Below, piece after piece: positions 1-64,000 of a DNA stretch of 64,000 nt. Position 1 is the stretch's first letter, and each line of letters starts with the position of its first letter. The notes below the pieces were generated by a model. That model did not search any database. It saw only the letters and a program-made list of their open reading frames with translations, and had not been told where the DNA came from. The position numbers were made by a program, and so were the translations under genes. The DNA is from Psychroflexus planctonicus (GTDB taxonomy: Bacteria; Bacteroidota; Bacteroidia; Flavobacteriales; Flavobacteriaceae): the NCBI RefSeq assembly GCF_014640195.1, contig NZ_BMGM01000001.1, positions 124,001 through 188,000 of the forward strand, written 5' to 3'.

Positions 1-3000
1 TGAACGGATCCATCACCCAAAACTCAACAAATTCAACATTAGAACGCTCAAAATCTGTAGTTTCAAGACCACGCATAATACCACCAAAGTTCTGATCTGG
101 ATTAGGTAGGTTTCCGTTACTGGCAGCGGCTGGATTGAAATTATACATTCCGCGTTCTGTAGGTTTAAAAACCAAATCGAAAGTTGGAATGGTTTGAAAC
201 TGACCTGGTACAATATCTCGATTTGGAAATATTTCATTAATTAAAATACGTCTGGAATACCAAAAAGATAGATCATCGTCCGTCATGTTGGCTGGACGTT
301 GCGTGCTGTAAAAAATGGGATCTATGGTGTACCAATTCAATTTTGCTCGGTAATGATTGATACTAATATCATCATTAGCATTAAAATTTCCACCTGCGTC
401 GTTAGGTCCACGATATCCAACTGGAACACTAGAAAGTGACCATGGCTGTGGATTTAAAAGTGAAATTGAAGTTTGTGAAGCTTCAAAATCATCTATATAG
501 GAAGCATCTCTTCCACCAAAATTATCAGCGTCTGGAGTACCTGGTTGAATGTATGCAAACTCACCACGAATAGAAAAATTAGACTCTACTTCTGTATTGA
601 TATTTGGTAATTTATTTACAATTCGTGTAAAAAATGGAACGGTGGTATTGTAGTTGAAATTGATTCCATACATGGTATTGCTTATCGGCTCGCTACCATA
701 ATTTGATTTTTGGGTAAGCGGTCGCTCGTTCATGTTTAAAAAAGTACCGCCTAGAATAAAATTTTCTGAAAATTCATGCTGCACATCAATTCCTGTGAAG
801 CGTTTGGTTTGTCTACCAAAAACAGCATTGTTTTCAGTTGAAACCTGTATAGGTGTATCGGAAGCTTTTAGTGCTTCATCTAATATTTGAACAAGACCCA
901 ATTCGTAATTCACCACATAATCTACTCCCTCTTGAAGCGTTCTTCCTCCAGCGGTAACTTCAACAGAACCACGCGGAACATTAAATGCACCTATGGGAAT
1001 TCCTTCCTGCCCTGAAGCTCTATATTGACCGCGCAACTGAAACTTATTTCGCTCTGCTTCTTGTTGCATAGCTTGAGTCTTGGTTGTTTCATATAAAGCT
1101 TGAAAAACATATTGCAACTGGTTTTCATTCCAAGTAGATTGATCTTGATAAGTAGCTCCTGGAGTGTTATTTAACTCTTCAAATAAAAACTCTCCAAAGG
1201 GTTCTACTTTTGTAAATTTTATAAACCCGTTTTGCCGATCGATAGTTATACCTGGCACAAAGTCGAAAAAACCGTCACTTCCAGGTAAATCCCCATTGGA
1301 ATTTAATCTATCAAAATTAAGCAATTGTAATAAATTTTGATCGGCTACATCTTCAGGCAAAGCTGTATTTGAACCAGGTGCTTGTTGCAGAAAATTAACA
1401 GGTTGTGGATCGGTGTATAAAATATTAAAGCGAAATCCTTCTTGTTCTATATCATAACCACCGATGCTATAAATGTTTTTCATCATCAAGTCCCAAATTG
1501 GTTCATTTACATTGGTAATAGGACTTTTCAACATCTTTACTACCAAGTTTTGGTTGATGGTAACGGGTTGGTTTTCTTGGCCAGGTTCTGGGTTTTGATT
1601 TTGAGAAGGTTGCGAAGAATCTACACCATCGTTAGCAAATTCTCCAACTTTATAAACTCTTCCATTGGAAGTATACTCGTAAGCAATAGCTAAAATTTCA
1701 TCGTTAGAAATACGTTGATTTAAAGAAACGTATCCCAATTGTGGGTGCAGCGTATATTCATTGGGAGATAATTGTCTAGCATTTTCTAACACTCCGTAAT
1801 CTCTACCTTCGGTAACAAATTGAGAAGCGGGACCAAAACCTTGTGCTACAGTAGAAATATCCCGTATTGCTGGTGTAAGAATAGAAGAGCCACCACCATT
1901 TATTCCTAAAGGATTAAAATCATTATTTCGGTTATCTGGAAGCGCATTCAACTGATTAATAAAATTAGGAATAGGTGGCGCAATTGGATTTCCATTGTTG
2001 TCTAAGAACAAACCTACTTTATCTGGATCAGATTCGCCTAAATCCTGAATGGCAACAATGTTTCTTGCGTTTTGTAAACTTTGCGGGTTATTATTTCTGT
2101 TGGTTACCCAAATTTGAACTCTGGTAATTTGAAATTTACTGTTTATAAAAGGGTAATTTAGTAAAGCCGTATCGTACTCATCACGAAAAGCTTGAGACAA
2201 GAAAAAGTGTTTATTCTCATCGTACTCCAATCCAAATTTATCAAATTCATCAACTGTTCCACCACCTTCAACATTTACGCTTTGTCGTTCAGAGTTCATT
2301 TCTGAAAATACTCCAGTTATGGTAGTTTTACCAAACTTCAATTGAGCTTTTACACCAAATAAACTTTCAGCACCTTGTATAAGCGAGCTGTTGAGCGGCA
2401 TATTTACGTTACCTACTTCAATTTTTTGAACTATATCATCTTCTTCAGGTGTGTAATCTATTTTGATTTGGTTTTGAAAATCGAAAGTAGATTGTGTATT
2501 GTATTGTGCAGCAATGTTTACACGTGTTCCAACAGTTCCTTCCAAACTCAAGTTGATTCGTTGATCGAAATCTAGAGTAGTATTGCTTTGGTTTCTTGGA
2601 GAAAGTGAAGGGTTATCTTGTTTGGAGTACAAAACACCTAAATCCATAGAAACTTGACCTTGTGGAATTACTTCTATTTTACTGCCTCCAAAAATACTTT
2701 CAAAAAAACTGTTATTTACGTAAAAAGCAGGAATTAAGTTTTTAGACTCTTCATTTTCTGGATCTTTAGCAGCATCGCTTTTTTGTTTGAAGTATTCTTT
2801 CATTTGCTCCCTAAGCACCAAATCCTGATATTCTTCAGGAGTAAGCACCATGGGGTAGCTTATGTTAACATCTCCAATTTTTTGTGAAAAAATGTAGCGG
2901 TCTATAATTGGGTCGTAAGTATACAGATTTTGTATACTTTCTGGATCCTTGATTTTCACCTTCCCAAAAGTATAGCCTTCTTGAATACTATCCTGTTCGG

Positions 3001-3100
3001 TTTCTTCTTCTTGGGCAAAAGTAAAAGCAGTTATAAAAAGTATAACTGCTAAAAAAATAAATTTCTTATGCTGGCGTAAAAAGTTACGTTTGTTACTCAA
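1..3100 (-). CDS. sprA: Cell-surface/gliding motility protein SprA, N-terminal ~1033 residues (runs off the window)
   Basis: SprA is the very large outer-membrane translocon of the Bacteroidota type IX secretion system and is needed for gliding in flavobacteria. The reading frame is open without interruption from 3100 to the window edge, giving about 1033 of the roughly 2400 residues usual for the family. It begins with a signal peptide (hydrophobic run ending ITAFTFAQ) and at the edge still reads NVEFVEFWVMDPF, a stretch typical of SprA. An in-frame stop lies just upstream and no ATG occurs between it and TTG at 3100, so a TTG start is chosen. It lies 4 bp after ruvA, as in other flavobacteria. 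The C-terminal part is outside the window. Confidence 0.93.
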   Translation of the reverse strand, partial: MSNKRNFLRQHKKFIFLAVILFITAFTFAQEEETEQDSIQEGYTFGKVKIKDPESIQNLYTYDPIIDRYIFSQKIGDVNISYPMVLTPEEYQDLVLREQMKEYFKQKSDAAKDPENEESKNLIPAFYVNNSFFESIFGGSKIEVIPQGQVSMDLGVLYSKQDNPSLSPRNQSNTTLDFDQRINLSLEGTVGTRVNIAAQYNTQSTFDFQNQIKIDYTPEEDDIVQKIEVGNVNMPLNSSLIQGAESLFGVKAQLKFGKTTITGVFSEMNSERQSVNVEGGGTVDEFDKFGLEYDENKHFFLSQAFRDEYDTALLNYPFINSKFQITRVQIWVTNRNNNPQSLQNARNIVAIQDLGESDPDKVGLFLDNNGNPIAPPIPNFINQLNALPDNRNNDFNPLGINGGGSSILTPAIRDISTVAQGFGPASQFVTEGRDYGVLENARQLSPNEYTLHPQLGYVSLNQRISNDEILAIAYEYTSNGRVYKVGEFANDGVDSSQPSQNQNPEPGQENQPVTINQNLVVKMLKSPITNVNEPIWDLMMKNIYSIGGYDIEQEGFRFNILYTDPQPVNFLQQAPGSNTALPEDVADQNLLQLLNFDRLNSNGDLPGSDGFFDFVPGITIDRQNGFIKFTKVEPFGEFLFEELNNTPGATYQDQSTWNENQLQYVFQALYETTKTQAMQQEAERNKFQLRGQYRASGQEGIPIGAFNVPRGSVEVTAGGRTLQEGVDYVVNYELGLVQILDEALKASDTPIQVSTENNAVFGRQTKRFTGIDVQHEFSENFILGGTFLNMNERPLTQKSNYGSEPISNTMYGINFNYNTTVPFFTRIVNKLPNINTEVESNFSIRGEFAYIQPGTPDADNFGGRDASYIDDFEASQTSISLLNPQPWSLSSVPVGYRGPNDAGGNFNANDDISINHYRAKLNWYTIDPIFYSTQRPANMTDDDLSFWYSRRILINEIFPNRDIVPGQFQTIPTFDLVFKPTERGMYNFNPAAASNGNLPNPDQNFGGIMRGLETTDFERSNVEFVEFWVMDPF

Positions 3101-3104
3101 TGTG

Positions 3105-3686
3105 TTACAAGTTTTTTAATGCTTGTTTTAAAATAAATTCAACACTTGCTTCGGGCTCAATTTTAACAATTCTAGCAACAACTTTTTCAACTTGTTTTTT
3201 AGAATAGCCCAGTGTTTCTAAAGCTGATAACGCTTCTGTTCGGTTTGTATTGTTTGAAAATGTTAAATTTTCTAAAGAAGTATTTACTTCTGAAACTTTA
3301 TCCTTTAAATCTACAATTACACGTTGAGCAGTTTTGGCTCCAATTCCTTTTACGCTTTTAATGGTTTCTACATCTGAAGTAGAAATGGCTTCTACAATTT
3401 CAGATGGAGAAAGCGAAGAAAACATTAATCTAGCTGTATTTGTACCAATTCCTGAAACTGAAATTAATTTTCTAAAGACTTCTCGTTCTACTTTACCCGC
3501 AAAACCATATAATATTTGCGCATCTTCTCTAACGTGCAAGTAGGTAAAGAGTTTGATGTTTTCGTCTTTTGGCAATTGTTCAAATGTATGTAATGAAATA
3601 TTGACTTCATAGCCTACACCACCACAATCTATAACCACATGAGTTGGATTTTTTTCAATCAGTTTTCCTGATAGCTGAGTAATCAT
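3105..3686 (-). CDS. ruvA: Holliday junction DNA helicase subunit RuvA
   Basis: RuvA binds four-way DNA junctions and recruits the RuvB motor for branch migration during recombinational repair. The 193-residue length is normal. The N-terminal OB fold starts MITQLSGKLIEK and is followed by two helix-hairpin-helix motifs (VSGIGTNTARL near residue 78 and VKGIGAKTAQRV near 113) and a C-terminal domain beginning about residue 145 (EALSALETLGYSKKQVEK) that contacts RuvB. Its partner ruvB is about 6 kb upstream on the same strand, not adjacent. The gene sits between maeB and sprA, a common flavobacterial order. Confidence 0.97.
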   Translation of the reverse strand: MITQLSGKLIEKNPTHVVIDCGGVGYEVNISLHTFEQLPKDENIKLFTYLHVREDAQILYGFAGKVEREVFRKLISVSGIGTNTARLMFSSLSPSEIVEAISTSDVETIKSVKGIGAKTAQRVIVDLKDKVSEVNTSLENLTFSNNTNRTEALSALETLGYSKKQVEKVVARIVKIEPEASVEFILKQALKNL

Positions 3687-3803
3687 AAAAACAAGGAATT
3701 TGAGCGCTCAAATGTAGTAAAATAATCTAAAGCAATGCTTTTGAAAACTGATTTTTAAAGGATTCAATTTTTGAAATTCAATTTTCTAATTGAATTGTCC
3801 TAT

Positions 3804-3844
3804 ACCAGTCAATGAAGTAAGGAATATAAATTACACTGACTGGT
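3804..3844. repeat. Inverted repeat between maeB and ruvA
   Basis: Perfect 8-bp arms ACCAGTCA (3804-3811) and TGACTGGT (3837-3844) are separated by 25 bases just downstream of the maeB stop. There is no T-run after the minus-strand stem, so this is not a textbook terminator; it could be an RNA 3' end structure or chance. Confidence 0.3.
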
Positions 3845-3857
3845 TTATAATCATCTA

Positions 3858-6149
3858 TCAGTCTCTTTTCCGCTTTGCTTTTTGTTGTGCATCTAATACG
3901 GCAACAGCACTCATATTTACCATTTCATCTACGCTTGCACCCAATTGAAAAACATGTGCAGGCTCATTTAATCCCATTAAAATTGGACCGATGGAATCTG
4001 CATCATTTAGTTCTTTAAGTAGTTTATAAGTTCCGTTAGCTGCATCCAGATTTGGATAAATTAGCGTATTTACTTTTCGATTTCGCAACTTACTGAATGG
4101 GAATTTGTCCATTCGCATTTTTCGATTCAAGGCAAAGTCTACTTGCAATTCACCGTCAACTGCAATTTCTGGATAATGTTCGTGCAAATAGGCCACTGCT
4201 TCGGTAATTTTTTTAGCCATTGGATTTTTAGACGAACCAAAGTTGGAATAACTGACCATAGCAACAATGGGTTCGATGCCAAACATTTTTACAGTGAAGG
4301 CGGTCATTTGAGCAATGCGCGCTAATTCCTGCGCACTTGGATCGATATTGATTGATGTATCACTTATAAAAATTGGCCCTTTGGAAGTCATCATTAAATT
4401 GGTAGACGCTACTTTTGAAACGCTGGGTTCTTTTCCTATAATTTCTAAAATAGGTTTCAATACAGAAGGATAAGCTCTAGAATATCCAGAAAGCATGGTG
4501 TCTGCATCACCTTCAACCACCATCATAGCGGCGAAATAATTGCGCTCACGCATCAACTTCTCCGCTTCATATAAAGTAATTCCTTTTCTTCTTCGTTTTT
4601 CCCAAAGGGATTTTCCGTAACGTTTTAATTGTTCCTTTTGCTTATCCGATTTAGGATCGATAATCTTTACATCTTCAGCTTCAAATTCAATTTCATGCAT
4701 CAATTCCTGTATCACATCTCGTCTTCCTAGCAAAATAGGAATTCCGATGCCTTCGTCATAAACCGTTTGCGCTGCTTTTAGGACGTCTAAATGGTCTGCT
4801 TCTGCATATACAATTCGTTTTGGATTGTTTCTCGCACGGCTTAACAACAAACGGGTAATTTTATCTTCGCTTCCCATGCGCTCTAAGAGTTCACTTTCGT
4901 AAGCTTCCCAATCTTCTATTTGTTCTTGAGCAACTCCACTTTCCATGGCAGCTTTAGCAACCGCTGGTGGAATTTCAGCAATTAAACGCGGATCGAAAGG
5001 TTTGGGAATAATATATTCTCTTCCAAAAGCTAGTCGAGTTTCAGAATAAGCAATATTTACTTGTTCAGGAACGGGTTTTTTAGCCAGTTCTGCAATTGCC
5101 CTAACTGCCGCAATCTTCATTTCTTCATTGATTTTGGTTGCGCGAACATCTAACGCACCACGGAAAATAAATGGAAAACCCAACACATTGTTTACTTGGT
5201 TAGGGAAGTCTGTTCTACCCGTTGCCATAATTACATCCGATCGGGTTTCTACTGCCGTGGGATAATCAATCTCGGGATCGGGATTAGCCATGGCAAATAC
5301 AATAGGATTTTTAGCCATGGATTCCAACATTTTTGGGCTCACAATTCCCGCTACTGAAAGACCTAAAAATACATCGGCATCTTTCATGGCATCTTCTAAA
5401 GAAAGGTCTTCTTCTGCAAATGCGTAGGATAATTTTCGGTCGGAAAGATTGTTTCTTCCTTTGTGTAACAAGCCTGAGCTATCGTACATTAAAATGTTTT
5501 TTCTTTGTACGCCAAGCATTACATACAAGTCTGTACACGCCATAGCAGCTGAACCTGCGCCTGAAACCACTAATTTTACATCTTCAATTTTTTTATCAGC
5601 AATTTCTAAAGCATTGAGTAAGGCGGCTGCCGAAATGATTGCCGTGCCATGTTGGTCGTCGTGCATCACAGGAATATTCAACTCTGCTTTTAAACGATCT
5701 TCAATTTCAAAAGCTTCAGGAGCTTTGATATCTTCTAGGTTAATTCCACCAAAAGTAGGTGCAATGGCTTTAACGGTTTCAATAAATTTCTCAGGGTCTT
5801 TGGCATCTACTTCAATATCAAACACATCGATGTCCGCAAAAATTTTGAACAACAGTGCCTTTCCTTCCATCACGGGTTTGGATGCTTCTGGACCGATATC
5901 ACCTAAACCTAAAACCGCTGTTCCGTTGGAAATTACGGCAATCAAATTTCCTTTGTTGGTATATTTATAAACGTCTTCTACATTTTTGGCAATTTCATTA
6001 CAAGGAGCAGCTACACCAGGCGAATAGGCCAAACCTAAATCGCGTTGGGAATTATGTTTTTTGGTTGGAACTACTTCCGTTTTTCCTGGCCTCGGTTTAG
6101 AATGATAAACTAATGCGTGACGTCTGAGTCTATTTTTATTGATGTCCAT
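3858..6149 (-). CDS. maeB: NADP-dependent malic enzyme with C-terminal phosphotransacetylase-like domain
   Basis: MaeB oxidatively decarboxylates malate to pyruvate and supplies NADPH. At 763 residues it has the long MaeB architecture: the malic enzyme domains occupy about residues 1-425 (malate-site segment SPGVAAPC, metal-binding VMHDDQHGTAI, nucleotide-binding VSGAGSAAMA) and a phosphate acetyl/butyryltransferase-like domain runs from about 430 to the end, generally regarded as regulatory through acetyl-CoA. It starts MDINKNRLRRHALVYH. It lies between queG and ruvA on the same strand with about 80 bp to queG. No truncation or frameshift is visible. Confidence 0.96.
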   Translation of the reverse strand: MDINKNRLRRHALVYHSKPRPGKTEVVPTKKHNSQRDLGLAYSPGVAAPCNEIAKNVEDVYKYTNKGNLIAVISNGTAVLGLGDIGPEASKPVMEGKALLFKIFADIDVFDIEVDAKDPEKFIETVKAIAPTFGGINLEDIKAPEAFEIEDRLKAELNIPVMHDDQHGTAIISAAALLNALEIADKKIEDVKLVVSGAGSAAMACTDLYVMLGVQRKNILMYDSSGLLHKGRNNLSDRKLSYAFAEEDLSLEDAMKDADVFLGLSVAGIVSPKMLESMAKNPIVFAMANPDPEIDYPTAVETRSDVIMATGRTDFPNQVNNVLGFPFIFRGALDVRATKINEEMKIAAVRAIAELAKKPVPEQVNIAYSETRLAFGREYIIPKPFDPRLIAEIPPAVAKAAMESGVAQEQIEDWEAYESELLERMGSEDKITRLLLSRARNNPKRIVYAEADHLDVLKAAQTVYDEGIGIPILLGRRDVIQELMHEIEFEAEDVKIIDPKSDKQKEQLKRYGKSLWEKRRRKGITLYEAEKLMRERNYFAAMMVVEGDADTMLSGYSRAYPSVLKPILEIIGKEPSVSKVASTNLMMTSKGPIFISDTSINIDPSAQELARIAQMTAFTVKMFGIEPIVAMVSYSNFGSSKNPMAKKITEAVAYLHEHYPEIAVDGELQVDFALNRKMRMDKFPFSKLRNRKVNTLIYPNLDAANGTYKLLKELNDADSIGPILMGLNEPAHVFQLGASVDEMVNMSAVAVLDAQQKAKRKRD

Positions 6150-6229
6150 TTGTGAATGTGTTTAGTACAAAGTTAAATTTATTTGCTGCTGTACCTATTT
6201 TTTAAAATAAAATTAAAATTTGAATATTC

Positions 6230-7159
6230 TTACTCATCAGATACAAACTTGATGTTTCGTTTGAAACCTTCATATTTTGTTCGTTTTACAGCAGATTTTC
6301 GGAAGATATCCTGAAAAACGTCTTTGGTGATTTCTTCCCATTCTTTTTTAGAATAATTCAACAAACGTTCATCTGGATTAAATAAGGGTTCTTGGTGTGC
6401 TTTACTGAATTTATTCCATGGACAAACATCTTGGCAAATATCACACCCAAAAGCCCAATCGTTAAATTTTCCAGCCATTTCGGAAGGTAAATCGTCTTTC
6501 AATTCGATCGTAAAATACGAAATGCATTTGCTGCCATCTACCACATAAGGTTCTACAATGGCTTGGGTCGGGCATGCATCAATACAAGCGGTGCAACTAC
6601 CGCAATGGTCGGTTACAGGCGTGTCGTATGCCAAATCTAAATCGATGATTAATTCGGCTATAAAATAAAACGAACCGACTTGTTTTGTTAGCAAATTGGA
6701 ATGTTTTCCTACCCAACCCAAACCGCTTCTTTTTGCCCAAGCTTTGTCCAATACCGGAGCAGAATCTACAAAAGCTCTGCCATGTACTTCGCCTATTTCT
6801 TGCTGAATGAACTGCATTAAGTCTTTCAATTTGTCTTTGATAACAAAATGATAATCGCGCCCATAAGCATATTTACTAATTTGGTAGGTATCTTCCCGCT
6901 GAAGCTTTTGCGGATAATAATTGTATAGTAAGGAAACAACCGACTTGCTTCCTTCTACTAACTTGGTTGGATCTAAACGTTTATCGAAATGATTTTCCAT
7001 GTATTTCATTTCGCCGTGCATGTTCTGTTGAAGCCATTTTTCTAAACGTGGGGCTTCGTCTTCCAAAAATTCAGCTTTGCTCATGCCACAACTCAAAAAA
7101 CCTAATTCTTTGGCTTTTTGTTTGATGAGTTGGCTATGTTTTTCGGCAATGGAATTCAT
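6230..7159 (-). CDS. queG: Epoxyqueuosine reductase QueG
   Basis: QueG carries out the last step of queuosine synthesis on tRNA, reducing epoxyqueuosine with cobalamin and two [4Fe-4S] clusters. The 309-residue length fits. Two ferredoxin-type motifs are visible: [16 protein letters not shown] near residue 187 and [11 protein letters not shown] near 239. The start ATG overlaps the TGA stop of the upstream P450 gene (ATGA), which points to translational coupling. Such a tRNA-modification gene coupled to a P450 has no obvious functional logic. Confidence 0.96.
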
Positions 7160-8520
7160 GTTCGCGCTTTAAAACTCAAATGAGCATTTTTAGGTTTTAA
7201 ACTGATTAAAGGTAAAATTTCAATCGGTTTATCGGTGTATTCCGCTTCAAAATGGCTGAATAATTCGTGTAGAACTAAAGTGATTTCATACATGGCGAAA
7301 TTGTTCCCTATGCATTTTCTAGGTCCAGCACCAAATGGGAAATAGTATGCCGAATGGTTTTTACCATTAAGAAATCGTTCAGGATTAAAGCTTAATGGAT
7401 CTTCCCAAAAATCTTCTTTTCGATGCATTTCATATAAAGAAAATAACAAGCTTGTATTTTTAGGAATTTCAAAATCTTTAAAATGAAGGGGTTTGGTGTT
7501 TACCCGATCGATGAAATAAACCGGTGGATACAAACGCATGGATTCTTCAATAACCGCGGTTATGTAACGTGAATTCTTCAACTTATCCAGCAGCGATTCG
7601 TTTATATTTTTGTCTACTTCAGCACTGATTTTTTGTTGTACTTCAGGATTTCTAGCAATCAACTGAACACAAAAACTCAATGCGTTGGAAGTAGTTTCGT
7701 GGCCTGCAATAAACAAGATTAATATTTCATCTAGGAGTTTTTCATGGGTCATTGTGCTTCCATCTTCGTAGGTGGTGTGCAACAACATATCAAGCAAATC
7801 TTCACTTTGTTCATCCTGATTTCTACGTTGAGCTATAATTCCTTCAATGATTTGTAAAGCCTCTTTGGTAAGCAAAAGCGTTTTTTTGAGTTCGCCACTC
7901 CACATGAACCACCATTTTTTGTAAGGCTGGCGAAGTTCTTTTACCAACATTTTCTGAGCTTCTTCAGTAATGAATTGCAAACGTTGGATTTGCTCATCGC
8001 TAATGGCATCACTGAACAAACTTTTTGCCACGACTTTAAATGCTAAATCATTAAAAATAGGAAAGACGTCGATGGATTGCTTCGGTTGTATACGTTGAAC
8101 TTCTTTTTTGATGGCAGCTTGCATCAAATCTAACAATTGAAAAATATTCTTCTTGTAAAAGGTGGGTTGTAGTAATTTTCGTTGGGTTTTCCATTCTTCC
8201 CCTTCTACCGTAAGCAAACCTTTACCAACATATTTTACTAAATCTTTGGTTTGAATGGGTGATTTAATAAAGTCTTTTTGTTGCTTTTGAAGTGCTAAAA
8301 TGGCTAAATCTTGGTCTCTTGAAAACACCACATGATTGCCAAAGCCTAAATTAAGTTGAAATGTATCTCCGTGTTTTTTGAAATTTCGGTGATGAAAAGG
8401 CAAAGGATTTTTCAAAATTTGAAGCGAATTCTTCAAAAACAAATAAGCGGGTACTTGTGGTAGTTTTTTCAATCTTATGTTTTTAAACTTTTTAATACTC
8501 CTAACTATCGAGTTCATCAT
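7156..8520 (-). CDS. Cytochrome P450
   Basis: A haem-thiolate monooxygenase of unknown substrate. Class-defining motifs are complete: I-helix AGHETTSNA near residue 268, K-helix EESMRLYPP, the PERF-type segment (FNPERF) and the haem loop [14 protein letters not shown] with the Cys ligand near 402. At about 454 residues it is full-length and has no fused reductase, so it must use external electron donors. The start is taken as ATG at 8520 rather than the TTG three bases earlier. No redox partner gene is adjacent. The 3' end overlaps queG by 4 bp. Confidence 0.95.
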
Positions 8521-8569
8521 CAATAAGGAAGGCGTCGAGTAAAACGTACTTCTTCAGGCTGTTTAATAT

Positions 8570-9652
8570 TTAGCGATGACTTTTCCGTTCATTTATTAAT
8601 TTTTTCAATTCTTCTCTGCTCGGTAAAACAGTCTGATATTTACTTGCAAAAACCTGTTCATTGTTTTCTGGTAAAGTATATTCCACTACCGATTCACTTT
8701 TGTCTTTACACAAGACAATTCCAATTGTTTTGTTTTCATCTTCAAGCCGTACTTCACGGTCGTAGTAATTTACATACATTTGCATTTGTCCAAGATCTTG
8801 ATGTTTGATCTCTCCAATTTTTAGGTCAATCAATACAAAGCATTTTAAAATTCGATTATAAAATACCAAATCAATTCTAAAGTGTTTATCATCAAACGAT
8901 ATTCTTTTTTGTCTAGCAACAAAAGTAAATCCGTTACCGAGTTCTAATAAAAAATGTTCGAGTTTATTTATTAATTCTTGTTCTAGGTCGTTCTCAGAAT
9001 ACTCTGAGTGTTCTGGAAGACCTATGAATTCAAGAACATAAGGGTCTTTAATTGCATCTTCAGGTGTTTCAATAACAAGGCCTTTTGTAGAAAGCTCTTT
9101 TACTTTTTCCTTATCTCTACTCAACACCAACCTTGCATACAATGCAGAATCGAATTGACGCTGTAATTCCCTAACGCTCCAATTGTTTTTAAAGGCTTCA
9201 ATCTCATAAAACTTTCGCTCATTTTCATCACCTATCCGCATTAGTTTTAAGTAATGCGACCAACTTAAACTAAAATTTCTTGACAATGTTTTAGAAATGT
9301 CATTTTCAGATAATACGGATGATTTTTGGGGATTGCTTTTGAAATCGTCAGACAGTGTCTGACCAATTGAATAAACCAGGTAGAACTGTCTCATCTGCTT
9401 CAAATTGGTTGTAGAATATCCTTTACCAAACTTTTTTGTTAAGACATCGGAAAGTTCTTTTAAGATTTGTTTTCCATAATCAGCTCTTTCTTTACCTTCT
9501 TGCTCTTCTTCTACTAACATTTTACCAATTTCAAAATAGGTAATTACCATTGTTTGATTTACGGCACGCACTACTTTGCTTCTTGCAGATTGTAATAAAT
9601 CAACAATTTGAGAGAAGAATTTAGTATTTGAAGTTTTTTGTTTGTTTGTCAT
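8570..9652 (-). CDS. DUF1016 family protein with C-terminal PDDEXK (YhcG-type) nuclease domain
   Basis: The 360-residue protein has the DUF1016 N-terminal domain (about residues 10-165) and a C-terminal PDDEXK-type domain (about 200-345), where FRIDLVFYN and VLIDLKIGE supply the expected acidic and D-x-K positions. Members often accompany type I restriction-modification genes or retrons, or stand alone; their role is poorly defined but a nuclease or defence function is generally inferred. Here it stands alone between the P450 gene and ruvB, with no hsd genes. Nothing in it looks broken. Confidence 0.88.
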   Translation of the reverse strand: MTNKQKTSNTKFFSQIVDLLQSARSKVVRAVNQTMVITYFEIGKMLVEEEQEGKERADYGKQILKELSDVLTKKFGKGYSTTNLKQMRQFYLVYSIGQTLSDDFKSNPQKSSVLSENDISKTLSRNFSLSWSHYLKLMRIGDENERKFYEIEAFKNNWSVRELQRQFDSALYARLVLSRDKEKVKELSTKGLVIETPEDAIKDPYVLEFIGLPEHSEYSENDLEQELINKLEHFLLELGNGFTFVARQKRISFDDKHFRIDLVFYNRILKCFVLIDLKIGEIKHQDLGQMQMYVNYYDREVRLEDENKTIGIVLCKDKSESVVEYTLPENNEQVFASKYQTVLPSREELKKLINERKSHR

Positions 9653-9825
9653 AATTAAAAAGGGTCTTCTGTAAAATCTGTAGCACTTTATTTAATCATT
9701 TCATTAATTAGAATAGATTTTAAAACCTGTTGTTTAGCATTCGCATTTCTATTTAGTATTTAAGGTTCTATCTTCGTCAATTAACTTATATACAAATTCA
9801 ATTACAATAGCTTAATATTCTCCTT

Positions 9826-10848
9826 CTAAAAGAGTCCACCTTGCTTAGCTTGCTTCACTTTTCCTAAATGTGTATAAGCTGCTTCCGTTGCTTCTCTACC
9901 ACGGGGTGTTCGCATAATGAATCCTTTTTGAATTAAAAAGGGTTCGTACACTTCTTCGATGGTTTCTGCATTTTCACTTACTGCCGTTGCTAAGGTTGTT
10001 AAGCCAACTGGACCACCTTTAAACTTATCAATTATGGTCAGTAGTATCTTGTTGTCCATATCATCTAAACCGTGTGCATCAACATTAAGTGCATTCAGTG
10101 CATATTTTGAAATATCTAAATCGATTTTTCCGTTTCCTTTTATTTGAGCAAAATCGCGAACTCGTCTTAAAAGCGCATTGGCAATTCTTGGTGTTCCACG
10201 GCTTCTTCCTGCAATTTCAATGGCTGCAGTTTCAATGATGGGAACGTTTAAGATGGCTGCACTTCGCTGTACGATATGTGTAAGTAATTCAGTAGAATAA
10301 TACTCTAATCGACTTGAAATTCCAAAGCGGGCGCGCATGGGTGACGTTAACAGTCCTGAACGGGTGGTAGCGCCAACTAATGTAAACGGATTCAGGTTAA
10401 TTTGAACGGTTCTAGCGTTGGGACCACTTTCAATCATGATGTCAATCTTGTAATCTTCCATAGCAGAGTACAAGTATTCTTCAACTACAGAACTCAAGCG
10501 GTGTATTTCATCTATAAATAACACGTCTCTCGGTTCGAGGTTGGTCAATAAACCCGCTAAGTCGCCAGGTTTGTCAATTACTGGACCCGAAGTTACTTTA
10601 ATGTTGGCATTTAACTCGTTGGCTAAAATGTGGGCTAAGGTAGTTTTTCCTAAGCCAGGTGGCCCATGCAACAAAGTATGGTCTAAGGCTTCATCTCTTA
10701 AATTGGCTGCCTTTACAAATATTTGAAGATTGTCTAAAGTTTTTTGTTGACCAGCAAAATCGTCAAAATTGAGCGGTCTGAGTGCTTTTTCAATTTCAAA
10801 TTCTTCATTTGTGAAGTGCTCTCCGGATGCATCCAAATTTTCATTCAT
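9826..10848 (-). CDS. ruvB: Holliday junction branch migration helicase RuvB
   Basis: RuvB is the hexameric AAA+ motor that drives branch migration with RuvA. Walker A is [11 protein letters not shown], Walker [10 protein letters not shown], followed by sensor segment VGATTRSG and a C-terminal winged helix with [10 protein letters not shown]. An upstream ATG would add 11 residues ([11 protein letters not shown]), but family members begin MNEN, so the ATG at 10848 is chosen, giving 340 residues. It follows the terminator of the oxidase operon and so is probably a separate transcription unit. Confidence 0.96.
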
Positions 10849-10940
10849 AATACAAATATAAAGATTAGCAAGCAGAAACACTCTTATTGCTTAACTGTAA
10901 ACCAAAATAATTAAGACAAGAATTCAATAAAATAGAAATC

Positions 10941-10980
10941 AAAAAAAAAGTGCTTTTCTTAAATAGGAAAAGCACTTTTC
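10941..10980 (-). terminator. Intrinsic terminator of the act-cta operon
   Basis: Minus-strand transcript forms a 13-bp perfect stem (GAAAAGTGCTTTT, arms 10967-10979 and 10946-10958) with an 8-base loop, followed by an uninterrupted run of Ts. It lies directly after the ctaD stop and before ruvB. Confidence 0.92.
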
Positions 10981-10998
10981 ATTGATCAACAAATCAAG

Positions 10999-12822
10999 TT
11001 AATGATTCATTTCTTCTTCATTTTCTTGAAGTGGGACATTTTGCGGGACATAATCCTGCCCAGCAATAACGTAGTCTGATTCGTCTTCGTTCAACTTACT
11101 ATAATCATATGGCCAACGGTAAACGGTTGGTAATTCTCCGTACCAGTTACCGTGAATATGCTCAACAGGAGCAGTCCATTCAAGAGTATTTGCTTTCCAT
11201 GGATTCTTCTCTGCACGTCTTCCATAGAAAATAGAATGAATGAAATTATAGATGAAAAACAATTGACCAGCAGCAGTTAAAAAGGCAAATAAAGTAATTA
11301 AAACATTTGTGTCCGCTAAATCATCAAAATATGGAAAAGCGGTATTGGTATAATATCTTCTAGGTAAACCAGCCATTCCGATAAAATGCATTGGGAAGAA
11401 TACGCCGTAAGCACCTACAGCAGTAATCCAAAAGTGCGCGTAACCTAAATTTTTATTCATCATTCGTCCAAACATTTTAGGGAACCAATGATATACTCCT
11501 GCAAATAAACCATACAATGCAGAAATACCCATAACCAAGTGGAAGTGAGCCACAACAAAGTAGGTGTCGTGTACATTTATATCTAAAGTTGAATCACCTA
11601 AAATAATACCTGTTAATCCACCAGTAATGAAAGTGGAAACCAAACCAATAGAGAATAACATACCAGGATTCATTTGCAAGTTACCTTTCCACAGCGTAGT
11701 AATGTAGTTGAAAGCTTTTACCGCTGATGGAATAGCAATTAACAAAGTGGTAAATGTAAATACGGAACCTAAAAATGGATTCATACCAGAAACAAACATG
11801 TGGTGACCCCAAACAACTGTTGACAAGAAAGCAATAGCAAGAATGGAAGCAACCATCGCACGGTAACCAAAAATTGGTTTTCTAGCATTTGTTGCAATCA
11901 CTTCTGAAGTGATACCAAGTGCTGGCAATAAAACAATATATACTTCAGGGTGACCTAAAAACCAAAATAAGTGTTCATATAAAACAGGCGAACCACCTGA
12001 GTGACTAAGCACTTCTCCTTGTATATAAATATCACTTAAAAAGAAAGATGTTCCAAAACTTCTATCCATGATTAATAAAAGAGCTGCCGATAATAACACA
12101 GGAAAAGAAACCACACCGATAATAGCAGTTACAAAGAATGCCCAAACTGTTAAAGGCAAACGCGTCATTGACATTCCTTTAGTTCTTAAGTTTAATACTG
12201 TTACTATGTAATTAAGTGAACCTAATAATGAAGATGCGATAAAAATTGCCATGGAAACTAACCATAATGTCATACCCATACCTGATCCTGCAATTGCTTC
12301 TGGCAAGGCACTTAATGGTGGGTAAACTGTCCAACCAGCTGAAGCAGGTCCAGATTCAACAAATAAAGAAGATACCATGATGACAGATGAGATAAAAAAT
12401 AGCCAATATGATACCATATTCATAAAACCAGATGCCATATCACGAGCACCTATTTGCAATGGGATTAGAAGGTTACTAAACGTACCACTCAAACCTGCAG
12501 TTAACACAAAGAAAACCATAATTGTTCCATGAATGGTAACTAATGCTAAATAAGTTCCTGGCTCCATTACACCATCTGGTGCAAATCTTCCTAATAAAGT
12601 TTCGAAAATACCGAATGAACGCTCTGGCCAAGCGAGTTGCATTCTGAATAATAGAGACATGGCAATACCGATAAAGCCCATAATTAAACCAGTAATTAAA
12701 TACTGCTTAGCAATCATTTTGTGATCGGTACTAAAAATGTATTTCTCTATAAAAGTTGGCTCGTGGTGATGGTGATCATCGTGAGCATGATTATCAATGT
12801 TTGCTTGTGCTGCTACAGACAT
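10999..12822 (-). CDS. ctaD: Cytochrome c oxidase subunit I (aa3-type)
   Basis: The catalytic subunit of the haem-copper oxidase reduces O2 and pumps protons in the inner membrane. The 607-residue, multi-helix protein has the CuB ligand and cross-linked Tyr motif GHPEVYI, the HH pair (WGHHMFVSG) and the haem-ligand segment VHDTYFVVAHFHLVMG, all intact. A His-rich N-terminus (HAHDDHHHH) precedes helix 1. It is the last gene of the act-cta operon, 15 bp after ctaC. No subunit III or IV gene follows; those must lie elsewhere. Confidence 0.97.
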   Translation of the reverse strand: MSVAAQANIDNHAHDDHHHHEPTFIEKYIFSTDHKMIAKQYLITGLIMGFIGIAMSLLFRMQLAWPERSFGIFETLLGRFAPDGVMEPGTYLALVTIHGTIMVFFVLTAGLSGTFSNLLIPLQIGARDMASGFMNMVSYWLFFISSVIMVSSLFVESGPASAGWTVYPPLSALPEAIAGSGMGMTLWLVSMAIFIASSLLGSLNYIVTVLNLRTKGMSMTRLPLTVWAFFVTAIIGVVSFPVLLSAALLLIMDRSFGTSFFLSDIYIQGEVLSHSGGSPVLYEHLFWFLGHPEVYIVLLPALGITSEVIATNARKPIFGYRAMVASILAIAFLSTVVWGHHMFVSGMNPFLGSVFTFTTLLIAIPSAVKAFNYITTLWKGNLQMNPGMLFSIGLVSTFITGGLTGIILGDSTLDINVHDTYFVVAHFHLVMGISALYGLFAGVYHWFPKMFGRMMNKNLGYAHFWITAVGAYGVFFPMHFIGMAGLPRRYYTNTAFPYFDDLADTNVLITLFAFLTAAGQLFFIYNFIHSIFYGRRAEKNPWKANTLEWTAPVEHIHGNWYGELPTVYRWPYDYSKLNEDESDYVIAGQDYVPQNVPLQENEEEMNH

Positions 12823-12837
12823 AGTACGTTAACTTCT

Positions 12838-13884
12838 TTAGTTATTAATTAATTCTCCAAATGTTTGTTGGTTGTCTATCCAATCTTGAAATTCTTCTTC
12901 CGTTTCTACAACAATTTTCATTTGCATATTGTAATGAGAGACACCGCAGATTTTATTACACAATAAGTAATAATCGAATTCGTAGAGTTTGTCATCTTCA
13001 GCGATATCATCATTATTTTTGCGAATTTCGTTAATGTTTCTCACTTTGTCAACCATGTAATCGGTATTTCTGATTTCTTTAGAAGTTGTTGTAGGGGTAA
13101 AACCGAACTCGGTTACCATGCCCGGAACAACATTCATTTGAGATCTAAAGTGTGGGAAATATGCAGAATGCAAAACATCTTGAGATCTGAATTTAAATAA
13201 TACAGGACGGTTTACAGGTAAATGTAATTCGTTTACAATAATATCATCCATAGCATACTCGTCAGATTCGTCTACTCCTAATTGATTGATGCCTTCGATG
13301 AAACGAACATTGGCTTTTCCAAGTGTTTTATCGTCTCCTGAGTATCGAGCTCTCCAATCGAATTGATAAGCATAAATCTCTACTACTAATGTGTCTTCTG
13401 TTTCTTCGGGATTCATGATTTCAGACCAACTGAAAAGTCCGTATAAAATTAAACCAGCTAAAACTACAACCGGTATAATAGTCCAGATGAATTCTAATTT
13501 ATCATTATCTGCGTAAAATAATGCTCTTTGTCCTTTTTTACCACGGTACTTATATCCAAACCAATGCAAAAGAGCTTGCGTGATTACTTGAACAAACATG
13601 ATAATACCAATTGAAATAAACATCAATCTGTCGTAATCTGAACCATGCTCAGACGAAGCTTCTGGTAAATAAAATTTGCTAAGGCTCCAAAAGGAATAAA
13701 TCATTAAGCCGTAAAAGAAAACCATAAAGGCTAATAAAATCTTACCTTGTGTATTATTGTCTTTATCGTCTGCAATCTGGCTATCTGAAGCATCAGCAGG
13801 TTTTGACAATTCAAAAACTTTTGATATTTGCCAAAACGTTACTCCTAGAAGCGCGATTACAATTATAATTAAGAATGCTGTCAT
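12838..13884 (-). CDS. ctaC: Cytochrome c oxidase subunit II
   Basis: This subunit accepts electrons from cytochrome c through the binuclear CuA centre. The CuA ligands are intact: His in VLHSAYFPHFRS and the C-x3-C-x3-H-x2-M pattern in CNKICGVSHYNM close to the C-terminus. The 348-residue protein has an extra N-terminal membrane segment followed by two further helices before the periplasmic cupredoxin domain. No fused cytochrome c domain is present, which fits electron delivery from the neighbouring act complex. It lies between actF and ctaD with short spacers. Confidence 0.96.
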   Translation of the reverse strand: MTAFLIIIVIALLGVTFWQISKVFELSKPADASDSQIADDKDNNTQGKILLAFMVFFYGLMIYSFWSLSKFYLPEASSEHGSDYDRLMFISIGIIMFVQVITQALLHWFGYKYRGKKGQRALFYADNDKLEFIWTIIPVVVLAGLILYGLFSWSEIMNPEETEDTLVVEIYAYQFDWRARYSGDDKTLGKANVRFIEGINQLGVDESDEYAMDDIIVNELHLPVNRPVLFKFRSQDVLHSAYFPHFRSQMNVVPGMVTEFGFTPTTTSKEIRNTDYMVDKVRNINEIRKNNDDIAEDDKLYEFDYYLLCNKICGVSHYNMQMKIVVETEEEFQDWIDNQQTFGELINN

Positions 13885-13910
13885 TGTATATAACTTTTTA
13901 TCTAACTAAA

Positions 13911-15200
13911 TTAATAATGAAAGTGTTTGCTTTCTTTCATCAATGGGAAATTTTTTGCTACTAATGGTGCTTTTGTTAATCCGTTGAATACGAAATATAA
14001 AAATAGGCCACCTACAAGTAATACTGAAGCAATTTCAGGAATACCGATAAACCAAGATTCACCAACTGTTCCTGGCATAATCATTACATAAAAGTTTAAG
14101 TAATGGCCGAAAAGGATAGCAATACCGGTCATAACAACAATCCAATTTACGCGTTTAAAGTCTGTATTAACCAAAACAAGTAATGGAAATATGAAATTAA
14201 TAGCGACCATTCCGAAGAATAATAAATTGTAATCTTCTATACGCTGAATAAAGTATACAGCTTCTTCTGGAATATTGGCGTACCAAATTAATAAGAACTG
14301 AGAAAACCATAAATATGTCCAAAAAATACTAATGCCAAACATAAATTTAGCCAAATCATGAATATGACTATCATTTACTTCTTCAAGATATCCTTTTGAC
14401 TTTAAGAATATTGTGATTAAAGCAATCATTGTAATTCCAGATACAAACATACTTGCAAAGACGTACCATCCAAATAATGTACTAAACCAGTGTGTATCTA
14501 TACTCATGATAAAATCCCAAGACATCATTGATTCAGAGACAATAAAGAATACTAAGAAAATAGCTGATACTTTAAAATTCTTTTTAAATAAAGCTTCACT
14601 GAAGTTTTCATCCATTTGGCGAGAATTCTTTCTCATCAACCAAGACAAAAACACCCAACCGCCGATATAAATTACAGCTCTTAACAAAAAGAAAGGAACA
14701 TTTAAGTAACCTACTTTGTTAGCAATTATTTCGTCGTGAGCTACAACTTCTGGATCCATCCAGATAAAAAGGTGATTGTAACCAAGTGAAGAAAGTACTA
14801 ATAGAACAAAAACCAAGATTCCACCAGGTAGAATAAACGTAGATATAGCTTCCATAACACGAAATAAAATAGGTGACCACCCAGCTTGAGCCGCGTTTTG
14901 CACCGCATAAAAAGCAAATGCGCCGACTGCTAACAAAAAGAAAAATAAGGCAGCTGTATATATAGACGCCCAAGGTCTATTTTTTAATTGGTCATAAACG
15001 TGTTCTGCATGATGAGAATCATCGTGATGCGCATCTGCTGCTGCATGAGTTTCTCCATGTGCAGCATGTTCTTCCGCTAGCATAGTAGATACTTCATCTA
15101 CTGAAGCTGGCGTATTCACAAAACCATAAATTAATCCAATAGCACCGAGGATTATTAAGATGGCAGCGGTTAATTTTATTTTACTTGATATGGTATACAT
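13911..15200 (-). CDS. actF: Alternative complex III membrane subunit ActF
   Basis: ActF is an integral-membrane subunit of the quinol:cytochrome c/oxidase oxidoreductase (alternative complex III), related in fold to NrfD/ActC. The 429-residue protein shows about ten hydrophobic segments, starting KLTAAILIILGAIGLIYGF, with a His-rich soluble loop around residues 44-66 (HAAHGETHAAADAHHDD) between the first two. It is placed by position (act order A-B-C-D-E-F, then ctaC) as well as by sequence character. Confidence 0.92.
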   Translation of the reverse strand: MYTISSKIKLTAAILIILGAIGLIYGFVNTPASVDEVSTMLAEEHAAHGETHAAADAHHDDSHHAEHVYDQLKNRPWASIYTAALFFFLLAVGAFAFYAVQNAAQAGWSPILFRVMEAISTFILPGGILVFVLLVLSSLGYNHLFIWMDPEVVAHDEIIANKVGYLNVPFFLLRAVIYIGGWVFLSWLMRKNSRQMDENFSEALFKKNFKVSAIFLVFFIVSESMMSWDFIMSIDTHWFSTLFGWYVFASMFVSGITMIALITIFLKSKGYLEEVNDSHIHDLAKFMFGISIFWTYLWFSQFLLIWYANIPEEAVYFIQRIEDYNLLFFGMVAINFIFPLLVLVNTDFKRVNWIVVMTGIAILFGHYLNFYVMIMPGTVGESWFIGIPEIASVLLVGGLFLYFVFNGLTKAPLVAKNFPLMKESKHFHY

Positions 15201-15238
15201 AATGTAAAAACTTGTCGTTAATTTCTGTAATCGTTTAT

Positions 15239-15892
15239 TTATTCAGCATCTTGATCTTGAACATCTTCTTGATCGTTTTCTCGAACCAAATCTTGTTCTT
15301 GCTCATCTGCATCAACAAAATCTTTAGGTTCCTTTTTTTCTAATCCATCTTTGAGACTCATCACGTAATGCGTTACTTGCCATAATTCTTCATTACTCAT
15401 CTGAGAAGCATAAGAACCCATCGTATTTATTCCGTAATACATCACATGATAAACACTACCTTCAGTAATAGCACGTCCTTGATCATCATAACTAGGTACT
15501 CCTAGAATTTTTTCACGTTCTACCAAATAACCTTTACCATCTCCTTTTCCACCATGACAGGTTGCGCAATAAATATTGTATAGCTCAGAACCTTTATTGA
15601 AATTATCCTCAGTATAAGCTAACGGATTATCTAATTCGGTTTTAGCTAAATTATAACCTTCTTGATTATCTTCATAATCGTAAGGCAACCAACCACGAGA
15701 AATAGATTCTTTAACTGGCTCCATAGCTTGTTGTCCGTCTTCAAAAATTTCGTACTCACCGTAGGTTTCGTAAGAAACGGGTTGGTACATATCTGGGAAA
15801 TATTGATAGTTAGGCTTACTCTTATCAAAACAAGATGTAAGCATTCCACTTAAGGCTATCAATACTATAAGTTTTGTTCCGCGATTAATCAT
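15239..15892 (-). CDS. actE: Alternative complex III monohaem cytochrome c lipoprotein ActE
   Basis: A periplasmic, membrane-anchored cytochrome c that passes electrons on from the complex. A lipobox (GMLTSC) ends the signal peptide, and a single haem site CATCHGG lies near residue 111 with a downstream Met candidate axial ligand (MGSYASQM). The C-terminal 40 residues are very acidic (DEQEQDLVRENDQEDVQDQD). At 217 residues it fits ActE. Tight spacing (7 bp) to actD supports one operon. Confidence 0.94.
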   Translation of the reverse strand: MINRGTKLIVLIALSGMLTSCFDKSKPNYQYFPDMYQPVSYETYGEYEIFEDGQQAMEPVKESISRGWLPYDYEDNQEGYNLAKTELDNPLAYTEDNFNKGSELYNIYCATCHGGKGDGKGYLVEREKILGVPSYDDQGRAITEGSVYHVMYYGINTMGSYASQMSNEELWQVTHYVMSLKDGLEKKEPKDFVDADEQEQDLVRENDQEDVQDQDAE

Positions 15893-15899
15893 GCTTCAC

Positions 15900-16421
15900 T
15901 TATTTTTTTAAATCAATTTCTACTGCGCCTGTACTGTGTAAAAACTCGGCTACTTCTTGAATATCATTTGAACCTACACTTACTTCCATTAAAAAATGAT
16001 CATCTGTAGTTCTAACATCTGGATTTTCTGCTTCTTTAAAAGGCCATAATTTACTTCTCATATAAAAAGTAATTACCATTAAGTGAGCAGCAAAAAATAC
16101 AGTCATCTCAAAAGCTGTAGGAATAAAAGAAGGTAAGTTTTCTATAAGGCTAAAACTTGGTTTCCCTCCAATATTTTGTGGCCAATCTACAATCATGATG
16201 AAATTCATCATAGTAAGAGCAACGGCAAGACCTACACAGCCATATAAGAAAGATGTAATAGCCAATCTAGTGTGCGATAATCCCATAGCTTTATCTAGAC
16301 CATGTACAGGAAAAGGACAATAAACTTCTTCGATATGATATTTTTGTTTACGAACTTTTTTTACAGCGTTCATCAAAATATCATCATCGGTATAAAATGC
16401 GTGCAATACTTTAGCTGCCAT
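15900..16421 (-). CDS. actD: Alternative complex III subunit ActD (DUF3341)
   Basis: ActD is a small membrane subunit of alternative complex III that carries no cofactor. The 173-residue protein matches the DUF3341 pattern: a soluble N-terminal part with VYCPFPVHGLDKAMG near residue 35, two transmembrane helices (about 58-80 and 101-120) and a short soluble C-terminal domain. The start is 2 bp from the actC stop, so the two are probably translated together. Confidence 0.95.
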   Translation of the reverse strand: MAAKVLHAFYTDDDILMNAVKKVRKQKYHIEEVYCPFPVHGLDKAMGLSHTRLAITSFLYGCVGLAVALTMMNFIMIVDWPQNIGGKPSFSLIENLPSFIPTAFEMTVFFAAHLMVITFYMRSKLWPFKEAENPDVRTTDDHFLMEVSVGSNDIQEVAEFLHSTGAVEIDLKK

Positions 16422-16423
16422 GA

Positions 16424-17917
16424 TTAATTATTTTTTGATTGATGATTGTTATCAGAATTGTCTCCTTCATTTAAAAGTGCTTTGAAATCTTTTAAGGGTT
16501 TTTGCTTTGGCATTTCAAACAAATCGGCATCATCTCCTTTTTCTGCTCTAATTTTCTTGTATTTTTCACCAGAAGATTTCAATATTGTTTTTACTTCTGC
16601 TTGAGCAATCACAGGGAAAGTTCGTGCATAAAGTAAGAATAATACAAAGAAGAAACCAATTGTTCCTACAAAAATACCGATATCTACAAAAGTAGGTGAG
16701 AACATAGTCCATGCTGATGGCATGTAATCACGGTGCAACGAAGTTACAATAATTACAAAACGCTCGAACCACATACCGATATTCACTACTATAGATATAA
16801 AGAAAGAGAACATAATGCTTCTTCTTAATTTAGGGAACCACATAAATTGTGGAGAAAATACGTTACAAGTCATCATTGCCCAGTATGCCCACCAATAAGG
16901 ACCAGTTGCTCTATTTAAGAATGCATATTGCTCATATTCTACTCCAGAATACCAAGCCATGAACAATTCAGTTATGTAAGCCACACCCACAATAGAACCA
17001 GTAATCATAATTACAATGTTCATCAATTCGATGTGTTGTATGGTTATGTAACCTTCTAAACTTACCACTTTACGCATGATAATCAATAGTGTATTTACCA
17101 TAGCAAATCCAGAGAAAATTGCTCCTGCAACGAAGTATGGCGGGAAAATAGTGGTGTGCCAACCTGGAATTACCGAAGTAGCAAAGTCAAATGATACAAT
17201 AGTATGTACCGAAAGTACAAGTGGAGTTGCTAAACCAGCCAAGACTAATGAAACTTCTTCAAAACGTTGCCAATCTTTTGCTCTACCACTCCATCCAAAG
17301 GATAAAATGCTGTATATTCTTTTCTGAAAAGGTTTCACTGCACGGTCGCGAATCATGGCGAAATCAGGTAACAATCCTGTCCACCAGAAAACCAACGAAA
17401 CCGAAAGGTATGTTGAAATAGCAAATACATCCCATAAAAGCGGTGAGTTAAAATTCACCCAAAGCGAACCGTAAGCGTTTGGAATAGGAAGTACCCAATA
17501 CGCTAACCAAGGTCTACCCATGTGAATAATCGGGAATAAACCCGCTTGTACAACAGAGAAAATAGTCATTGCTTCAGCAGAACGGTTAATTGCCATACGC
17601 CATTTTTGTCTAAACAATAACAATACAGCTGAAATTAAAGTTCCTGCGTGACCAATACCTACCCACCAAACAAAGTTGGTAATATCCCAAGCCCAACCAA
17701 TGGTTTTGTTTAATCCCCAGGTTCCTATACCTGTAGATACAGTATATACTATACAGCCTAATCCCCACAAAAAGGCGATTAAAGCAATAGAAAAGACTAT
17801 CCACCAAGTTTTATTAGCTTTGCCTTCAACTGGGCGAGCTATTTCAACCGTTACGTCGTGGTAAGACTTGTCACCCGTAACTAAAGGCTTTCTAATCGGT
17901 GCTTCGTAATGAGACAT
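16424..17917 (-). CDS. actC: Alternative complex III quinol-binding subunit ActC (NrfD/PsrC family)
   Basis: ActC is the NrfD-like membrane subunit that oxidises quinol next to the Fe-S subunit ActB. The 497-residue protein has about ten membrane helices; NFVWWVGIGHAGTLISAVLLL carries the conserved NrfD-type segment and YITELFMAWYSG the later helix with acidic and aromatic residues. The C-terminal 60 residues are soluble and polar. It lies 29 bp after actB and 2 bp before actD. Confidence 0.95.
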   Translation of the reverse strand: MSHYEAPIRKPLVTGDKSYHDVTVEIARPVEGKANKTWWIVFSIALIAFLWGLGCIVYTVSTGIGTWGLNKTIGWAWDITNFVWWVGIGHAGTLISAVLLLFRQKWRMAINRSAEAMTIFSVVQAGLFPIIHMGRPWLAYWVLPIPNAYGSLWVNFNSPLLWDVFAISTYLSVSLVFWWTGLLPDFAMIRDRAVKPFQKRIYSILSFGWSGRAKDWQRFEEVSLVLAGLATPLVLSVHTIVSFDFATSVIPGWHTTIFPPYFVAGAIFSGFAMVNTLLIIMRKVVSLEGYITIQHIELMNIVIMITGSIVGVAYITELFMAWYSGVEYEQYAFLNRATGPYWWAYWAMMTCNVFSPQFMWFPKLRRSIMFSFFISIVVNIGMWFERFVIIVTSLHRDYMPSAWTMFSPTFVDIGIFVGTIGFFFVLFLLYARTFPVIAQAEVKTILKSSGEKYKKIRAEKGDDADLFEMPKQKPLKDFKALLNEGDNSDNNHQSKNN

Positions 17918-17946
17918 AATACTCTTTTAAATTATTCTTTTATAAA

Positions 17947-20900
17947 TTAAGCTTCCGTTGTGTTTCTAACTTTTGTTTGATACAACACATTTGGTTTTGT
18001 ACCTAAGTATTCTAATAAGTGATATTTTCTATCTTCTTGTGTTTTTTGGTAAACTACACTTTCTTCATCATTGATATCTCCAAATACAATGGCACCATTA
18101 TCGCATGCATTCGAGCAAGCTGTTTGGAATTCTCCATCTTTAATTTCACGTCCTTCACGTTTAGCATCAAGAATAGTTTTCTGCGTCATTTGAATACACA
18201 TTGAACATTTTTCCATTACACCACGAGCACGAACCGTTACATCTGGATTTAAGACCATTCTACCTAAGTCGTTATTCATGTGGTAATCAAACTCATCATT
18301 TTGGTTGTACTTGAACCAATTGAAACGTCTAACTTTATAAGGACAGTTATTGGCACAGTAACGTGTTCCTACACAACGGTTATATGTCATGTGGTTTTGC
18401 CCTTGTCTTCCATGTGCCGAAGCTGCAACTGGACAAACCGTTTCACACGGAGCATGATTACAATGCTGACACATCACCGGTTGAAAAACTACTTCAACAG
18501 ATTCTTCAGCTGGGTTTTCTAACTCAGCAAATTCGCTTAAAGCACTTCCAAGACCTTGAATATTATTTTTCTTATCGTAATCTTCATTTAAAGTATCTTC
18601 AGAAGAATAGTATCGGTCAATACGCAACCAATGCATATCTCGACTTTTTCTAACTTCTTCTTTACCAACTACAGGAACATTGTTTTCACTATGACAAGCA
18701 ATTACACAAGCTCCACAACCGGTACAAGCATTTAAATCGATAGATAAATTGAAGTGATGACCGATAGAACGATCAAACTCATCCCATAAATCTACATCTG
18801 GATTATCAACTGCGGTCTCTTGGTGATCAAGTGAAACTTCAGGTATTTTATTCCAAACATCTTTGTCTTTTGTATTGAAAATTTCAAGTGAAGTCTCCTT
18901 GATGATATCACGGCGACCCATCATGGTGTTGTGTAACTGAACACAAGCAAACTCATGATTTCCTGAAACTTTTTCTATTTCTACTTGTTGAACAGCTTTG
19001 AAGTTCTGATACAAAGGATATGCATTTATACCTACTTGCATTTCATCCTGAATAGCTTCTGTTCTACCATATCCAACGGCTAGTCCTACTGAACCAACAG
19101 CTTGACCTGGTTGGATATAAACTGGAACTTTTTCTAAAGTAACACCATTTACGGTCACTTTTGCATAACTACCATCTAAAGCACCATTGGCAACATTACG
19201 GTTTTCTAATTCTAAACGCTCTGCATCCGCTTTAGAAATAGTCAAGTAATTATCCCAAGATGTTCTGGTAATCGGATCTGGAAATTCTTGCAACCAAGGA
19301 TTATTAGCTTGCTGCCCATCACCTAAACCAGTTTTGGTATATAAAGTTAACTCTAGGCCTTCATTTGCTTTCAGTAAACTGTTAGCAGCTTGCGATGCAT
19401 TAAATGAAGCTACTTCAATTTCATCTTCATCATCTTCAGATTCGCTTACAACTTCATTTACATTAGCTGTAAAAAATCCATCATGCAAAGTTCTATTCCA
19501 AGAATTATCTGGAAAATCTTCACTAAATGAAGATTTTAAATATTCGTAATAATTTTCATTAGAGCCAGTCCATTTCAATAAGCAATCCTGAAATTGTCTA
19601 GTATTGAAAACGGGCTTAATAGTTGGCTGAACTAGAGAAAAATTCTTTTTAGTAAACTGCACATCTCCCCAAGATTCTAAATAATGTGGAGTAGCAGCAA
19701 CAAATTCCGAAAGCATAGCAGTTTCATCTGCCTTCATCGCGAAATCTACCACTAAATCAACTTTCTCTAAACCAGTTTTGAAGGTATCCGCATTGGGTAA
19801 GCTGTAAGCTGGATTTACACCAACCATCATCAAACCACCGATTTTACCAGCATTCATATCTTTTACTAAGGAAGCTACTTTTTGGTCGTTTCCTTGTCTA
19901 ATCATTCTTGGGTTTTGAACATCAACCAGTGAGCTATTTAGCGTCTCGTTGATTTCCATTGCCATCATTTGTGCTTCTACTTCATTGATTCCACAAAGCA
20001 CAACTCCTTTAGAGCCAGCTTGCTTCAATTGTTGTGCAGCACTTGCTACAGCTTTGGCTTGTTTTTCATTTAAGTTGGTATTTCCAACTTTTCCAACAAT
20101 TTGATTGTAAAGCTCTACTAAAACATGTTTTTGAACACTTGGTTTAGCTGCAATTCTAGTATCTGAATTTGCTCCAGAAAGCGTCATGTTCGCTTCAAAC
20201 TGAACGTGTTTAGACATCTTACCGTCTTTTGGCACACGGGATTGCGAATATCCGCTGTCAAAACTACCACCTTGCCAATCTCCTAAGAAATCTGCACCTA
20301 CTGAAACAATGGTCTCTGCTTTAGAAAAGTCGTAATTAGGAAGTGCACGGAAACCATATTTTTGTTGAAAAGCATCTAGCGCAGCTGATTCCGAAACAGC
20401 ATCATACACTACATGTTTTGTATTTGGGTATTGCTCAACAAACTTGTTGATTAATTTTTTAGTTGAAGGACTGGCTAAAGTTTGCGTTAAAAATACAACA
20501 GGCTTATCACCCAGTTTTTCCATCTTCACTTTTATTGCATCATCAAATGCAGACCAAGTTGTGGGCTGACCACCAATGGTTGGATTTTGAAGACGCTTTA
20601 CATCATATAAAGAAAGTACAGAAGCATGAATTCTTGCTTTACCAGCAGACATTACTCCGGCTTCTTTATTCGTTTCAATTTTAATAGGTCTTCCTTCGCG
20701 AGTTTTCACCAATACGCTTGCAAAATCAAAACCATCAGCAATAGTAGATGCGTAATAATCAGCAACTCCAGGCACTAAACGTTCTGGCTGAACCACGTAA
20801 GGTATAGACTTAATTACAGGGCCTTCACATGCAGCTAAAGATGCTGCTGCCGTACTAAATCCTACATACTTAAGAAAATCTCGACGACTCGTAGAAGAGT

Positions 20901-21039
20901 TTTCTAATTTATTTTTATCACCTAAAAACTCATCTGCAGGTATATGTTCTACAAATTCATTTTGTTCAAGCGAACTTACTATCGGACTGTTCTCCTTCAG
21001 CTCTTCTTCGCTTTTCCAGTATTTTTTTTCTGATGACAT
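17947..21039 (-). CDS. actB: Alternative complex III Fe-S/molybdopterin-oxidoreductase-like subunit ActB
   Basis: ActB is a fusion of a molybdopterin-oxidoreductase-like domain (about residues 110-720, family usually without Mo cofactor) and a ferredoxin-type domain (about 760-1000). Four cluster motifs are visible: CTGCGACVIACH, CQHCNHAPCETVCP, CVGTRYCANNCP and CSMCIQ...CSNACDNGAIVFG. The N-terminus has a twin-arginine motif (SRRDFLK) followed by LAAC, so Tat export and lipid anchoring are likely. ATG at 21039 is preferred to the upstream TTG at 21051 because family members start M-x-x-x-KKYWKS. Confidence 0.95.
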   Translation of the reverse strand: MSSEKKYWKSEEELKENSPIVSSLEQNEFVEHIPADEFLGDKNKLENSSTSRRDFLKYVGFSTAAASLAACEGPVIKSIPYVVQPERLVPGVADYYASTIADGFDFASVLVKTREGRPIKIETNKEAGVMSAGKARIHASVLSLYDVKRLQNPTIGGQPTTWSAFDDAIKVKMEKLGDKPVVFLTQTLASPSTKKLINKFVEQYPNTKHVVYDAVSESAALDAFQQKYGFRALPNYDFSKAETIVSVGADFLGDWQGGSFDSGYSQSRVPKDGKMSKHVQFEANMTLSGANSDTRIAAKPSVQKHVLVELYNQIVGKVGNTNLNEKQAKAVASAAQQLKQAGSKGVVLCGINEVEAQMMAMEINETLNSSLVDVQNPRMIRQGNDQKVASLVKDMNAGKIGGLMMVGVNPAYSLPNADTFKTGLEKVDLVVDFAMKADETAMLSEFVAATPHYLESWGDVQFTKKNFSLVQPTIKPVFNTRQFQDCLLKWTGSNENYYEYLKSSFSEDFPDNSWNRTLHDGFFTANVNEVVSESEDDEDEIEVASFNASQAANSLLKANEGLELTLYTKTGLGDGQQANNPWLQEFPDPITRTSWDNYLTISKADAERLELENRNVANGALDGSYAKVTVNGVTLEKVPVYIQPGQAVGSVGLAVGYGRTEAIQDEMQVGINAYPLYQNFKAVQQVEIEKVSGNHEFACVQLHNTMMGRRDIIKETSLEIFNTKDKDVWNKIPEVSLDHQETAVDNPDVDLWDEFDRSIGHHFNLSIDLNACTGCGACVIACHSENNVPVVGKEEVRKSRDMHWLRIDRYYSSEDTLNEDYDKKNNIQGLGSALSEFAELENPAEESVEVVFQPVMCQHCNHAPCETVCPVAASAHGRQGQNHMTYNRCVGTRYCANNCPYKVRRFNWFKYNQNDEFDYHMNNDLGRMVLNPDVTVRARGVMEKCSMCIQMTQKTILDAKREGREIKDGEFQTACSNACDNGAIVFGDINDEESVVYQKTQEDRKYHLLEYLGTKPNVLYQTKVRNTTEA

Positions 21040-21069
21040 ATCTCGATTCAAATTTCTTCAATTAATAAT

Positions 21070-22407
21070 TTAGTAGTGGCATTTTCCACATTCCAATCCA
21101 CCCATATCAGCTGCTGTAAATTTATCAACACCATACTTTTCTTTCAACTGATCGTGTATTTTCTTATAGTAGTCATTGTCTTCTGTCTTTACATTGGTCT
21201 CTCGGTGACAGTTAATACACCAACCCATGGTTAAAGAAGAATGTTGATACATGATTTCCATTTCTTCCACTGGACCGTGACAAGTTTGGCATTCTATCTG
21301 ACCAACGCTTACGTGTTGAGCGTGATTAAAGTAAGCAAAATCAGGTAAGTTATGTATTCGCACCCATTTCACAGGCTTGGTTTCACCTGTATATGATTGA
21401 GTAGATGGATCCCAACCTGTAGCATCGTATAATTTCTGAATTTCCTTATCGTAAAATTCTTTTGAATATTCATCGTTTCCAGTTTCTTCTGAAACTTCTG
21501 CAATTTGCTTGTGGCAATTCATACATACATTTAAAGAAGGAATTCCAGAATGTTTTGAAACTCTTGCAGATGAATGACAATATTTACATTCAATTTCATT
21601 TTCTCCAGCATGTATTTTGTGTGAATAATGAATAGGTTGCAAGGGTTCGTAACCTTGATCAACTCCCACTTGCATTAAGTAGCCATAACCACCGTAAGCC
21701 ACTCCAAGAAGCACAAAAACAGCAAGCACAAAAACCAAGAATTGATTTTCAGCAAAAGCAACCCATATCGGCTTGCGCTTTTCACGACTTGATGTGTAAA
21801 TAGCAACGCCATTCGCTTCAGCAAATCTGCGTAATGTTTTATTCACCAAATAAAGAATAACAACTAACATTAACAACACAAAGGCTAGGATGCCGAGCAC
21901 AATTTCTGTTGACAATCCTCCACCTGCTTGCTGGCCGTCTCCACCTCCTTCACCTCCTGCCACTTTAGCTTTTGGCTCAGGCTTTGGCTGTTCAACGTAA
22001 GCTAGTATATTATCAATGTCTTCATTAGACAACTGCGGAAATGCAGGCATCGCTGATTTATTGTACTCTTCATAAATAGCTACGGCTCTAGACTCTCCAG
22101 CATCAATTAGCTCTCTGTTATTTTTAATCCATTTGTAAAGCCACTCAAAGTCGCCATCATATTTATCTAAAACTCCATGCAATGCTGGACCAACCGCCTT
22201 TTTGTAAGGTTTATGACAAGCAGCACAAAGCGAGTTAAACAACTCTTTTCCCTGAGCAGGATCAGCTCCAGGAACAACTTCTTCTACTTCACTTTCAGAC
22301 GTATCTGATTCTTCTGCATCTTGTGCAAATATTGAAACAGAGAACATTAAAGTAAAAATGAATAGAAATAACTTCAATTGCGAAGGGCGAAATAACACCT
22401 TTTTCAT
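21070..22407 (-). CDS. actA: Alternative complex III multihaem cytochrome ActA with fused N-terminal cytochrome c domain
   Basis: ActA is the multihaem electron-transfer subunit and first gene of the operon. After a signal peptide (ending SIFAQ) there is a mono-haem cytochrome c domain (CAACHKPY near residue 61, Met-ligand candidate SAMPAFP near 118), a Gly-rich linker (GGEGGGDGQQAGGG), two membrane helices, and then five further CxxCH sites (CKYCH, CMNCH, CQTCH, CINCH, CGKCH). That makes six haem sites where the core subunit has five. The last site is at the extreme C-terminus. Confidence 0.94.
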   Translation of the reverse strand: MKKVLFRPSQLKLFLFIFTLMFSVSIFAQDAEESDTSESEVEEVVPGADPAQGKELFNSLCAACHKPYKKAVGPALHGVLDKYDGDFEWLYKWIKNNRELIDAGESRAVAIYEEYNKSAMPAFPQLSNEDIDNILAYVEQPKPEPKAKVAGGEGGGDGQQAGGGLSTEIVLGILAFVLLMLVVILYLVNKTLRRFAEANGVAIYTSSREKRKPIWVAFAENQFLVFVLAVFVLLGVAYGGYGYLMQVGVDQGYEPLQPIHYSHKIHAGENEIECKYCHSSARVSKHSGIPSLNVCMNCHKQIAEVSEETGNDEYSKEFYDKEIQKLYDATGWDPSTQSYTGETKPVKWVRIHNLPDFAYFNHAQHVSVGQIECQTCHGPVEEMEIMYQHSSLTMGWCINCHRETNVKTEDNDYYKKIHDQLKEKYGVDKFTAADMGGLECGKCHY

Positions 22408-22554
22408 ATTGCAAATGTTAATAATTGAATTAAGGACACTTTATTATTACACATGTATTGTCCACAAAATTGGTTACAAAAATAAGCTTTTTACAACGTT
22501 TTCACAGTTGCCATATTTGTTAAAGTCTAATTTATAATTTTTCTAAATAATAAC

Positions 22555-22587
22555 TTTGTTCGGTTCGATATCATTAGCTTAACTTTG
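22555..22587 (+). promoter_or_regulatory. Bacteroidota-type promoter for the SPOR gene
   Basis: TTTG at 22555-22558 and TAACTTTG at 22580-22587 match the TTG...TAnnTTTG promoter pattern with 21 bases between. The likely RNA start falls about a dozen bases before the ATG at 22605. A second TAACTTTG at 22551-22558 overlaps the -33 element. Confidence 0.5.
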
Positions 22588-22604
22588 TGGTAAATTTTAT
22601 TAAA

Positions 22605-22979
22605 ATGCCATCATTCCAAAATTCATTTTTTTTATTGTTACTAACAATTAGTTTGTTCGCTAATGCTCAAGATGTTCAAAATACAAATCAAGACCAACAA
22701 TTAAGAGAACTCATCAAAATAAAAAAGGAACTTACCAACAGTGATAAGCTAAAAGAATTCTATAAAATACAATTGTATTCGGGGAATTTAAATGATGCAG
22801 AAGATGTAAAAAAAGAATTTGATGATGAATTTGAAATTTCTTCAACTATAAAATACGAAACACCAAACTACAAAGTTTGGATTGGTAACTTTAGAACGCG
22901 TTTAGAAGCTGACCGTGCCATGCTTCAAATTAGTGAAGTTTTTGAATCTGCATTTATCATAAGACCAGGAAGAAATTAA
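22605..22979 (+). CDS. Secreted SPOR-domain protein
   Basis: SPOR domains bind denuded peptidoglycan glycan strands, usually at division sites. The 124-residue protein has a signal peptide (SFFLLLLTISLFANAQ) and a C-terminal SPOR fold (about residues 55-120: YKIQLYSGNLNDAEDV ... YKVWIGNFRTRLEADRAM). A GTG start at 22587 would put six residues before the signal peptide and overlaps the promoter box, so ATG at 22605 is preferred. It is divergent from actA. Confidence 0.85.
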   Translation: MPSFQNSFFLLLLTISLFANAQDVQNTNQDQQLRELIKIKKELTNSDKLKEFYKIQLYSGNLNDAEDVKKEFDDEFEISSTIKYETPNYKVWIGNFRTRLEADRAMLQISEVFESAFIIRPGRN

Positions 22980-23111
22980 AATTTTACTAAACTGATGTAA
23001 GGTTTTTTTGCGTATATCCTACTACAACTTAAAATAATATTAAAGTCACTTACTTTTTCGCCTGCATTAAAATTTGGCGCTTATATTGGTGTTTTTTAAA
23101 TTTAGAAAATT

Positions 23112-23447
23112 ATGGCAGATTCATATTACGATTCAAAAGACTTAAGAAACTTTCCAAAAATTAGCGAATGGAGCGAAGAATTAGGAGAAAAATTCTTCGA
23201 TTATTACGGCAAAGTATTTGAAAAAGGAGCTTTATCCGAACGCGAAAAATCCTTAATTGCATTAGCTGTTGCACATGTTGTAAAATGTCCTTATTGTATT
23301 GATGCTTACACACAAGATGGTTTGCAACGCGGCATCACCAAAGAAGAAATGATGGAAGCAGTACATGCCGGAGCTGCTATTGAAGCGGGTGCCAACTTAG
23401 TACACGCTACCCAAATGATGAAAAAATACAACAAGCTGAGTCATTAA
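23112..23447 (+). CDS. Arsenosugar biosynthesis-associated peroxidase-like protein (TIGR04169, AhpD/CMD fold)
   Basis: A 111-residue carboxymuconolactone decarboxylase/AhpD-type protein. It carries the redox C-x-x-C site (KCPYCIDAYTQDG, near residue 57) followed by the usual helical segment EAVHAGAAIEAGANLVHA. This subfamily is known as the constant companion of the radical SAM enzyme ArsS, which is indeed the next gene (30 bp downstream). Its exact chemistry in the pathway is not established. It opens a five-gene plus-strand cluster that continues to the nucleoside phosphorylase. Confidence 0.88.
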   Translation: MADSYYDSKDLRNFPKISEWSEELGEKFFDYYGKVFEKGALSEREKSLIALAVAHVVKCPYCIDAYTQDGLQRGITKEEMMEAVHAGAAIEAGANLVHATQMMKKYNKLSH

Positions 23448-23477
23448 TATAAAGTACAAACTCTAAAAAGGAAGCCT

Positions 23478-24533
23478 ATGGCTACTAAATCGCTTTTAGC
23501 ACGAAAAAAACGAATGGCTAAAGCCGAAGAACAATTGAAGTTTCTATCTAACGGAATTTTCAACGAAGAAGATTTACCTACATTTAAGGATAAATTGAAA
23601 CAAACTGAAGACCTTCCGTTGAAACCAAACCCATTAGAGATTTTACAGATTAACTTAGGCTATATGTGTAATCAAGTTTGTGAGCATTGCCATGTAGACG
23701 CGGGTCCAGACCGAAAGGAAATCATGACCAAAGAAACCATGGAAGAGTGCTTAAAAGTGATTCAGCAAACCAAAGCTCATACTTTAGATTTAACCGGTGG
23801 CGCTCCAGAAATGAATCCGAATTTTAGATGGTTTGTTGAAGAAGCAGCTAAAATAGGCATCAAGGATTTTATTGTTCGTTCTAACTTAACCATTATCAGA
23901 GCGAATAAAAAGTACTACGATTTACCTGAGTTTTTCAAAAAACACAAAGTGCATGTGGTAAGTTCTATGCCACATTGGACGAAAGGAAAAACCGACAAAC
24001 AACGTGGCGATGGCGTTTTTGATAAATCCATTAAAGCTTTACAAGACCTGAATGCCATTGGTTACGGAATGCAGGATAGTAACTTAAAACTGGATTTGGT
24101 TTACAATCCTTCTGGTGCGTTTTTACCTACCAATCAAGCAGCCTTGGAAGCCGATTTTAAAAAAGCGCTGAAAGCCGATTTTAACATTCACTTTCACAAT
24201 TTGTTTGCTATTACCAATTTGCCGATTTCACGTTTTTTAGACTATTTAATCGCTTCTGAAAATTATGAAGATTACATGTATAATTTAGTAGACGCATACA
24301 ATCCTGCTGCAGTAAAAAATGTAATGTGTAGAAATACGCTTTCCATCAGTTGGGATGGCTGGTTGTACGACTGCGACTTTAATCAAATGTTAGAGATGAA
24401 AGTGGATAGTAAAGTGCAACATATTAGCAACTATAATGAAGCCGAATTACAAAACAGGGAAATCTGCGTTTCACAACATTGTTATGGATGTACCGCTGGT
24501 GCAGGGAGTTCTTGTCAGGGAAATGTGGTGTAA
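23478..24533 (+). CDS. arsS: Arsenosugar biosynthesis radical SAM protein ArsS
   Basis: ArsS transfers a 5'-deoxyadenosyl group from SAM to dimethylated trivalent arsenic, forming the arsenic-carbon bond of arsenosugars. The radical SAM cluster motif is CNQVCEHC (C-x3-C-x2-C, near residue 63), followed by VDAGPDRKE and the SAM-binding LTGGAPEMNPNFRW. The Cys-rich tail (CYGCTAGAGSSCQG) is typical of this family, whose members may be selenoproteins; here the residues are Cys. At 351 residues it is full-length. No arsenite methyltransferase arsM is next to it or elsewhere in the window. Confidence 0.93.
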   Translation: MATKSLLARKKRMAKAEEQLKFLSNGIFNEEDLPTFKDKLKQTEDLPLKPNPLEILQINLGYMCNQVCEHCHVDAGPDRKEIMTKETMEECLKVIQQTKAHTLDLTGGAPEMNPNFRWFVEEAAKIGIKDFIVRSNLTIIRANKKYYDLPEFFKKHKVHVVSSMPHWTKGKTDKQRGDGVFDKSIKALQDLNAIGYGMQDSNLKLDLVYNPSGAFLPTNQAALEADFKKALKADFNIHFHNLFAITNLPISRFLDYLIASENYEDYMYNLVDAYNPAAVKNVMCRNTLSISWDGWLYDCDFNQMLEMKVDSKVQHISNYNEAELQNREICVSQHCYGCTAGAGSSCQGNVV

Positions 24534-24637
24534 AAATAGTTGAAATTCACAAATTGTAAAATACCACAAAAGCACGCAAGTTATACAGTTGGGTTCTTTT
24601 TAGGTGATGAGATTAATATAAAAGTAGCTATTAAATT

Positions 24638-25279
24638 ATGGCGATGAATTATTTCACACAAAGACCGCTGAGTGGAGCGCAAAGTACGCTAAGCATTAAT
24701 TTGCTTAATTTATCATACTTGTTTCAATTGAAACAAAACAGCTTTCATTTTCCATTCATTCAATTTTATAAAACATCAATTACAATATGGCTTTTTGTAT
24801 TTGGTTTGTGTTTCAGTTTAAACTCATTCAGTCAGAAAAACATTGATGAAGCCATTGAAAAGTACAATGAGCATTCAGTAGAATACATTTCAACCCAACA
24901 ACTTGTTCAACTTCAAAAAAACAACAAAAATTATAGTTTAGTGGATACGCGTTTAGTTGAAGAATATCAGGTGAGTCATTTGAAAGACGCTTTTCATGTG
25001 GGATACAAAAATTTTGATATTGAAAGGGTAAAGAAGCAATTCAAAAAAGATGAAACTTTGATTGTGTACTGCTCCATCGGAGTTCGATCTGAACAAATTG
25101 GCGAGCAGCTTCAAAATGCAGGTTTTACCAATGTTTATAATTTATATGGTGGTTTGTTTGATTGGTTTAATCAAGGCCAACCTATATATGATTCGAACAA
25201 TGTAAAAACCAACCGCATCCATCCTTACGATTCGTTTTGGGGAAAATTCATAACAAAAGGACAAAAGGTATATGAATGA
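24638..25279 (+). CDS. Rhodanese-like domain protein of the arsenosugar cluster
   Basis: A single rhodanese domain (about residues 85-190) with active-site loop VYCSIGVRSEQ, so the catalytic Cys is present; sulfur transfer or arsenic-oxyanion chemistry are both possible. A hydrophobic export signal (IWLFVFGLCFSLNSFSQ) sits at residues 52-68, unusually far in. The first 30 residues are encoded by a degenerate noncoding repeat (CACAAAG...CGCTAAG type, 24654-24697), so translation probably starts later, perhaps at a TTG near 24719. It overlaps the next gene by 8 bp. Confidence 0.8.
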   Translation: MAMNYFTQRPLSGAQSTLSINLLNLSYLFQLKQNSFHFPFIQFYKTSITIWLFVFGLCFSLNSFSQKNIDEAIEKYNEHSVEYISTQQLVQLQKNNKNYSLVDTRLVEEYQVSHLKDAFHVGYKNFDIERVKKQFKKDETLIVYCSIGVRSEQIGEQLQNAGFTNVYNLYGGLFDWFNQGQPIYDSNNVKTNRIHPYDSFWGKFITKGQKVYE

Positions 25280-25898
25280 AAAACTAGTCATTATTTTTAC
25301 AAGAAATCCCGAATTAGGCAAATGCAAAACACGTTTAGCAGCTTCCATTGGAAATAAAAATGCTTTGGAAATCTACAAAAAACTGATTCAACATACCTCA
25401 CAATGCGTGCAACAAGTTAGAGCCGATGCGGTTGTGTTTTATACTGAAAAAATTCAACTCAAGGATGCTTGGCCAGATGAAGACTTTCAAAAGCAAGTTC
25501 AAATTAAAGGTCATTTAGGTGAAAAAATGCAAGCGGCTTTTGAGTGGGGATTTGCTAAAGGCTATACTAAAATTTGCATTGTAGGAAGCGATTTATTCAG
25601 TTTGGAAACTTCAGATATAAATGAAGCTTTTTTGCAATTAGAAAAAACCGATTTAGTTTTTGGGCCAGCCGAAGATGGCGGTTATTATTTAATGGGAATG
25701 AAAAAATTACATCCTGAAGCTTTCCTGAATAAAGCTTGGAGTACAAAAATGGTTTTAAAAGAAACTTTAGAAGTTTTACAAAGAAAATCAGTTACTTTGC
25801 TTCCGATAAAAAATGATATTGATACGCTTGAAGACTTAATGAAACACAGCGAATTGCATCAATTTATTCCAAAACAAGTACGCAGAAAACTACTATAA
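25272..25898 (+). CDS. TIGR04282 family arsenosugar biosynthesis transferase (DUF2064)
   Basis: A 208-residue GT-A-like nucleotidyl/glycosyl transferase. Visible motifs are the N-terminal nucleotide-binding segment FTRNPELGKCKTRLA, the acidic GSDLFSLE near residue 101 and GPAEDGGYYLMG near 137. The family is found next to ArsS and is presumed to act on the sugar part of arsenosugars; the donor and acceptor are not proven. The ATG overlaps the rhodanese stop by 8 bp, and the nucleoside phosphorylase starts 3 bp after its stop, so all three are co-translated. Confidence 0.88.
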   Translation: MNEKLVIIFTRNPELGKCKTRLAASIGNKNALEIYKKLIQHTSQCVQQVRADAVVFYTEKIQLKDAWPDEDFQKQVQIKGHLGEKMQAAFEWGFAKGYTKICIVGSDLFSLETSDINEAFLQLEKTDLVFGPAEDGGYYLMGMKKLHPEAFLNKAWSTKMVLKETLEVLQRKSVTLLPIKNDIDTLEDLMKHSELHQFIPKQVRRKLL

Positions 25899-25901
25899 AT
25901 T

Positions 25902-26717
25902 ATGAAAGAAGATTTAGCTATTACTACTGAATATTTAAAAGAAAAAGGCTTTGACCAACCTGAAATCGGGATTATTTTAGGAACAGGTTTAGGTAAATTA
26001 GTAGAGCAAATTGATATTGAAAAGGAAATTAGCTACAATCACATTCCACATTTTCCAACTGCTACGGTGGAGTTTCACCAAGGAAAATTTATTTATGGCG
26101 AATTAGGTGGCAAAAAAGTGGTGGTCATGCAAGGACGTTTTCACTTTTATGAAGGCTATTCACTGCAAGATGTTACTTTTCCAGTTCGCATTATGAAGGA
26201 ATTAGGCATTCAAAAATTATTGGTTTCCAATGCGGCTGGTGCTATTAACAAGACATACAAAAAAGGAGATTTGATGTTGATTGATGACCACATCAATCTG
26301 CAAGGTGGTTCGCCATTAGCTTTTAAAGGAGTTTCGCAATTTGGTGAGCGATTTGTAGATATGTCTGCTCCTTATGATGCTGAAATGAATGCCAAATTCA
26401 AAGCAATAGCCAAAGAAAATAACATCACTTTGCACGAGGGCATTTATGCATCGGTAGTTGGACCTCAGCTCGAAACGCGTGCAGAATATCGCTATTTGGG
26501 AATTATCGGCGCCGATGCTGTTGGCATGAGTACGGTTCCTGAAATTATTGTAGCAAATCATTTAAAATTACCTGTTTCAGCCATTTCGGTACTCACAGAT
26601 GAATGTGACCCAGACAATTTACAAGCTGTAAACGTTGAAGAAATTATTGCCATCGCCAATCAAGCTGAACCTAAATTGGTGAAGTTGTTTAGTGAATTGA
26701 TAAAGTCATTTGAGTAA
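25902..26717 (+). CDS. Purine nucleoside phosphorylase (trimeric class), arsenosugar cluster
   Basis: Splits purine nucleosides with phosphate to base and ribose-1-phosphate. The 271-residue protein has the trimeric-class signatures: phosphate loop GTGLGKL near residue 27, RFHFYEGYS, and VSNAAGAINKTYKKGD. The purine-site Glu is in GPQLETRAE (residue 191). The residue matching the second base-contacting position (Asn in mammalian PNP) is Asp233 in SVLTDECD; Asp there is known to admit 6-amino purines. In this cluster the enzyme could release adenine from the deoxyadenosyl-arsenic product of ArsS. General purine salvage is the alternative. Confidence 0.93.
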   Translation: MKEDLAITTEYLKEKGFDQPEIGIILGTGLGKLVEQIDIEKEISYNHIPHFPTATVEFHQGKFIYGELGGKKVVVMQGRFHFYEGYSLQDVTFPVRIMKELGIQKLLVSNAAGAINKTYKKGDLMLIDDHINLQGGSPLAFKGVSQFGERFVDMSAPYDAEMNAKFKAIAKENNITLHEGIYASVVGPQLETRAEYRYLGIIGADAVGMSTVPEIIVANHLKLPVSAISVLTDECDPDNLQAVNVEEIIAIANQAEPKLVKLFSELIKSFE

Positions 26718-26776
26718 TAACAGCTAATTTTTCAGCTTTGAACATTTGCTTTCCAACATTCTTTACTTTTAATTGA

Positions 26777-27340
26777 TTAATTTAACCATTCTAATTTTTC
26801 TTCAATTGTAGACTTGCGTTCTCCTTTGGGCATTTCACCATCGTAATATCCCATAAAAAATAAGCCTAGGCATTTTTCACCTTCATCAAAATTGAAAAAC
26901 TTATGAAACTGACTTATAACTTTAGGTGAACTCCAATACGCACCAATTTTTTCTGCTGTACAAGACAACCAAATATTTTGAACCGCCATAGCTGTTGCAG
27001 CAATTTCTTCCCATTCAGGAAGACTTTCTTTAGGATCGCGTTGCATACAAATAGCTAAAATTGCAGCCGATGCTTCAAATTTTTGTAGTGTTTTTCTCTT
27101 TTTGAAATCGGATAAATCAGGGTTTTCAATTTGCATTTGTTTCAATACAAAATCACCTAGTTTCAATTTACTTTCACCTTGTACTATTTTAAACCGCCAT
27201 GGTTCTGTTTTACGGTGAGTAGGCGCCCAATTTGCTGATTTTAAAACCTTCAATAATGTAGATTTACTTATCGGCTTTTGGTTGTATTGTACTGGAAATA
27301 CCGATCTTCTATGTTCAATTAGTTCAAAAACATCCATCAT
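26777..27340 (-). CDS. Nitroreductase family protein
   Basis: An FMN-dependent oxidoreductase of the nitroreductase fold, substrate unknown. Family features are the FMN-binding start EHRRSVFP, the APTHRKTEPWRFKIV segment, and AVQNIWLSCTAEKIGAYWSSP. Length (187 residues) is normal. Start codons at 27340 and 27337 are both possible. It lies 8 bp after the aminotransferase on the same strand, and converges with the nucleoside phosphorylase gene; the link to sugar biosynthesis upstream is positional only. Confidence 0.9.
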   Translation of the reverse strand: MMDVFELIEHRRSVFPVQYNQKPISKSTLLKVLKSANWAPTHRKTEPWRFKIVQGESKLKLGDFVLKQMQIENPDLSDFKKRKTLQKFEASAAILAICMQRDPKESLPEWEEIAATAMAVQNIWLSCTAEKIGAYWSSPKVISQFHKFFNFDEGEKCLGLFFMGYYDGEMPKGERKSTIEEKLEWLN

Positions 27341-27348
27341 AAATAGTT

Positions 27349-28494
27349 CTAATTTGAAAAACAGTTAGTAATCACTTTTAAGATTCGGTTGCGGTCACTG
27401 TCTGTTAAATTACTTCCTGAAGGCAGGCACAGTCCATCTTTAAACAGCTTTTCGCAAACTTGGTCTCCGTAATACGGATGTTGCTGAAATATAGGTTGCA
27501 AATGCATAGGTTTCCAAAGTGGTCTGCTTTCTATGTTTTCTTCTAAAAAAGCTGCACGCAAATCTTCACAGGTAAATCCTTTTGTTTTTTCAGGATCAAC
27601 AGTAATGGCAGAAAGCCAGTGGTTAGCATAAAAATCTTCCGTTGGAGCTGAAAGCACTTCAACACCAACAATATTTTTAAAAGCTTCAACATAAAAGGCA
27701 TGCATTTTCCTTCTTAAATCTACATGTTGGTCTAAAACTAGCATTTGTCCACGACCAATTCCGGCTACAATATTGCTCATGCGGTAATTGTAGCCAATGT
27801 GACTATGTTGGTAATGTGGTGCTTCATCTCTAGCTTGTGTTGCTAAAAACACTGTTTTTGCCTTGGCATCTGAGCTGGGACAAACCAAAGCACCACCACC
27901 AGAAGTAGTGATTATTTTATTACCATTGAAGGATAGTGCTGCAAACTCTCCAAAACTTCCACAATTTCTCCCTTTGTAATGAGAACCGAGCGCTTCGGCT
28001 GCATCTTCTAAAACAGGAATTTCATATTTATTGGCTACTTGATGAACTTCATCTACCAAATAAGGCATACCATATAAATGAACTGCAATAATGGCTTTGG
28101 GTTTTTTCCCTTTCTTTATTCTATCTTTTATTGCTTCTTCTAAAGCATCTGGACAAATATTCCATGTAGATTTTTCACTATCAATAAAAATGGGTGTTGC
28201 TCCTTGATAAATAATTGGATTTGCAGATGCTGAAAACGTAAAACTTTGGCACAATACTTCGTCTGCATAACCAACTCCAAGTTGGATTAATCCCAAATGC
28301 AAGGCTGCCGTACCACTTACTAAACAAGCTGCTTTTTTGTCTTCTTTTATATAGCGTTCTAAGTCTTCTTCAAAACCGTTTACATTTGGACCTAAAGGTG
28401 CAACCCAATTAGAATCAAAAGCTTGATTGACAAAATCCTGTTCCTGACCACCCATGTGTGGAGACGATAACCAAATGCGTGAAAGTTCTGACAT
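27349..28494 (-). CDS. DegT/DnrJ/EryC1/StrS-family sugar aminotransferase
   Basis: A PLP enzyme that aminates nucleotide-linked keto-sugars for surface glycans. The 381-residue protein has SGTAALHLGL, the segment EDAAEALGSHYKGR and the PLP-lysine loop SFNGNKIITTSGGGAL (Lys near residue 193). Its start (RIWLSSPHMGGQEQDFV) resembles aminotransferases of the PglE type. It directly follows the sugar transferase gene (8 bp), a pairing typical of N- or O-glycan initiation modules, but the matching acetyltransferase and dehydratase are absent here. Confidence 0.93.
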   Translation of the reverse strand: MSELSRIWLSSPHMGGQEQDFVNQAFDSNWVAPLGPNVNGFEEDLERYIKEDKKAACLVSGTAALHLGLIQLGVGYADEVLCQSFTFSASANPIIYQGATPIFIDSEKSTWNICPDALEEAIKDRIKKGKKPKAIIAVHLYGMPYLVDEVHQVANKYEIPVLEDAAEALGSHYKGRNCGSFGEFAALSFNGNKIITTSGGGALVCPSSDAKAKTVFLATQARDEAPHYQHSHIGYNYRMSNIVAGIGRGQMLVLDQHVDLRRKMHAFYVEAFKNIVGVEVLSAPTEDFYANHWLSAITVDPEKTKGFTCEDLRAAFLEENIESRPLWKPMHLQPIFQQHPYYGDQVCEKLFKDGLCLPSGSNLTDSDRNRILKVITNCFSN

Positions 28495-28502
28495 AAAATG
28501 TA

Positions 28503-29066
28503 TTATTGGAATGGTAAAAGTAAAGTTTTAAAGATGATTTGTAAATCTACAGCAAAGGAAATCTTCTCTCTATACTGTAAATTTAATTTTAACTTTTCAG
28601 GAAAAATAACTTCATCATTATATTTCAATGGGTTGGTTTGCTTTTTTAATAGTGCTTCTTCATTTGCAAATGCTAAGGAAGCATAACCCGTTATACCTGG
28701 TTTTAAATCTAAAATGGGTTTGTATTGATGTGGAAGCTGGTCGTAATAACCTGGAATATCGGGTCGCGGTCCAACTAAACTCATTTCAAACTTTAAGATG
28801 TTCAGCAATTGTGGAAGCTCGTCAATTTTGTAATTTCGAAGTTTTTGAAGAAAAAATGTTGTAATTCCGCTTTGGGTAATGGTTTTAAACTTATAAATGG
28901 TAAATACTTTAGCATTTTGACCAATTCTCTTCTGAGTAAAAATTGGATTTCCACTGTGGATATAAATTAGAATTATGACAACTAAAAACAATAAGGGAAA
29001 AAGTAAAATCAATGCCAAAAATGCAACCAAAAAATCAAAAGCAGGTTTAAAAAAATGGACGTACAT
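28503..29066 (-). CDS. Bacterial sugar transferase (initiating phosphoglycosyl transferase)
   Basis: Transfers a sugar phosphate from a UDP-sugar onto undecaprenyl phosphate, starting a surface glycan. A single N-terminal membrane segment (FLVAFLALILLFPLLFLVVI) is followed by the family's catalytic core: GNPIFTQKRIGQN, YKFKT, KIDELPQLLN and SLVGPRPDIPGYY. A longer frame would start at 29171, but its first 35 residues are Lys-rich and unlike the family, so ATG at 29066 is used, giving 187 residues, normal for the short class. It is first in a three-gene minus-strand run. Confidence 0.9.
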   Translation of the reverse strand: MYVHFFKPAFDFLVAFLALILLFPLLFLVVIILIYIHSGNPIFTQKRIGQNAKVFTIYKFKTITQSGITTFFLQKLRNYKIDELPQLLNILKFEMSLVGPRPDIPGYYDQLPHQYKPILDLKPGITGYASLAFANEEALLKKQTNPLKYNDEVIFPEKLKLNLQYREKISFAVDLQIIFKTLLLPFQ

Positions 29067-29291
29067 AAATTTTACTTGTAAATTCAAAAGTAAATTGAAA
29101 ACTTGAGATGTTTTAGTTAGTTTGTGTTTTATTTTAATAATCAGTTTATAAAATTTAAATACTGAATACAATAAGCTTAGTTCAAGCCTTTTTAGCTTTC
29201 AGATTATTAACCTACAATTCTCTTTTCCATAAGTTTAATTTAACTTTTAAAATGGATTTTAAGCTTATATTTACCACAAAATCAACTAATT

Positions 29292-29447
29292 ATGAAACCT
29301 AAAAGCAGAATGAGCAGCAAAGGTCTTATATTAGAAGAACTAAGCCCTGAATCTAGACCTACACTAAGCTTTGAAACTCTAGCAAAAGCTTGGAAAACCA
29401 AATTAAATAAGGCTAAACTTTTAGAACAATTTGGAATTATAGAATAA
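29292..29447 (+). CDS. Small hypothetical protein, 51 residues
   Basis: An ATG-started frame that reads MKPKSRMSSKGLILEEL and ends KLLEQFGIIE. It is basic in its first third, then predicted helical (FETLAKAWKTKLNKAKLLEQF). A TATATTTA box sits about 20 bases before the ATG, close to the TAnnTTTG promoter element. It does not overlap another gene and faces paaI convergently. No family recognised; it could be a genuine small protein or a chance frame. Confidence 0.5.
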   Translation: MKPKSRMSSKGLILEELSPESRPTLSFETLAKAWKTKLNKAKLLEQFGIIE

Positions 29448-29476
29448 GATTAGGAATTATTATTTTTAGGCTAACC

Positions 29477-29902
29477 TTATTTTATCTCCCAATCTTTTGA
29501 TGTGCGATAAACCACACCTTTAAACAAAGCGACCATTTGGTTGTTGCATTTTATTTCTACCGTATGAAAGCCCAATTTATTTTTGGTAATTTCTACCGAA
29601 GATTCAGCTATTAATTCATCTCCTTCTGCTAATGCTTCAATGTGATTGATAGATGTTTCAATTGAAACGGCATATTTACCATGTGTGTTGGCAGCAAAAC
29701 CAAAAGCGGTATCTGCCAAAGCATACGAAATACCACCATGCGCCTTGTTCATGGAATTCAGCATTTCTTTTCTCACTTTCATTTTGAGCTTACAGTAACC
29801 CAATTTTACATCCACAATTTCAATTCCCAACCATTGCGAAAAGGCATCTTGGGAAAGCATTGTATGCGGGATTTTTAGTTTTTCAGCTATAGTCAACTCC
29901 AT
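29477..29902 (-). CDS. paaI: PaaI-type hotdog thioesterase
   Basis: A 141-residue hotdog-fold thioesterase. The core motif is present: NSMNKAHGGISYALADTAFGFAANT with the catalytic region around residues 53-75, and the closing strand NHIEALAEGDELIAES. PaaI hydrolyses dead-end CoA thioesters in the aerobic phenylacetate pathway. It starts 5 bp after paaH, and paaZ and a thiolase lie about 16 kb away, so a phenylacetate role is plausible, although general fatty-acyl thioesterases look similar. Confidence 0.85.
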   Translation of the reverse strand: MELTIAEKLKIPHTMLSQDAFSQWLGIEIVDVKLGYCKLKMKVRKEMLNSMNKAHGGISYALADTAFGFAANTHGKYAVSIETSINHIEALAEGDELIAESSVEITKNKLGFHTVEIKCNNQMVALFKGVVYRTSKDWEIK

Positions 29903-29907
29903 TATAA

Positions 29908-31065
29908 CTAATTGAAAAAAGTTTCTTTTTGTTTTGCCATCTTTCTCAACATTGGACTACAGCGATAGCGATCTTCTCGATAGGTGTCGTATAAATCATC
30001 CATTTGGTTTACACACCAATCTATGCCTTTTTCGTTTGCCCAAGCTAACAAACCTTTGGGATAATTTACACCGCCTTTCATGGCTAAATCAATATCTTTT
30101 GCTGAAGCCACTTGCATGAAAAGTGCGTCTGCGGCTTCATTGATTAACATGACTAAAACACGTTCGAAAATTTGCTTTCCTAATTTTTCGTCAGTATTGG
30201 GTTTTGGGTTTTGCGCATTTTCAGCATAGTCATAATATCCTCTACCTGATTTTCTGCCTAAATAACCGGCTTCAGCAAAACGTTTTTGTGTAAAAGATGG
30301 TTTATAGCGTGGGTCGTAATAAAATGCTTCAAAAACCGTTTCGGTTACGGTATAATTTACATCGTTCCCTATAAAATCCATCAATTCAAACGGACCCATT
30401 CTAAATTTCCCAAAGTGCTTCATCGTCCAATCAATGGTTGCAAAACTTGCTATACCTTCTTCATAAATGCGAAGTGCTTCACCATAAAAAGGGCGTGCAA
30501 CACGATTAACAATAAATCCGGGGGTATCTTTCGCTAAGGCGGGCGACTTTTTCCAATCATTTAAAATGGAAATGACTTTTTGAGTAACTTCATCGCTAGT
30601 TTGTACCGCTGGAATTACTTCGACCAACTTCATCAACGGAGCCGGGTTAAAAAAATGCATTCCGATGCATCTATTCGGATTTTGCAATGCTGAAGCGATG
30701 GAAGCAATAGAAAGCGAAGACGTGTTGCTTGCCAAAATTGTTTCGTTAGCCACTAAAGTTTCTAATTCTTTAAATACACTTTTTTTAATATCTAAATTTT
30801 CAACAATGGCTTCAATTACTAAATTGCATTCGGTTAAATCGGAAAGTTGCTCGGTATAACTTAAATTCGATTGAATGCGTTGTTTTTCTTCTGCTGTAAT
30901 TCTATTCTTTTCGATTAAACGATTTAATATTTTATCGAGTTTTTGCTTTGAATTTTCGAGTGCTTTGGTTTGTTTATCAAAAAGATAAACCTGGCAATTT
31001 GCGGCGGCTGCTATTTGAGCAATTCCGCTACCCATCGTTCCTGCGCCAATTACGCCTACTTTCAT
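29908..31065 (-). CDS. paaH: 3-hydroxyacyl-CoA dehydrogenase, PaaH type
   Basis: NAD-dependent oxidation of a 3-hydroxyacyl-CoA (3-hydroxyadipyl-CoA in phenylacetate breakdown). The N-terminal Rossmann motif GVIGAGTMGSGIAQIAA begins at residue 3; the catalytic-region motif GMHFFNPAPLMKLVEV follows, then two C-terminal helical domains (GRKSGRGYYDY near 290). An open frame extends 49 residues further upstream but these are unlike the family, so ATG at 31065 is chosen (385 residues). It is operonic with paaI. Confidence 0.88.
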   Translation of the reverse strand: MKVGVIGAGTMGSGIAQIAAAANCQVYLFDKQTKALENSKQKLDKILNRLIEKNRITAEEKQRIQSNLSYTEQLSDLTECNLVIEAIVENLDIKKSVFKELETLVANETILASNTSSLSIASIASALQNPNRCIGMHFFNPAPLMKLVEVIPAVQTSDEVTQKVISILNDWKKSPALAKDTPGFIVNRVARPFYGEALRIYEEGIASFATIDWTMKHFGKFRMGPFELMDFIGNDVNYTVTETVFEAFYYDPRYKPSFTQKRFAEAGYLGRKSGRGYYDYAENAQNPKPNTDEKLGKQIFERVLVMLINEAADALFMQVASAKDIDLAMKGGVNYPKGLLAWANEKGIDWCVNQMDDLYDTYREDRYRCSPMLRKMAKQKETFFN

Positions 31066-31186
31066 AAGTACTTTTTTTGTGTTGCTCAAAATTACGGATT
31101 TTATTTTGCTTAGCTCCAGTTTGATTGAATTGAAGTTGTGATTCAAGAGATTTAAAACAAGTTGTTTTTTTGGCATGAAGAATTTG

Positions 31187-31230
31187 TTCGCCACTAATGC
31201 ACTAATAAACATTCGTGCATTAGTGGCGAA
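31187..31230. repeat. 16-bp-arm palindromic repeat, family CCACTAAT, copy 1
   Basis: Perfect inverted repeat: left arm TTCGCCACTAATGCAC (31187-31202), right arm GTGCATTAGTGGCGAA (31215-31230), loop of 12 bases. A related palindrome is at 45773-45812. It lies between the divergent paaH and dinB. Confidence 0.85.
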
Positions 31231-31267
31231 ATAAAAATTTGCAAAACCAACTCACTTCAAAAAGCCG

Positions 31268-31275
31268 TATTTTTG
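31268..31275 (+). promoter_or_regulatory. Candidate -7 promoter element for dinB
   Basis: TATTTTTG matches TAnnTTTG and ends 4 bases before the dinB ATG, with a TTTG at 31238-31241 as a rather distant upstream element (26-base gap). If used, the transcript would be leaderless or nearly so. Confidence 0.3.
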
Positions 31276-31279
31276 AAGC

Positions 31280-32374
31280 ATGGACTTCCGCGATTACCTT
31301 CGAAAAATTATTCATGTAGATATGGATGCATTTTATGCTTCTGTAGAACAATTAGATAATCCAAGTTTACGCGGAAAAGCTATAGTTGTTGGTGGAAGTT
31401 CAGATCGCGGAGTGGTGGCAGCCGCCAGTTACGAAGCGCGAAAATTTGGAGTAAAAAGTGCTATGAGTGGAAAACTTGCTAAACGACTTTGCCCCGAACT
31501 CATTTTTGTAAAAAGTAATTTTGATCGCTACCGAGAAATTTCTGAACAAATTAGAAGCATCTTTTTTGAATACACCGATTTGGTTGAACCCCTTTCTTTA
31601 GACGAAGCCTACTTAGATGTTACGCACAACAAAAAAGGAAATCCGAGTGCTACGCAATTGGCCACCGAAATTAGAAAACGCATAAAGGAAAAAACAGGCT
31701 TGAATGCTTCTGCAGGAATCTCCATCAATAAATTTATAGCTAAAGTGGCGAGCGACATTAACAAACCCAACGGACAAAAAACCATTCCACCAGAAGAAGT
31801 GATTTCGTTTTTAGAAGGTTTAGATGTGCGTAAGTTTCATGGTGTGGGTAAAGTAACTCAAGAGAAAATGTACAAAATGGGAATTTTCACGGGAGCCGAT
31901 TTAAAAAAATACAACTTAGCAGATTTAGAAGATAAATTTGGTAAAAGTGGAAAGCATTACTACCAAGTAGTTCGTGGTATTCACCTAAGTGAAGTAAAAC
32001 CCAACCGAATTAGAAAATCTTTAGGTGCTGAGCGTACTTTTTCTGAAAACATTTCTTCTGAAATTTTTATGCTCGAACGCTTAGAACAAATTGCGGCCGA
32101 AGTAGAACGCAGATTAAAAAGTAAAGATGTCGCTGGAAAAACAATCACCCTAAAAATTAAATACAGCGACTTTAGCATACAAACCCGAAGCAAAACTTTG
32201 GCTTATTACATTTCTTCAAAAAGTTTGCTGTTAGAAGAAGCCAAAAATCTATTATACCAAGAAGAAGTTCGGGAATCCGTTCGTTTATTAGGCATTAGTG
32301 TTGCCAATTTGAATACAGAAAAAGACAGTGCTTCAAAAGCAAAAGTGAATGTACAACTGAAGTTTCCTTTTTGA
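31280..32374 (+). CDS. dinB: DNA polymerase IV
   Basis: Y-family translesion polymerase. The 364-residue protein has the first catalytic motif HVDMDAFYASVEQ (residues 12-24), the second acidic pair SLDEAYLDVT near 103, the helix-hairpin-helix LDVRKFHGVGKVTQEKMYKMG, and a little-finger domain from about 235. It ends QLKFPF with a possible sliding-clamp-binding tail (VNVQLKFPF). The assigned ATG gives the normal N-terminus. No LexA-like operator was recognised upstream. Confidence 0.95.
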   Translation: MDFRDYLRKIIHVDMDAFYASVEQLDNPSLRGKAIVVGGSSDRGVVAAASYEARKFGVKSAMSGKLAKRLCPELIFVKSNFDRYREISEQIRSIFFEYTDLVEPLSLDEAYLDVTHNKKGNPSATQLATEIRKRIKEKTGLNASAGISINKFIAKVASDINKPNGQKTIPPEEVISFLEGLDVRKFHGVGKVTQEKMYKMGIFTGADLKKYNLADLEDKFGKSGKHYYQVVRGIHLSEVKPNRIRKSLGAERTFSENISSEIFMLERLEQIAAEVERRLKSKDVAGKTITLKIKYSDFSIQTRSKTLAYYISSKSLLLEEAKNLLYQEEVRESVRLLGISVANLNTEKDSASKAKVNVQLKFPF

Positions 32375-32469
32375 AAAACTAAAGTAACTCGAATCTACCT
32401 TTCTAAACTTTTAAAGTGGTATAAAAAAGGTATATTTCATTTCAAAAAAAAACCCTTTGCCTGTAGGTA

Positions 32470-32488
32470 TTTTCCCTCTACGGGAAAA
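32470..32488 (+). other. Small hairpin downstream of dinB
   Basis: Arms TTTTCCC (32470-32476) and GGGAAAA (32482-32488) with a 5-base loop, in the 241-bp gap between dinB and the DUF456 gene. There is no following T-run, so it is a weak terminator candidate at best. The rest of the gap shows nothing else. Confidence 0.35.
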
Positions 32489-32615
32489 ATTAATTCAAAC
32501 TAAGGAATCAAGTTAATGGAATTCTGAAAAATCAATATAAAACTCAGAATATGTTCCAAAAAGTATTTTATTATATCCTTGTCATCTGCTATCTTTACAC
32601 ATCTAATTCAATTTT

Positions 32616-33119
32616 ATGCTAACAACTATCCTTATTATTTTAGGAATTGTACTCCTTGTTGCAGGCTTAGTTGGCAGTTTTCTACCTGTAATTCCAGGTC
32701 CACCTTTGTCTTGGTTGGGTTTGCTTTCTTTGTATTTTATAGAAGGTGTTCCTGAAAATGTACTTTTATTGGTCATCACTTTTGGTGTAGCGGTGGGTAT
32801 AAGTGTTTTAGATTATTTTTTACCTGCCATGGGTACCAAAAAATATGGTGGCAGCAAATATGGCGCTTGGGGAGCAACAATAGGTTTGATTTTAGGTTTG
32901 ATCTTTTTCCCGCCGTTCGGATTTGTCATTGGTCCATTTGTCGGTGCATTTGTGGCGGAAATTATTTTCAATAAAAGCAATACAAAAAATGCATTGAAAT
33001 CTGCTTGGGGTTCATTTATGGGTTTTCTGGTTTCTAGTTTTATGAAGTTTTTGGTTTGCCTGAGTTTTTTAATCATTTACATTTACAAAATGATTGAATA
33101 TCGTGATTTCATTTTTTAA
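32616..33119 (+). CDS. DUF456 family small membrane protein
   Basis: A 167-residue membrane protein of unknown function. The N-terminal segment ILGIVLLVAGLVGSFLPVIPGPPLSWLGLL carries the PxxPGPPL pattern of DUF456; Gly-rich pairs follow (YGGSKYGAWGATIGLILGLIFFPPFG, then a last helix KFLVCLSFLIIYIYKM). About four to five hydrophobic segments are seen. It lies 10 bp before the hydratase gene, so the two are probably co-transcribed. Confidence 0.85.
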   Translation: MLTTILIILGIVLLVAGLVGSFLPVIPGPPLSWLGLLSLYFIEGVPENVLLLVITFGVAVGISVLDYFLPAMGTKKYGGSKYGAWGATIGLILGLIFFPPFGFVIGPFVGAFVAEIIFNKSNTKNALKSAWGSFMGFLVSSFMKFLVCLSFLIIYIYKMIEYRDFIF

Positions 33120-33129
33120 ACTATAAAGC

Positions 33130-33909
33130 ATGTCTAATACCAACATCGAGCAAGTAGCCGAAATACTTTACCACGCTAAAAACAGTAAAATTCCGTGTTT
33201 GCCTATTCGGGATGTGTTACCATCAGGAAGCATTGAAGAAGCTTACCAAGTACAAGCCATCGGAATTGAAAAAGAAATTAGCCTAGGAAAACAGATTACA
33301 GGTAAAAAAATAGGTTTGACATCCACAGCTGTTCAACAACAATTGGGGGTGAACGAACCTGATTTTGGGACCTTGTTAACAAAGATGGAAATTCAAAACA
33401 ACCGATTGCCATTTACTCAACTCATGCAACCCAAAGCAGAAGCCGAATGGGGTTTTGTTTTAAAACAAAAAATAGATTCACCTATTACTAATATCGAAGC
33501 GCTTCAAGATTATATTGATTATGCTGTAGTAGCTATCGAAATTGTGGGTAGTAGAATCAAAAATTGGGACATTCAAATTACAGATACAGTGGCGGATAAT
33601 GCTTCAGCAAGCCATTATATTATAGGTTCGCAAGCTATTCCGCTTAGCGAAATCAACTTCACCCAATGCCAAATGCAATTGTTCCAAAACAAGGAATTGG
33701 TTTCTCAAGGAAAAGGTTCAGCTTGTATGGGAAATCCACTAAATGCAGTGCAATGGCTAGCTAATAAAATGATTGAAATGAACACCCCACTTCAAAAAGG
33801 AGAATTAGTCTTGTCTGGCGCTTTAGGACAGATGATTAATTTAAAGAAAGGAGATCAATTGGAAGTGAAGATTGATGACTTTCAGCCGGTGTATTTGGAG
33901 ATTACTTAA
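33130..33909 (+). CDS. 2-keto-4-pentenoate hydratase-like protein (fumarylacetoacetate hydrolase superfamily)
   Basis: A 259-residue hydratase/decarboxylase-family protein (MhpD/HpaG-like). The metal-site region is visible as AEAEWGFVLKQ (E-x-E, near residue 100) with the third acidic ligand in AVVAIEIVGSRI. Members act on keto-enoic acids from aromatic ring cleavage. No other meta-cleavage genes are adjacent, so the substrate is unknown; it is tempting but unproven to link it to the paa genes. Confidence 0.85.
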   Translation: MSNTNIEQVAEILYHAKNSKIPCLPIRDVLPSGSIEEAYQVQAIGIEKEISLGKQITGKKIGLTSTAVQQQLGVNEPDFGTLLTKMEIQNNRLPFTQLMQPKAEAEWGFVLKQKIDSPITNIEALQDYIDYAVVAIEIVGSRIKNWDIQITDTVADNASASHYIIGSQAIPLSEINFTQCQMQLFQNKELVSQGKGSACMGNPLNAVQWLANKMIEMNTPLQKGELVLSGALGQMINLKKGDQLEVKIDDFQPVYLEIT

Positions 33910-34166
33910 AAAAATTGTAACTAACTATTGGTGACAAGTCTTCATTATTAAAATTTTAATACTAAAATTAATATTGTCTAAGAAGAGATGAAAGACCGCT
34001 GCGCTGTTAGAAATAAGAATCAAGACTTCTTTGCTACTAATTAATTATTAAAGTGTATTTAAGGTTTAAGAATGTTATAAATTGAATTATATATTAAACA
34101 TACTTTCATTTACAGGTGTGAAATAAAAGTATAGTGTAAAAGTCAATAAGGGTAAACCAAAATTTA
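33910..34166. other. 257-bp intergenic region, no gene
   Basis: Between the convergent hydratase and permease genes. A stretch at 33989-34035 (GACCGCTGCGCTG...) has higher GC than its surroundings and the look of a dispersed noncoding repeat, but no second copy occurs in this window. No terminator hairpin was recognised. Confidence 0.4.
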
Positions 34167-35360
34167 CTACATCAAAACCTTCTCCACTCGTTGAGCAGCT
34201 ACCCAAGAAGCCAAAATTCCTAAAACCGAAATGGTTGCTCCAACAATCAATAGGTTGGAAATTTCAATTTTAACGGGATATGGTAAACTCGGAGTAATTA
34301 AAAACCAACCGAATTGCATTTGGCAAACTACCAACAACAAAGCTAAAACTAATCCAATTCCACCACCAATTAAAGTCATGTAAACGCCTTGTTTAAAAAA
34401 AATATTTTTCAGTTGAGCGTTTGTTGCTCCCAGATTAGAAAGTGTTTTTATGTCTTTTCGCTTATCTAAAATAGCCATGATCAACGACCCAATCACATTA
34501 AAAAGAGCAACGATAATGACTAAGGTAAAAATAAAATACACCGCTAAATATTCTGTATTCAGCATTTTGTAAAGTTGATCGTTCAATTGAACGCGATCTT
34601 TTACAAAAACGGCTTCATCAAAAACCGCTGCCACTTGTTCTTTTACTTCGCTCAAGTTGGCGTCGGGAGCTAATTTAATTTCAATTCCAGAAAATTCATC
34701 TTCTTCTAAACCAAGGTAATCTTTAGTAAAATCGATGTCTGCAAACATGTATTTGCCATCCAACTCTTCACTAATTCTATAAAAACCCGTTGCCATGGCG
34801 TTGGTGGTTCTAAAAGCGCCATCCAAGCTAGAAACCTGACCTTTCCCTGGCTTTGGCACCATAAAAGTAATCACGCCAGTGGGATCGTTTATGCCTGTTC
34901 CTAAAGTACGCGCTATCTGGTTTCCCAAAACTACTTGATATTCTTTAGTAAACCAATCGCCTAAATCTACAGCACGCTGCATCTGGCTTACATCTAAAAA
35001 ATTAGCATCAACTCCTTTTATAAAAGCAGCGGTGGTGTTGTTTTTAAATTTCACTAAGCTTCGTTCTTCAACAAACTTGCTGTATAAACTCACGCCCGTA
35101 ATGGCTTTCAGCTTCTCTTCTTCTTTATTAGAAAATTGAAGCGTTTTCCCAAGTTTGGGAGTCACTTTAAGGTCAGGGTCAAATTCGTTAGAAAATTGCA
35201 AGCTAAATTCCTTCAAACCTGCAAAAGTAGACATCACTACAAATAAGGAAAACGCTCCCGCAATTACCCCAAGAGCTGCGATTCCTGTAATCCAATTAAT
35301 AGCATTACGCTCGCTTTTCGAAAACAAATACCGCTTAGCGATGTAGCTAGAAAACTTCAC
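34167..35360 (-). CDS. LolC/LolE-like ABC transporter permease (FtsX/MacB family)
   Basis: A 397-residue inner-membrane permease with the MacB architecture: helix 1 (WITGIAALGVIAGAFSLFVVM, about residues 23-43), a large periplasmic domain (45-270) and three C-terminal helices (FTLVIIVALFNVIGSLI, MTLIGGGIGLVLALLLVV, LIVGATISVLGILASWVA). The start KFSSYIAKRYLFSKSERNAINWI is typical of the LolE-like lipoprotein-release permeases of Bacteroidota. It overlaps rbfA by 4 bp, the usual flavobacterial order. The ATPase is elsewhere. Confidence 0.88.
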   Translation of the reverse strand: MKFSSYIAKRYLFSKSERNAINWITGIAALGVIAGAFSLFVVMSTFAGLKEFSLQFSNEFDPDLKVTPKLGKTLQFSNKEEEKLKAITGVSLYSKFVEERSLVKFKNNTTAAFIKGVDANFLDVSQMQRAVDLGDWFTKEYQVVLGNQIARTLGTGINDPTGVITFMVPKPGKGQVSSLDGAFRTTNAMATGFYRISEELDGKYMFADIDFTKDYLGLEEDEFSGIEIKLAPDANLSEVKEQVAAVFDEAVFVKDRVQLNDQLYKMLNTEYLAVYFIFTLVIIVALFNVIGSLIMAILDKRKDIKTLSNLGATNAQLKNIFFKQGVYMTLIGGGIGLVLALLLVVCQMQFGWFLITPSLPYPVKIEISNLLIVGATISVLGILASWVAAQRVEKVLM

Positions 35361-35749
35361 TTTTTCTTTCTCGGCTTCAATAAATCTTGATCGGTTAACG
35401 GATTATTTTCCCCTTTGGCAGCCTTGTCCAACTGCTCGATGTACTCCAAAGTATCGTCGTTATAAAAAGTCAATTCAGGCATTCTGCGCAACTGATTCTT
35501 GGTTTTCAAAGCCACTTGATGCTTCAATTTGTTTTTCATTTCGTTGATTTCCTTAATCAGAGCAACAGCATGCTCCGCTGGAAAAACACTCAAATAGGCT
35601 TTGGCAATTAGCAAATCCGGAGTTACCCGCACTTTCGTTACCGAAACAATTACATTTCCACGTCCCGCATCTCTCAACGTCCGCGAAATAATATCACTTA
35701 AATCCTTCTGGATAATACCAGCAATTTTCTTTTGTCTTGTCGTTTCCAT
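35357..35749 (-). CDS. rbfA: 30S ribosome-binding factor RbfA
   Basis: RbfA assists late maturation of the 30S subunit and 16S rRNA 5' end. The 130-residue KH-like protein starts METTRQKKIAGIIQKDLSDII and carries VSVTKVRVTPDLLIAKAYLSV and LRRMPELTFYNDDTLEY, the family's typical strands. A short basic tail (LLKPRKKK) ends it. Its stop overlaps the start of the permease gene. Confidence 0.95.
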   Translation of the reverse strand: METTRQKKIAGIIQKDLSDIISRTLRDAGRGNVIVSVTKVRVTPDLLIAKAYLSVFPAEHAVALIKEINEMKNKLKHQVALKTKNQLRRMPELTFYNDDTLEYIEQLDKAAKGENNPLTDQDLLKPRKKK

Positions 35750-35900
35750 GCTGCAAAAGTAAGGTATTCATTTTAAAGTTTGTCCCAGAATATACAAACT
35801 GTTTTTAACGCAATTCCGTATACTATTTGGGCGTTTATACGGGCTTTCCGTTCCAAGTACGCAGCCAAAGACCAACAAAATTACACCCATTCAAAAGCTT

Positions 35901-36050
35901 CTTAACCGCCATTATTTATAGATTTTAAAAATTCTGTCTTTTTTGGCGGTTAACCCCGATTTAGAAAAACTCAAATTTGAGGTACGAAAATTCTAGTTTT
36001 TCTTAGTCGCAACAAGTCAAGAATGCTTTTTAAATGAATATTACGGGTAA
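35901..36050 (+). repeat. Dispersed modular palindromic repeat, copy 1 (150 bp)
   Basis: Within the 450-bp gap between divergent rbfA and mce. It contains an AACCGCCA...TGGCGGTT inverted repeat (35904-35953), then AGAAAAACT...AGTTTTTCT enclosing the perfect palindrome CTCAAATTTGAG (35970-35981). The reverse complement of 42708-42949 matches it over its whole length apart from an extra ~95-bp block there. No gene or ORF is seen in it. The mce start follows at 36200, with TAACTTTG (36176-36183) as a possible -7 promoter box. Confidence 0.85.
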
Positions 36051-36199
36051 GGTCGCTTTTCCCTGATATATTTTGTAAGGCCTTTGGCTTTGTGGGCTTT
36101 TCTCTGCAATCCCTAACGCGGCATTCGAATTTCAAATTGAACTTCTTAGTGACATTCCAATTTTCCTAAAATCACTAACTTTGAAATTCAAACAAACCC

Positions 36200-36604
36200 A
36201 TGAACAAAATTGAACATTTAGGCATTGCCGTAAAAGACCTGGAAGCTGCATCAAAAACCTATCAGACTTTGTTGAACACCGCTCCATACAAAGAAGAGCA
36301 AGTAGAAAGTGAAGGCGTAACTACCTTGTTTTTCAAAACAGGAGAAAGCAAAATCGAATTGCTTTCAGCTACCAACGAAAATAGTCCCATTGCTAAATTC
36401 ATCGCCAAACGCGGAGAAGGAATTCACCACATTGCCTTTGCCGTAGACGATATCGAAGCAGAAATCAAACGATTAACTTCCGAAGGATTTCAATTACTCA
36501 ACTCCACACCCAAATCGGGAGCCGACAACAAATTGATTGCCTTTTTGCATCCCAAATCCAGTAATGGCGTGTTAGTAGAATTATGTCAAGAAAAACCAAA
36601 ATAA
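36200..36604 (+). CDS. mce: Methylmalonyl-CoA epimerase
   Basis: Interconverts the 2R and 2S forms of methylmalonyl-CoA on the propionyl-CoA route. The 134-residue vicinal-oxygen-chelate protein shows two repeats with the metal ligands: IEHLGIAVKDLE (His near residue 5), the middle IELLSA (Glu), GIHHIAFAVDDIE (His near 76) and the final GVLVELCQ (Glu). The length is normal. Confidence 0.95.
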   Translation: MNKIEHLGIAVKDLEAASKTYQTLLNTAPYKEEQVESEGVTTLFFKTGESKIELLSATNENSPIAKFIAKRGEGIHHIAFAVDDIEAEIKRLTSEGFQLLNSTPKSGADNKLIAFLHPKSSNGVLVELCQEKPK

Positions 36605-36697
36605 AATTTTGGTAGATATGGCTTTAATCTCTATTTTTGCCCACCTTAACAAAATACAATCAAGTTTTCCAGCAACTTGATTTTTACATACAAATTT

Positions 36698-36771
36698 GGT
36701 CCTATAGCTCAGCTGGTTAGAGCACCTGACTCATAATCAGGGGGTCCATGGTTCGAGCCCATGTGGGACCA
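36698..36771 (+). tRNA. tRNA with CAT anticodon (elongator tRNA-Met, or tRNA-Ile2)
   Basis: The cloverleaf is complete: acceptor GGTCCTA pairs TGGGACC, anticodon stem CCTGA/TCAGG with loop CTCATAA (anticodon 36732-36734), T-stem CATGG/CCATG around TTCGAGC. CCA is not encoded. The first base pair is G-C, and the three G-C pairs typical of initiator anticodon stems are lacking, so it is not the initiator. CAT could be elongator Met or lysidine-modified Ile; the sequence alone does not settle this. Confidence 0.93.
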
Positions 36772-36784
36772 CAGTAGTATAGAT

Positions 36785-36819
36785 AAGCCTTTCAAGAAAT
36801 TGATAGGCTTTCTTTTTTT
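36785..36819 (+). terminator. Intrinsic terminator after the tRNA
   Basis: Stem AAGCCT/AGGCTT (36785-36790 and 36805-36810) continues inside as TCAA/TTGA closed by GAAA, followed by TCTTTTTTT. Confidence 0.85.
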
Positions 36820-36889
36820 AGCTGTTGCAACTATGCTGAAACATTTTACTATTCTTACTTTATAGTGAAAAAGACTAATTAAAAATATT

Positions 36890-36945
36890 CATAATCAAGG
36901 GGTTCATGCCCCGATAGCTATCGGGGCGAACCGAGGTGGTACCAC
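36890..36945 (+). pseudogene. Decayed 3' half of a tRNA gene, interrupted by a palindrome
   Basis: CATAATCAAGGGGTTCATG (36890-36908) and CGAACCGAGGTGGTACCACA repeat, with changes, the anticodon-to-3' end part of the tRNA 190 bp upstream (CATAATCAGGGGGTCCATGG ... TGGGACCACA). Between them sits the perfect palindrome CCCCGATAGCTATCGGGG. No 5' half is recognisable. Because a terminator like that of the intact tRNA follows, this looks like a decayed tandem copy of the tRNA transcription unit. Confidence 0.7.
36909..36926. repeat. Perfect 18-bp palindrome CCCCGATAGCTATCGGGG
   Basis: Self-complementary over all 18 bases and placed where the T-arm of the tRNA relic should be. Shorter relatives of the CCCGA...TCGGG kind are at 49064-49079 and 63130-63145. 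Confidence 0.85.
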
Positions 36946-36956
36946 AATTAAAATCA

Positions 36957-36986
36957 AAGTCTTACAGAGTTGTAAGGCTTTTTTTT
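36957..36986 (+). terminator. Intrinsic terminator after the tRNA relic
   Basis: Stem AAGTCTTACA (36957-36966) with TGTAAGGCTT (36971-36980), one G-T pair, loop GAGT, then a run of Ts. It has the same spacing and end sequence (GGCTTTT) as the terminator of the intact tRNA. The remaining bases to 37097 show no gene. Confidence 0.85.
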
Positions 36987-37097
36987 AATTCTTATTGTAA
37001 CACATATCTATATCATTTGCATACTTAAGTACGCTTAATCATATCTTTATCTTCTAATTGCTGAAATTCAAATAATGCCAAAAAAGGAAATTTCTGA

Positions 37098-37700
37098 TTA
37101 ATTTTTAGCCAACCTAACCACTTCTTCAGCAATCTGTTTTCCTTTGTCTTTATTGAACCACATTTGCAAGGCTTCTTTTACTTCTGTTGTAATTTTTCCA
37201 TCTCGGGCTCTAGCTTCTTCAAACAAAGTGGTTGCTCCTTTTGGACGTGGACCCCAAGTAAACAACACTTCTTGTTCTTTGGGTTGATAAGCAATCATTT
37301 TAGCTATAGACTTTTTTCCATCGGTTAAAAAAGTATCCATTAAGGCTTCATTTTCATCGCGTAAAACTATACGGAAATCGATTAAGGGATTGGCTTCTGC
37401 TAATTTTGAAATGATGGGTAAAGCGTGAGCAGCATCGCCACACCAAGCTTCAGTAATAACAATCCAAGTTTGAGCAGTACCAATTTTCTTGATGTGCTCC
37501 AAATGCTCAAGTGAAATTTTTGCGGTTTTATCCCAACGCTTCATCCGGCGAATTCCCAATTCGGTATAACCTAAAAAAGCTTCATTTTGGGTTAAACCAG
37601 TAGTTTTTCCCTCAGCAAAAAGTAGGTGAATTAAATCTTTATATTCAGTATACGAATAACTTCGCTGTAAAGCTTCTTCAATTAATTGAGCTATTTTCAT
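37098..37700 (-). CDS. Thioredoxin-fold protein with altered active site
   Basis: A 200-residue cytosolic protein of the thioredoxin family (no signal peptide). The fold is suggested by TWIVITEAWCGDAAHALPII (near residue 77) and the following DFRIVLRDE strand. The usual C-x-x-C is reduced to WCGDA, so a dithiol exchange is impossible and a single-Cys function or structural role is likely. Function unknown. It converges with the tRNA region and is divergent from the DUF547 gene. Confidence 0.8.
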   Translation of the reverse strand: MKIAQLIEEALQRSYSYTEYKDLIHLLFAEGKTTGLTQNEAFLGYTELGIRRMKRWDKTAKISLEHLEHIKKIGTAQTWIVITEAWCGDAAHALPIISKLAEANPLIDFRIVLRDENEALMDTFLTDGKKSIAKMIAYQPKEQEVLFTWGPRPKGATTLFEEARARDGKITTEVKEALQMWFNKDKGKQIAEEVVRLAKN

Positions 37701-37854
37701 GTATTATTTTTCTATTGTTGTCGAATCACCAAAGTTATGCTTACAAACTAAACTTGTCAAAATTTTTCATTTACATTAGCAATTGTAAACTACATCTTCA
37801 CTAATTTCGTAGGTATTGTAAGTTGTTGTTTTAACTTACTACTACCTTAAAAAA

Positions 37855-38613
37855 ATGATGATGCAGCATTTGAAATTTATCTTAATCAACTTCTTAAGCC
37901 TATTTTTAATAGCAGGACTAAGCAGTTTACATGCCCAAATTGAGCATTCATCCTTCACTAAAATTCTTCAACAAAATGTAACTGAATCTGGTTTTGTAAA
38001 CTATAAACAACTTAAAAAGGATGAAAAAAAACTAGACCGCTATCTAGATGTATTGTCCGATAATACACCCAAATCCAATTGGACAAAAAATGAAAAAATG
38101 GCTTATCTCATCAATACCTACAACGCGTATACACTGAAGTTAATTTTAGATAACTATCCCGTAGAAAGCATTAAAGATATCGGGGGATTATTTAGCAGTC
38201 CGTTTACAACCGATTTTATTCCGTTTACAACCGATTTTATTCCGTTTAATGGTGAACGGATTTCTTTAGATGATGTTGAAAAAGGAATGTTGCTTGAAAT
38301 GAACGACCCCAGAGTTCATTTTGCGATTAATTGTGCTTCAGAAAGTTGCCCAAAACTGCAAAATGAAGCATTTGAAGCTAAACATCTAGATAAGCAATTA
38401 GATGAAACTACCAAAGAATTTATCCTTTCAAAGGAAAATAAAATTACAAAAAATCAACTTCAACTATCTAAAATTTTTAAATGGTACGCATCGGATTTTG
38501 AAAATGCAGCCGGAAGTATAATCGAATTTATCAATCCATACATCTCGGTTCATATTTCAGATAATGCAAGTATTTCCTTTAAAGATTATAGCTGGAAATT
38601 GAATGGCAAATAA
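37855..38613 (+). CDS. Secreted DUF547 protein
   Basis: A 252-residue exported protein (signal peptide ending SSLHAQ). The DUF547 domain covers about residues 50-200 with AYLINTYNAYTLKLI, VEKGMLLEMNDPRVHFAIN and the motif NCASESCPKL. Members of DUF547 often neighbour the TIGR04283 glycosyltransferase, as here (next gene 5 bp on), so a part in arsenosugar or glycolipid formation is possible. A 7-residue in-frame duplication (PFTTDFI twice) is encoded at 38200-38241. Confidence 0.85.
   Translation: MMMQHLKFILINFLSLFLIAGLSSLHAQIEHSSFTKILQQNVTESGFVNYKQLKKDEKKLDRYLDVLSDNTPKSNWTKNEKMAYLINTYNAYTLKLILDNYPVESIKDIGGLFSSPFTTDFIPFTTDFIPFNGERISLDDVEKGMLLEMNDPRVHFAINCASESCPKLQNEAFEAKHLDKQLDETTKEFILSKENKITKNQLQLSKIFKWYASDFENAAGSIIEFINPYISVHISDNASISFKDYSWKLNGK
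38200..38241 (+). repeat. 21-bp perfect tandem duplication inside the DUF547 gene
   Basis: Two identical 21-base units (38200-38220 and 38221-38241), each beginning CCGTTTACAACC, followed by the first seven bases of a third. The reading frame is kept, adding seven residues in a loop before FNGERISLDDVE. Confidence 0.97.
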
Positions 38614-38618
38614 ACAGC

Positions 38619-39308
38619 ATGATTAGTATTGTAATTCCTGTTTACAACGAAGCTGAACTAATTCAGCAACAAATTTCGCTTTTGAAACAGCGAATTAGTA
38701 AGCAGAATTACATCGAAGAAATTATTGTTGTGGATGGCGGCAGTAAAGATAAAACGCTAGAAATCGCTGCTTCTATTGAAGGAATTAAACTTGTACAATC
38801 TGAAAAAGGCAGAGCCAAGCAAATGAATGCGGGAGCAAAATTGGCTTCCCAGGAAGTTCTATATTTCTTACACATCGACTCTACTCCACCAGAAAATTTT
38901 GACATCTATATTATTGAAGAAATCAAGAAGAAAAATTTAGCAGGATGTTTTTGTATGAAATTTAGAAGCAATCATCCTTGGTTGTTGTTGATGAGTTGGT
39001 TTACTAAAATTAACCACAAATCCTGTCGTGGTGGCGATCAAAGTTTATTCATCAAAAAAAATGTATTTGAAGAAATTGGGGGTTATGATGAAACTTATCA
39101 AATTTATGAAGACAATATTTTAATCGGTGAATTGTATAAACGAAATCAATTTACCGTGATTCAAAAATGGATAACAGCTTCTCCCCGATTGTACCACAAA
39201 GTTGGTTTTTGGAAATTACAATGGGTTTACATCATGATTTATTTCAAAAAATGGCGTGGTGCAAGTCCCAACGAAATTTATTCCTACTTTTTATTGAAAC
39301 TAAAGTAA
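38619..39308 (+). CDS. TIGR04283 family arsenosugar biosynthesis glycosyltransferase
   Basis: A GT2-fold glycosyltransferase of 229 residues: MISIVIPVYNEAELI at the start, VVDGGSKDKTLEIA (nucleotide site, near 42), LHIDSTPP as the metal-binding DxD equivalent (HID), and the subfamily segment CRGGDQSLFIKK near 130. The family occurs with ArsS and is presumed to attach the glycerol or sugar moiety of arsenosugars. The other pathway genes are 12 kb away at 23.1-26.7 kb. It follows the DUF547 gene by 5 bp. Confidence 0.87.
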   Translation: MISIVIPVYNEAELIQQQISLLKQRISKQNYIEEIIVVDGGSKDKTLEIAASIEGIKLVQSEKGRAKQMNAGAKLASQEVLYFLHIDSTPPENFDIYIIEEIKKKNLAGCFCMKFRSNHPWLLLMSWFTKINHKSCRGGDQSLFIKKNVFEEIGGYDETYQIYEDNILIGELYKRNQFTVIQKWITASPRLYHKVGFWKLQWVYIMIYFKKWRGASPNEIYSYFLLKLK

Positions 39309-39350
39309 AACTAATGCATAGTACCAATTCCAACATAAGTTGAGATAGAT

Positions 39351-39379
39351 AAAAAAAAACCCAAGTTAAACTTGAGCTT
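39351..39379 (-). terminator. Intrinsic terminator after trxA
   Basis: On the minus strand AAGCTCAAG pairs CTTGGGTTT (two wobble pairs) around a 5-base loop, followed by a T-run (A-run 39351-39359 on plus). Confidence 0.8.
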
Positions 39380-39407
39380 TTCATTTTATAACCAATGTAA
39401 ATTGCAA

Positions 39408-39725
39408 TTACATTGCAGCATCAATTGCTTCGGTATAAGTATCTTTTGGTGCAACGCCTACTTGACGATTTACCAATTCACCATTTTTAAACAACAATAC
39501 GGTTGGAATGTTTCTAACTCCATATTTTGCAGCAAATTCTTGATTAGCATCTACATCTACCTTACCAACAACAGCTTTACCATCGTAATCTTTGCTGATT
39601 TCATCAATAATTGGTCCTACCATTCTACAAGGTCCACACCAAGCAGCCCAAAAATCAACCAATACAGGTTTATCACTTTTTAGTACTACTTCTTCAAAAT
39701 CTTTATCTGTTATCTCTAATGCCAT
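39408..39725 (-). CDS. trxA: Thioredoxin
   Basis: General dithiol-disulfide reductant of the cytoplasm. The active site WAAWCGPCRM and the cis-Pro segment RNIPTVLLFKNG are intact. An upstream ATG would give 16 more residues, but the family starts MALEITDKDFEE, so ATG at 39725 is taken (105 residues). It is followed by its own terminator. Confidence 0.95.
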   Translation of the reverse strand: MALEITDKDFEEVVLKSDKPVLVDFWAAWCGPCRMVGPIIDEISKDYDGKAVVGKVDVDANQEFAAKYGVRNIPTVLLFKNGELVNRQVGVAPKDTYTEAIDAAM

Positions 39726-39817
39726 AATATTATTTTTTACAAAATTAATTTTTCTATTTATATCGTCGAACAAAACTAAATCAAATTACAAAATACTTGT
39801 ATGCATTTAGCTAATCC

Positions 39818-40774
39818 TTAAGCTTTTCGTTTTACTACTTTTTTGGCTTTTTCTACAATTGAAGCTGCACTTAAGCCATACTTCTCCATGAGTTGTGCAG
39901 GTGTTCCGCTTTCTCCAAAAGTATCTTGCGTTGCCACAAACTCTTGTGGAGTAGGATGATGCATAGCTAAAGTTCTCGCTACACTTTCGCCTAAACCACC
40001 TAAAAAATTGTGTTCTTCCGCAGTTACTACCGCACCTGTTTTCTTAGCTGATGCAATAATCGCTTCTTCATCTAAAGGTTTAATGGTATGAATATTAATC
40101 ACTTCAGCAGAAATTCCAGCTTCATTTAAAGTCTTGGCTGCTTCTAAAGCTTCCCAAACCAAATGACCGGTTGCAATGATACTAACATCGGTTCCATCTT
40201 GTAAGTGTATGGCTTTCCCGATTTCAAAAGTTTGATTTTCGGGAGTAAAATTCGCCACTTTTGGTCTTCCAAAACGCAGATAAACTGGACCATTATGTTC
40301 TGCTATAGCTAAAGTTGCCGCCTTGGTTTGATTAAAATCGCAAGTATTGATTACCGTCATTCCAGGTAACATCTTCATCAAACCAATGTCTTCTAAAATT
40401 TGGTGTGTTGCTCCGTCTTCGCCTAAAGTAATTCCGGCGTGAGAAGCGCAAATTTTCACATTTTTACCTGAATAAGCAACACTTTGTCTAATTTGGTCGT
40501 AAACGCGACCTGTAGAAAAGTTAGCAAAGGTTCCTGTAAATGGGATTTTTCCGCCAATGGTCATTCCTGCTGCAATTCCAATCATGTTGGCTTCTGCAAT
40601 GCCGATTTGAAAAAAGCGTTCTGGGTGGTTAGCTTTAAATTCGTCCATTTTTAACGAACCCGTTAAATCTGCACACAAAGCAACTACGTTGGGGTTAGAC
40701 ATGCCTAACTCGGCTAATCCAACGCCAAAACCGCTTCTTGTATCTTTATTTCCTGTATTTTCGTAAACTTTCAT
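39818..40774 (-). CDS. Transketolase, C-terminal subunit
   Basis: Carries the pyrimidine-binding and C-terminal domains of a split transketolase of the pentose phosphate pathway. The 318-residue protein has the catalytic Glu region GIAEANMIGIAAGM (near residue 78) and SHAGITLGEDGATHQ. The matching N-terminal subunit is encoded 29 bp upstream, so together they form one TPP-dependent enzyme. Both parts are complete. Confidence 0.94.
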   Translation of the reverse strand: MKVYENTGNKDTRSGFGVGLAELGMSNPNVVALCADLTGSLKMDEFKANHPERFFQIGIAEANMIGIAAGMTIGGKIPFTGTFANFSTGRVYDQIRQSVAYSGKNVKICASHAGITLGEDGATHQILEDIGLMKMLPGMTVINTCDFNQTKAATLAIAEHNGPVYLRFGRPKVANFTPENQTFEIGKAIHLQDGTDVSIIATGHLVWEALEAAKTLNEAGISAEVINIHTIKPLDEEAIIASAKKTGAVVTAEEHNFLGGLGESVARTLAMHHPTPQEFVATQDTFGESGTPAQLMEKYGLSAASIVEKAKKVVKRKA

Positions 40775-40803
40775 GTTATAACTTTTATTTGAAGAAGTAG
40801 TTT

Positions 40804-41649
40804 TTAATAGTCACCAAGGGTTTCTGGATTTTGCGATAATCCCGTAACTAACTGTTCGTCGTTTGGTGCTTTTCCATGCCATGCGTGCGTGTGCATCATA
40901 AAATCAACGCCGTTACCCATAACGGTATGCAATAAAATAACTACTGGCTTTTGTTTACCAGATCTTGATTTGGCTTCAGCTAAACCTTGTAATATAGCTT
41001 CTACATCATTTCCTTGTTCAACTTCCAACACGTCCCAACCAAAGGCTTCAAATTTAGCTTTTAAGTTTCCTAGTGGCAGAACATCTTCAGTAGAACCATC
41101 GATTTGTTTTTTGTTGTAATCTACCGTTGCTATTAAATTGTCAACTCCTTTTGCTCCGGCGTACATGATAGCTTCCCAATTTTGTCCTTCTTGCAATTCG
41201 CCATCGCCGTGTAAAGTGTACACCAAATGCGTATCTTTATTTAGTTTTTTGGTCGACGCTGCACCAATGGCAACCGATAAACCTTGACCTAATGAACCAG
41301 ATGCAATTCTAATCCCCGGTAAACCTTCGTGGGTTGTTGGGTGTCCTTGCAAACGCGAATTTATTTTTCTGAATGTATTTAGCTCTTCGACAGGAAAATA
41401 ACCTGTTCTAGCCAAAACGCTATAAAATACAGGGGAAATATGCCCGTTGGATAAAAAGAAAAGGTCTTCATCTTTCCCATCCATGTGAAAATCTTTCTTG
41501 GTTTGCAATACTTCTTTGTATAAAACGCTAAAGAATTCTGCACAACCTAAACTTCCTCCGGGGTGACCTGAATTTACTTGATGTACTTGCCTTAGAATAT
41601 CTCGCCTTACTTGCGAAACAAAATCTTCGAGTTGTTGTGTTGTAGACAT
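40804..41649 (-). CDS. Transketolase, N-terminal subunit
   Basis: The TPP pyrophosphate-binding half of the split transketolase. Visible are NSGHPGGSLGCAEF (near residue 27), the TPP/Mg motif GDGELQEGQNWEAIMYAG (near 150) and ATVDYNKKQIDGS. At 281 residues it has the usual length. It is the first gene of the two-gene transketolase operon; thyA lies upstream on the same strand, 91 bp away. Confidence 0.94.
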   Translation of the reverse strand: MSTTQQLEDFVSQVRRDILRQVHQVNSGHPGGSLGCAEFFSVLYKEVLQTKKDFHMDGKDEDLFFLSNGHISPVFYSVLARTGYFPVEELNTFRKINSRLQGHPTTHEGLPGIRIASGSLGQGLSVAIGAASTKKLNKDTHLVYTLHGDGELQEGQNWEAIMYAGAKGVDNLIATVDYNKKQIDGSTEDVLPLGNLKAKFEAFGWDVLEVEQGNDVEAILQGLAEAKSRSGKQKPVVILLHTVMGNGVDFMMHTHAWHGKAPNDEQLVTGLSQNPETLGDY

Positions 41650-41740
41650 TGAATTATTTTAATTTCGTGCAAAAGTAACTTTTTAAATATGCTTAAACAA
41701 GTTTTTATGAAAGGCTAATCATCAAAAATTGAAGTCATTA

Positions 41741-42565
41741 CTATATCGCGACTTTTCCTTTAATGTGCGGATGTGGATCGTAATTTTCTAAAGTGAAATC
41801 TTCAAAATTAAAATCGAAAATATTTTTAATATCAGGATTTAGCTTCATCGTGGGAAGCGATCTTGGCTCACGCGAAAGTTGAAGCTCCACTTGTTCCATA
41901 TGATTATTGTAAATATGAGCGTCTCCAAAGGTGTGAATAAATTCGCCAGGCTGAAAACCGCAAACTTGTGCTACCATTAAAGTGAATAAAGCATAAGAAG
42001 CAATATTAAAAGGGACACCCAAAAACACATCTGCACTACGTTGATACAACTGGCAAGACAGTTTACCGTCAGCTACATAAAATTGAAAAAAGGCATGGCA
42101 AGGCGGCAAGGCAGCTTTTCCATTTTTTACATTTTCTTCAAATGAAACTGAAGTGTCGGGCATCACACTTGGATTCCAAGCAGAAACCAACATTCTACGT
42201 GAATTGGGATTATGCTTCAAGGTATGAATCAATTCCTTGATTTGATCGATTTCTTCGCTGTTCCAATTTCGCCATTGGTGGCCGTAAACCGGACCTAAAT
42301 CACCGTTTTGGTCTGCCCATTCATTCCAAATACGCACGCCGTTTTCTTGCAGATACTTCACGTTGGTATCGCCTTTCAAAAACCAAAGCAATTCGTATAT
42401 AATGGATTTTAAGTGAATTTTCTTGGTGGTAACCATCGGAAAACCTTGAGCTAAATCGAACCGCATTTGGTATCCAAAAACCGACTTGGTTCCCGTTCCC
42501 GTGCGATCGCCTTTCTGTACTCCGTGGTCTAAAATATGCTGAACTAAATCGTGGTATTGTTTCAT
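41741..42565 (-). CDS. thyA: Thymidylate synthase
   Basis: Makes dTMP from dUMP with methylenetetrahydrofolate. Conserved parts include the phosphate-binding [18 protein letters not shown], the catalytic Cys in [12 protein letters not shown] (near residue 157), [20 protein letters not shown] and the C-terminal [11 protein letters not shown]. The 274 residues are normal; no intein or intron interrupts it. Confidence 0.97.
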
Positions 42566-42707
42566 AGTAATCTAAAAATTGTTTTCAAAAATAACTAGTC
42601 TAATTCAGTTTAGCTTCGTTTTAAGCAGTAAATTTCTTCAAAAAATATCTTCATTTACAAATAAATTATTGCAGCTTAACTCAACAGCATATCTATAAAA
42701 TTAATAT

Positions 42708-42949
42708 TAACCCGTAAATTCATTCAAAAAGTATCTACGTCTTGAAGCGACTAAGAAAAACTAGAATTTTCGTGCCTCAAATTTGAGTTTTTCTAAATCG
42801 GGTCCCGTCTCTGTTTTAATTCAAGAAGTTGAATTAAATTACAGAACCGAGGACTCTCGAATAAAACACGAAATAAAGATTTCTTTTATTCGGAGGTTAA
42901 CCGCCAAAAACAACAGAATTATTAATATTAGTGAATAATGGCGGTTAAG
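42708..42949 (-). repeat. Dispersed modular palindromic repeat, copy 2 (242 bp, inverted relative to copy 1)
   Basis: Occupies most of the 421-bp gap between divergent thyA and the lipoprotein gene. Read on the minus strand it matches 35901-36050 through both the GGCGGTTAA inverted repeat and the AGAAAAACTCAAATTTGAGG block. An extra ~95-bp block (about 42800-42894) holds two hairpins: TTTAATTCAA/TTGAATTAAA and CGAATAAAA/TTTTATTCG. No ORF is seen. Confidence 0.85.
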
Positions 42950-42986
42950 TTTACATTAAGACAATTGTTATGGTTAAATTTAGCCC

Positions 42987-43706
42987 ATGAAAAAGACATT
43001 GGTTGTTGTATTGGTTTGTTTAGTATGCAGCAGTTGCACCAAACTATACAATTTAAAAGAACGCTTAACCTTAGACGTGAGCGTAATAGATGAAAGCAAT
43101 ACGGAACTAGCTAATGTAAATATAGATGTGTTTGCAGACAACTATAGAAGTTTATTTTTACCCGATGTAGTACAAGGAATAAATCCTAAATTTCAACCAC
43201 CGGATTATAACAACGATTTAATCAGCTTTGGTGAAACAGATTTAGATGGAAATGCCAGATTACATTTTCCTAGAGATGGTGGCGGTAGCAAGGACAACGA
43301 TTATCAAGTCATTTTATCTAAAGATGAAGAAGGTAGAAAGCCACTCAGAATTTTCTTAAAAATTGATGACTTTCAGGATTTTTATGTTCAAATCCCTCCA
43401 CAAAAACTTTATCTGCAAGCTGATTTGACACCGTTTTTGGTTTCCAGTAACTTAAGTGCAGACTACAGTTTAGTAGAATACGAACTGATTGGAGAAGTGG
43501 CTCATGATTTTATTACTGTTGATGAATTTTCGGCTCCCAAAAAATACACACAAGTACAAGAAATCATCGATGTACAAAAAAACCAAACACTTCAACTGAA
43601 CTATACCTTGTTAGAAAATATACCAGGTAATTCTAACGAAATTACCTATCAGGTTTTTATTGAAATTGGAGAAGAACTCACCGAATATGCTATTGAAAAT
43701 CCATAA
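42987..43706 (+). CDS. Hypothetical lipoprotein
   Basis: A 239-residue exported protein with a lipoprotein signal (VVVLVCLVCSSC, Cys at residue 16). The mature part is beta-rich, with a repeated-looking pattern of strands and acidic loops (NVDVSVIDESN-type start, FGETDLDGNARLHF), reminiscent of carboxypeptidase-regulatory or bacterial Ig-like folds, but no family was recognised. It lies 1 bp before an outer-membrane beta-barrel gene, so the two may form a surface pair. Confidence 0.75.
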   Translation: MKKTLVVVLVCLVCSSCTKLYNLKERLTLDVSVIDESNTELANVNIDVFADNYRSLFLPDVVQGINPKFQPPDYNNDLISFGETDLDGNARLHFPRDGGGSKDNDYQVILSKDEEGRKPLRIFLKIDDFQDFYVQIPPQKLYLQADLTPFLVSSNLSADYSLVEYELIGEVAHDFITVDEFSAPKKYTQVQEIIDVQKNQTLQLNYTLLENIPGNSNEITYQVFIEIGEELTEYAIENP

Positions 43707-43707
43707 A

Positions 43708-44355
43708 ATGAAACATCTACTTTACCCGGTTATTTTTCTATTTTTCTTTTCCTTGAAGCCTGTTTTAGCACAAGAGAAAAACAGTATTAATCAGAATGAA
43801 ATAAGCATTCAAAAAACGGATAACGATATTTTTGAAATGGGTTACATCGATTTTAGAATCATTTCGCCTACTGCCTTAGGAAATCATTTTTTAAATGAAG
43901 GCTATAATCAAGATGTTGCTGGCTTTGAATTGTATATGAATATCTATAAAGTTTATAATTTTAGAATTGGATTTGGACATTCTCGTTTTGGCTCTTCTTT
44001 AACCGATGCATCCTTGGCGGGCAATTTTAAACGCGCTAATTACCGAAGTTATTATGTACAAGTCTCCTATGCAATTTATCGAACCAATTTACTAGAAACA
44101 GGCTTAAATTTGGGTTATGGAATTAATTATTTTAGGCAAATTACACGTGGAGATCGTCGGGGAAGTTACAACACAGGTGAATTAAGAGCTGGCATTTACG
44201 GTCGCTATCAATTTGCTGAAAATTTTGGATTAAGTTTTGGGGCAAATTATTTAACTACAAATAAAGACATTAAAAGCTCAAATGTTGGCAAAGATTTATT
44301 TGGAAGTACGCATATAATTTATCCTTATATTGGTTTATATATCAATTTTGAATAG
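43708..44355 (+). CDS. Outer-membrane beta-barrel protein, hypothetical
   Basis: A 215-residue protein with a cleavable signal (FSLKPVLAQ) and alternating aromatic/Gly strands (FRIGFGHSRFGSS, YYVQVSYAIYRTN, LNLGYGINYFRQ), ending in a typical barrel terminus (YPYIGLYINFE, final Phe-Glu). The frame is open 16 codons further upstream, but ATG at 43708 gives the natural signal peptide and lies just after the lipoprotein stop. No specific family recognised. Its 3' end overlaps the -33 region of the riboswitch promoter. Confidence 0.78.
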   Translation: MKHLLYPVIFLFFFSLKPVLAQEKNSINQNEISIQKTDNDIFEMGYIDFRIISPTALGNHFLNEGYNQDVAGFELYMNIYKVYNFRIGFGHSRFGSSLTDASLAGNFKRANYRSYYVQVSYAIYRTNLLETGLNLGYGINYFRQITRGDRRGSYNTGELRAGIYGRYQFAENFGLSFGANYLTTNKDIKSSNVGKDLFGSTHIIYPYIGLYINFE

Positions 44356-44381
44356 CATTTTATAATTTAATTTTATATTTG
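44347..44381 (+). promoter_or_regulatory. Promoter of the fluoride riboswitch/CLC unit
   Basis: TTTG (44347-44350) and TATATTTG (44374-44381) match the Bacteroidota TTG...TAnnTTTG pattern with 23 bases between. The predicted RNA start falls at about 44388, exactly before the aptamer. Confidence 0.65.
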
Positions 44382-44389
44382 CTTTAAAA

Positions 44390-44458
44390 TAGGCAATGAT
44401 GTCTGCCTCGAACCGCCCAAACGCTAATGACGTCTACTTAACAAACTATATAAAGTAG
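44390..44458 (+). promoter_or_regulatory. Fluoride riboswitch (crcB motif) with expression hairpin
   Basis: The aptamer consensus is clear: stem AGGCA (44391-44395)/TGCCT (44404-44408) around ATGATGTC, then AACCGCC (44411-44417) and GCTAATGACGTCTAC (44423-44437). This is the conserved fluoride aptamer arrangement. Immediately after, CTACTT (44434-44439) can pair AAGTAG (44453-44458), five bases before the TTG start of the CLC gene. This alternative hairpin shares bases with the conserved 3' end of the aptamer, so fluoride binding would be expected to free the start region. Confidence 0.9.
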
Positions 44459-44463
44459 TCATT

Positions 44464-45723
44464 TTGCGTACACAACAATTTTATCCGTATTTAAAAAAAG
44501 TAATTTCATACCTTTTAAAATGGACTTTGCTGAGCTTACTCGTTGGCAGCCTTGTTGGTAGCGCTTCCGCTTTTTTCTTAGTTGCCTTGAGATGGGCAAC
44601 TCAATTCCGGGAAATGAATATCTGGGTAATTGTATGCTTGCCTTTAGGTGGTTTGTTAATTGGTTACATTTATTATTGGTTAGGCAAAGCAATAGAAAAA
44701 GGAAATAATTTGGTTTTGGAAGAATATTACCAACCCAACAAAACCATTCCTTTTAAAATGGCTCCTTTGGTTTTGTTTGGCACCGTAGCAACTCACTTTT
44801 TTGGTGGTTCAGCCGGTCGAGAAGGCACCGCCATACAAATGGGCGCGGCTATCGCCGATCAATTTTCTAAAATTCTGAAGCGTTTTCACCTCGATCGAAA
44901 GATTTTACTCATCATGGGAATAAGCGCTGGTTTTGCATCGGTTTTTGGAACACCGCTCGCTGGTTGTATTTTTGCATTAGAAGTTTTAGTGATTCGAAAA
45001 ATAAATTGGAAAGCCATTTTTCCGAGTTTACTGGTTGCGTTAGTAGCCGATATTTTTTGTGCTCGAGGTTGGCAAGTTCCACATACGCATTACTACATTA
45101 CAGAAATAGCCAATTACAGCATCATTAATTTACTTTGGGCCGTATTTGCGGGAGTTGCGTTTGGTTTTACTGCAATGGTATTTTCTAAATCGAAAGTATT
45201 CTTTAAAAATGTATTCCAAAAAATCAAGTTTGCACCACTTCGTCCTTTTATGGGTGGAATTGTAATTGCGCTTTTTGTATTTTCCATAGGAAGCACAAAA
45301 TACTTGGGTTTAGGAATTCCGATTATTGAAGCGGCTTTTTCCAGTCCTTTAGAACCCTATGATTTTGCTATAAAAGTTCTTTTAACCGCTTTTACTTTAG
45401 GCGCAGGTTTTAAAGGTGGTGAAGTTACTCCGCTTTTCTTTATGGGCGCCACTTTGGGAAATGCCTTATTTTTATTTGTACCTCTGCCTATGTCTTTGTT
45501 AGCAGGAATGGGATTTGTAGCCGTTTTTGCAGGAGCAACCAACACGCCACTAGCTTGCATGGTTATGGGAATGGAATTATTTGGGGTAGAAGGTGGTGTT
45601 TTCATTGCTATAGCTTGTGTAACAGCTTATTTTGTTTCCGGTCAAACCAGTGTGTATACTTCACAAAATAAGAGCAAACTTAAACATGGATTGTATGCTT
45701 TTTTGAAATTGAAGAAGGTCTAG
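44464..45723 (+). CDS. CLC-F type fluoride/proton antiporter (annotated generically as chloride channel)
   Basis: CLC fold, 419 residues, about 14-16 hydrophobic segments, no CBS domains. Gating-Glu motif is GREGTAIQMG, with Thr where Cl-type CLCs have Pro; the first selectivity loop is GNNLV in place of GSGIP; the later motif is KGGEVTPLFF, whose Glu and Thr are hallmarks of the fluoride-exporting CLC-F branch. A fluoride riboswitch directly upstream fits that substrate. TTG at 44464 is the start, as no in-frame ATG lies near the start of the first helix. Confidence 0.92.
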   Translation: MRTQQFYPYLKKVISYLLKWTLLSLLVGSLVGSASAFFLVALRWATQFREMNIWVIVCLPLGGLLIGYIYYWLGKAIEKGNNLVLEEYYQPNKTIPFKMAPLVLFGTVATHFFGGSAGREGTAIQMGAAIADQFSKILKRFHLDRKILLIMGISAGFASVFGTPLAGCIFALEVLVIRKINWKAIFPSLLVALVADIFCARGWQVPHTHYYITEIANYSIINLLWAVFAGVAFGFTAMVFSKSKVFFKNVFQKIKFAPLRPFMGGIVIALFVFSIGSTKYLGLGIPIIEAAFSSPLEPYDFAIKVLLTAFTLGAGFKGGEVTPLFFMGATLGNALFLFVPLPMSLLAGMGFVAVFAGATNTPLACMVMGMELFGVEGGVFIAIACVTAYFVSGQTSVYTSQNKSKLKHGLYAFLKLKKV

Positions 45724-45772
45724 GGTTTTGAATAAATTATTGCATTTAGTATAACTTTTAATTCCCAATTTT

Positions 45773-45812
45773 AGCCACTAATACACGAATAACTATTCGT
45801 GCATCAGTGGCT
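45773..45812. repeat. Palindromic repeat, family CCACTAAT, copy 2
   Basis: Left arm AGCCACTAATACACGAAT (45773-45790), right arm ATTCGTGCATCAGTGGCT (45795-45812), 16 of 18 pairs, 4-base loop. Same family as 31187-31230. It lies between the converging CLC and paaZ genes and may act as a transcript 3' end. Confidence 0.82.
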
Positions 45813-45842
45813 TTATTTTAGAATTACTGTTGAAAATTTCTG

Positions 45843-48353
45843 CTATATCAACCCAAACTGCTCAAAGTGATGATTGAAATGTTTTCTATTTAAAAGCTTC
45901 CATTCAAAAGCGGTCAATTCGCCAAACACTGCATTTTTGGTGGTGGTATCTGGGTTTTCTCTAAAGAACACTTCGTAAGTTTCATAAGCTTCTAAAAGTG
46001 CTTTTTTGGCTTCATCTAAATTTTCGTGCTTCAAATCTTCCAATTCATCTTTCTTCATCAAAGGCATTTTGTAGCCTTGGGGCATTTTCTCGTAATTGTA
46101 TAAAGTTTCTTGTACCTTTTCAATGTATTCATCTGGAGTGGCGACTTCAAAATCAGAAATTTCTCCTGTGGCAATTCGAAGTCCCATTTCCAAATGTTCC
46201 ACCATGTGTTGTGGTGTCATCATTCCCCATTTGGCTTCGGCTTCTTCTGTTAGCGAATTCAATTTACTTTCAATAAAATCTTTATCTACTTCATGAAAGG
46301 TTTCTTGTTTTTTCTGAACCATGGTCAGAATGGTGGCAATGGCCACTAATTTATCTTCTTCTTCCACGGCTTCCACATCAAATACTTCTACATACCATTT
46401 TACGATGCCACTAGGCAGTTCTTTTCCTTTTGGGTCACGATCTACTTTTTCTTTGCAAGTCAATCGCACATTGATGGTATCATTGTGATACAAGGGTCTT
46501 AAAAAACGAATTTCTTCCAAACCGTAGTTTGCTGCCACTGGTCCTTTATTGGGATAAACGAATAATCCCGCTGCAGCGGAAATAATGAAATAACCGTGCG
46601 CCGTTCGTTGTTCAAAAATACTGCCTTCCAAAGAAGTGATGTCGGTGTGCGCATAAAAATGATCCCAAGTTAGGTTACCGAAATTGATGATGTCAGTATC
46701 CGTTAAAGTTCGGTTATGTGTTTTGAGCGACATGCCTGGCTGAATGTCTTCCCAATGGTAAGCAAACGGATGTTTTTCAGCTTCCTTGTATTTTGCTTTA
46801 GGCTGATAAATTCCTGTGATTTCCGTTAAAGTCGTCGGACTTCCTTGAATGGCACAACGCTGCATAAAATGTTTGATACCGCGTTTTCCACCCATTTCTT
46901 CGCCACCGCCAGCTCGTCCTGGACCACCGTGAACCAGGTTGGGCAATGGCGAACCATGACCTGTACTTTGTTTAGCCGATTCACGATTGATACACAAAAT
47001 TCGACCATGATGTGAAGCAGCTTGTATGGTATAATCGCGAGCAATGGCATCGTCATTGGTAAAAATGGAACTCACCAAAGAACCTTTTCCTTTTTTTGAA
47101 AGTTGAATGGCTTCATCTAAGGTTTTGTAAGGCATCAAGGTACTTACAGGGCCAAAAGCTTCCGTAACATGAGCTGCTTCATTTTGAAACGGATGATCTT
47201 CTCTCATCACAATCGGTTTGATGAATGCTCCTTTCTCGAAATCGGCATTGATGGTTTCGGCAATATCAAAATTACCATAAACCATCTCCGCTGTTTTTGA
47301 AATTTCGCTGACTGCTTTTTTTACCGCTTCCACTTGCTTTTTATCGATAAGGCTTCCCATACGAACTTCCTTCAATCGTGGGTCGCCTAAAGTCACTTTA
47401 TCCAACGCTTTTCCTAAAGCAATTTGTACGTCTTCAATTAAGGATTCAGGAACGATGGCACGACGAATTGCCGTACATTTCTGACCGCATTTTACCGTCA
47501 TTTCATTTCGCACTTCTCGAATGAATAAGTCAAATTCAGGTGTCCCTGGAACAGCATCTTCACCTAAAATAGAAGCATTCAAAGAGTCCGCTTCCATGGT
47601 AAACGGTACAGATTCTTCTAACAATCTGGGGTGGTTTTTCAATAGTCGACCTGTTGAAGCTGAACCTGTAAAGGTGACGATGTCTTGAGATTCGACACTT
47701 TCTAGAATGGTTTTTTCCGTTCCTGAAATCAGCTGTAAAGCACCTTCAGGTAAAATTCCTGAAGCGATGATTTCTTTCACTACCGCTTCCGTTAAGTAAG
47801 CCGATTGTGGTGCAGGTAAAACTACAGCAGGAACACCAGCCATCCAGTTGACCGCGCATTTTTCCAACATTCCCCAAACTGGAAAGTTGAAGGCATTAAT
47901 ATGCACCGCGACACCTTCTTTAGGAACTAAAATGTGATGTGCCATAAATCGGCCACCGCGAGATAAATCGATAGGATCGCCTTCCACATCAAATGGCTGA
48001 TTGGGGAATAATTTTCTTAAGGAAGCATTGGCAAACAGATTACCAAAACCACCATCGATATCAAACCATGAATCCATTTTGGTTGCTCCTGTTCGGTAGC
48101 TTAATTCGTAAAAGGCTCTTTTTTTCTTTTGAAGGTAAAATGCTAAAGATTTCAGCATATTTCCGCGTTCTTGGAAAGTCATTTTACGAAGTGTGTCCCC
48201 TTTTTCTCGACCGTAAGCCAAGACTTCAGGAATGTTGAATCCTTCAACATTTACCGAAGTAAAATGTTCGCCGGTAATGGAGTCATAAATCGGTTGACCT
48301 TCGCCTTCGCCGCTTGTCCATTTTCCTTGTATGTAACTTTGAGTGGTTTGCAT
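45843..48353 (-). CDS. paaZ: Phenylacetate-pathway bifunctional PaaZ with C-terminal extension
   Basis: PaaZ opens the oxepin-CoA ring (MaoC-type hydratase part) and oxidises the resulting aldehyde (aldehyde dehydrogenase part). The ALDH domain spans about residues 1-510 with TMEADSLNASIL and the catalytic Cys in GQKCTAIRRA; the hydratase domain spans about 525-680 with FGNLTWDHFYAHTD. Typical PaaZ ends near 680; this one has 836 residues, the extra 150 (KWGMMTPQHMVEHLEMGL ... KHFNHHFEQFGL) resembling a DUF1569/DinB-like helical domain. It begins 2 bp after the toxin gene. Confidence 0.93.
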   Translation of the reverse strand: MQTTQSYIQGKWTSGEGEGQPIYDSITGEHFTSVNVEGFNIPEVLAYGREKGDTLRKMTFQERGNMLKSLAFYLQKKKRAFYELSYRTGATKMDSWFDIDGGFGNLFANASLRKLFPNQPFDVEGDPIDLSRGGRFMAHHILVPKEGVAVHINAFNFPVWGMLEKCAVNWMAGVPAVVLPAPQSAYLTEAVVKEIIASGILPEGALQLISGTEKTILESVESQDIVTFTGSASTGRLLKNHPRLLEESVPFTMEADSLNASILGEDAVPGTPEFDLFIREVRNEMTVKCGQKCTAIRRAIVPESLIEDVQIALGKALDKVTLGDPRLKEVRMGSLIDKKQVEAVKKAVSEISKTAEMVYGNFDIAETINADFEKGAFIKPIVMREDHPFQNEAAHVTEAFGPVSTLMPYKTLDEAIQLSKKGKGSLVSSIFTNDDAIARDYTIQAASHHGRILCINRESAKQSTGHGSPLPNLVHGGPGRAGGGEEMGGKRGIKHFMQRCAIQGSPTTLTEITGIYQPKAKYKEAEKHPFAYHWEDIQPGMSLKTHNRTLTDTDIINFGNLTWDHFYAHTDITSLEGSIFEQRTAHGYFIISAAAGLFVYPNKGPVAANYGLEEIRFLRPLYHNDTINVRLTCKEKVDRDPKGKELPSGIVKWYVEVFDVEAVEEEDKLVAIATILTMVQKKQETFHEVDKDFIESKLNSLTEEAEAKWGMMTPQHMVEHLEMGLRIATGEISDFEVATPDEYIEKVQETLYNYEKMPQGYKMPLMKKDELEDLKHENLDEAKKALLEAYETYEVFFRENPDTTTKNAVFGELTAFEWKLLNRKHFNHHFEQFGLI

Positions 48354-48355
48354 GT

Positions 48356-48700
48356 TTAGTATTTTAGAATTTTATTGAGTGTTTCTTTAATTTTTTCTAG
48401 TTCTTTATTAGAAATTCTACCAACCTTTTTTTTGAATCTTAATTTAGATAAGGAACGAGCATGAAATACCATAATCTCAGATTCTTTTTCTAGACCATTA
48501 GTTTCATTAGGCGTCAAAATAGGATGCCCTTTATAATTTTTGATAGAAGAAGTAATAGGACATACTATAACTACATTGAAAAATTCATTCATAGTATCAC
48601 CACTAATTACAACAGCAGGTCTATTTCCAGCTTGCTCACTTCCGACTATTGGGTCAAAATGAACCTGCCAGATTTCTTTTTGCCTAATTTTCATTTTCAT
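48356..48700 (-). CDS. MazF/PemK-type endoribonuclease toxin
   Basis: A 114-residue toxin of the MazF fold. Signatures are the N-terminal GEIW-like KEIWQVHFDPIVGSEQAGNRPAVVIS and the middle VVIVCPITSSIKNYKGHP. These proteins cleave mRNA when freed from the antitoxin. It overlaps the antitoxin gene by 17 bp, the usual coupled order (antitoxin first), and its stop is 2 bp from the paaZ start. Confidence 0.92.
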   Translation of the reverse strand: MKMKIRQKEIWQVHFDPIVGSEQAGNRPAVVISGDTMNEFFNVVIVCPITSSIKNYKGHPILTPNETNGLEKESEIMVFHARSLSKLRFKKKVGRISNKELEKIKETLNKILKY

Positions 48701-48938
48701 AATCTAATAGCATTTGAAAATAATCTGCCATACCTTCTTCTGCCATAGCCATCATATCTTTATCCTTGGCTGCCCTTTGAAAAGACTTTCTATAAGCTGC
48801 TTTATCTAATTCTTCTAAATATACTTCAACAGCCTTTTCTATGATTTTGTTTTTAGGCATTTTCAGATTTTCTGAAGCTTTTGCAAGCTCTGTTAGAAGT
48901 TGATCGGGTAATGTTGATGTGTAAGTTGCCATTATCAA
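48684..48938 (-). CDS. Ribbon-helix-helix antitoxin partner of the MazF-like toxin
   Basis: An 84-residue protein with an N-terminal ribbon-helix-helix: strand TYTSTLPDQLL, helices ELAKASENLKM and PKNKIIEKAVEVYLEELDK. The C-terminal 40 residues are acidic and Met-rich (MMAMAEEGMADYF), the likely toxin-wrapping part. It is the promoter-proximal gene and would repress its own operon. ATG at 48932 is an equally good start. Confidence 0.88.
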   Translation of the reverse strand: MIMATYTSTLPDQLLTELAKASENLKMPKNKIIEKAVEVYLEELDKAAYRKSFQRAAKDKDMMAMAEEGMADYFQMLLDYENEN

Positions 48939-49165
48939 AATTTTAATTTAAATATAAAAAATATTTACATATCATATTTAAAAAGTATAAACATAGTCGT
49001 GAACTTGTTTATCAATTATGAATCACTGACTCCTATTCTTTAGAACATTCACCACAGAGCCTGTCCCGACTTTTCGGGAGACACAAACTACACAGAGCGC
49101 TTAAGTATTTCAATAAGAATAGTAAACCGAAAATTTGCTCTCGGGACTTCGTTTCACTCAGCATA
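48939..49165. repeat. Intergenic repeat region with a nested CCCGA palindrome
   Basis: Between thiolase and the antitoxin. A degenerate CACAGAG/ACACAAAC/CACAGAGCGCTTAAG noncoding repeat (about 49051-49105) is interrupted by TCCCGA (49064-49069) / TCGGGA (49074-49079). A further GC-richer stretch with CTCGGGACTTCG (49140-49151) precedes the thiolase stop. No gene is seen. Confidence 0.65.
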
Positions 49166-50368
49166 CTAAACTCTTTCAATAACAGCAGCATAGCCTTGAC
49201 CAACTCCTACACACATAGTGATGAGTGCATACTTTTTATCAGTCAATTGAAGCTGAAGCGCTGCCGTATGTGCTAATCTTGCGCCGGTAACACCTAATGG
49301 ATGACCGATGGCAATGGCGCCACCATTGGGATTGATTCTTGGGTCGTCGTCTTTTAAACCCCAAGCGCGAATGCAGGCCAAAGCTTGTGCAGCAAAGGCT
49401 TCATTTAATTCGATAATATCCATATCTCCCATGCTTAAGCCTGCTTTTTTCAAGGCTTTGTTGGAAGCTTCAACTGGACCGATGCCCATAATTCGTGGCT
49501 CCACTCCAACCACGGCTGAACTTAAAATTTTAGCCATGGGTTTCAACTTATATTTATCGACTGCTTGTTGTGAAGCTACAATCGTAGCTGCAGCTCCATC
49601 GTTTAGTCCTGAAGCATTTCCAGCAGTAACACTTCCTTCTTTTCGAAAAGCTGGTCGTAATTTGCCTAAAATTTCGAGTTTGGTTTGTGGTTTAATGAAT
49701 TCATCTTGAGCAAAAATTAAATCGTCTTGCTTTCTACGTGGAATACTAACCGCCACAATTTCTTTAGCTAATCTTCCATTTTCTTGTGCTTTTGCTGCTT
49801 TCATTTGCGAATGGTAAGCAAACGCATCTTGATCTTCGCGTGAAATTTTATGAATATCGACTAAATTTTCAGCTGTCATGCCCATACCATCGGTGCCGTA
49901 CATTTCTTCCATTTTAGGATTCACAAAACGCCATCCAAAACTGGTATCGTACATTTTGGCGTCGTTTCCATACGCCGATGATGTTTTAGATATAGCAAAA
50001 GGTCCACGCGTCATGTGTTCTACGCCTCCAGCAATAAATAAATCTCCATCGCCCGCTTTTATGGCTCGGTTGGCGTGAATGATGGCCGAAAGTCCACTGC
50101 TACACAATCTATTCACAGTTTCACCAGGAACGGAATGCGGCAAACCCGCTAAAAGTGAACACATTCTAGCTACGTTTCGGTTGTCTTCTCCAGCTTGATT
50201 GGCACAACCTAAAATCACATCATCAAAAGCTTCTTTTGGAATATTGACATTTCGTTTTACAATTTCTTTAATTACCAAAGCGCCTAAATCGTCTGTTCGT
50301 ACTGGCGAAAGTGTTCCTTTGTAATTTCCGATTGGGGTTCGAATTCCATCTATAATATATGCATCCAT
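49166..50368 (-). CDS. paaJ: Acetyl-CoA acyltransferase / 3-oxoadipyl-CoA thiolase (PaaJ type)
   Basis: Thiolytic cleavage of a 3-ketoacyl-CoA; in the phenylacetate route 3-oxoadipyl-CoA gives succinyl-CoA and acetyl-CoA. The 400-residue protein has all thiolase motifs: nucleophilic Cys in NRLCSSGLSA (near 90), GGVEHMTRGP, NEAFAAQAL, the GGAIAIGHPLGVTGAR loop and the second Cys in CVGVGQG. It lies upstream of the toxin-antitoxin pair and paaZ on the same strand, which supports PaaJ, but a fatty-acid FadA role cannot be excluded. Confidence 0.87.
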   Translation of the reverse strand: MDAYIIDGIRTPIGNYKGTLSPVRTDDLGALVIKEIVKRNVNIPKEAFDDVILGCANQAGEDNRNVARMCSLLAGLPHSVPGETVNRLCSSGLSAIIHANRAIKAGDGDLFIAGGVEHMTRGPFAISKTSSAYGNDAKMYDTSFGWRFVNPKMEEMYGTDGMGMTAENLVDIHKISREDQDAFAYHSQMKAAKAQENGRLAKEIVAVSIPRRKQDDLIFAQDEFIKPQTKLEILGKLRPAFRKEGSVTAGNASGLNDGAAATIVASQQAVDKYKLKPMAKILSSAVVGVEPRIMGIGPVEASNKALKKAGLSMGDMDIIELNEAFAAQALACIRAWGLKDDDPRINPNGGAIAIGHPLGVTGARLAHTAALQLQLTDKKYALITMCVGVGQGYAAVIERV

Positions 50369-50518
50369 TGCGTATTCTTTAATTTTAGTTCAAATATGAA
50401 TTATTGATTTGCTAAAATTAAAATATTTAGACTGAAAACTGAAGATATTCAATTAGATTTTAAAATTTTGATTTGTTCACAGCAAACATTTCATAAAAGA
50501 AAATTTGAATTTACTTAA

Positions 50519-52780
50519 TTAAAACTGAAACCTAAGGTTTAGCATTATATTCCTCCCAGGACTAGTTACGCTATTAGCTCGTAAAAGAGACATGTGGTCT
50601 ACGTAAGTTTCATTTAAAAGATTATTTCCTGTAAGACCAACTTGAAGTTCATTAGCGCCTAATTCAAAGTAATGAGAAACGCCTAAGTTGAATAAAGTAT
50701 ATCCATCCGTTTGCTCTTCATTAAAACCAGGGCGACTTTGCTCACCGATTAGTCTCAGTCCAGCTGAAAAAGTAGTGGGAGTGTTGAAGGGCAACCAATT
50801 TACATTAAAATTCATATTATCCGGCGGAATAAAAGTCAACGGTTCATCTATATCTACATTATCGCCACGCACCATCGCACCCGATAAATTAAAACGTAAG
50901 GAATTATTGGAAAAAGGAATGTATTGAAAATTAAATTCACCCCCATAAAGTCGTGCATCAACTTGTTGGTAAGTCCAAATGTTCATGCCTGTTTCTGGTT
51001 CGGTTTGGTCTGAAGATGAAAAAAAGATGTAATTATCTACCAAGCTACTAAAAACAGAAAGCGATGCAGAGAATTGCTGATGGGTGTATTCATAATTGAT
51101 ATCAGCTTGATAGCTTTGTTCTCTATCAAAATTAGCATTACCAATTTCAAAACGCGTAGTTCCGGGATGTGAGCCATTCGAAAATAACTCTGCTAAATCA
51201 GGAGTTCGAAATCCAGTAGAGATATTGGTTTTTACTTTGTGTTTATTCATGGTTTTGCTGACTCCTAAAGAACCCGTAATTCCATCAAAAGAAGAAGATA
51301 GTTTTCTGTTTTCAGGTTCACCTGGCAATATAAAACCATCGTTAATTAAAGCTTGAGAACTTGCATCTGCAGTAACTTCTCGAAAATCGTAACGCAAAGC
51401 TCCTTGAAAAAAATAGTCTTTCACTTCATATTCTGCCATATAGTAAACGCCTGTTTCAAAAAAACTGGCATCTGGCACTAAAAATTCTTGTGCTTCATCT
51501 AGGTTTTTATTGTTTAAAAAACTTCCTTGCAATCCAAAACTGTGTTTAATTTTGGTGTTGGTTAAACTAATTCTTCCATTATAAAACGTATGCATTTGTC
51601 GAAATCCTAAATCTACTTCATCAAAAGCTTCTTCTATTTCTTTACGGGTGTTGACGTGATGTGAAAGATGCAATGAAGTTTCAAAATTTTCATGTTGTGT
51701 ACTTTGCTTATAGGATAACAAATAGTCTTTTACTTCTTGAAAAGGAAGCTGCATAGAACGATCGTTTCGAGATGTAGCTAAAGATGAATCATCTTGCATT
51801 TCATTTTCACTGATAATGCCTAAATTTTGATTATGAAATGTAAAAGAAAGTTTATTTTGAAATTGCTCCTTTTCTATACCAGTATGCAAACGAATTGAGC
51901 TTGTATTGAAGCGCGAATTGCCAATTATTCTTCCATCACCATCTTTGTAATCTGCATGATTTTCATAAGCTAAATCGGTAGCAAAATAAAAATCGTTTTC
52001 TAATTTTTTACCAATTGAAGCAAATGTCCTGTATCCATTGGAAATGGAATTGAAACTTGAACCCACATTTCCAGTCCAATCCGTAGATTTTAAGTAATCT
52101 TCGTTATCTTTTATTAACAAAACTCCACCTAAAGCTCCTGAGCCGTATAAAACTGAAGCTGGACCTTTAATGACATCTACTCTGTCTACACCTAAGTCGT
52201 TGACGCCTAAACCGTGGTCTGCTCCCCATTGCTGGTTTTCAAGTTTATTGCCTTGAAAAACGGTAACCACACGAGAAAATCCAAGACCGCGAATAAAGGG
52301 CTTGACAATACCTTGACCAAATTCAGCTCCGTACACACCCGGAACTTCGCGAAGCGTTCCCATTAGTCCATTTGGTGAACTTTTTTGCTGAATTGCTCCC
52401 ATGGAAACACTTGTAAAACTGTAAGGTGTTTTAGAACTAATTCCGGATTGTTCATCTAAAATAATAACTTCATCTAAGGCGTCTTCAGGTATTTGTAACA
52501 GAATATCAAGTTTCATAAGTTGACTTGGCTTCAATTCAATTTCCTTTTGAAATAGCTCGTATCCAATAGCCTGAACTTGAAGTGTGTATTTACCTGGCTT
52601 GACGTCTTTAAACTGAAAGCCTTTCTCCAAAATTTCAGCATCAACCGAACTACCGATTAACTTAGCATCAAAAAAAACATCAAATCCATCTTCGGTTGAA
52701 ACATTTACATCTAAAGTTGCATTTTGAGCAAAACTGAAAAAACCAATGCATAAAAAGAAACTTATAACACAATATTTCAT
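50519..52780 (-). CDS. TonB-dependent outer-membrane receptor
   Basis: A 753-residue receptor: signal peptide (CIGFFSFAQ), a carboxypeptidase-regulatory-like domain (about 20-95), plug domain (about 110-235; MGTLREVPGVYGAEFGQG, VDVIKGPASVLYGSGALGG) and a 22-strand barrel ending NIMLNLRFQF. The substrate is unknown; a ferric siderophore, haem or metal complex is likely, because the divergent gene encodes a DtxR-type metalloregulator and a DtxR-like operator lies in the shared promoter region. Confidence 0.92.
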   Translation of the reverse strand: MKYCVISFFLCIGFFSFAQNATLDVNVSTEDGFDVFFDAKLIGSSVDAEILEKGFQFKDVKPGKYTLQVQAIGYELFQKEIELKPSQLMKLDILLQIPEDALDEVIILDEQSGISSKTPYSFTSVSMGAIQQKSSPNGLMGTLREVPGVYGAEFGQGIVKPFIRGLGFSRVVTVFQGNKLENQQWGADHGLGVNDLGVDRVDVIKGPASVLYGSGALGGVLLIKDNEDYLKSTDWTGNVGSSFNSISNGYRTFASIGKKLENDFYFATDLAYENHADYKDGDGRIIGNSRFNTSSIRLHTGIEKEQFQNKLSFTFHNQNLGIISENEMQDDSSLATSRNDRSMQLPFQEVKDYLLSYKQSTQHENFETSLHLSHHVNTRKEIEEAFDEVDLGFRQMHTFYNGRISLTNTKIKHSFGLQGSFLNNKNLDEAQEFLVPDASFFETGVYYMAEYEVKDYFFQGALRYDFREVTADASSQALINDGFILPGEPENRKLSSSFDGITGSLGVSKTMNKHKVKTNISTGFRTPDLAELFSNGSHPGTTRFEIGNANFDREQSYQADINYEYTHQQFSASLSVFSSLVDNYIFFSSSDQTEPETGMNIWTYQQVDARLYGGEFNFQYIPFSNNSLRFNLSGAMVRGDNVDIDEPLTFIPPDNMNFNVNWLPFNTPTTFSAGLRLIGEQSRPGFNEEQTDGYTLFNLGVSHYFELGANELQVGLTGNNLLNETYVDHMSLLRANSVTSPGRNIMLNLRFQF

Positions 52781-52796
52781 TTACAATAAATTTATT

Positions 52797-52812
52797 TTTA
52801 GTCAAACCTAAA
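52797..52812. promoter_or_regulatory. Candidate DtxR/MntR-type operator
   Basis: TTTAG-TCAAAC-CTAAA, an inverted repeat with 5-base arms, in the 102-bp gap between the TonB receptor and the metalloregulator gene. It resembles DtxR/IdeR-family boxes. Its position, about 17 bp upstream of the receptor ATG, suits repression of the receptor. Confidence 0.55.
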
Positions 52813-52882
52813 TATATTTAATTTATGATACAAACATTAATTTAGTTTTATAAAAATATTATATTTGTATAAAATAATTTTG

Positions 52883-53542
52883 ATGTTTAGTTTATCTGAA
52901 GAAAATTATCTAAAAGCCATTTTTCATTTAGAAAAAAAGATAAATGCGGAAGTAAGTACGAATGCATTAGCAGAAGAAATGAATAGCAAAGCATCTTCTG
53001 TAACCGATATGCTAAAAAAAATGGCCGACAAAGACTTGGTCATTTACAAGAAATACCAAGGTGTAAAACTAAGCGAACTCGGCAGAAAAACAGCTGTTGA
53101 AATAATTAGAAAACACCGATTATGGGAAGTTTTTTTAGTTGAAAAACTCAATTTTTCTTGGGATGAAGTTCATGATGTAGCTGAAGAGTTAGAGCACATC
53201 AAGTCTAAAAAATTAATTACCGAGTTAGATAATTTCTTAGGAAATCCAAAACGAGACCCGCATGGCGACCCCATACCTGATGCAAGTGGAAACTTTTTAG
53301 TTGTAAACAAAGCCATATTAAAAAACCTAAATGTCAGTGAAAAAGGAATTTTTGTAGGTGTAAAAGATTCTTCTGTTGAATTTTTACAATATTTAGATAA
53401 AAATGAAATTGCCTTGGGAAAAAGCATCAAAGTAATTGAAAAAGAAGCCTTTGATGGATCCATGCGTATTCAAATTGAAAATGATCAAACCGTGAATATT
53501 TCTGAACAAGTCAGTGAAAATTTATATATAAAATCTATTTAA
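52883..53542 (+). CDS. DtxR/MntR-family metal-dependent transcriptional regulator
   Basis: Winged-helix repressor with three domains: DNA-binding (about residues 1-70, FSLSEENYLKAIFHLEK...SSVTDMLKKMADKDL), dimerisation/metal-binding (about 75-140, with RKHRLWEVFLVEKL, DEVHDVAEELEHIKS) and a C-terminal FeoA/SH3-like domain (about 150-219). A TTG at 52865 would add six residues, but TATATTTG (52860-52867) there looks like the promoter -7 box, so ATG at 52883 is chosen. The stop overlaps the ZIP start (TAATG). Confidence 0.93.
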   Translation: MFSLSEENYLKAIFHLEKKINAEVSTNALAEEMNSKASSVTDMLKKMADKDLVIYKKYQGVKLSELGRKTAVEIIRKHRLWEVFLVEKLNFSWDEVHDVAEELEHIKSKKLITELDNFLGNPKRDPHGDPIPDASGNFLVVNKAILKNLNVSEKGIFVGVKDSSVEFLQYLDKNEIALGKSIKVIEKEAFDGSMRIQIENDQTVNISEQVSENLYIKSI

Positions 53543-54363
53543 TGAATGAAATCATTACATTTTTTAGTAACCTAGACCCTGTTTTAGCTGCGCTCTATGC
53601 TACTTTGTTTACTTGGTTATTAACCGCTGTTGGTGCTTCTTCAGTGTTTTTTATCAAAAAAATGAATCGTGTATTTTTTGATGGAACATTGGGGTTTACT
53701 GGTGGGGTTATGATTGCTGCCAGTTTTTGGAGTTTGTTAGCGCCAGCTATAGAAATGAGTGAAGGAGATGGTTTTACCAAAGTTTGGCCAAGTGCAATTG
53801 GATTTGCTTTGGGAGCGATATTTATTTTTGGTTTAGACAAAGTCTTACCACACCTTCATGTCAATTTTAGAGAAAGTAGAAAAGAAGGAATTAAAACACC
53901 TTGGCATAAATCGGTTTTGCTCACCTTAGCAATCACTTTGCATAATATTCCTGAAGGACTTGCGGTTGGCGTTTTGTTTGGCGGAGCAGCTGCTGGCATT
54001 GAAGGTGCAAGCATTGGTGGTGCTGTTGCATTGGCGCTTGGTATTGGAATTCAAAATTTACCTGAAGGTTTTGCGGTTGCCGTACCACTACGAGGATTAG
54101 GTTTAAGTAAATTGAAAAGCTTCAATTATGGACAACTCTCTGCTATTGTTGAACCTTTTGCGGCGGTATTAGGTGCTTGGGCTGTTTTGAGCTTTACAGA
54201 AATATTGCCTTATGCGCTAAGTTTTGCAGCAGGAGCGATGATTTTTGTGGTTATTGAAGAAGTAATACCAGAATCCCAATTGGAAAAAAACACAGATATT
54301 GCTACACTAGGATTTGTAGGTGGCTTTATTTTGATGATGATTTTAGATGTAGCATTGGGCTAA
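53542..54363 (+). CDS. ZIP family metal transporter
   Basis: A 273-residue inner-membrane divalent cation transporter of the ZupT/GufA branch. The two metal-site helices are complete: LAITLHNIPEGLAVGVLFGG (His and Glu ligands near residues 134-138) and ALGIGIQNLPEGFAVAVPL (near 173-178). About eight membrane helices. Translationally coupled to the DtxR-type regulator, so zinc, manganese or iron uptake under metal control is likely. Confidence 0.93.
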   Translation: MNEIITFFSNLDPVLAALYATLFTWLLTAVGASSVFFIKKMNRVFFDGTLGFTGGVMIAASFWSLLAPAIEMSEGDGFTKVWPSAIGFALGAIFIFGLDKVLPHLHVNFRESRKEGIKTPWHKSVLLTLAITLHNIPEGLAVGVLFGGAAAGIEGASIGGAVALALGIGIQNLPEGFAVAVPLRGLGLSKLKSFNYGQLSAIVEPFAAVLGAWAVLSFTEILPYALSFAAGAMIFVVIEEVIPESQLEKNTDIATLGFVGGFILMMILDVALG

Positions 54364-54367
54364 ACAA

Positions 54368-54397
54368 AAAAGTCAACTTATAGAAAAGTTGACTTTT
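54368..54397. terminator. Bidirectional terminator between ZIP and frr
   Basis: Perfect 12-bp stem AAAAGTCAACTT (54368-54379) / AAGTTGACTTTT (54386-54397) with a 6-base loop and A/T runs on both sides; it serves both converging genes. Confidence 0.9.
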
Positions 54398-54421
54398 CAT
54401 GTTTAGATATAGTAATGAAAC

Positions 54422-54976
54422 TTAAACCTTCATAATTTCAGCATCTTTAGCTTCATACACTTTATCGATATCTGCAATGTATTTATCGGTAAGTTTTTGC
54501 ACTTCATCTTCTGCATCCTTCAGCATATCTTCTGATATGTCTAGTTTTTTCAACTCAGCATTGGCGTTTCTTCGGGTATTTCTAACTCCAATTTTAGCTT
54601 CTTCAGCTTCCGATTTAGCTTGTTTAGAAAGTTCTCTTCTTCGTTCTTCTGTTAGAGGCGGAACATTTATAATTACGCTTTCACCATTATTCATCGGGTT
54701 AAAACCTAAATTAGCATTCATAATTGCCTTTTCAATTTCTTGAATTAAAGATTTTTCGAAAGGTTGAACCGATAAGGTTTGTGCATCTGGTGTATTGATG
54801 TTACTCACTTGGCTTAAAGGCGTCATGCTTCCGTAGTATTCTACTTGAACACCGCTGAGCATTGTTGGGTTAGCTTTGCCTGCTCTAATGTTTACGTATT
54901 GCTTTCTGAGGTGCTTCACTGCACCTTGCATATCATCTTCTGTAGATTCTATAATAAAGTCAACTTCTTCATTCAT
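54422..54976 (-). CDS. frr: Ribosome recycling factor
   Basis: Splits post-termination ribosomes together with EF-G. The 184-residue protein has the three-helix bundle and the core motif KHLRKQYVNIRAGKANPTML (residues 22-41), followed by PLSQVSNINTPDAQTLSVQPF and the closing helix KLTDKYIADIDKVYEAKDAEI. It starts 18 bp after the pyrH stop; the pair is conserved across bacteria. Confidence 0.97.
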   Translation of the reverse strand: MNEEVDFIIESTEDDMQGAVKHLRKQYVNIRAGKANPTMLSGVQVEYYGSMTPLSQVSNINTPDAQTLSVQPFEKSLIQEIEKAIMNANLGFNPMNNGESVIINVPPLTEERRRELSKQAKSEAEEAKIGVRNTRRNANAELKKLDISEDMLKDAEDEVQKLTDKYIADIDKVYEAKDAEIMKV

Positions 54977-54994
54977 GGCTTACGATATATATTT

Positions 54995-55702
54995 TTATAA
55001 ATTTACTTTGGTTCCAATATTCTCTCCAGAAATTACTTTTTGTAAATTTCCTCTTGTATTCATATCGAATACAATTATGGGTAATTCGTTTTCTTGACTT
55101 AAAGTAAACGCAGTAGTATCCATTACTTTCAAACCTTTTCTGAGTACATCATCAAAAGTAATAAAATCAAATTTAGTTGCTTTTACGTCCTTTTCAGGAT
55201 CTGATGTATAAATTCCATCTACTCGAGTTCCTTTTAAAATAACATCTGCTTCAATTTCAATTGCACGCAGAACGGCTGCAGAATCTGTGGTAAAATAAGG
55301 ATTACCAGTTCCTCCACCAAAAATAACAACTCTTCCTTTCTCAAGATGGCGCATGGCTTTTCTTCTAATAAAAGGCTCTGCAACTTCATTTATTTTAATA
55401 GCAGATTGCAGCCTAGTTTGTATTCCTGCATCTTCACAAGCACTTTGTAAGGCCAAGCCATTAATTACAGTAGCCAACATTCCCATGTGATCGCCTTGTA
55501 CCCGATCCATTCCTTTACTCGCTCCCGCTATACCTCGGAAAATATTACCTCCACCAATTACTATTGCAACTTCAACACCTTGATCTACAATCGATTTTAT
55601 TTCGCTTGCATACTCTGCTAAACGTTCTGGATCTATCCCATAACTTCGATTTCCCATTAAGGCTTCACCAGATAGTTTCAATAATATTCGTTTGTATTGC
55701 AT
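54995..55702 (-). CDS. pyrH: UMP kinase
   Basis: Phosphorylates UMP to UDP. The 235-residue amino-acid-kinase-fold protein shows [14 protein letters not shown] at the start, [13 protein letters not shown] (phosphate loop, near 44), [16 protein letters not shown] near 133 and [15 protein letters not shown]. Its own promoter box lies upstream (55720-55727), and the terminator behind tsf separates it from the ribosomal genes. Confidence 0.97.
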
Positions 55703-55719
55703 AAATTGGAATTTGTTTG

Positions 55720-55755
55720 CAAAAGTACATTATTTTTTAATATTGAAATCATCAA
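55720..55755 (-). promoter_or_regulatory. pyrH promoter
   Basis: On the minus strand TACTTTTG (55720-55727) fits TAnnTTTG, with TTG (55753-55755) upstream at a slightly long spacing of 25. The rest of the 328-bp gap to tsf holds only the tsf terminator. Confidence 0.5.
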
Positions 55756-55978
55756 ATAAAGCATAGATATTTCTTATAAAATTTCACAAAACTAAATAAG
55801 GTAAATATAAGGTCTCATTGTTTTTATTAAGTTAGAAATATGTTCATTCACTCAAAAATGATTAATTGTTTCATCTCTTTTGCTCATGCAATTTAGCCAC
55901 ACTAAAACTACTTGATTGCCTATTACTAATTTGATTGAAATCGTAAGTTTTTCAATATTTCTTAAAATTTAAATCAAT

Positions 55979-56007
55979 AAAAAAACCGCTTCAAATTGAA
56001 GCGGTTT
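55979..56007 (-). terminator. Intrinsic terminator after tsf
   Basis: Stem AAACCGCTTC (minus-strand reading, arms 55998-56007 and 55983-55992) with a 5-base loop, followed by seven Ts (55979-55985 as As on plus). Confidence 0.92.
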
Positions 56008-56030
56008 CACATATATAACTCAATTAAAAA

Positions 56031-56858
56031 TTAACCTAGTGCTACTCTTTCAAAAGCAGTAATTTCAACATCTTTACCAAGTGTATTTTGCACATGGTCT
56101 GATACGCTTATTTTACTATCTTTAATGAAAGCTTGATGCACTAATGTATTGTCTTTAAAGAATCGCTGAATTTTTCCTTTTACAATTTTATCCAACATAT
56201 TTTCAGGCTTACCTTCTTGACGTAATTGGTCTTTAGCAATCTCTGTTTCGCGCTCAATGGTTTCGGTATCTACACCATCTTCATTTAAAGCAACTGGATT
56301 CATTGCTGCTGCTTGCATAGAAACTTCTTTTGCTACTTCTTCTGCTCCGTCTGCAGATTTAGACAAACCAGTTAAAACCCCAATTTTATTACCTGCATGA
56401 ATGTATGAACCAACAAATGGAGCTTCTAGAGTTCTAAAATCGCCTATTTCGATTTTTTCGCCAATAACACCAGTTTGTTCAGTTAGTTTTTCTTCTACGC
56501 TAATACCCTTATAATCTTGCTTTAGTAATTCTTCTTTTGAAGATACCGATAAAGCTAAATCTGCAAAATCATTTGCCATTTTAACAAAGTCGTCATTTTT
56601 AGCAACGAAATCTGTTTCACAATTTAGGGAAACAATCACCCCTTTGTTAGCTTCAGCATTTACTTTGGCAATTACAGCACCTTCGCTAGACTCTCTGTCT
56701 GCTCTTTTAGCAGCCACTTTTTGTCCTTTTTTACGAAGCACTTCTATCGCCTTGTCAAAATCGCCTTCGGCTTCTACAAGTGCTTTTTTGCAGTCCATCA
56801 TACCTGCACCTGTACTTTTTCTTAATTTGTTTACTTCTGCAGCAGTTATTTTAGCCAT
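56031..56858 (-). CDS. tsf: Elongation factor Ts
   Basis: Nucleotide exchange factor for EF-Tu. The 275-residue protein has the N-terminal UBA-like domain with VNKLRKSTGAGMMDCKKAL, the EF-Tu contact TDFVAKNDDF near residue 82, and the C-terminal LVHQAFIKDSKISV. It lies 67 bp after rpsB, as in most bacteria, with a hairpin in the gap. Confidence 0.97.
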   Translation of the reverse strand: MAKITAAEVNKLRKSTGAGMMDCKKALVEAEGDFDKAIEVLRKKGQKVAAKRADRESSEGAVIAKVNAEANKGVIVSLNCETDFVAKNDDFVKMANDFADLALSVSSKEELLKQDYKGISVEEKLTEQTGVIGEKIEIGDFRTLEAPFVGSYIHAGNKIGVLTGLSKSADGAEEVAKEVSMQAAAMNPVALNEDGVDTETIERETEIAKDQLRQEGKPENMLDKIVKGKIQRFFKDNTLVHQAFIKDSKISVSDHVQNTLGKDVEITAFERVALG

Positions 56859-56875
56859 AATTCTATTTTTTAAGA

Positions 56876-56902
56876 AAGTCGCTTAGTAAAACTAAACGAC
56901 TT
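56876..56902 (-). other. Hairpin between rpsB and tsf
   Basis: Minus-strand AAGTCGTTTAG (56892-56902) pairs CTAAGCGACTT (56876-56886), one G-T pair, loop TTTTA. No clean T-run follows, so partial termination or RNA processing between the two genes is more likely than full termination. Confidence 0.5.
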
Positions 56903-56925
56903 GAAGTATTTTTATTTGTTTAAAA

Positions 56926-57810
56926 TTATTCTGATTTAGCAGACTCTTCTTTAGAAGCTTTTGCATCTTCAGCTTTAGCTGCCTTTTCAGGAGTTGCTTT
57001 TGCTTCTGCTTTAGGCGTTTTTGCTTCGTCTGCTTCTTTAGCTTCTTTTACTTCTTGAGCTTTTTCTGCTTTCTTAGTTTCTTTAGCATCTTTTGCTTCT
57101 GCTTTCTCCTTTTTTTCTTCTTTACGAGAAGTAATTCCATCTATAATAGCATCGGCAACATAGCTTACTACTTTTTCAATAGACTTAGAAGCATCATCGT
57201 TAGAAGGAATTGCATAATCTACTTCACGTGGATCTGAATTGGTGTCTACCATTGCAAAGATAGGAATGTTTAATTTGTGTGCTTCTTTAACTGCAATGTG
57301 TTCACGCATGGTATCCACAACAAAAATTGCACCTGGAAGTCTAGTCATGTCGGAGATAGAACCTAAGTTTTTTTCCAACTTTGCTTTCATACGGTCAACT
57401 TGTAAACGTTCTTTTTTAGAAAGTGAATTAAAAGTTCCATCTTTCTTCATGCGGTCTACTGCAGCCATTTTCTTAACCGATTTTCTAATGGTTACGAAGT
57501 TGGTTAACATACCACCAGGCCAACGCTCAGTAATATAAGGCATGTCAGCACGCTCAGCTTGTTGAGATACAATTTCTTTTGCTTGTTTTTTGGTAGCAAC
57601 AAAAAGGATTTTTCTGCCACTTGCAGCAATCTTGGCTAAAGCAGTTCCTGCTTCTTCCATTTTTGCTACGGTTTTGTATAAGTTGATAATATGAATTCCG
57701 TTACGCTCCATGTAAACGTAAGGTGCCATATTTGGATTCCATCTTCTAGTCAGGTGACCAAAATGAACTCCAGAATCAAGTAATTCTTTTACTTCTATTT
57801 GTTTTGCCAT
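56926..57810 (-). CDS. rpsB: 30S ribosomal protein S2 with charged C-terminal tail
   Basis: The S2 core occupies residues 1-225: [18 protein letters not shown] at the start, [16 protein letters not shown] in the middle and [19 protein letters not shown] later. A tail of about 65 residues built almost wholly from Lys, Glu, Ala and Asp ([20 protein letters not shown] and on) follows; such tails occur in Bacteroidota S2 proteins and are probably disordered. Followed by tsf. Confidence 0.96.
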
Positions 57811-57843
57811 TTTTTGTAATAGTTTACGTTCTGTTGAGATAGC

Positions 57844-57880
57844 AATAAATAAGTGGCAATAAAAATTGGCCTTATTTATT
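57844..57880 (-). promoter_or_regulatory. Hairpin in the rpsB leader
   Basis: Arms AATAAATAAG (57844-57853) and CTTATTTATT (57871-57880) form a perfect 10-bp stem, 34 bases upstream of the rpsB start, with partial inner pairing GGCC/GGC. A second palindrome TTTCGCTT-A-AAGCGAAA lies at 57898-57914, nearer rpsI. Candidate S2 autoregulatory or processing structures. Confidence 0.45.
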
Positions 57881-57998
57881 TAGATGCTAAACTAACTTTT
57901 CGCTTAAAGCGAAATTGAACAGCTGTTTTTTAATAATTTTTGAACTTTTCAAAAAGACCACGAGAGCCTTGATGACATCTTCAATTGAATTGAAAATA

Positions 57999-58385
57999 TT
58001 AACGTTTTGAGAATTGAAATTTCTTTCTCGCTTTCTTCTGACCAAATTTCTTACGTTCAACCATTCTTGGGTCTCTAGTAAGTAATCCTTCTGGTTTCAG
58101 CGCGCCTCTATGCTCAATATCAATGTGGCATAAAGCTCTAGAAATTGCTAAACGAATTGCTTCAGCTTGACCAGTTATCCCGCCGCCGAATACATTTACA
58201 TTTACATTGTAACTTCCTTCGGTACCTGTAAGTAAGAAAGGCTGATTTACTTTATACACTAATTGTGCAGTTGTAAAATAGTCTTTTGCTTCTTTACCAT
58301 TTACCTTTACTTCACCTTTACCATCTGAAAGATAAATACGAGCTACGGCTGTTTTTCTACGACCTATCTTGTGAATTGTTTCCAT
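57999..58385 (-). CDS. rpsI: 30S ribosomal protein S9
   Basis: S9 sits in the 30S head; its C-terminal tail reaches the P-site tRNA. The 128-residue protein carries HKIGRRKTAVARIYLSDG at the start, GGGITGQAEAIRLAISRAL and the basic end RKKFGQKKARKKFQFSKR typical of Bacteroidota. The ATG follows the rplM stop with no gap. Confidence 0.97.
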   Translation of the reverse strand: METIHKIGRRKTAVARIYLSDGKGEVKVNGKEAKDYFTTAQLVYKVNQPFLLTGTEGSYNVNVNVFGGGITGQAEAIRLAISRALCHIDIEHRGALKPEGLLTRDPRMVERKKFGQKKARKKFQFSKR

Positions 58386-58841
58386 TTACACGAGTTCGTT
58401 TAAATTAATGTTTTTGGGTTTCTGAGCATCTAATCCGTGCTCTTCCCCAACTACTACTCTCAAATTTCTGAATAAAGCAGCTCCTAATTTGTTTTTAGGT
58501 AACATGCCTTTAACTGATTTTTCTACAAGACGCTCTGGTCCTTTTCCGAACATTTCAGTTGCATTCATACTTCTTTGCCCACCTGGGTAACCTGTGTAAC
58601 GCAAATATTCTTTGTCGTCCCATTTTTTTCCCGTCAAGTTGATTTTCTCTGCATTGATAACAATTACGTTATCTCCACAATCTACGTGAGGTGTAAAATT
58701 TGGCTTGTGTTTACCACGAAGAAATTTGGCTACAACAGAAGAAAGACGTCCTAGAGACTGTCCTTCTGCATCTACTAACAACCATTCTTTTTCTACGGTT
58801 TTTTTGTTAGCTGATACCGTTTTGTAACTTAATGTATCCAC
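58386..58841 (-). CDS. rplM: 50S ribosomal protein L13
   Basis: L13 is an early 50S assembly protein. The 151-residue protein has EWLLVDAEGQSLGRLSSVVA, GDNVIVINAEKINLTGKKW and the signature segment VEKSVKGMLPKNKLG. The start is GTG at 58841 (no suitable ATG), giving the usual N-terminus DTLSYKTVSANK. First gene of the rplM-rpsI unit. Confidence 0.96.
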   Translation of the reverse strand: MDTLSYKTVSANKKTVEKEWLLVDAEGQSLGRLSSVVAKFLRGKHKPNFTPHVDCGDNVIVINAEKINLTGKKWDDKEYLRYTGYPGGQRSMNATEMFGKGPERLVEKSVKGMLPKNKLGAALFRNLRVVVGEEHGLDAQKPKNINLNELV

Positions 58842-58892
58842 ACTTTTAAATTTACTAATTAAACATTCCTTTCCTAAAAAATTTTAGGAGTG

Positions 58893-58922
58893 CAAATGTA
58901 CAATTAATAATTTTAAATTCAA
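58893..58922 (-). promoter_or_regulatory. rplM promoter
   Basis: Minus-strand TTG (58920-58922), 19 bases, TACATTTG (58893-58900): a full match to the Bacteroidota promoter pattern. A small palindrome CCTAAAAAATTTTAGG (58873-58888) lies at the expected RNA start. Confidence 0.8.
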
Positions 58923-59211
58923 GTTGTTGTTTGTAATAATTTAAATTGCTCGTAATCAAAGTTAAACATCTATTGTTTAAGATCTGAAAAATCAGCTACC
59001 TTAAGCATTTTAAAGCTTAATAAAATTAGTACTGCTCTAACAACTACAAATTTAACAAGCTTTGATATCACTTTCGGAATTTTCTCTGAATTTTGTTTTT
59101 TGAAGTGGATAAAAATTCAAATTGAGAACAAAATTCTACAAAAAATAATAAAATATATTTTTGCTTCGTATTAAGTTCATTTACTTTTATATTTTTACCA
59201 AAACAAAATAA
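58923..59211. other. Intergenic region before ftsX, no gene
   Basis: AT-rich spacer between the divergent rplM promoter and ftsX. No ORF, repeat or clear ftsX promoter element was recognised apart from TATATTTTT (59190-59198), a loose match to the -7 box. Confidence 0.4.
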
Positions 59212-60090
59212 ATGTCTTCATCTTTTGAACGATACCAACGCAGAAGGCTAATTTCTTCTTATTTTTCAGTAGTAATTAGCATAGCGCTTGTTTTATTTAT
59301 ACTTGGCGGACTTGGTTTGCTTGTTTTAAACACCAAGAAAGTTGCTGATTATTTTAAAGAGCAAGTAGCGCTTAGCGTATTTTTTCACGATACCGCTAAA
59401 GAAACTGAAATTGAAGAACTGAAAAAAAGTTTATCCTTATCCGACTATACCAAAAGCGCAAAATTCATATCTAAAGATGAAGCAGCAGAAATTTACAAAA
59501 AAGAAATAGGTGAAGATTTTATGGATTTCCTAGGATACAATCCGCTTCAAAACAGCATTGATGTATATTTTAATGCAGATTATGTTACTGAAGTCCAACT
59601 TGCCGAAATAAAACGAGACTTATTAGAAAACGATTATATCGATAAAGTGGTTTACGACAAACCTTTAATTGCCTTATTAAACGACAATATTAAAAAACTG
59701 AGTTTTTGGATTCTTATTATATGTGGCATTTTCACTTTTATTGCCGTTTTACTCATTAATAGCTCTATACGTTTATCGGTGTATTCCAAACGTTTCATAA
59801 TAAAAACCATGCAAATGGTGGGCGCTACCAAAGGATTTATTCGAAGACCTTTTATATGGAAAAGCATTAAATTAGGAATTATTGGATCTATACTTTCACT
59901 TATAGGTATGGCGGTTTTACTGTATTACTTAAATGAATCTTTTCCCGATTTAAACTTATTGAAAGACGAACTTTTAGTCGCTTCGGTATTTATTGGCATT
60001 TTTGTACTCGGGATCCTAATTACGTGGATCAGCACCTTTTTTGCCACCCAACGTTTCTTAAATTTAAAAACAGATGAACTCTACTACTAA
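59212..60090 (+). CDS. ftsX: Cell division protein FtsX
   Basis: Permease-like partner of FtsE, coupling the divisome to cell-wall hydrolases. The 292-residue protein has helix 1 (VVISIALVLFILGGLGLLVL, about 22-41), a periplasmic domain (45-165) with IEELKKSLSLSDYTKSAKFISKDEA-type region, and three further helices. It overlaps the DUF3098 gene by 17 bp, the usual Bacteroidota arrangement. Confidence 0.95.
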   Translation: MSSSFERYQRRRLISSYFSVVISIALVLFILGGLGLLVLNTKKVADYFKEQVALSVFFHDTAKETEIEELKKSLSLSDYTKSAKFISKDEAAEIYKKEIGEDFMDFLGYNPLQNSIDVYFNADYVTEVQLAEIKRDLLENDYIDKVVYDKPLIALLNDNIKKLSFWILIICGIFTFIAVLLINSSIRLSVYSKRFIIKTMQMVGATKGFIRRPFIWKSIKLGIIGSILSLIGMAVLLYYLNESFPDLNLLKDELLVASVFIGIFVLGILITWISTFFATQRFLNLKTDELYY

Positions 60091-60355
60091 ACATAAAAAG
60101 CAAACTGCTACATCATCAAAAAACCAGGTTCAAAACGAATTTATTTTCGAAAAGAAAAATTACGTTTTTATGTTGATTGGTCTAGGTATTATTTCGCTTG
60201 GATTTATTTTAATGACTGGTGGCGGAAGCGATGATCCCAATGTTTTTAATCCTGAAATTTTTAGCTGGAGAAGAATTCGCCTAGCACCCACTTTAGTCAT
60301 CATTGGTTTTGCAATTGAAGCTTACGCCATACTGCTGAATCCGCACAAAAAATAA
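60074..60355 (+). CDS. DUF3098 membrane protein
   Basis: A 93-residue protein with two transmembrane helices (VFMLIGLGIISLGFILMTGG and LAPTLVIIGFAIEAYAILL) separated by the family signature SDDPNVFNPEIFSWRRIRLAP. Function unknown; it is always found behind ftsX in Bacteroidota, and here too starts inside the end of ftsX. In many relatives uppP follows it; here truB follows directly. Confidence 0.93.
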   Translation: MNSTTKHKKQTATSSKNQVQNEFIFEKKNYVFMLIGLGIISLGFILMTGGGSDDPNVFNPEIFSWRRIRLAPTLVIIGFAIEAYAILLNPHKK

Positions 60356-60370
60356 TTTTACAACAGCTAT

Positions 60371-61072
60371 ATGAAGCTTGCTTCAACCTTAGAAGAATTT
60401 CAGAAAGGACAAGTTTTACTTTTTGATAAACCCTTGCATTGGACGTCTTTTCAATTGGTGAATAAAGTGCGGTGGCTCATCAAAAAACAATTTCAGATCA
60501 AAAAATTGAAAGTAGGTCACGCAGGAACTTTAGATCCGTTAGCGACGGGGTTAGTGATTATTTGTACCGGGAAAATGACCAAACAAATTGAAAGTTTCAT
60601 GGGGCAAACCAAAATCTACACGGGTGAAATTACCTTAGGCACCACGACTCCGTCCTACGATCTGGAAACTGAAATAGACCAAACTTTCGATATATCGCAT
60701 CTAACGGAAGAATTGTTACACAAAACCACAGCTCAATTTATTGGCGAAATCGATCAACAACCCCCTATTTTTTCAGCTTTAAAAAAGGAAGGAAAACGCT
60801 TGTACGAATATGCCCGAAAAGGGGAAGAAGTTGACATTCCCACTCGAAAAGTGCATATTGAAGATTTTGAAATCACTAAGATTCAGCTTCCAAAAATTGA
60901 ATTTCAAGTGGTTTGCAGCAAAGGCACTTACATTAGAAGCTTAGCGCATGATTTTGGAAAAGCTCTGAATGCAGGCGCACATCTTTCCGCATTACGAAGA
61001 ACTGCAATTGGCGAATTTAAAGTTGAAGATGCCTTGAATTTAGAACAATTTCAGGAAGATTTGACGATGTAA
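60371..61072 (+). CDS. truB: tRNA pseudouridine-55 synthase TruB
   Basis: Modifies U55 in the T-loop of nearly all tRNAs. The 233-residue protein has the catalytic-Asp motif VGHAGTLDPLATGLVI (Asp near residue 55), LGTTTPSYDLETE, QQPPIFSALKKEGKRLYEYAR and CSKGTYIRSLAHDFG. No PUA domain follows, usual for Bacteroidota. Confidence 0.97.
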   Translation: MKLASTLEEFQKGQVLLFDKPLHWTSFQLVNKVRWLIKKQFQIKKLKVGHAGTLDPLATGLVIICTGKMTKQIESFMGQTKIYTGEITLGTTTPSYDLETEIDQTFDISHLTEELLHKTTAQFIGEIDQQPPIFSALKKEGKRLYEYARKGEEVDIPTRKVHIEDFEITKIQLPKIEFQVVCSKGTYIRSLAHDFGKALNAGAHLSALRRTAIGEFKVEDALNLEQFQEDLTM

Positions 61073-61166
61073 AGCAATTGGCTTAAAAGTCAATACTTAT
61101 TCAAAATTGCCTACCTTAGTGTAAGTAAATTAATGGGTTTTCGACCTTAACTAAAAACAATCTCTT

Positions 61167-62471
61167 TTGGAGCAAGAACACATTGTCATTATAGGAAATG
61201 GCATCGCAGGAGTCACAGCAGCTCGGCATATTCGGAAAAATTCAGATAAACGAATTACAATCATTTCTGCTGAAGCGGAACATTTTTTTTCGCGCACTGC
61301 TTTGATGTATGTGTACATGGGACACATGAAATGGAATCACTTAAAGCCTTACGAAGATGATTTTTGGAAAAAAAACAGGATCGAATTAAAGCAAGCTTAT
61401 GTGGAAGAAATTCAGCCAGAAAACAAGCGATTATTGTTCGCTTCTGGTGAAACATTCGCATACGATAAGCTGGTGATTGCAACGGGCTCAATACCCAATA
61501 AATTTGGTTGGCCAGGTCAAGATTTGCCTCAAGTACAAGGTTTATATTCCAAACAAGACTTAGAGAAGTTAGAACAAAATGCACCCAATAATCAAGTTTG
61601 TAAACACGCCGTAATTGTAGGCGGTGGACTAATTGGTATTGAGTTAGCCGAAATGCTTAACACGCGAAATATTCCTGTTACTTTTTTGGTAAGGGAAGAA
61701 AGCTTTTGGCACAATGTTTTGCCATTAGAAGAATCGCAACTACTCAATAAACACATTGTAGAACACGGCATCGATTTGCGTTTACAGACCAATTTAAAAT
61801 CCATTGAAGCTGATGAAAATGGAAATGTAAAATCGGTTATTTTAGCTGAGACAGAAGAAGAAATCCCTTGCAATATTGTGGGATTAACCGCTGGCGTTTC
61901 ACCGAATATTGATATTGTAAAAAATTCTCCTATTGAAACAAATCGTGGAGTTTTAGTCAATCGAGATTTACAAACCAATATCCAAAACATTTATGCCATT
62001 GGCGATTGTGCCGAACAACGAGAAGCCATCGGAAATCGACCGCCTATAGAGGCTGTTTGGTACACCGGCAGAATGATGGGTGAAACCTTAGCCCAAACTT
62101 TAACAGGAAACCCAAGAAGCTATAATCCCGGAAATTGGTTTAATTCTGCGAAGTTTTTTGATATTGAATACCAAACCTACGGTTGGGTTTTTCCGAAACC
62201 AAAAGATGGGCATTCCGATTTGTATTGGGAACATGAAGATGCAAAAAAATGCATTCATATTCATTTTGAAACCAAATCTAGAAAATTTTTAGGCATCAAC
62301 ACGTTTGGTATTCGCTTACGGCACGAAGTTTTTGACCGATGGTTAACCCAAGAAGCCAGCGTTGATGAAGTAATTAAAAATTTAAAACAAGCCAACTTTG
62401 ATCCTGAATTTTTTAGGCGATATGAAAATGAGATATTTGATGTTTTTAAGAGAGAGTTTGTTGGAGTTTAA
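61167..62471 (+). CDS. FAD-dependent NAD(P)H oxidoreductase
   Basis: A 434-residue pyridine nucleotide-disulfide/rubredoxin-reductase-like flavoprotein. FAD motif IIGNGIAGVTAARHI at the start, NAD(P) motif VIVGGGLIGIELAEM near residue 151, and the second FAD motif NIYAIGDCAEQ near 274. TTG at 61167 is the start: an in-frame TAA lies 8 codons or fewer upstream with no ATG between. The partial Fe-S membrane protein downstream (63171) may be its electron partner; the transposase lies between them. Confidence 0.9.
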   Translation: MEQEHIVIIGNGIAGVTAARHIRKNSDKRITIISAEAEHFFSRTALMYVYMGHMKWNHLKPYEDDFWKKNRIELKQAYVEEIQPENKRLLFASGETFAYDKLVIATGSIPNKFGWPGQDLPQVQGLYSKQDLEKLEQNAPNNQVCKHAVIVGGGLIGIELAEMLNTRNIPVTFLVREESFWHNVLPLEESQLLNKHIVEHGIDLRLQTNLKSIEADENGNVKSVILAETEEEIPCNIVGLTAGVSPNIDIVKNSPIETNRGVLVNRDLQTNIQNIYAIGDCAEQREAIGNRPPIEAVWYTGRMMGETLAQTLTGNPRSYNPGNWFNSAKFFDIEYQTYGWVFPKPKDGHSDLYWEHEDAKKCIHIHFETKSRKFLGINTFGIRLRHEVFDRWLTQEASVDEVIKNLKQANFDPEFFRRYENEIFDVFKREFVGV

Positions 62472-62475
62472 AATC

Positions 62476-62508
62476 AGACCTCACAGGTCTTTGAGACCTG
62501 TGAGGTCT
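62476..62508. repeat. REP-like palindrome upstream of the transposase
   Basis: Perfect 15-bp arms AGACCTCACAGGTCT (62476-62490) and AGACCTGTGAGGTCT (62494-62508), loop TTG. Each arm is itself nearly self-complementary (AGACCT-CAC-AGGTCT). It starts 5 bp after the oxidoreductase stop and ends 38 bp before the transposase start. Confidence 0.92.
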
Positions 62509-62546
62509 CTATTAATGCAACACATATAAGATAAAAACAAGAACAC

Positions 62547-63104
62547 ATGAAATACGAACCTTTAACATCCGATCATTTTTATCACATTTACAATTGTGGA
62601 AACAACAAGGAGAACATTTATATTGAAGAAAGAAATTATAGTTATTTCTTGAAGTTATTAAAAAAATACATCCTACCGATAGGTTATATTTGGTCGTATT
62701 GTTTATTAAAAAATCATTTTCATTTATTGATTAAAACAAAGGAAAACCTAAACGAAAAAGATAACTCCCAAGCTTTTTCCAACCTATTTAATGCCTACAC
62801 AAAAGCCATTAATAAATCATATAATAGAACAGGGAGTTTGTTTAGAGATCGGTTTTCAAGAATTAAAATTCACGATGAAGTGTATTTAAAAAAAGTAATT
62901 GTTTACATAAATGCGAACGCCGTTCATCATGGTTTTGTAGACAAAGTTGAAGACTATAAACATTGCTCCTATTTAGCATTGATTTCTAATAAACAAACAC
63001 TTTTAGAAAGAGATGAAGTCATTGAACTTTTTGATGATAATGAAAATTTCAAATTCGTATTGAAACAAAAGCAAGAGATCATTGAAGAATTAGCTCTCGA
63101 GTAA
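62547..63104 (+). CDS. REP-associated Y1 (HUH) transposase
   Basis: A 185-residue single-strand DNA transposase of the IS200/IS605-like, REP-associated kind. The HUH motif is in LKNHFHLLIKTKEN (near residue 52), and the catalytic Tyr helix is YLKKVIVYINANAVHHG (near 112). Also typical are DHFYHIYNCGNNKENIY at the start and GSLFRDRFSR. It is full-length and flanked closely on both sides by related palindromes, the natural substrates of such enzymes. Confidence 0.92.
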   Translation: MKYEPLTSDHFYHIYNCGNNKENIYIEERNYSYFLKLLKKYILPIGYIWSYCLLKNHFHLLIKTKENLNEKDNSQAFSNLFNAYTKAINKSYNRTGSLFRDRFSRIKIHDEVYLKKVIVYINANAVHHGFVDKVEDYKHCSYLALISNKQTLLERDEVIELFDDNENFKFVLKQKQEIIEELALE

Positions 63105-63111
63105 AATAAAA

Positions 63112-63156
63112 AGACCTCACAGGTTTTAATCCCGAACCGTCGGGACTGTGAGGTCT
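63112..63156. repeat. REP-like palindrome downstream of the transposase, carrying a nested palindrome
   Basis: Outer arms AGACCTCACAG (63112-63122) and CTGTGAGGTCT (63146-63156) match the first 11 bases of the upstream copy. The loop holds a different palindrome, TCCCGA-ACCG-TCGGGA (63130-63145). Followed by an A-run, so it could also end transcripts from the minus strand. Confidence 0.9.
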
Positions 63157-63170
63157 AAAAAAATTAGACA

Positions 63171-64000
63171 ATGGAAAATCCACAAAATTTATCAGTAACC
63201 GCAGCCAGTGCAGAAAGCTTAAGCAATGCACAAAAAGCTTATTTGTTTTTAGGCTTTACTGGATTATTTATTTTAGTTTTAGCAAGCCTAAACGTAAATT
63301 TTCAACACAAAGCAATCTGGTTATCGGCATCCTTAATTGCTATGAGTATCGGCATAATTGGTTATGCTAAAACCTTGTATGCAAATAAAATTCCAGGGAT
63401 TAAAAATGACCAAATTTACTTTAAGTCCCTGACCAATCGTGGAATTTGGGCTTATGCTTTGGGAATTTTTATCACGGGTTTTTACATTGTTCTCTATTTT
63501 TATCCTGAATATCTAGGCTTGGTAAAAGATGGAGAAAATACAGGACTTGTAGCACTTTTCGATCCGCTGAGCAGAGCCATCAGTGGTAATCCAGCAAGCC
63601 AATGGTTCATGTATGGTACTTTGTACACCTTGGCTATTTTAGGTTTTGGTATAAAATTTCTATGGAAGTACAGACACAATAGTTACCAAAGTTTACGTAC
63701 GTTTTCGGTGATGTTTTTCCAATTGGGTTTTGCTTTTCTGATTCCTGAATTGATGGCTAGACTAAACAGTGATAGCTTCAGTTTGCCTTATTACAACATC
63801 GTCAACATCTGGCCACTGAATTATTATAATTTTGAACAATATCGGGTAGATGAATTCATAAGCGCTGGAACTATTGGTTTGGCCTTATTGTTGTTTGGAG
63901 TGGCTTCCATCTTTATCATTACGCCTATTTTAACTTACAAATACGGAAAACGCTGGTATTGTTCTTGGGTTTGTGGATGTGGAGGTTTAGCGGAAACCGC
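63171..64000 (+). CDS. 4Fe-4S binding membrane protein, N-terminal 276 residues (runs off the window)
   Basis: A polyferredoxin-like integral-membrane protein (NosR/NapH-related). It has at least five hydrophobic segments (YLFLGFTGLFILVLASLNV, AIWLSASLIAMSIGIIGYA, IWAYALGIFITGFYIVLYF and others) and, at the edge, CSWVCGCGGLAET, the Cys pattern of the membrane Fe-S proteins. It starts with ATG at 63171, 14 bp after the downstream palindrome. The ferredoxin clusters expected further on are outside the window. Confidence 0.88.
   Translation, partial: MENPQNLSVTAASAESLSNAQKAYLFLGFTGLFILVLASLNVNFQHKAIWLSASLIAMSIGIIGYAKTLYANKIPGIKNDQIYFKSLTNRGIWAYALGIFITGFYIVLYFYPEYLGLVKDGENTGLVALFDPLSRAISGNPASQWFMYGTLYTLAILGFGIKFLWKYRHNSYQSLRTFSVMFFQLGFAFLIPELMARLNSDSFSLPYYNIVNIWPLNYYNFEQYRVDEFISAGTIGLALLLFGVASIFIITPILTYKYGKRWYCSWVCGCGGLAET

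Follow-up and report, generated by a model that had tools for sequence, protein, structure and literature searches.

A CLC gene of the flavobacterium Psychroflexus planctonicus poses the question of whether its product handles chloride, as a domain-based label would have it, or fluoride, and of how its expression might be controlled. We examined the 64,000-nt stretch of genomic DNA that carries it (the window, in whose positions all coordinates are given). The initial annotation, made from the sequence, had proposed a compact fluoride-resistance unit composed of a promoter, a fluoride aptamer and a CLC-F gene, and the aptamer strings, promoter motif and GREGT and GGEVTP motifs that it quoted are all present where it placed them. 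The covariance-model match and the CLC-F placement described below support that proposal. We conclude with high confidence that a fluoride riboswitch controls a CLC-F exporter at this locus; it would form a fluoride-inducible resistance unit, of a type known since 2012.

For identification of the RNA we compared the whole window with all Rfam models by cmscan, which includes the Infernal check that the initial annotation had suggested. The fluoride riboswitch model RF01734 matched positions 44383-44443 of the forward strand with 46.7 bits, above its gathering score of 34. The only other RNA family in the window was a tRNA, and a search of the 3.1 Mb genome for a second aptamer found none, so that the RNA at 44383-44443 is its one fluoride riboswitch. 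The aptamer contains the core strings ATGATGTC (44396-44403), AACCGCC (44411-44417) and GCTAATGACGTCTAC (44423-44437). A pseudoknot is a known feature of the fluoride riboswitch class, and by complementarity alone the loop strand GATGTC (44398-44403, forward strand) can form six pairs, including one G-U, with GACGTC (44429-44434). The P3 stem is short and is the sole gapped part of the alignment to RF01734. As a member of this riboswitch family, the aptamer would be expected to bind fluoride. Across the family Flavobacteriaceae, above-threshold aptamers had a CLC-F or CrcB gene behind them in 20 of 20 genomes; weak RF01734 matches lay mostly inside unrelated coding sequences. We therefore did not accept as real the sub-threshold matches L021-L030, most of which fall within open reading frames, or one in genome G416 that lies within a MurB-like open reading frame.

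The gene behind the aptamer (44464-45723, forward strand) encodes a protein of 419 amino acids and starts with UUG (TTG in the DNA) rather than AUG; no in-frame ATG was found near this start. The same UUG start and an identical leader occur in Psychroflexus salis, whose protein belongs to the closest named locus (81% identity). The leader and the first ~100 codons (44344-44763) are 95-100% identical between the two species (L037/L085), with mostly 63-88% identity over the rest of the gene and the flanks, and this block looks like the product of recombination or of very strong constraint. The product matches Pfam Voltage_CLC with 235.8 bits, and its NCBIfam matches are to chloride-CLC models only, with scores far under the cut-offs. 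Its best solved relatives in phmmer searches are the CLC-F structures 6d0j/k/n (6d0j, E 7.9e-62), compared with an E-value of about 2e-10 for E. coli ClcA. The phylogeny that the initial annotation had called for gave the same picture: a maximum-likelihood tree built from 38 proteins has a 100/99 branch that separates the window CLC, 27 other riboswitch-linked Bacteroidota CLCs and the Eca CLC-F from ClcA, ClcB and a second CLC of the genome, with the exact placement of the reference CLC-F and E. coli proteins made unsure by their long branches. That second CLC (L031, G000:C5:146398-147465), of about 600 aa, has no riboswitch.

This split between CLC-F and Cl- CLCs matches the residue evidence. 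In the alignment to 6d0j, Asn81 (44704-44706) occupies the place of Met79 in Eca and of the Cl--coordinating Ser107 in ClcA, the anion-site roles of these residues being taken from PMC12035849. The GREGT motif (residues 118-122; 44815-44829) holds the external gating glutamate, Glu120 (Eca E118), and GGEVTP (residues 318-323; 45415-45432) holds Glu320 at the place of Eca E318, an inner glutamate that is reported for CLC-F and that Cl- CLCs lack (PMC12035849); all three features are on the forward strand. Judged by these residues, the tree and the phmmer matches, the gene product is a CLC-F type F-/H+ antiporter, and its family membership implies that it would transport fluoride.

That we are dealing with an ordinary chloride CLC preceded by a chance or decayed aptamer is, in our view, very improbable. 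The Pfam and NCBIfam names do say chloride channel, and decayed aptamers occur in our sample (L164, below), but the tree and the residues place the protein with CLC-F, and the genome has another CLC, which falls with the Cl- CLCs. Likewise the RNA has every core string intact and an E-value of 8.8e-10 for the whole 64,000-nt window; a chance covariance-model match was ruled out by the score and by the exporter that stands behind all above-threshold matches in the family. As to how the locus would fare in automatic annotation, the Pfam match makes the predicted chloride-channel label plausible, whereas the prediction that the RNA would be overlooked is doubtful, since Rfam's default threshold finds it.

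The distribution of fluoride exporters bears on the substrate. CrcB was sought in the P. planctonicus genome and not found, so that the CLC-F gene is its only recognised fluoride-export gene. Among 27 Psychroflexus genomes, all five with CLC-F carry the riboswitch and none of the five has CrcB; CrcB is present in 19 of the 22 genomes without CLC-F, and none of those 19 has a riboswitch above the cut-off. CLC-F with its riboswitch and CrcB are thus mutually exclusive in the genus (Fisher p 7e-4, a test that ignores shared ancestry). Family-wide, CrcB was found in 4 of 19 riboswitch/CLC-F genomes, one of the four copies being broken (G110), versus 218 of 249 sampled genomes (p 9e-10, again ignoring shared ancestry and with some riboswitch genomes included in the sample of 249). 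The replacement of CrcB/Fluc by CLC-F supports fluoride as the substrate, because one fluoride exporter takes the place of another across genomes.

Within the 249-genome sample, CLC-F was identified in 28 genomes and RF01734 in 11 of these; in the other 17 no RF01734 match was found at the CLC-F gene even by permissive cmscan, which indicates that the regulation is dispensable. Loss of the riboswitch appears to recur among CLC-F lineages, since a degenerate aptamer remains before the CLC-F gene of L164 (G153) and several leaders retain only a promoter; in L154, L157 and L162 the riboswitch has apparently been lost and a TTTATATTTG promoter stands directly before the start codon. Genome G144 carries two fluoride riboswitches (L158, L002): one precedes CrcB, with a CLC-F gene lying farther downstream, and the other stands directly before another CLC-F gene.

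Upstream of the aptamer, 10 nt before P1, lies the sequence TATATTTG (44374-44381, forward strand), a TAnnTTTG string that we take to be a promoter -7 motif of the Bacteroidota type. Of 27 dereplicated CLC-F leaders, 22 have TAnnTTTG or TAnnnTTG in the 40 nt before P1, where 2.4 would be expected, at a spacing to P1 of mostly 9-13 nt. Because the motif recurs in this position, the transcript probably starts at the aptamer.

How the aptamer might act on the gene was approached by folding the leader and by comparison. The minimum free energy fold of 44388-44470 has -17.4 kcal/mol (z -2.5; 2 of 200 shuffles equally stable). It retains P1 and pairs 44421-44424 with 44466-44469, 44426-44431 with 44458-44463 and 44435-44439 with 44453-44457. 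The 5' arm of this predicted anti-aptamer helix (44421-44439, forward strand) consists of the aptamer 3' strand plus the next 2 nt, and its 3' arm (AAGTAGTCATTTTGCGT, 44453-44469, forward strand), which has support from both the fold and the comparison, holds the start codon region. The helix would engage the aptamer's conserved 3' strand and, as modelled, is incompatible with the pseudoknot. In the predicted fold both U residues of the UUG are bulged, so that the start codon is enclosed, not fully paired.

For the comparison we gathered leaders from genomes of the family (397), the order (396) and the phylum (395) and used the 27 dereplicated CLC-F leaders among them. The final 22 nt of the aptamer match (its 3' end and the adjacent 7 nt) formed more stable pairings with the leader they belong to than with leaders of other clades (-11.1 vs -8.1 kcal/mol), and 0 of 5000 permutations were as good; when restricted to the strict aptamer strand, the co-variation was small (236 of 10000 permutations, p 0.024). 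Compensatory pairs were seen in L019 (ACGUCUAG/CUAGGCGU), L010 (CCUGAUUAA/UUAAUCGGG) and L014 (CCUGUUA/UAACAGG). The leader pairing thus co-varies across Bacteroidota clades, and does so weakly for the aptamer strand alone. Pairing near the start codon was found in 21 of 27 leaders versus 17.9 +/- 2.3 in shuffles, which is not clearly above chance. Blocking the aptamer 3' strand raised the predicted openness of positions -12 to +6 from 0.40 to 0.50 (Wilcoxon 2.7e-5); in the window's leader, the start codon taken by itself became less open under the same block (0.66 to 0.16).

These results suggest the following mechanism. A Bacteroidota-type promoter would start the mRNA just upstream of the fluoride riboswitch. 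When fluoride is absent, 44421-44439 would pair with 44453-44469 and tie up the UUG region, so that little CLC-F would be made; fluoride and Mg2+ would stabilise the pseudoknotted aptamer and thereby release the region around the start codon, after which the CLC-F antiporter would expel F- in exchange for H+. The switch is probably of the ON type.

Control at translation is the reading that we favour, with somewhat better than even confidence, because no U-run follows the helix and because Shine-Dalgarno (SD) sequences go unrecognised by the ribosomes of the Bacteroidia, in which initiation is tuned by structure in the start region (PMC6847099, PMC9976891). The same riboswitch and transporter could instead be controlled by transcription termination or mRNA decay, which we judge unlikely. 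Among fluoride riboswitches, the platforms studied best are intrinsic terminators (PMC11077080, PMC13273304), and some other Bacteroidota leaders (L106, L134, L139) end in a hairpin with a U-run; in the window, however, the helix extends into the coding sequence and is followed by UUUUGCG, with no terminator U-run, and a U-run after the helix was found in only 1 of 27 CLC-F leaders. A terminator platform was accordingly set aside for the window. Long hairpins, some of them followed by U-runs, were observed with the aptamers of L106, L134, L135 and L139, which precede CrcB or unidentified open reading frames in other Bacteroidota; in contrast to the CLC-F leaders, these resemble terminator platforms.

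It is also conceivable, at similarly low probability, that the riboswitch is functional and the downstream pairing is not the switch, the AU-rich leader simply folding locally. Local folding would fit the weak co-variation of the strict aptamer strand and the lack of clear enrichment near the start; the permutation result with the 22-nt aptamer end and the compensatory pairs in three leaders argue against it. As a generalisation to which we give slightly less than even chances, CLC-F riboswitches throughout the Bacteroidia would have in common an expression platform adapted to ribosomes that disregard SD sequences, in which conserved aptamer bases pair directly with the start region, using neither an SD sequence nor a terminator, and riboswitch-controlled CLC-F would replace the usual, riboswitch-less Fluc.

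Domain annotation would mislabel this gene as a chloride transporter; the analysis assigns it to fluoride resistance. That riboswitch-linked CLC-F and Fluc nearly exclude each other within one bacterial family, together with lost or decayed riboswitches in some of its lineages, offers a tractable set in which to ask when regulation of fluoride export pays, and the leaders provide a simple test of translational control by riboswitches in a phylum without SD pairing. Elsewhere in the window, at 48356-48938, we noted by eye two small adjacent open reading frames that look like a MazF/PemK-like toxin with a CopG-like antitoxin.

In a partial literature search, fluoride riboswitches and flavobacteria were named together only in a review of plant-growth bacteria, which does not establish novelty. 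In a 2026 study, transcription termination was characterised for 1901 fluoride riboswitch sequences, with Bacteroidota unmentioned in the main text (PMC13273304). The RNA in the window shares with the fluoride riboswitch (crcB RNA motif, RF01734) the core, the two stems, the pseudoknot strands and the downstream exporter, and differs in its short P3 and in its 3' half, for which the predicted partner is the start region and the predicted structure is neither a terminator nor a stem that masks an SD sequence. CLC-F antiporters under riboswitch control go back to descriptions of 2012 by Stockbridge and by Baker, cited here through PMC7266159. The window protein resembles this type (6d0j, Enterococcus 'Eca') in its side of the tree, GREG, the GGEVTP glutamate and a non-Ser anion site, and departs from Eca in having Asn81 for Met79, GREGT for GREGV and a UUG start. 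The Pseudomonas syringae fluoride riboswitch, which served as the translational control in PMC13273304, is similar to that of the window in that control is presumed to be translational and no terminator is present, but in a host phylum that does not use SD sequences it would be the start region itself, not an SD sequence, that is masked.
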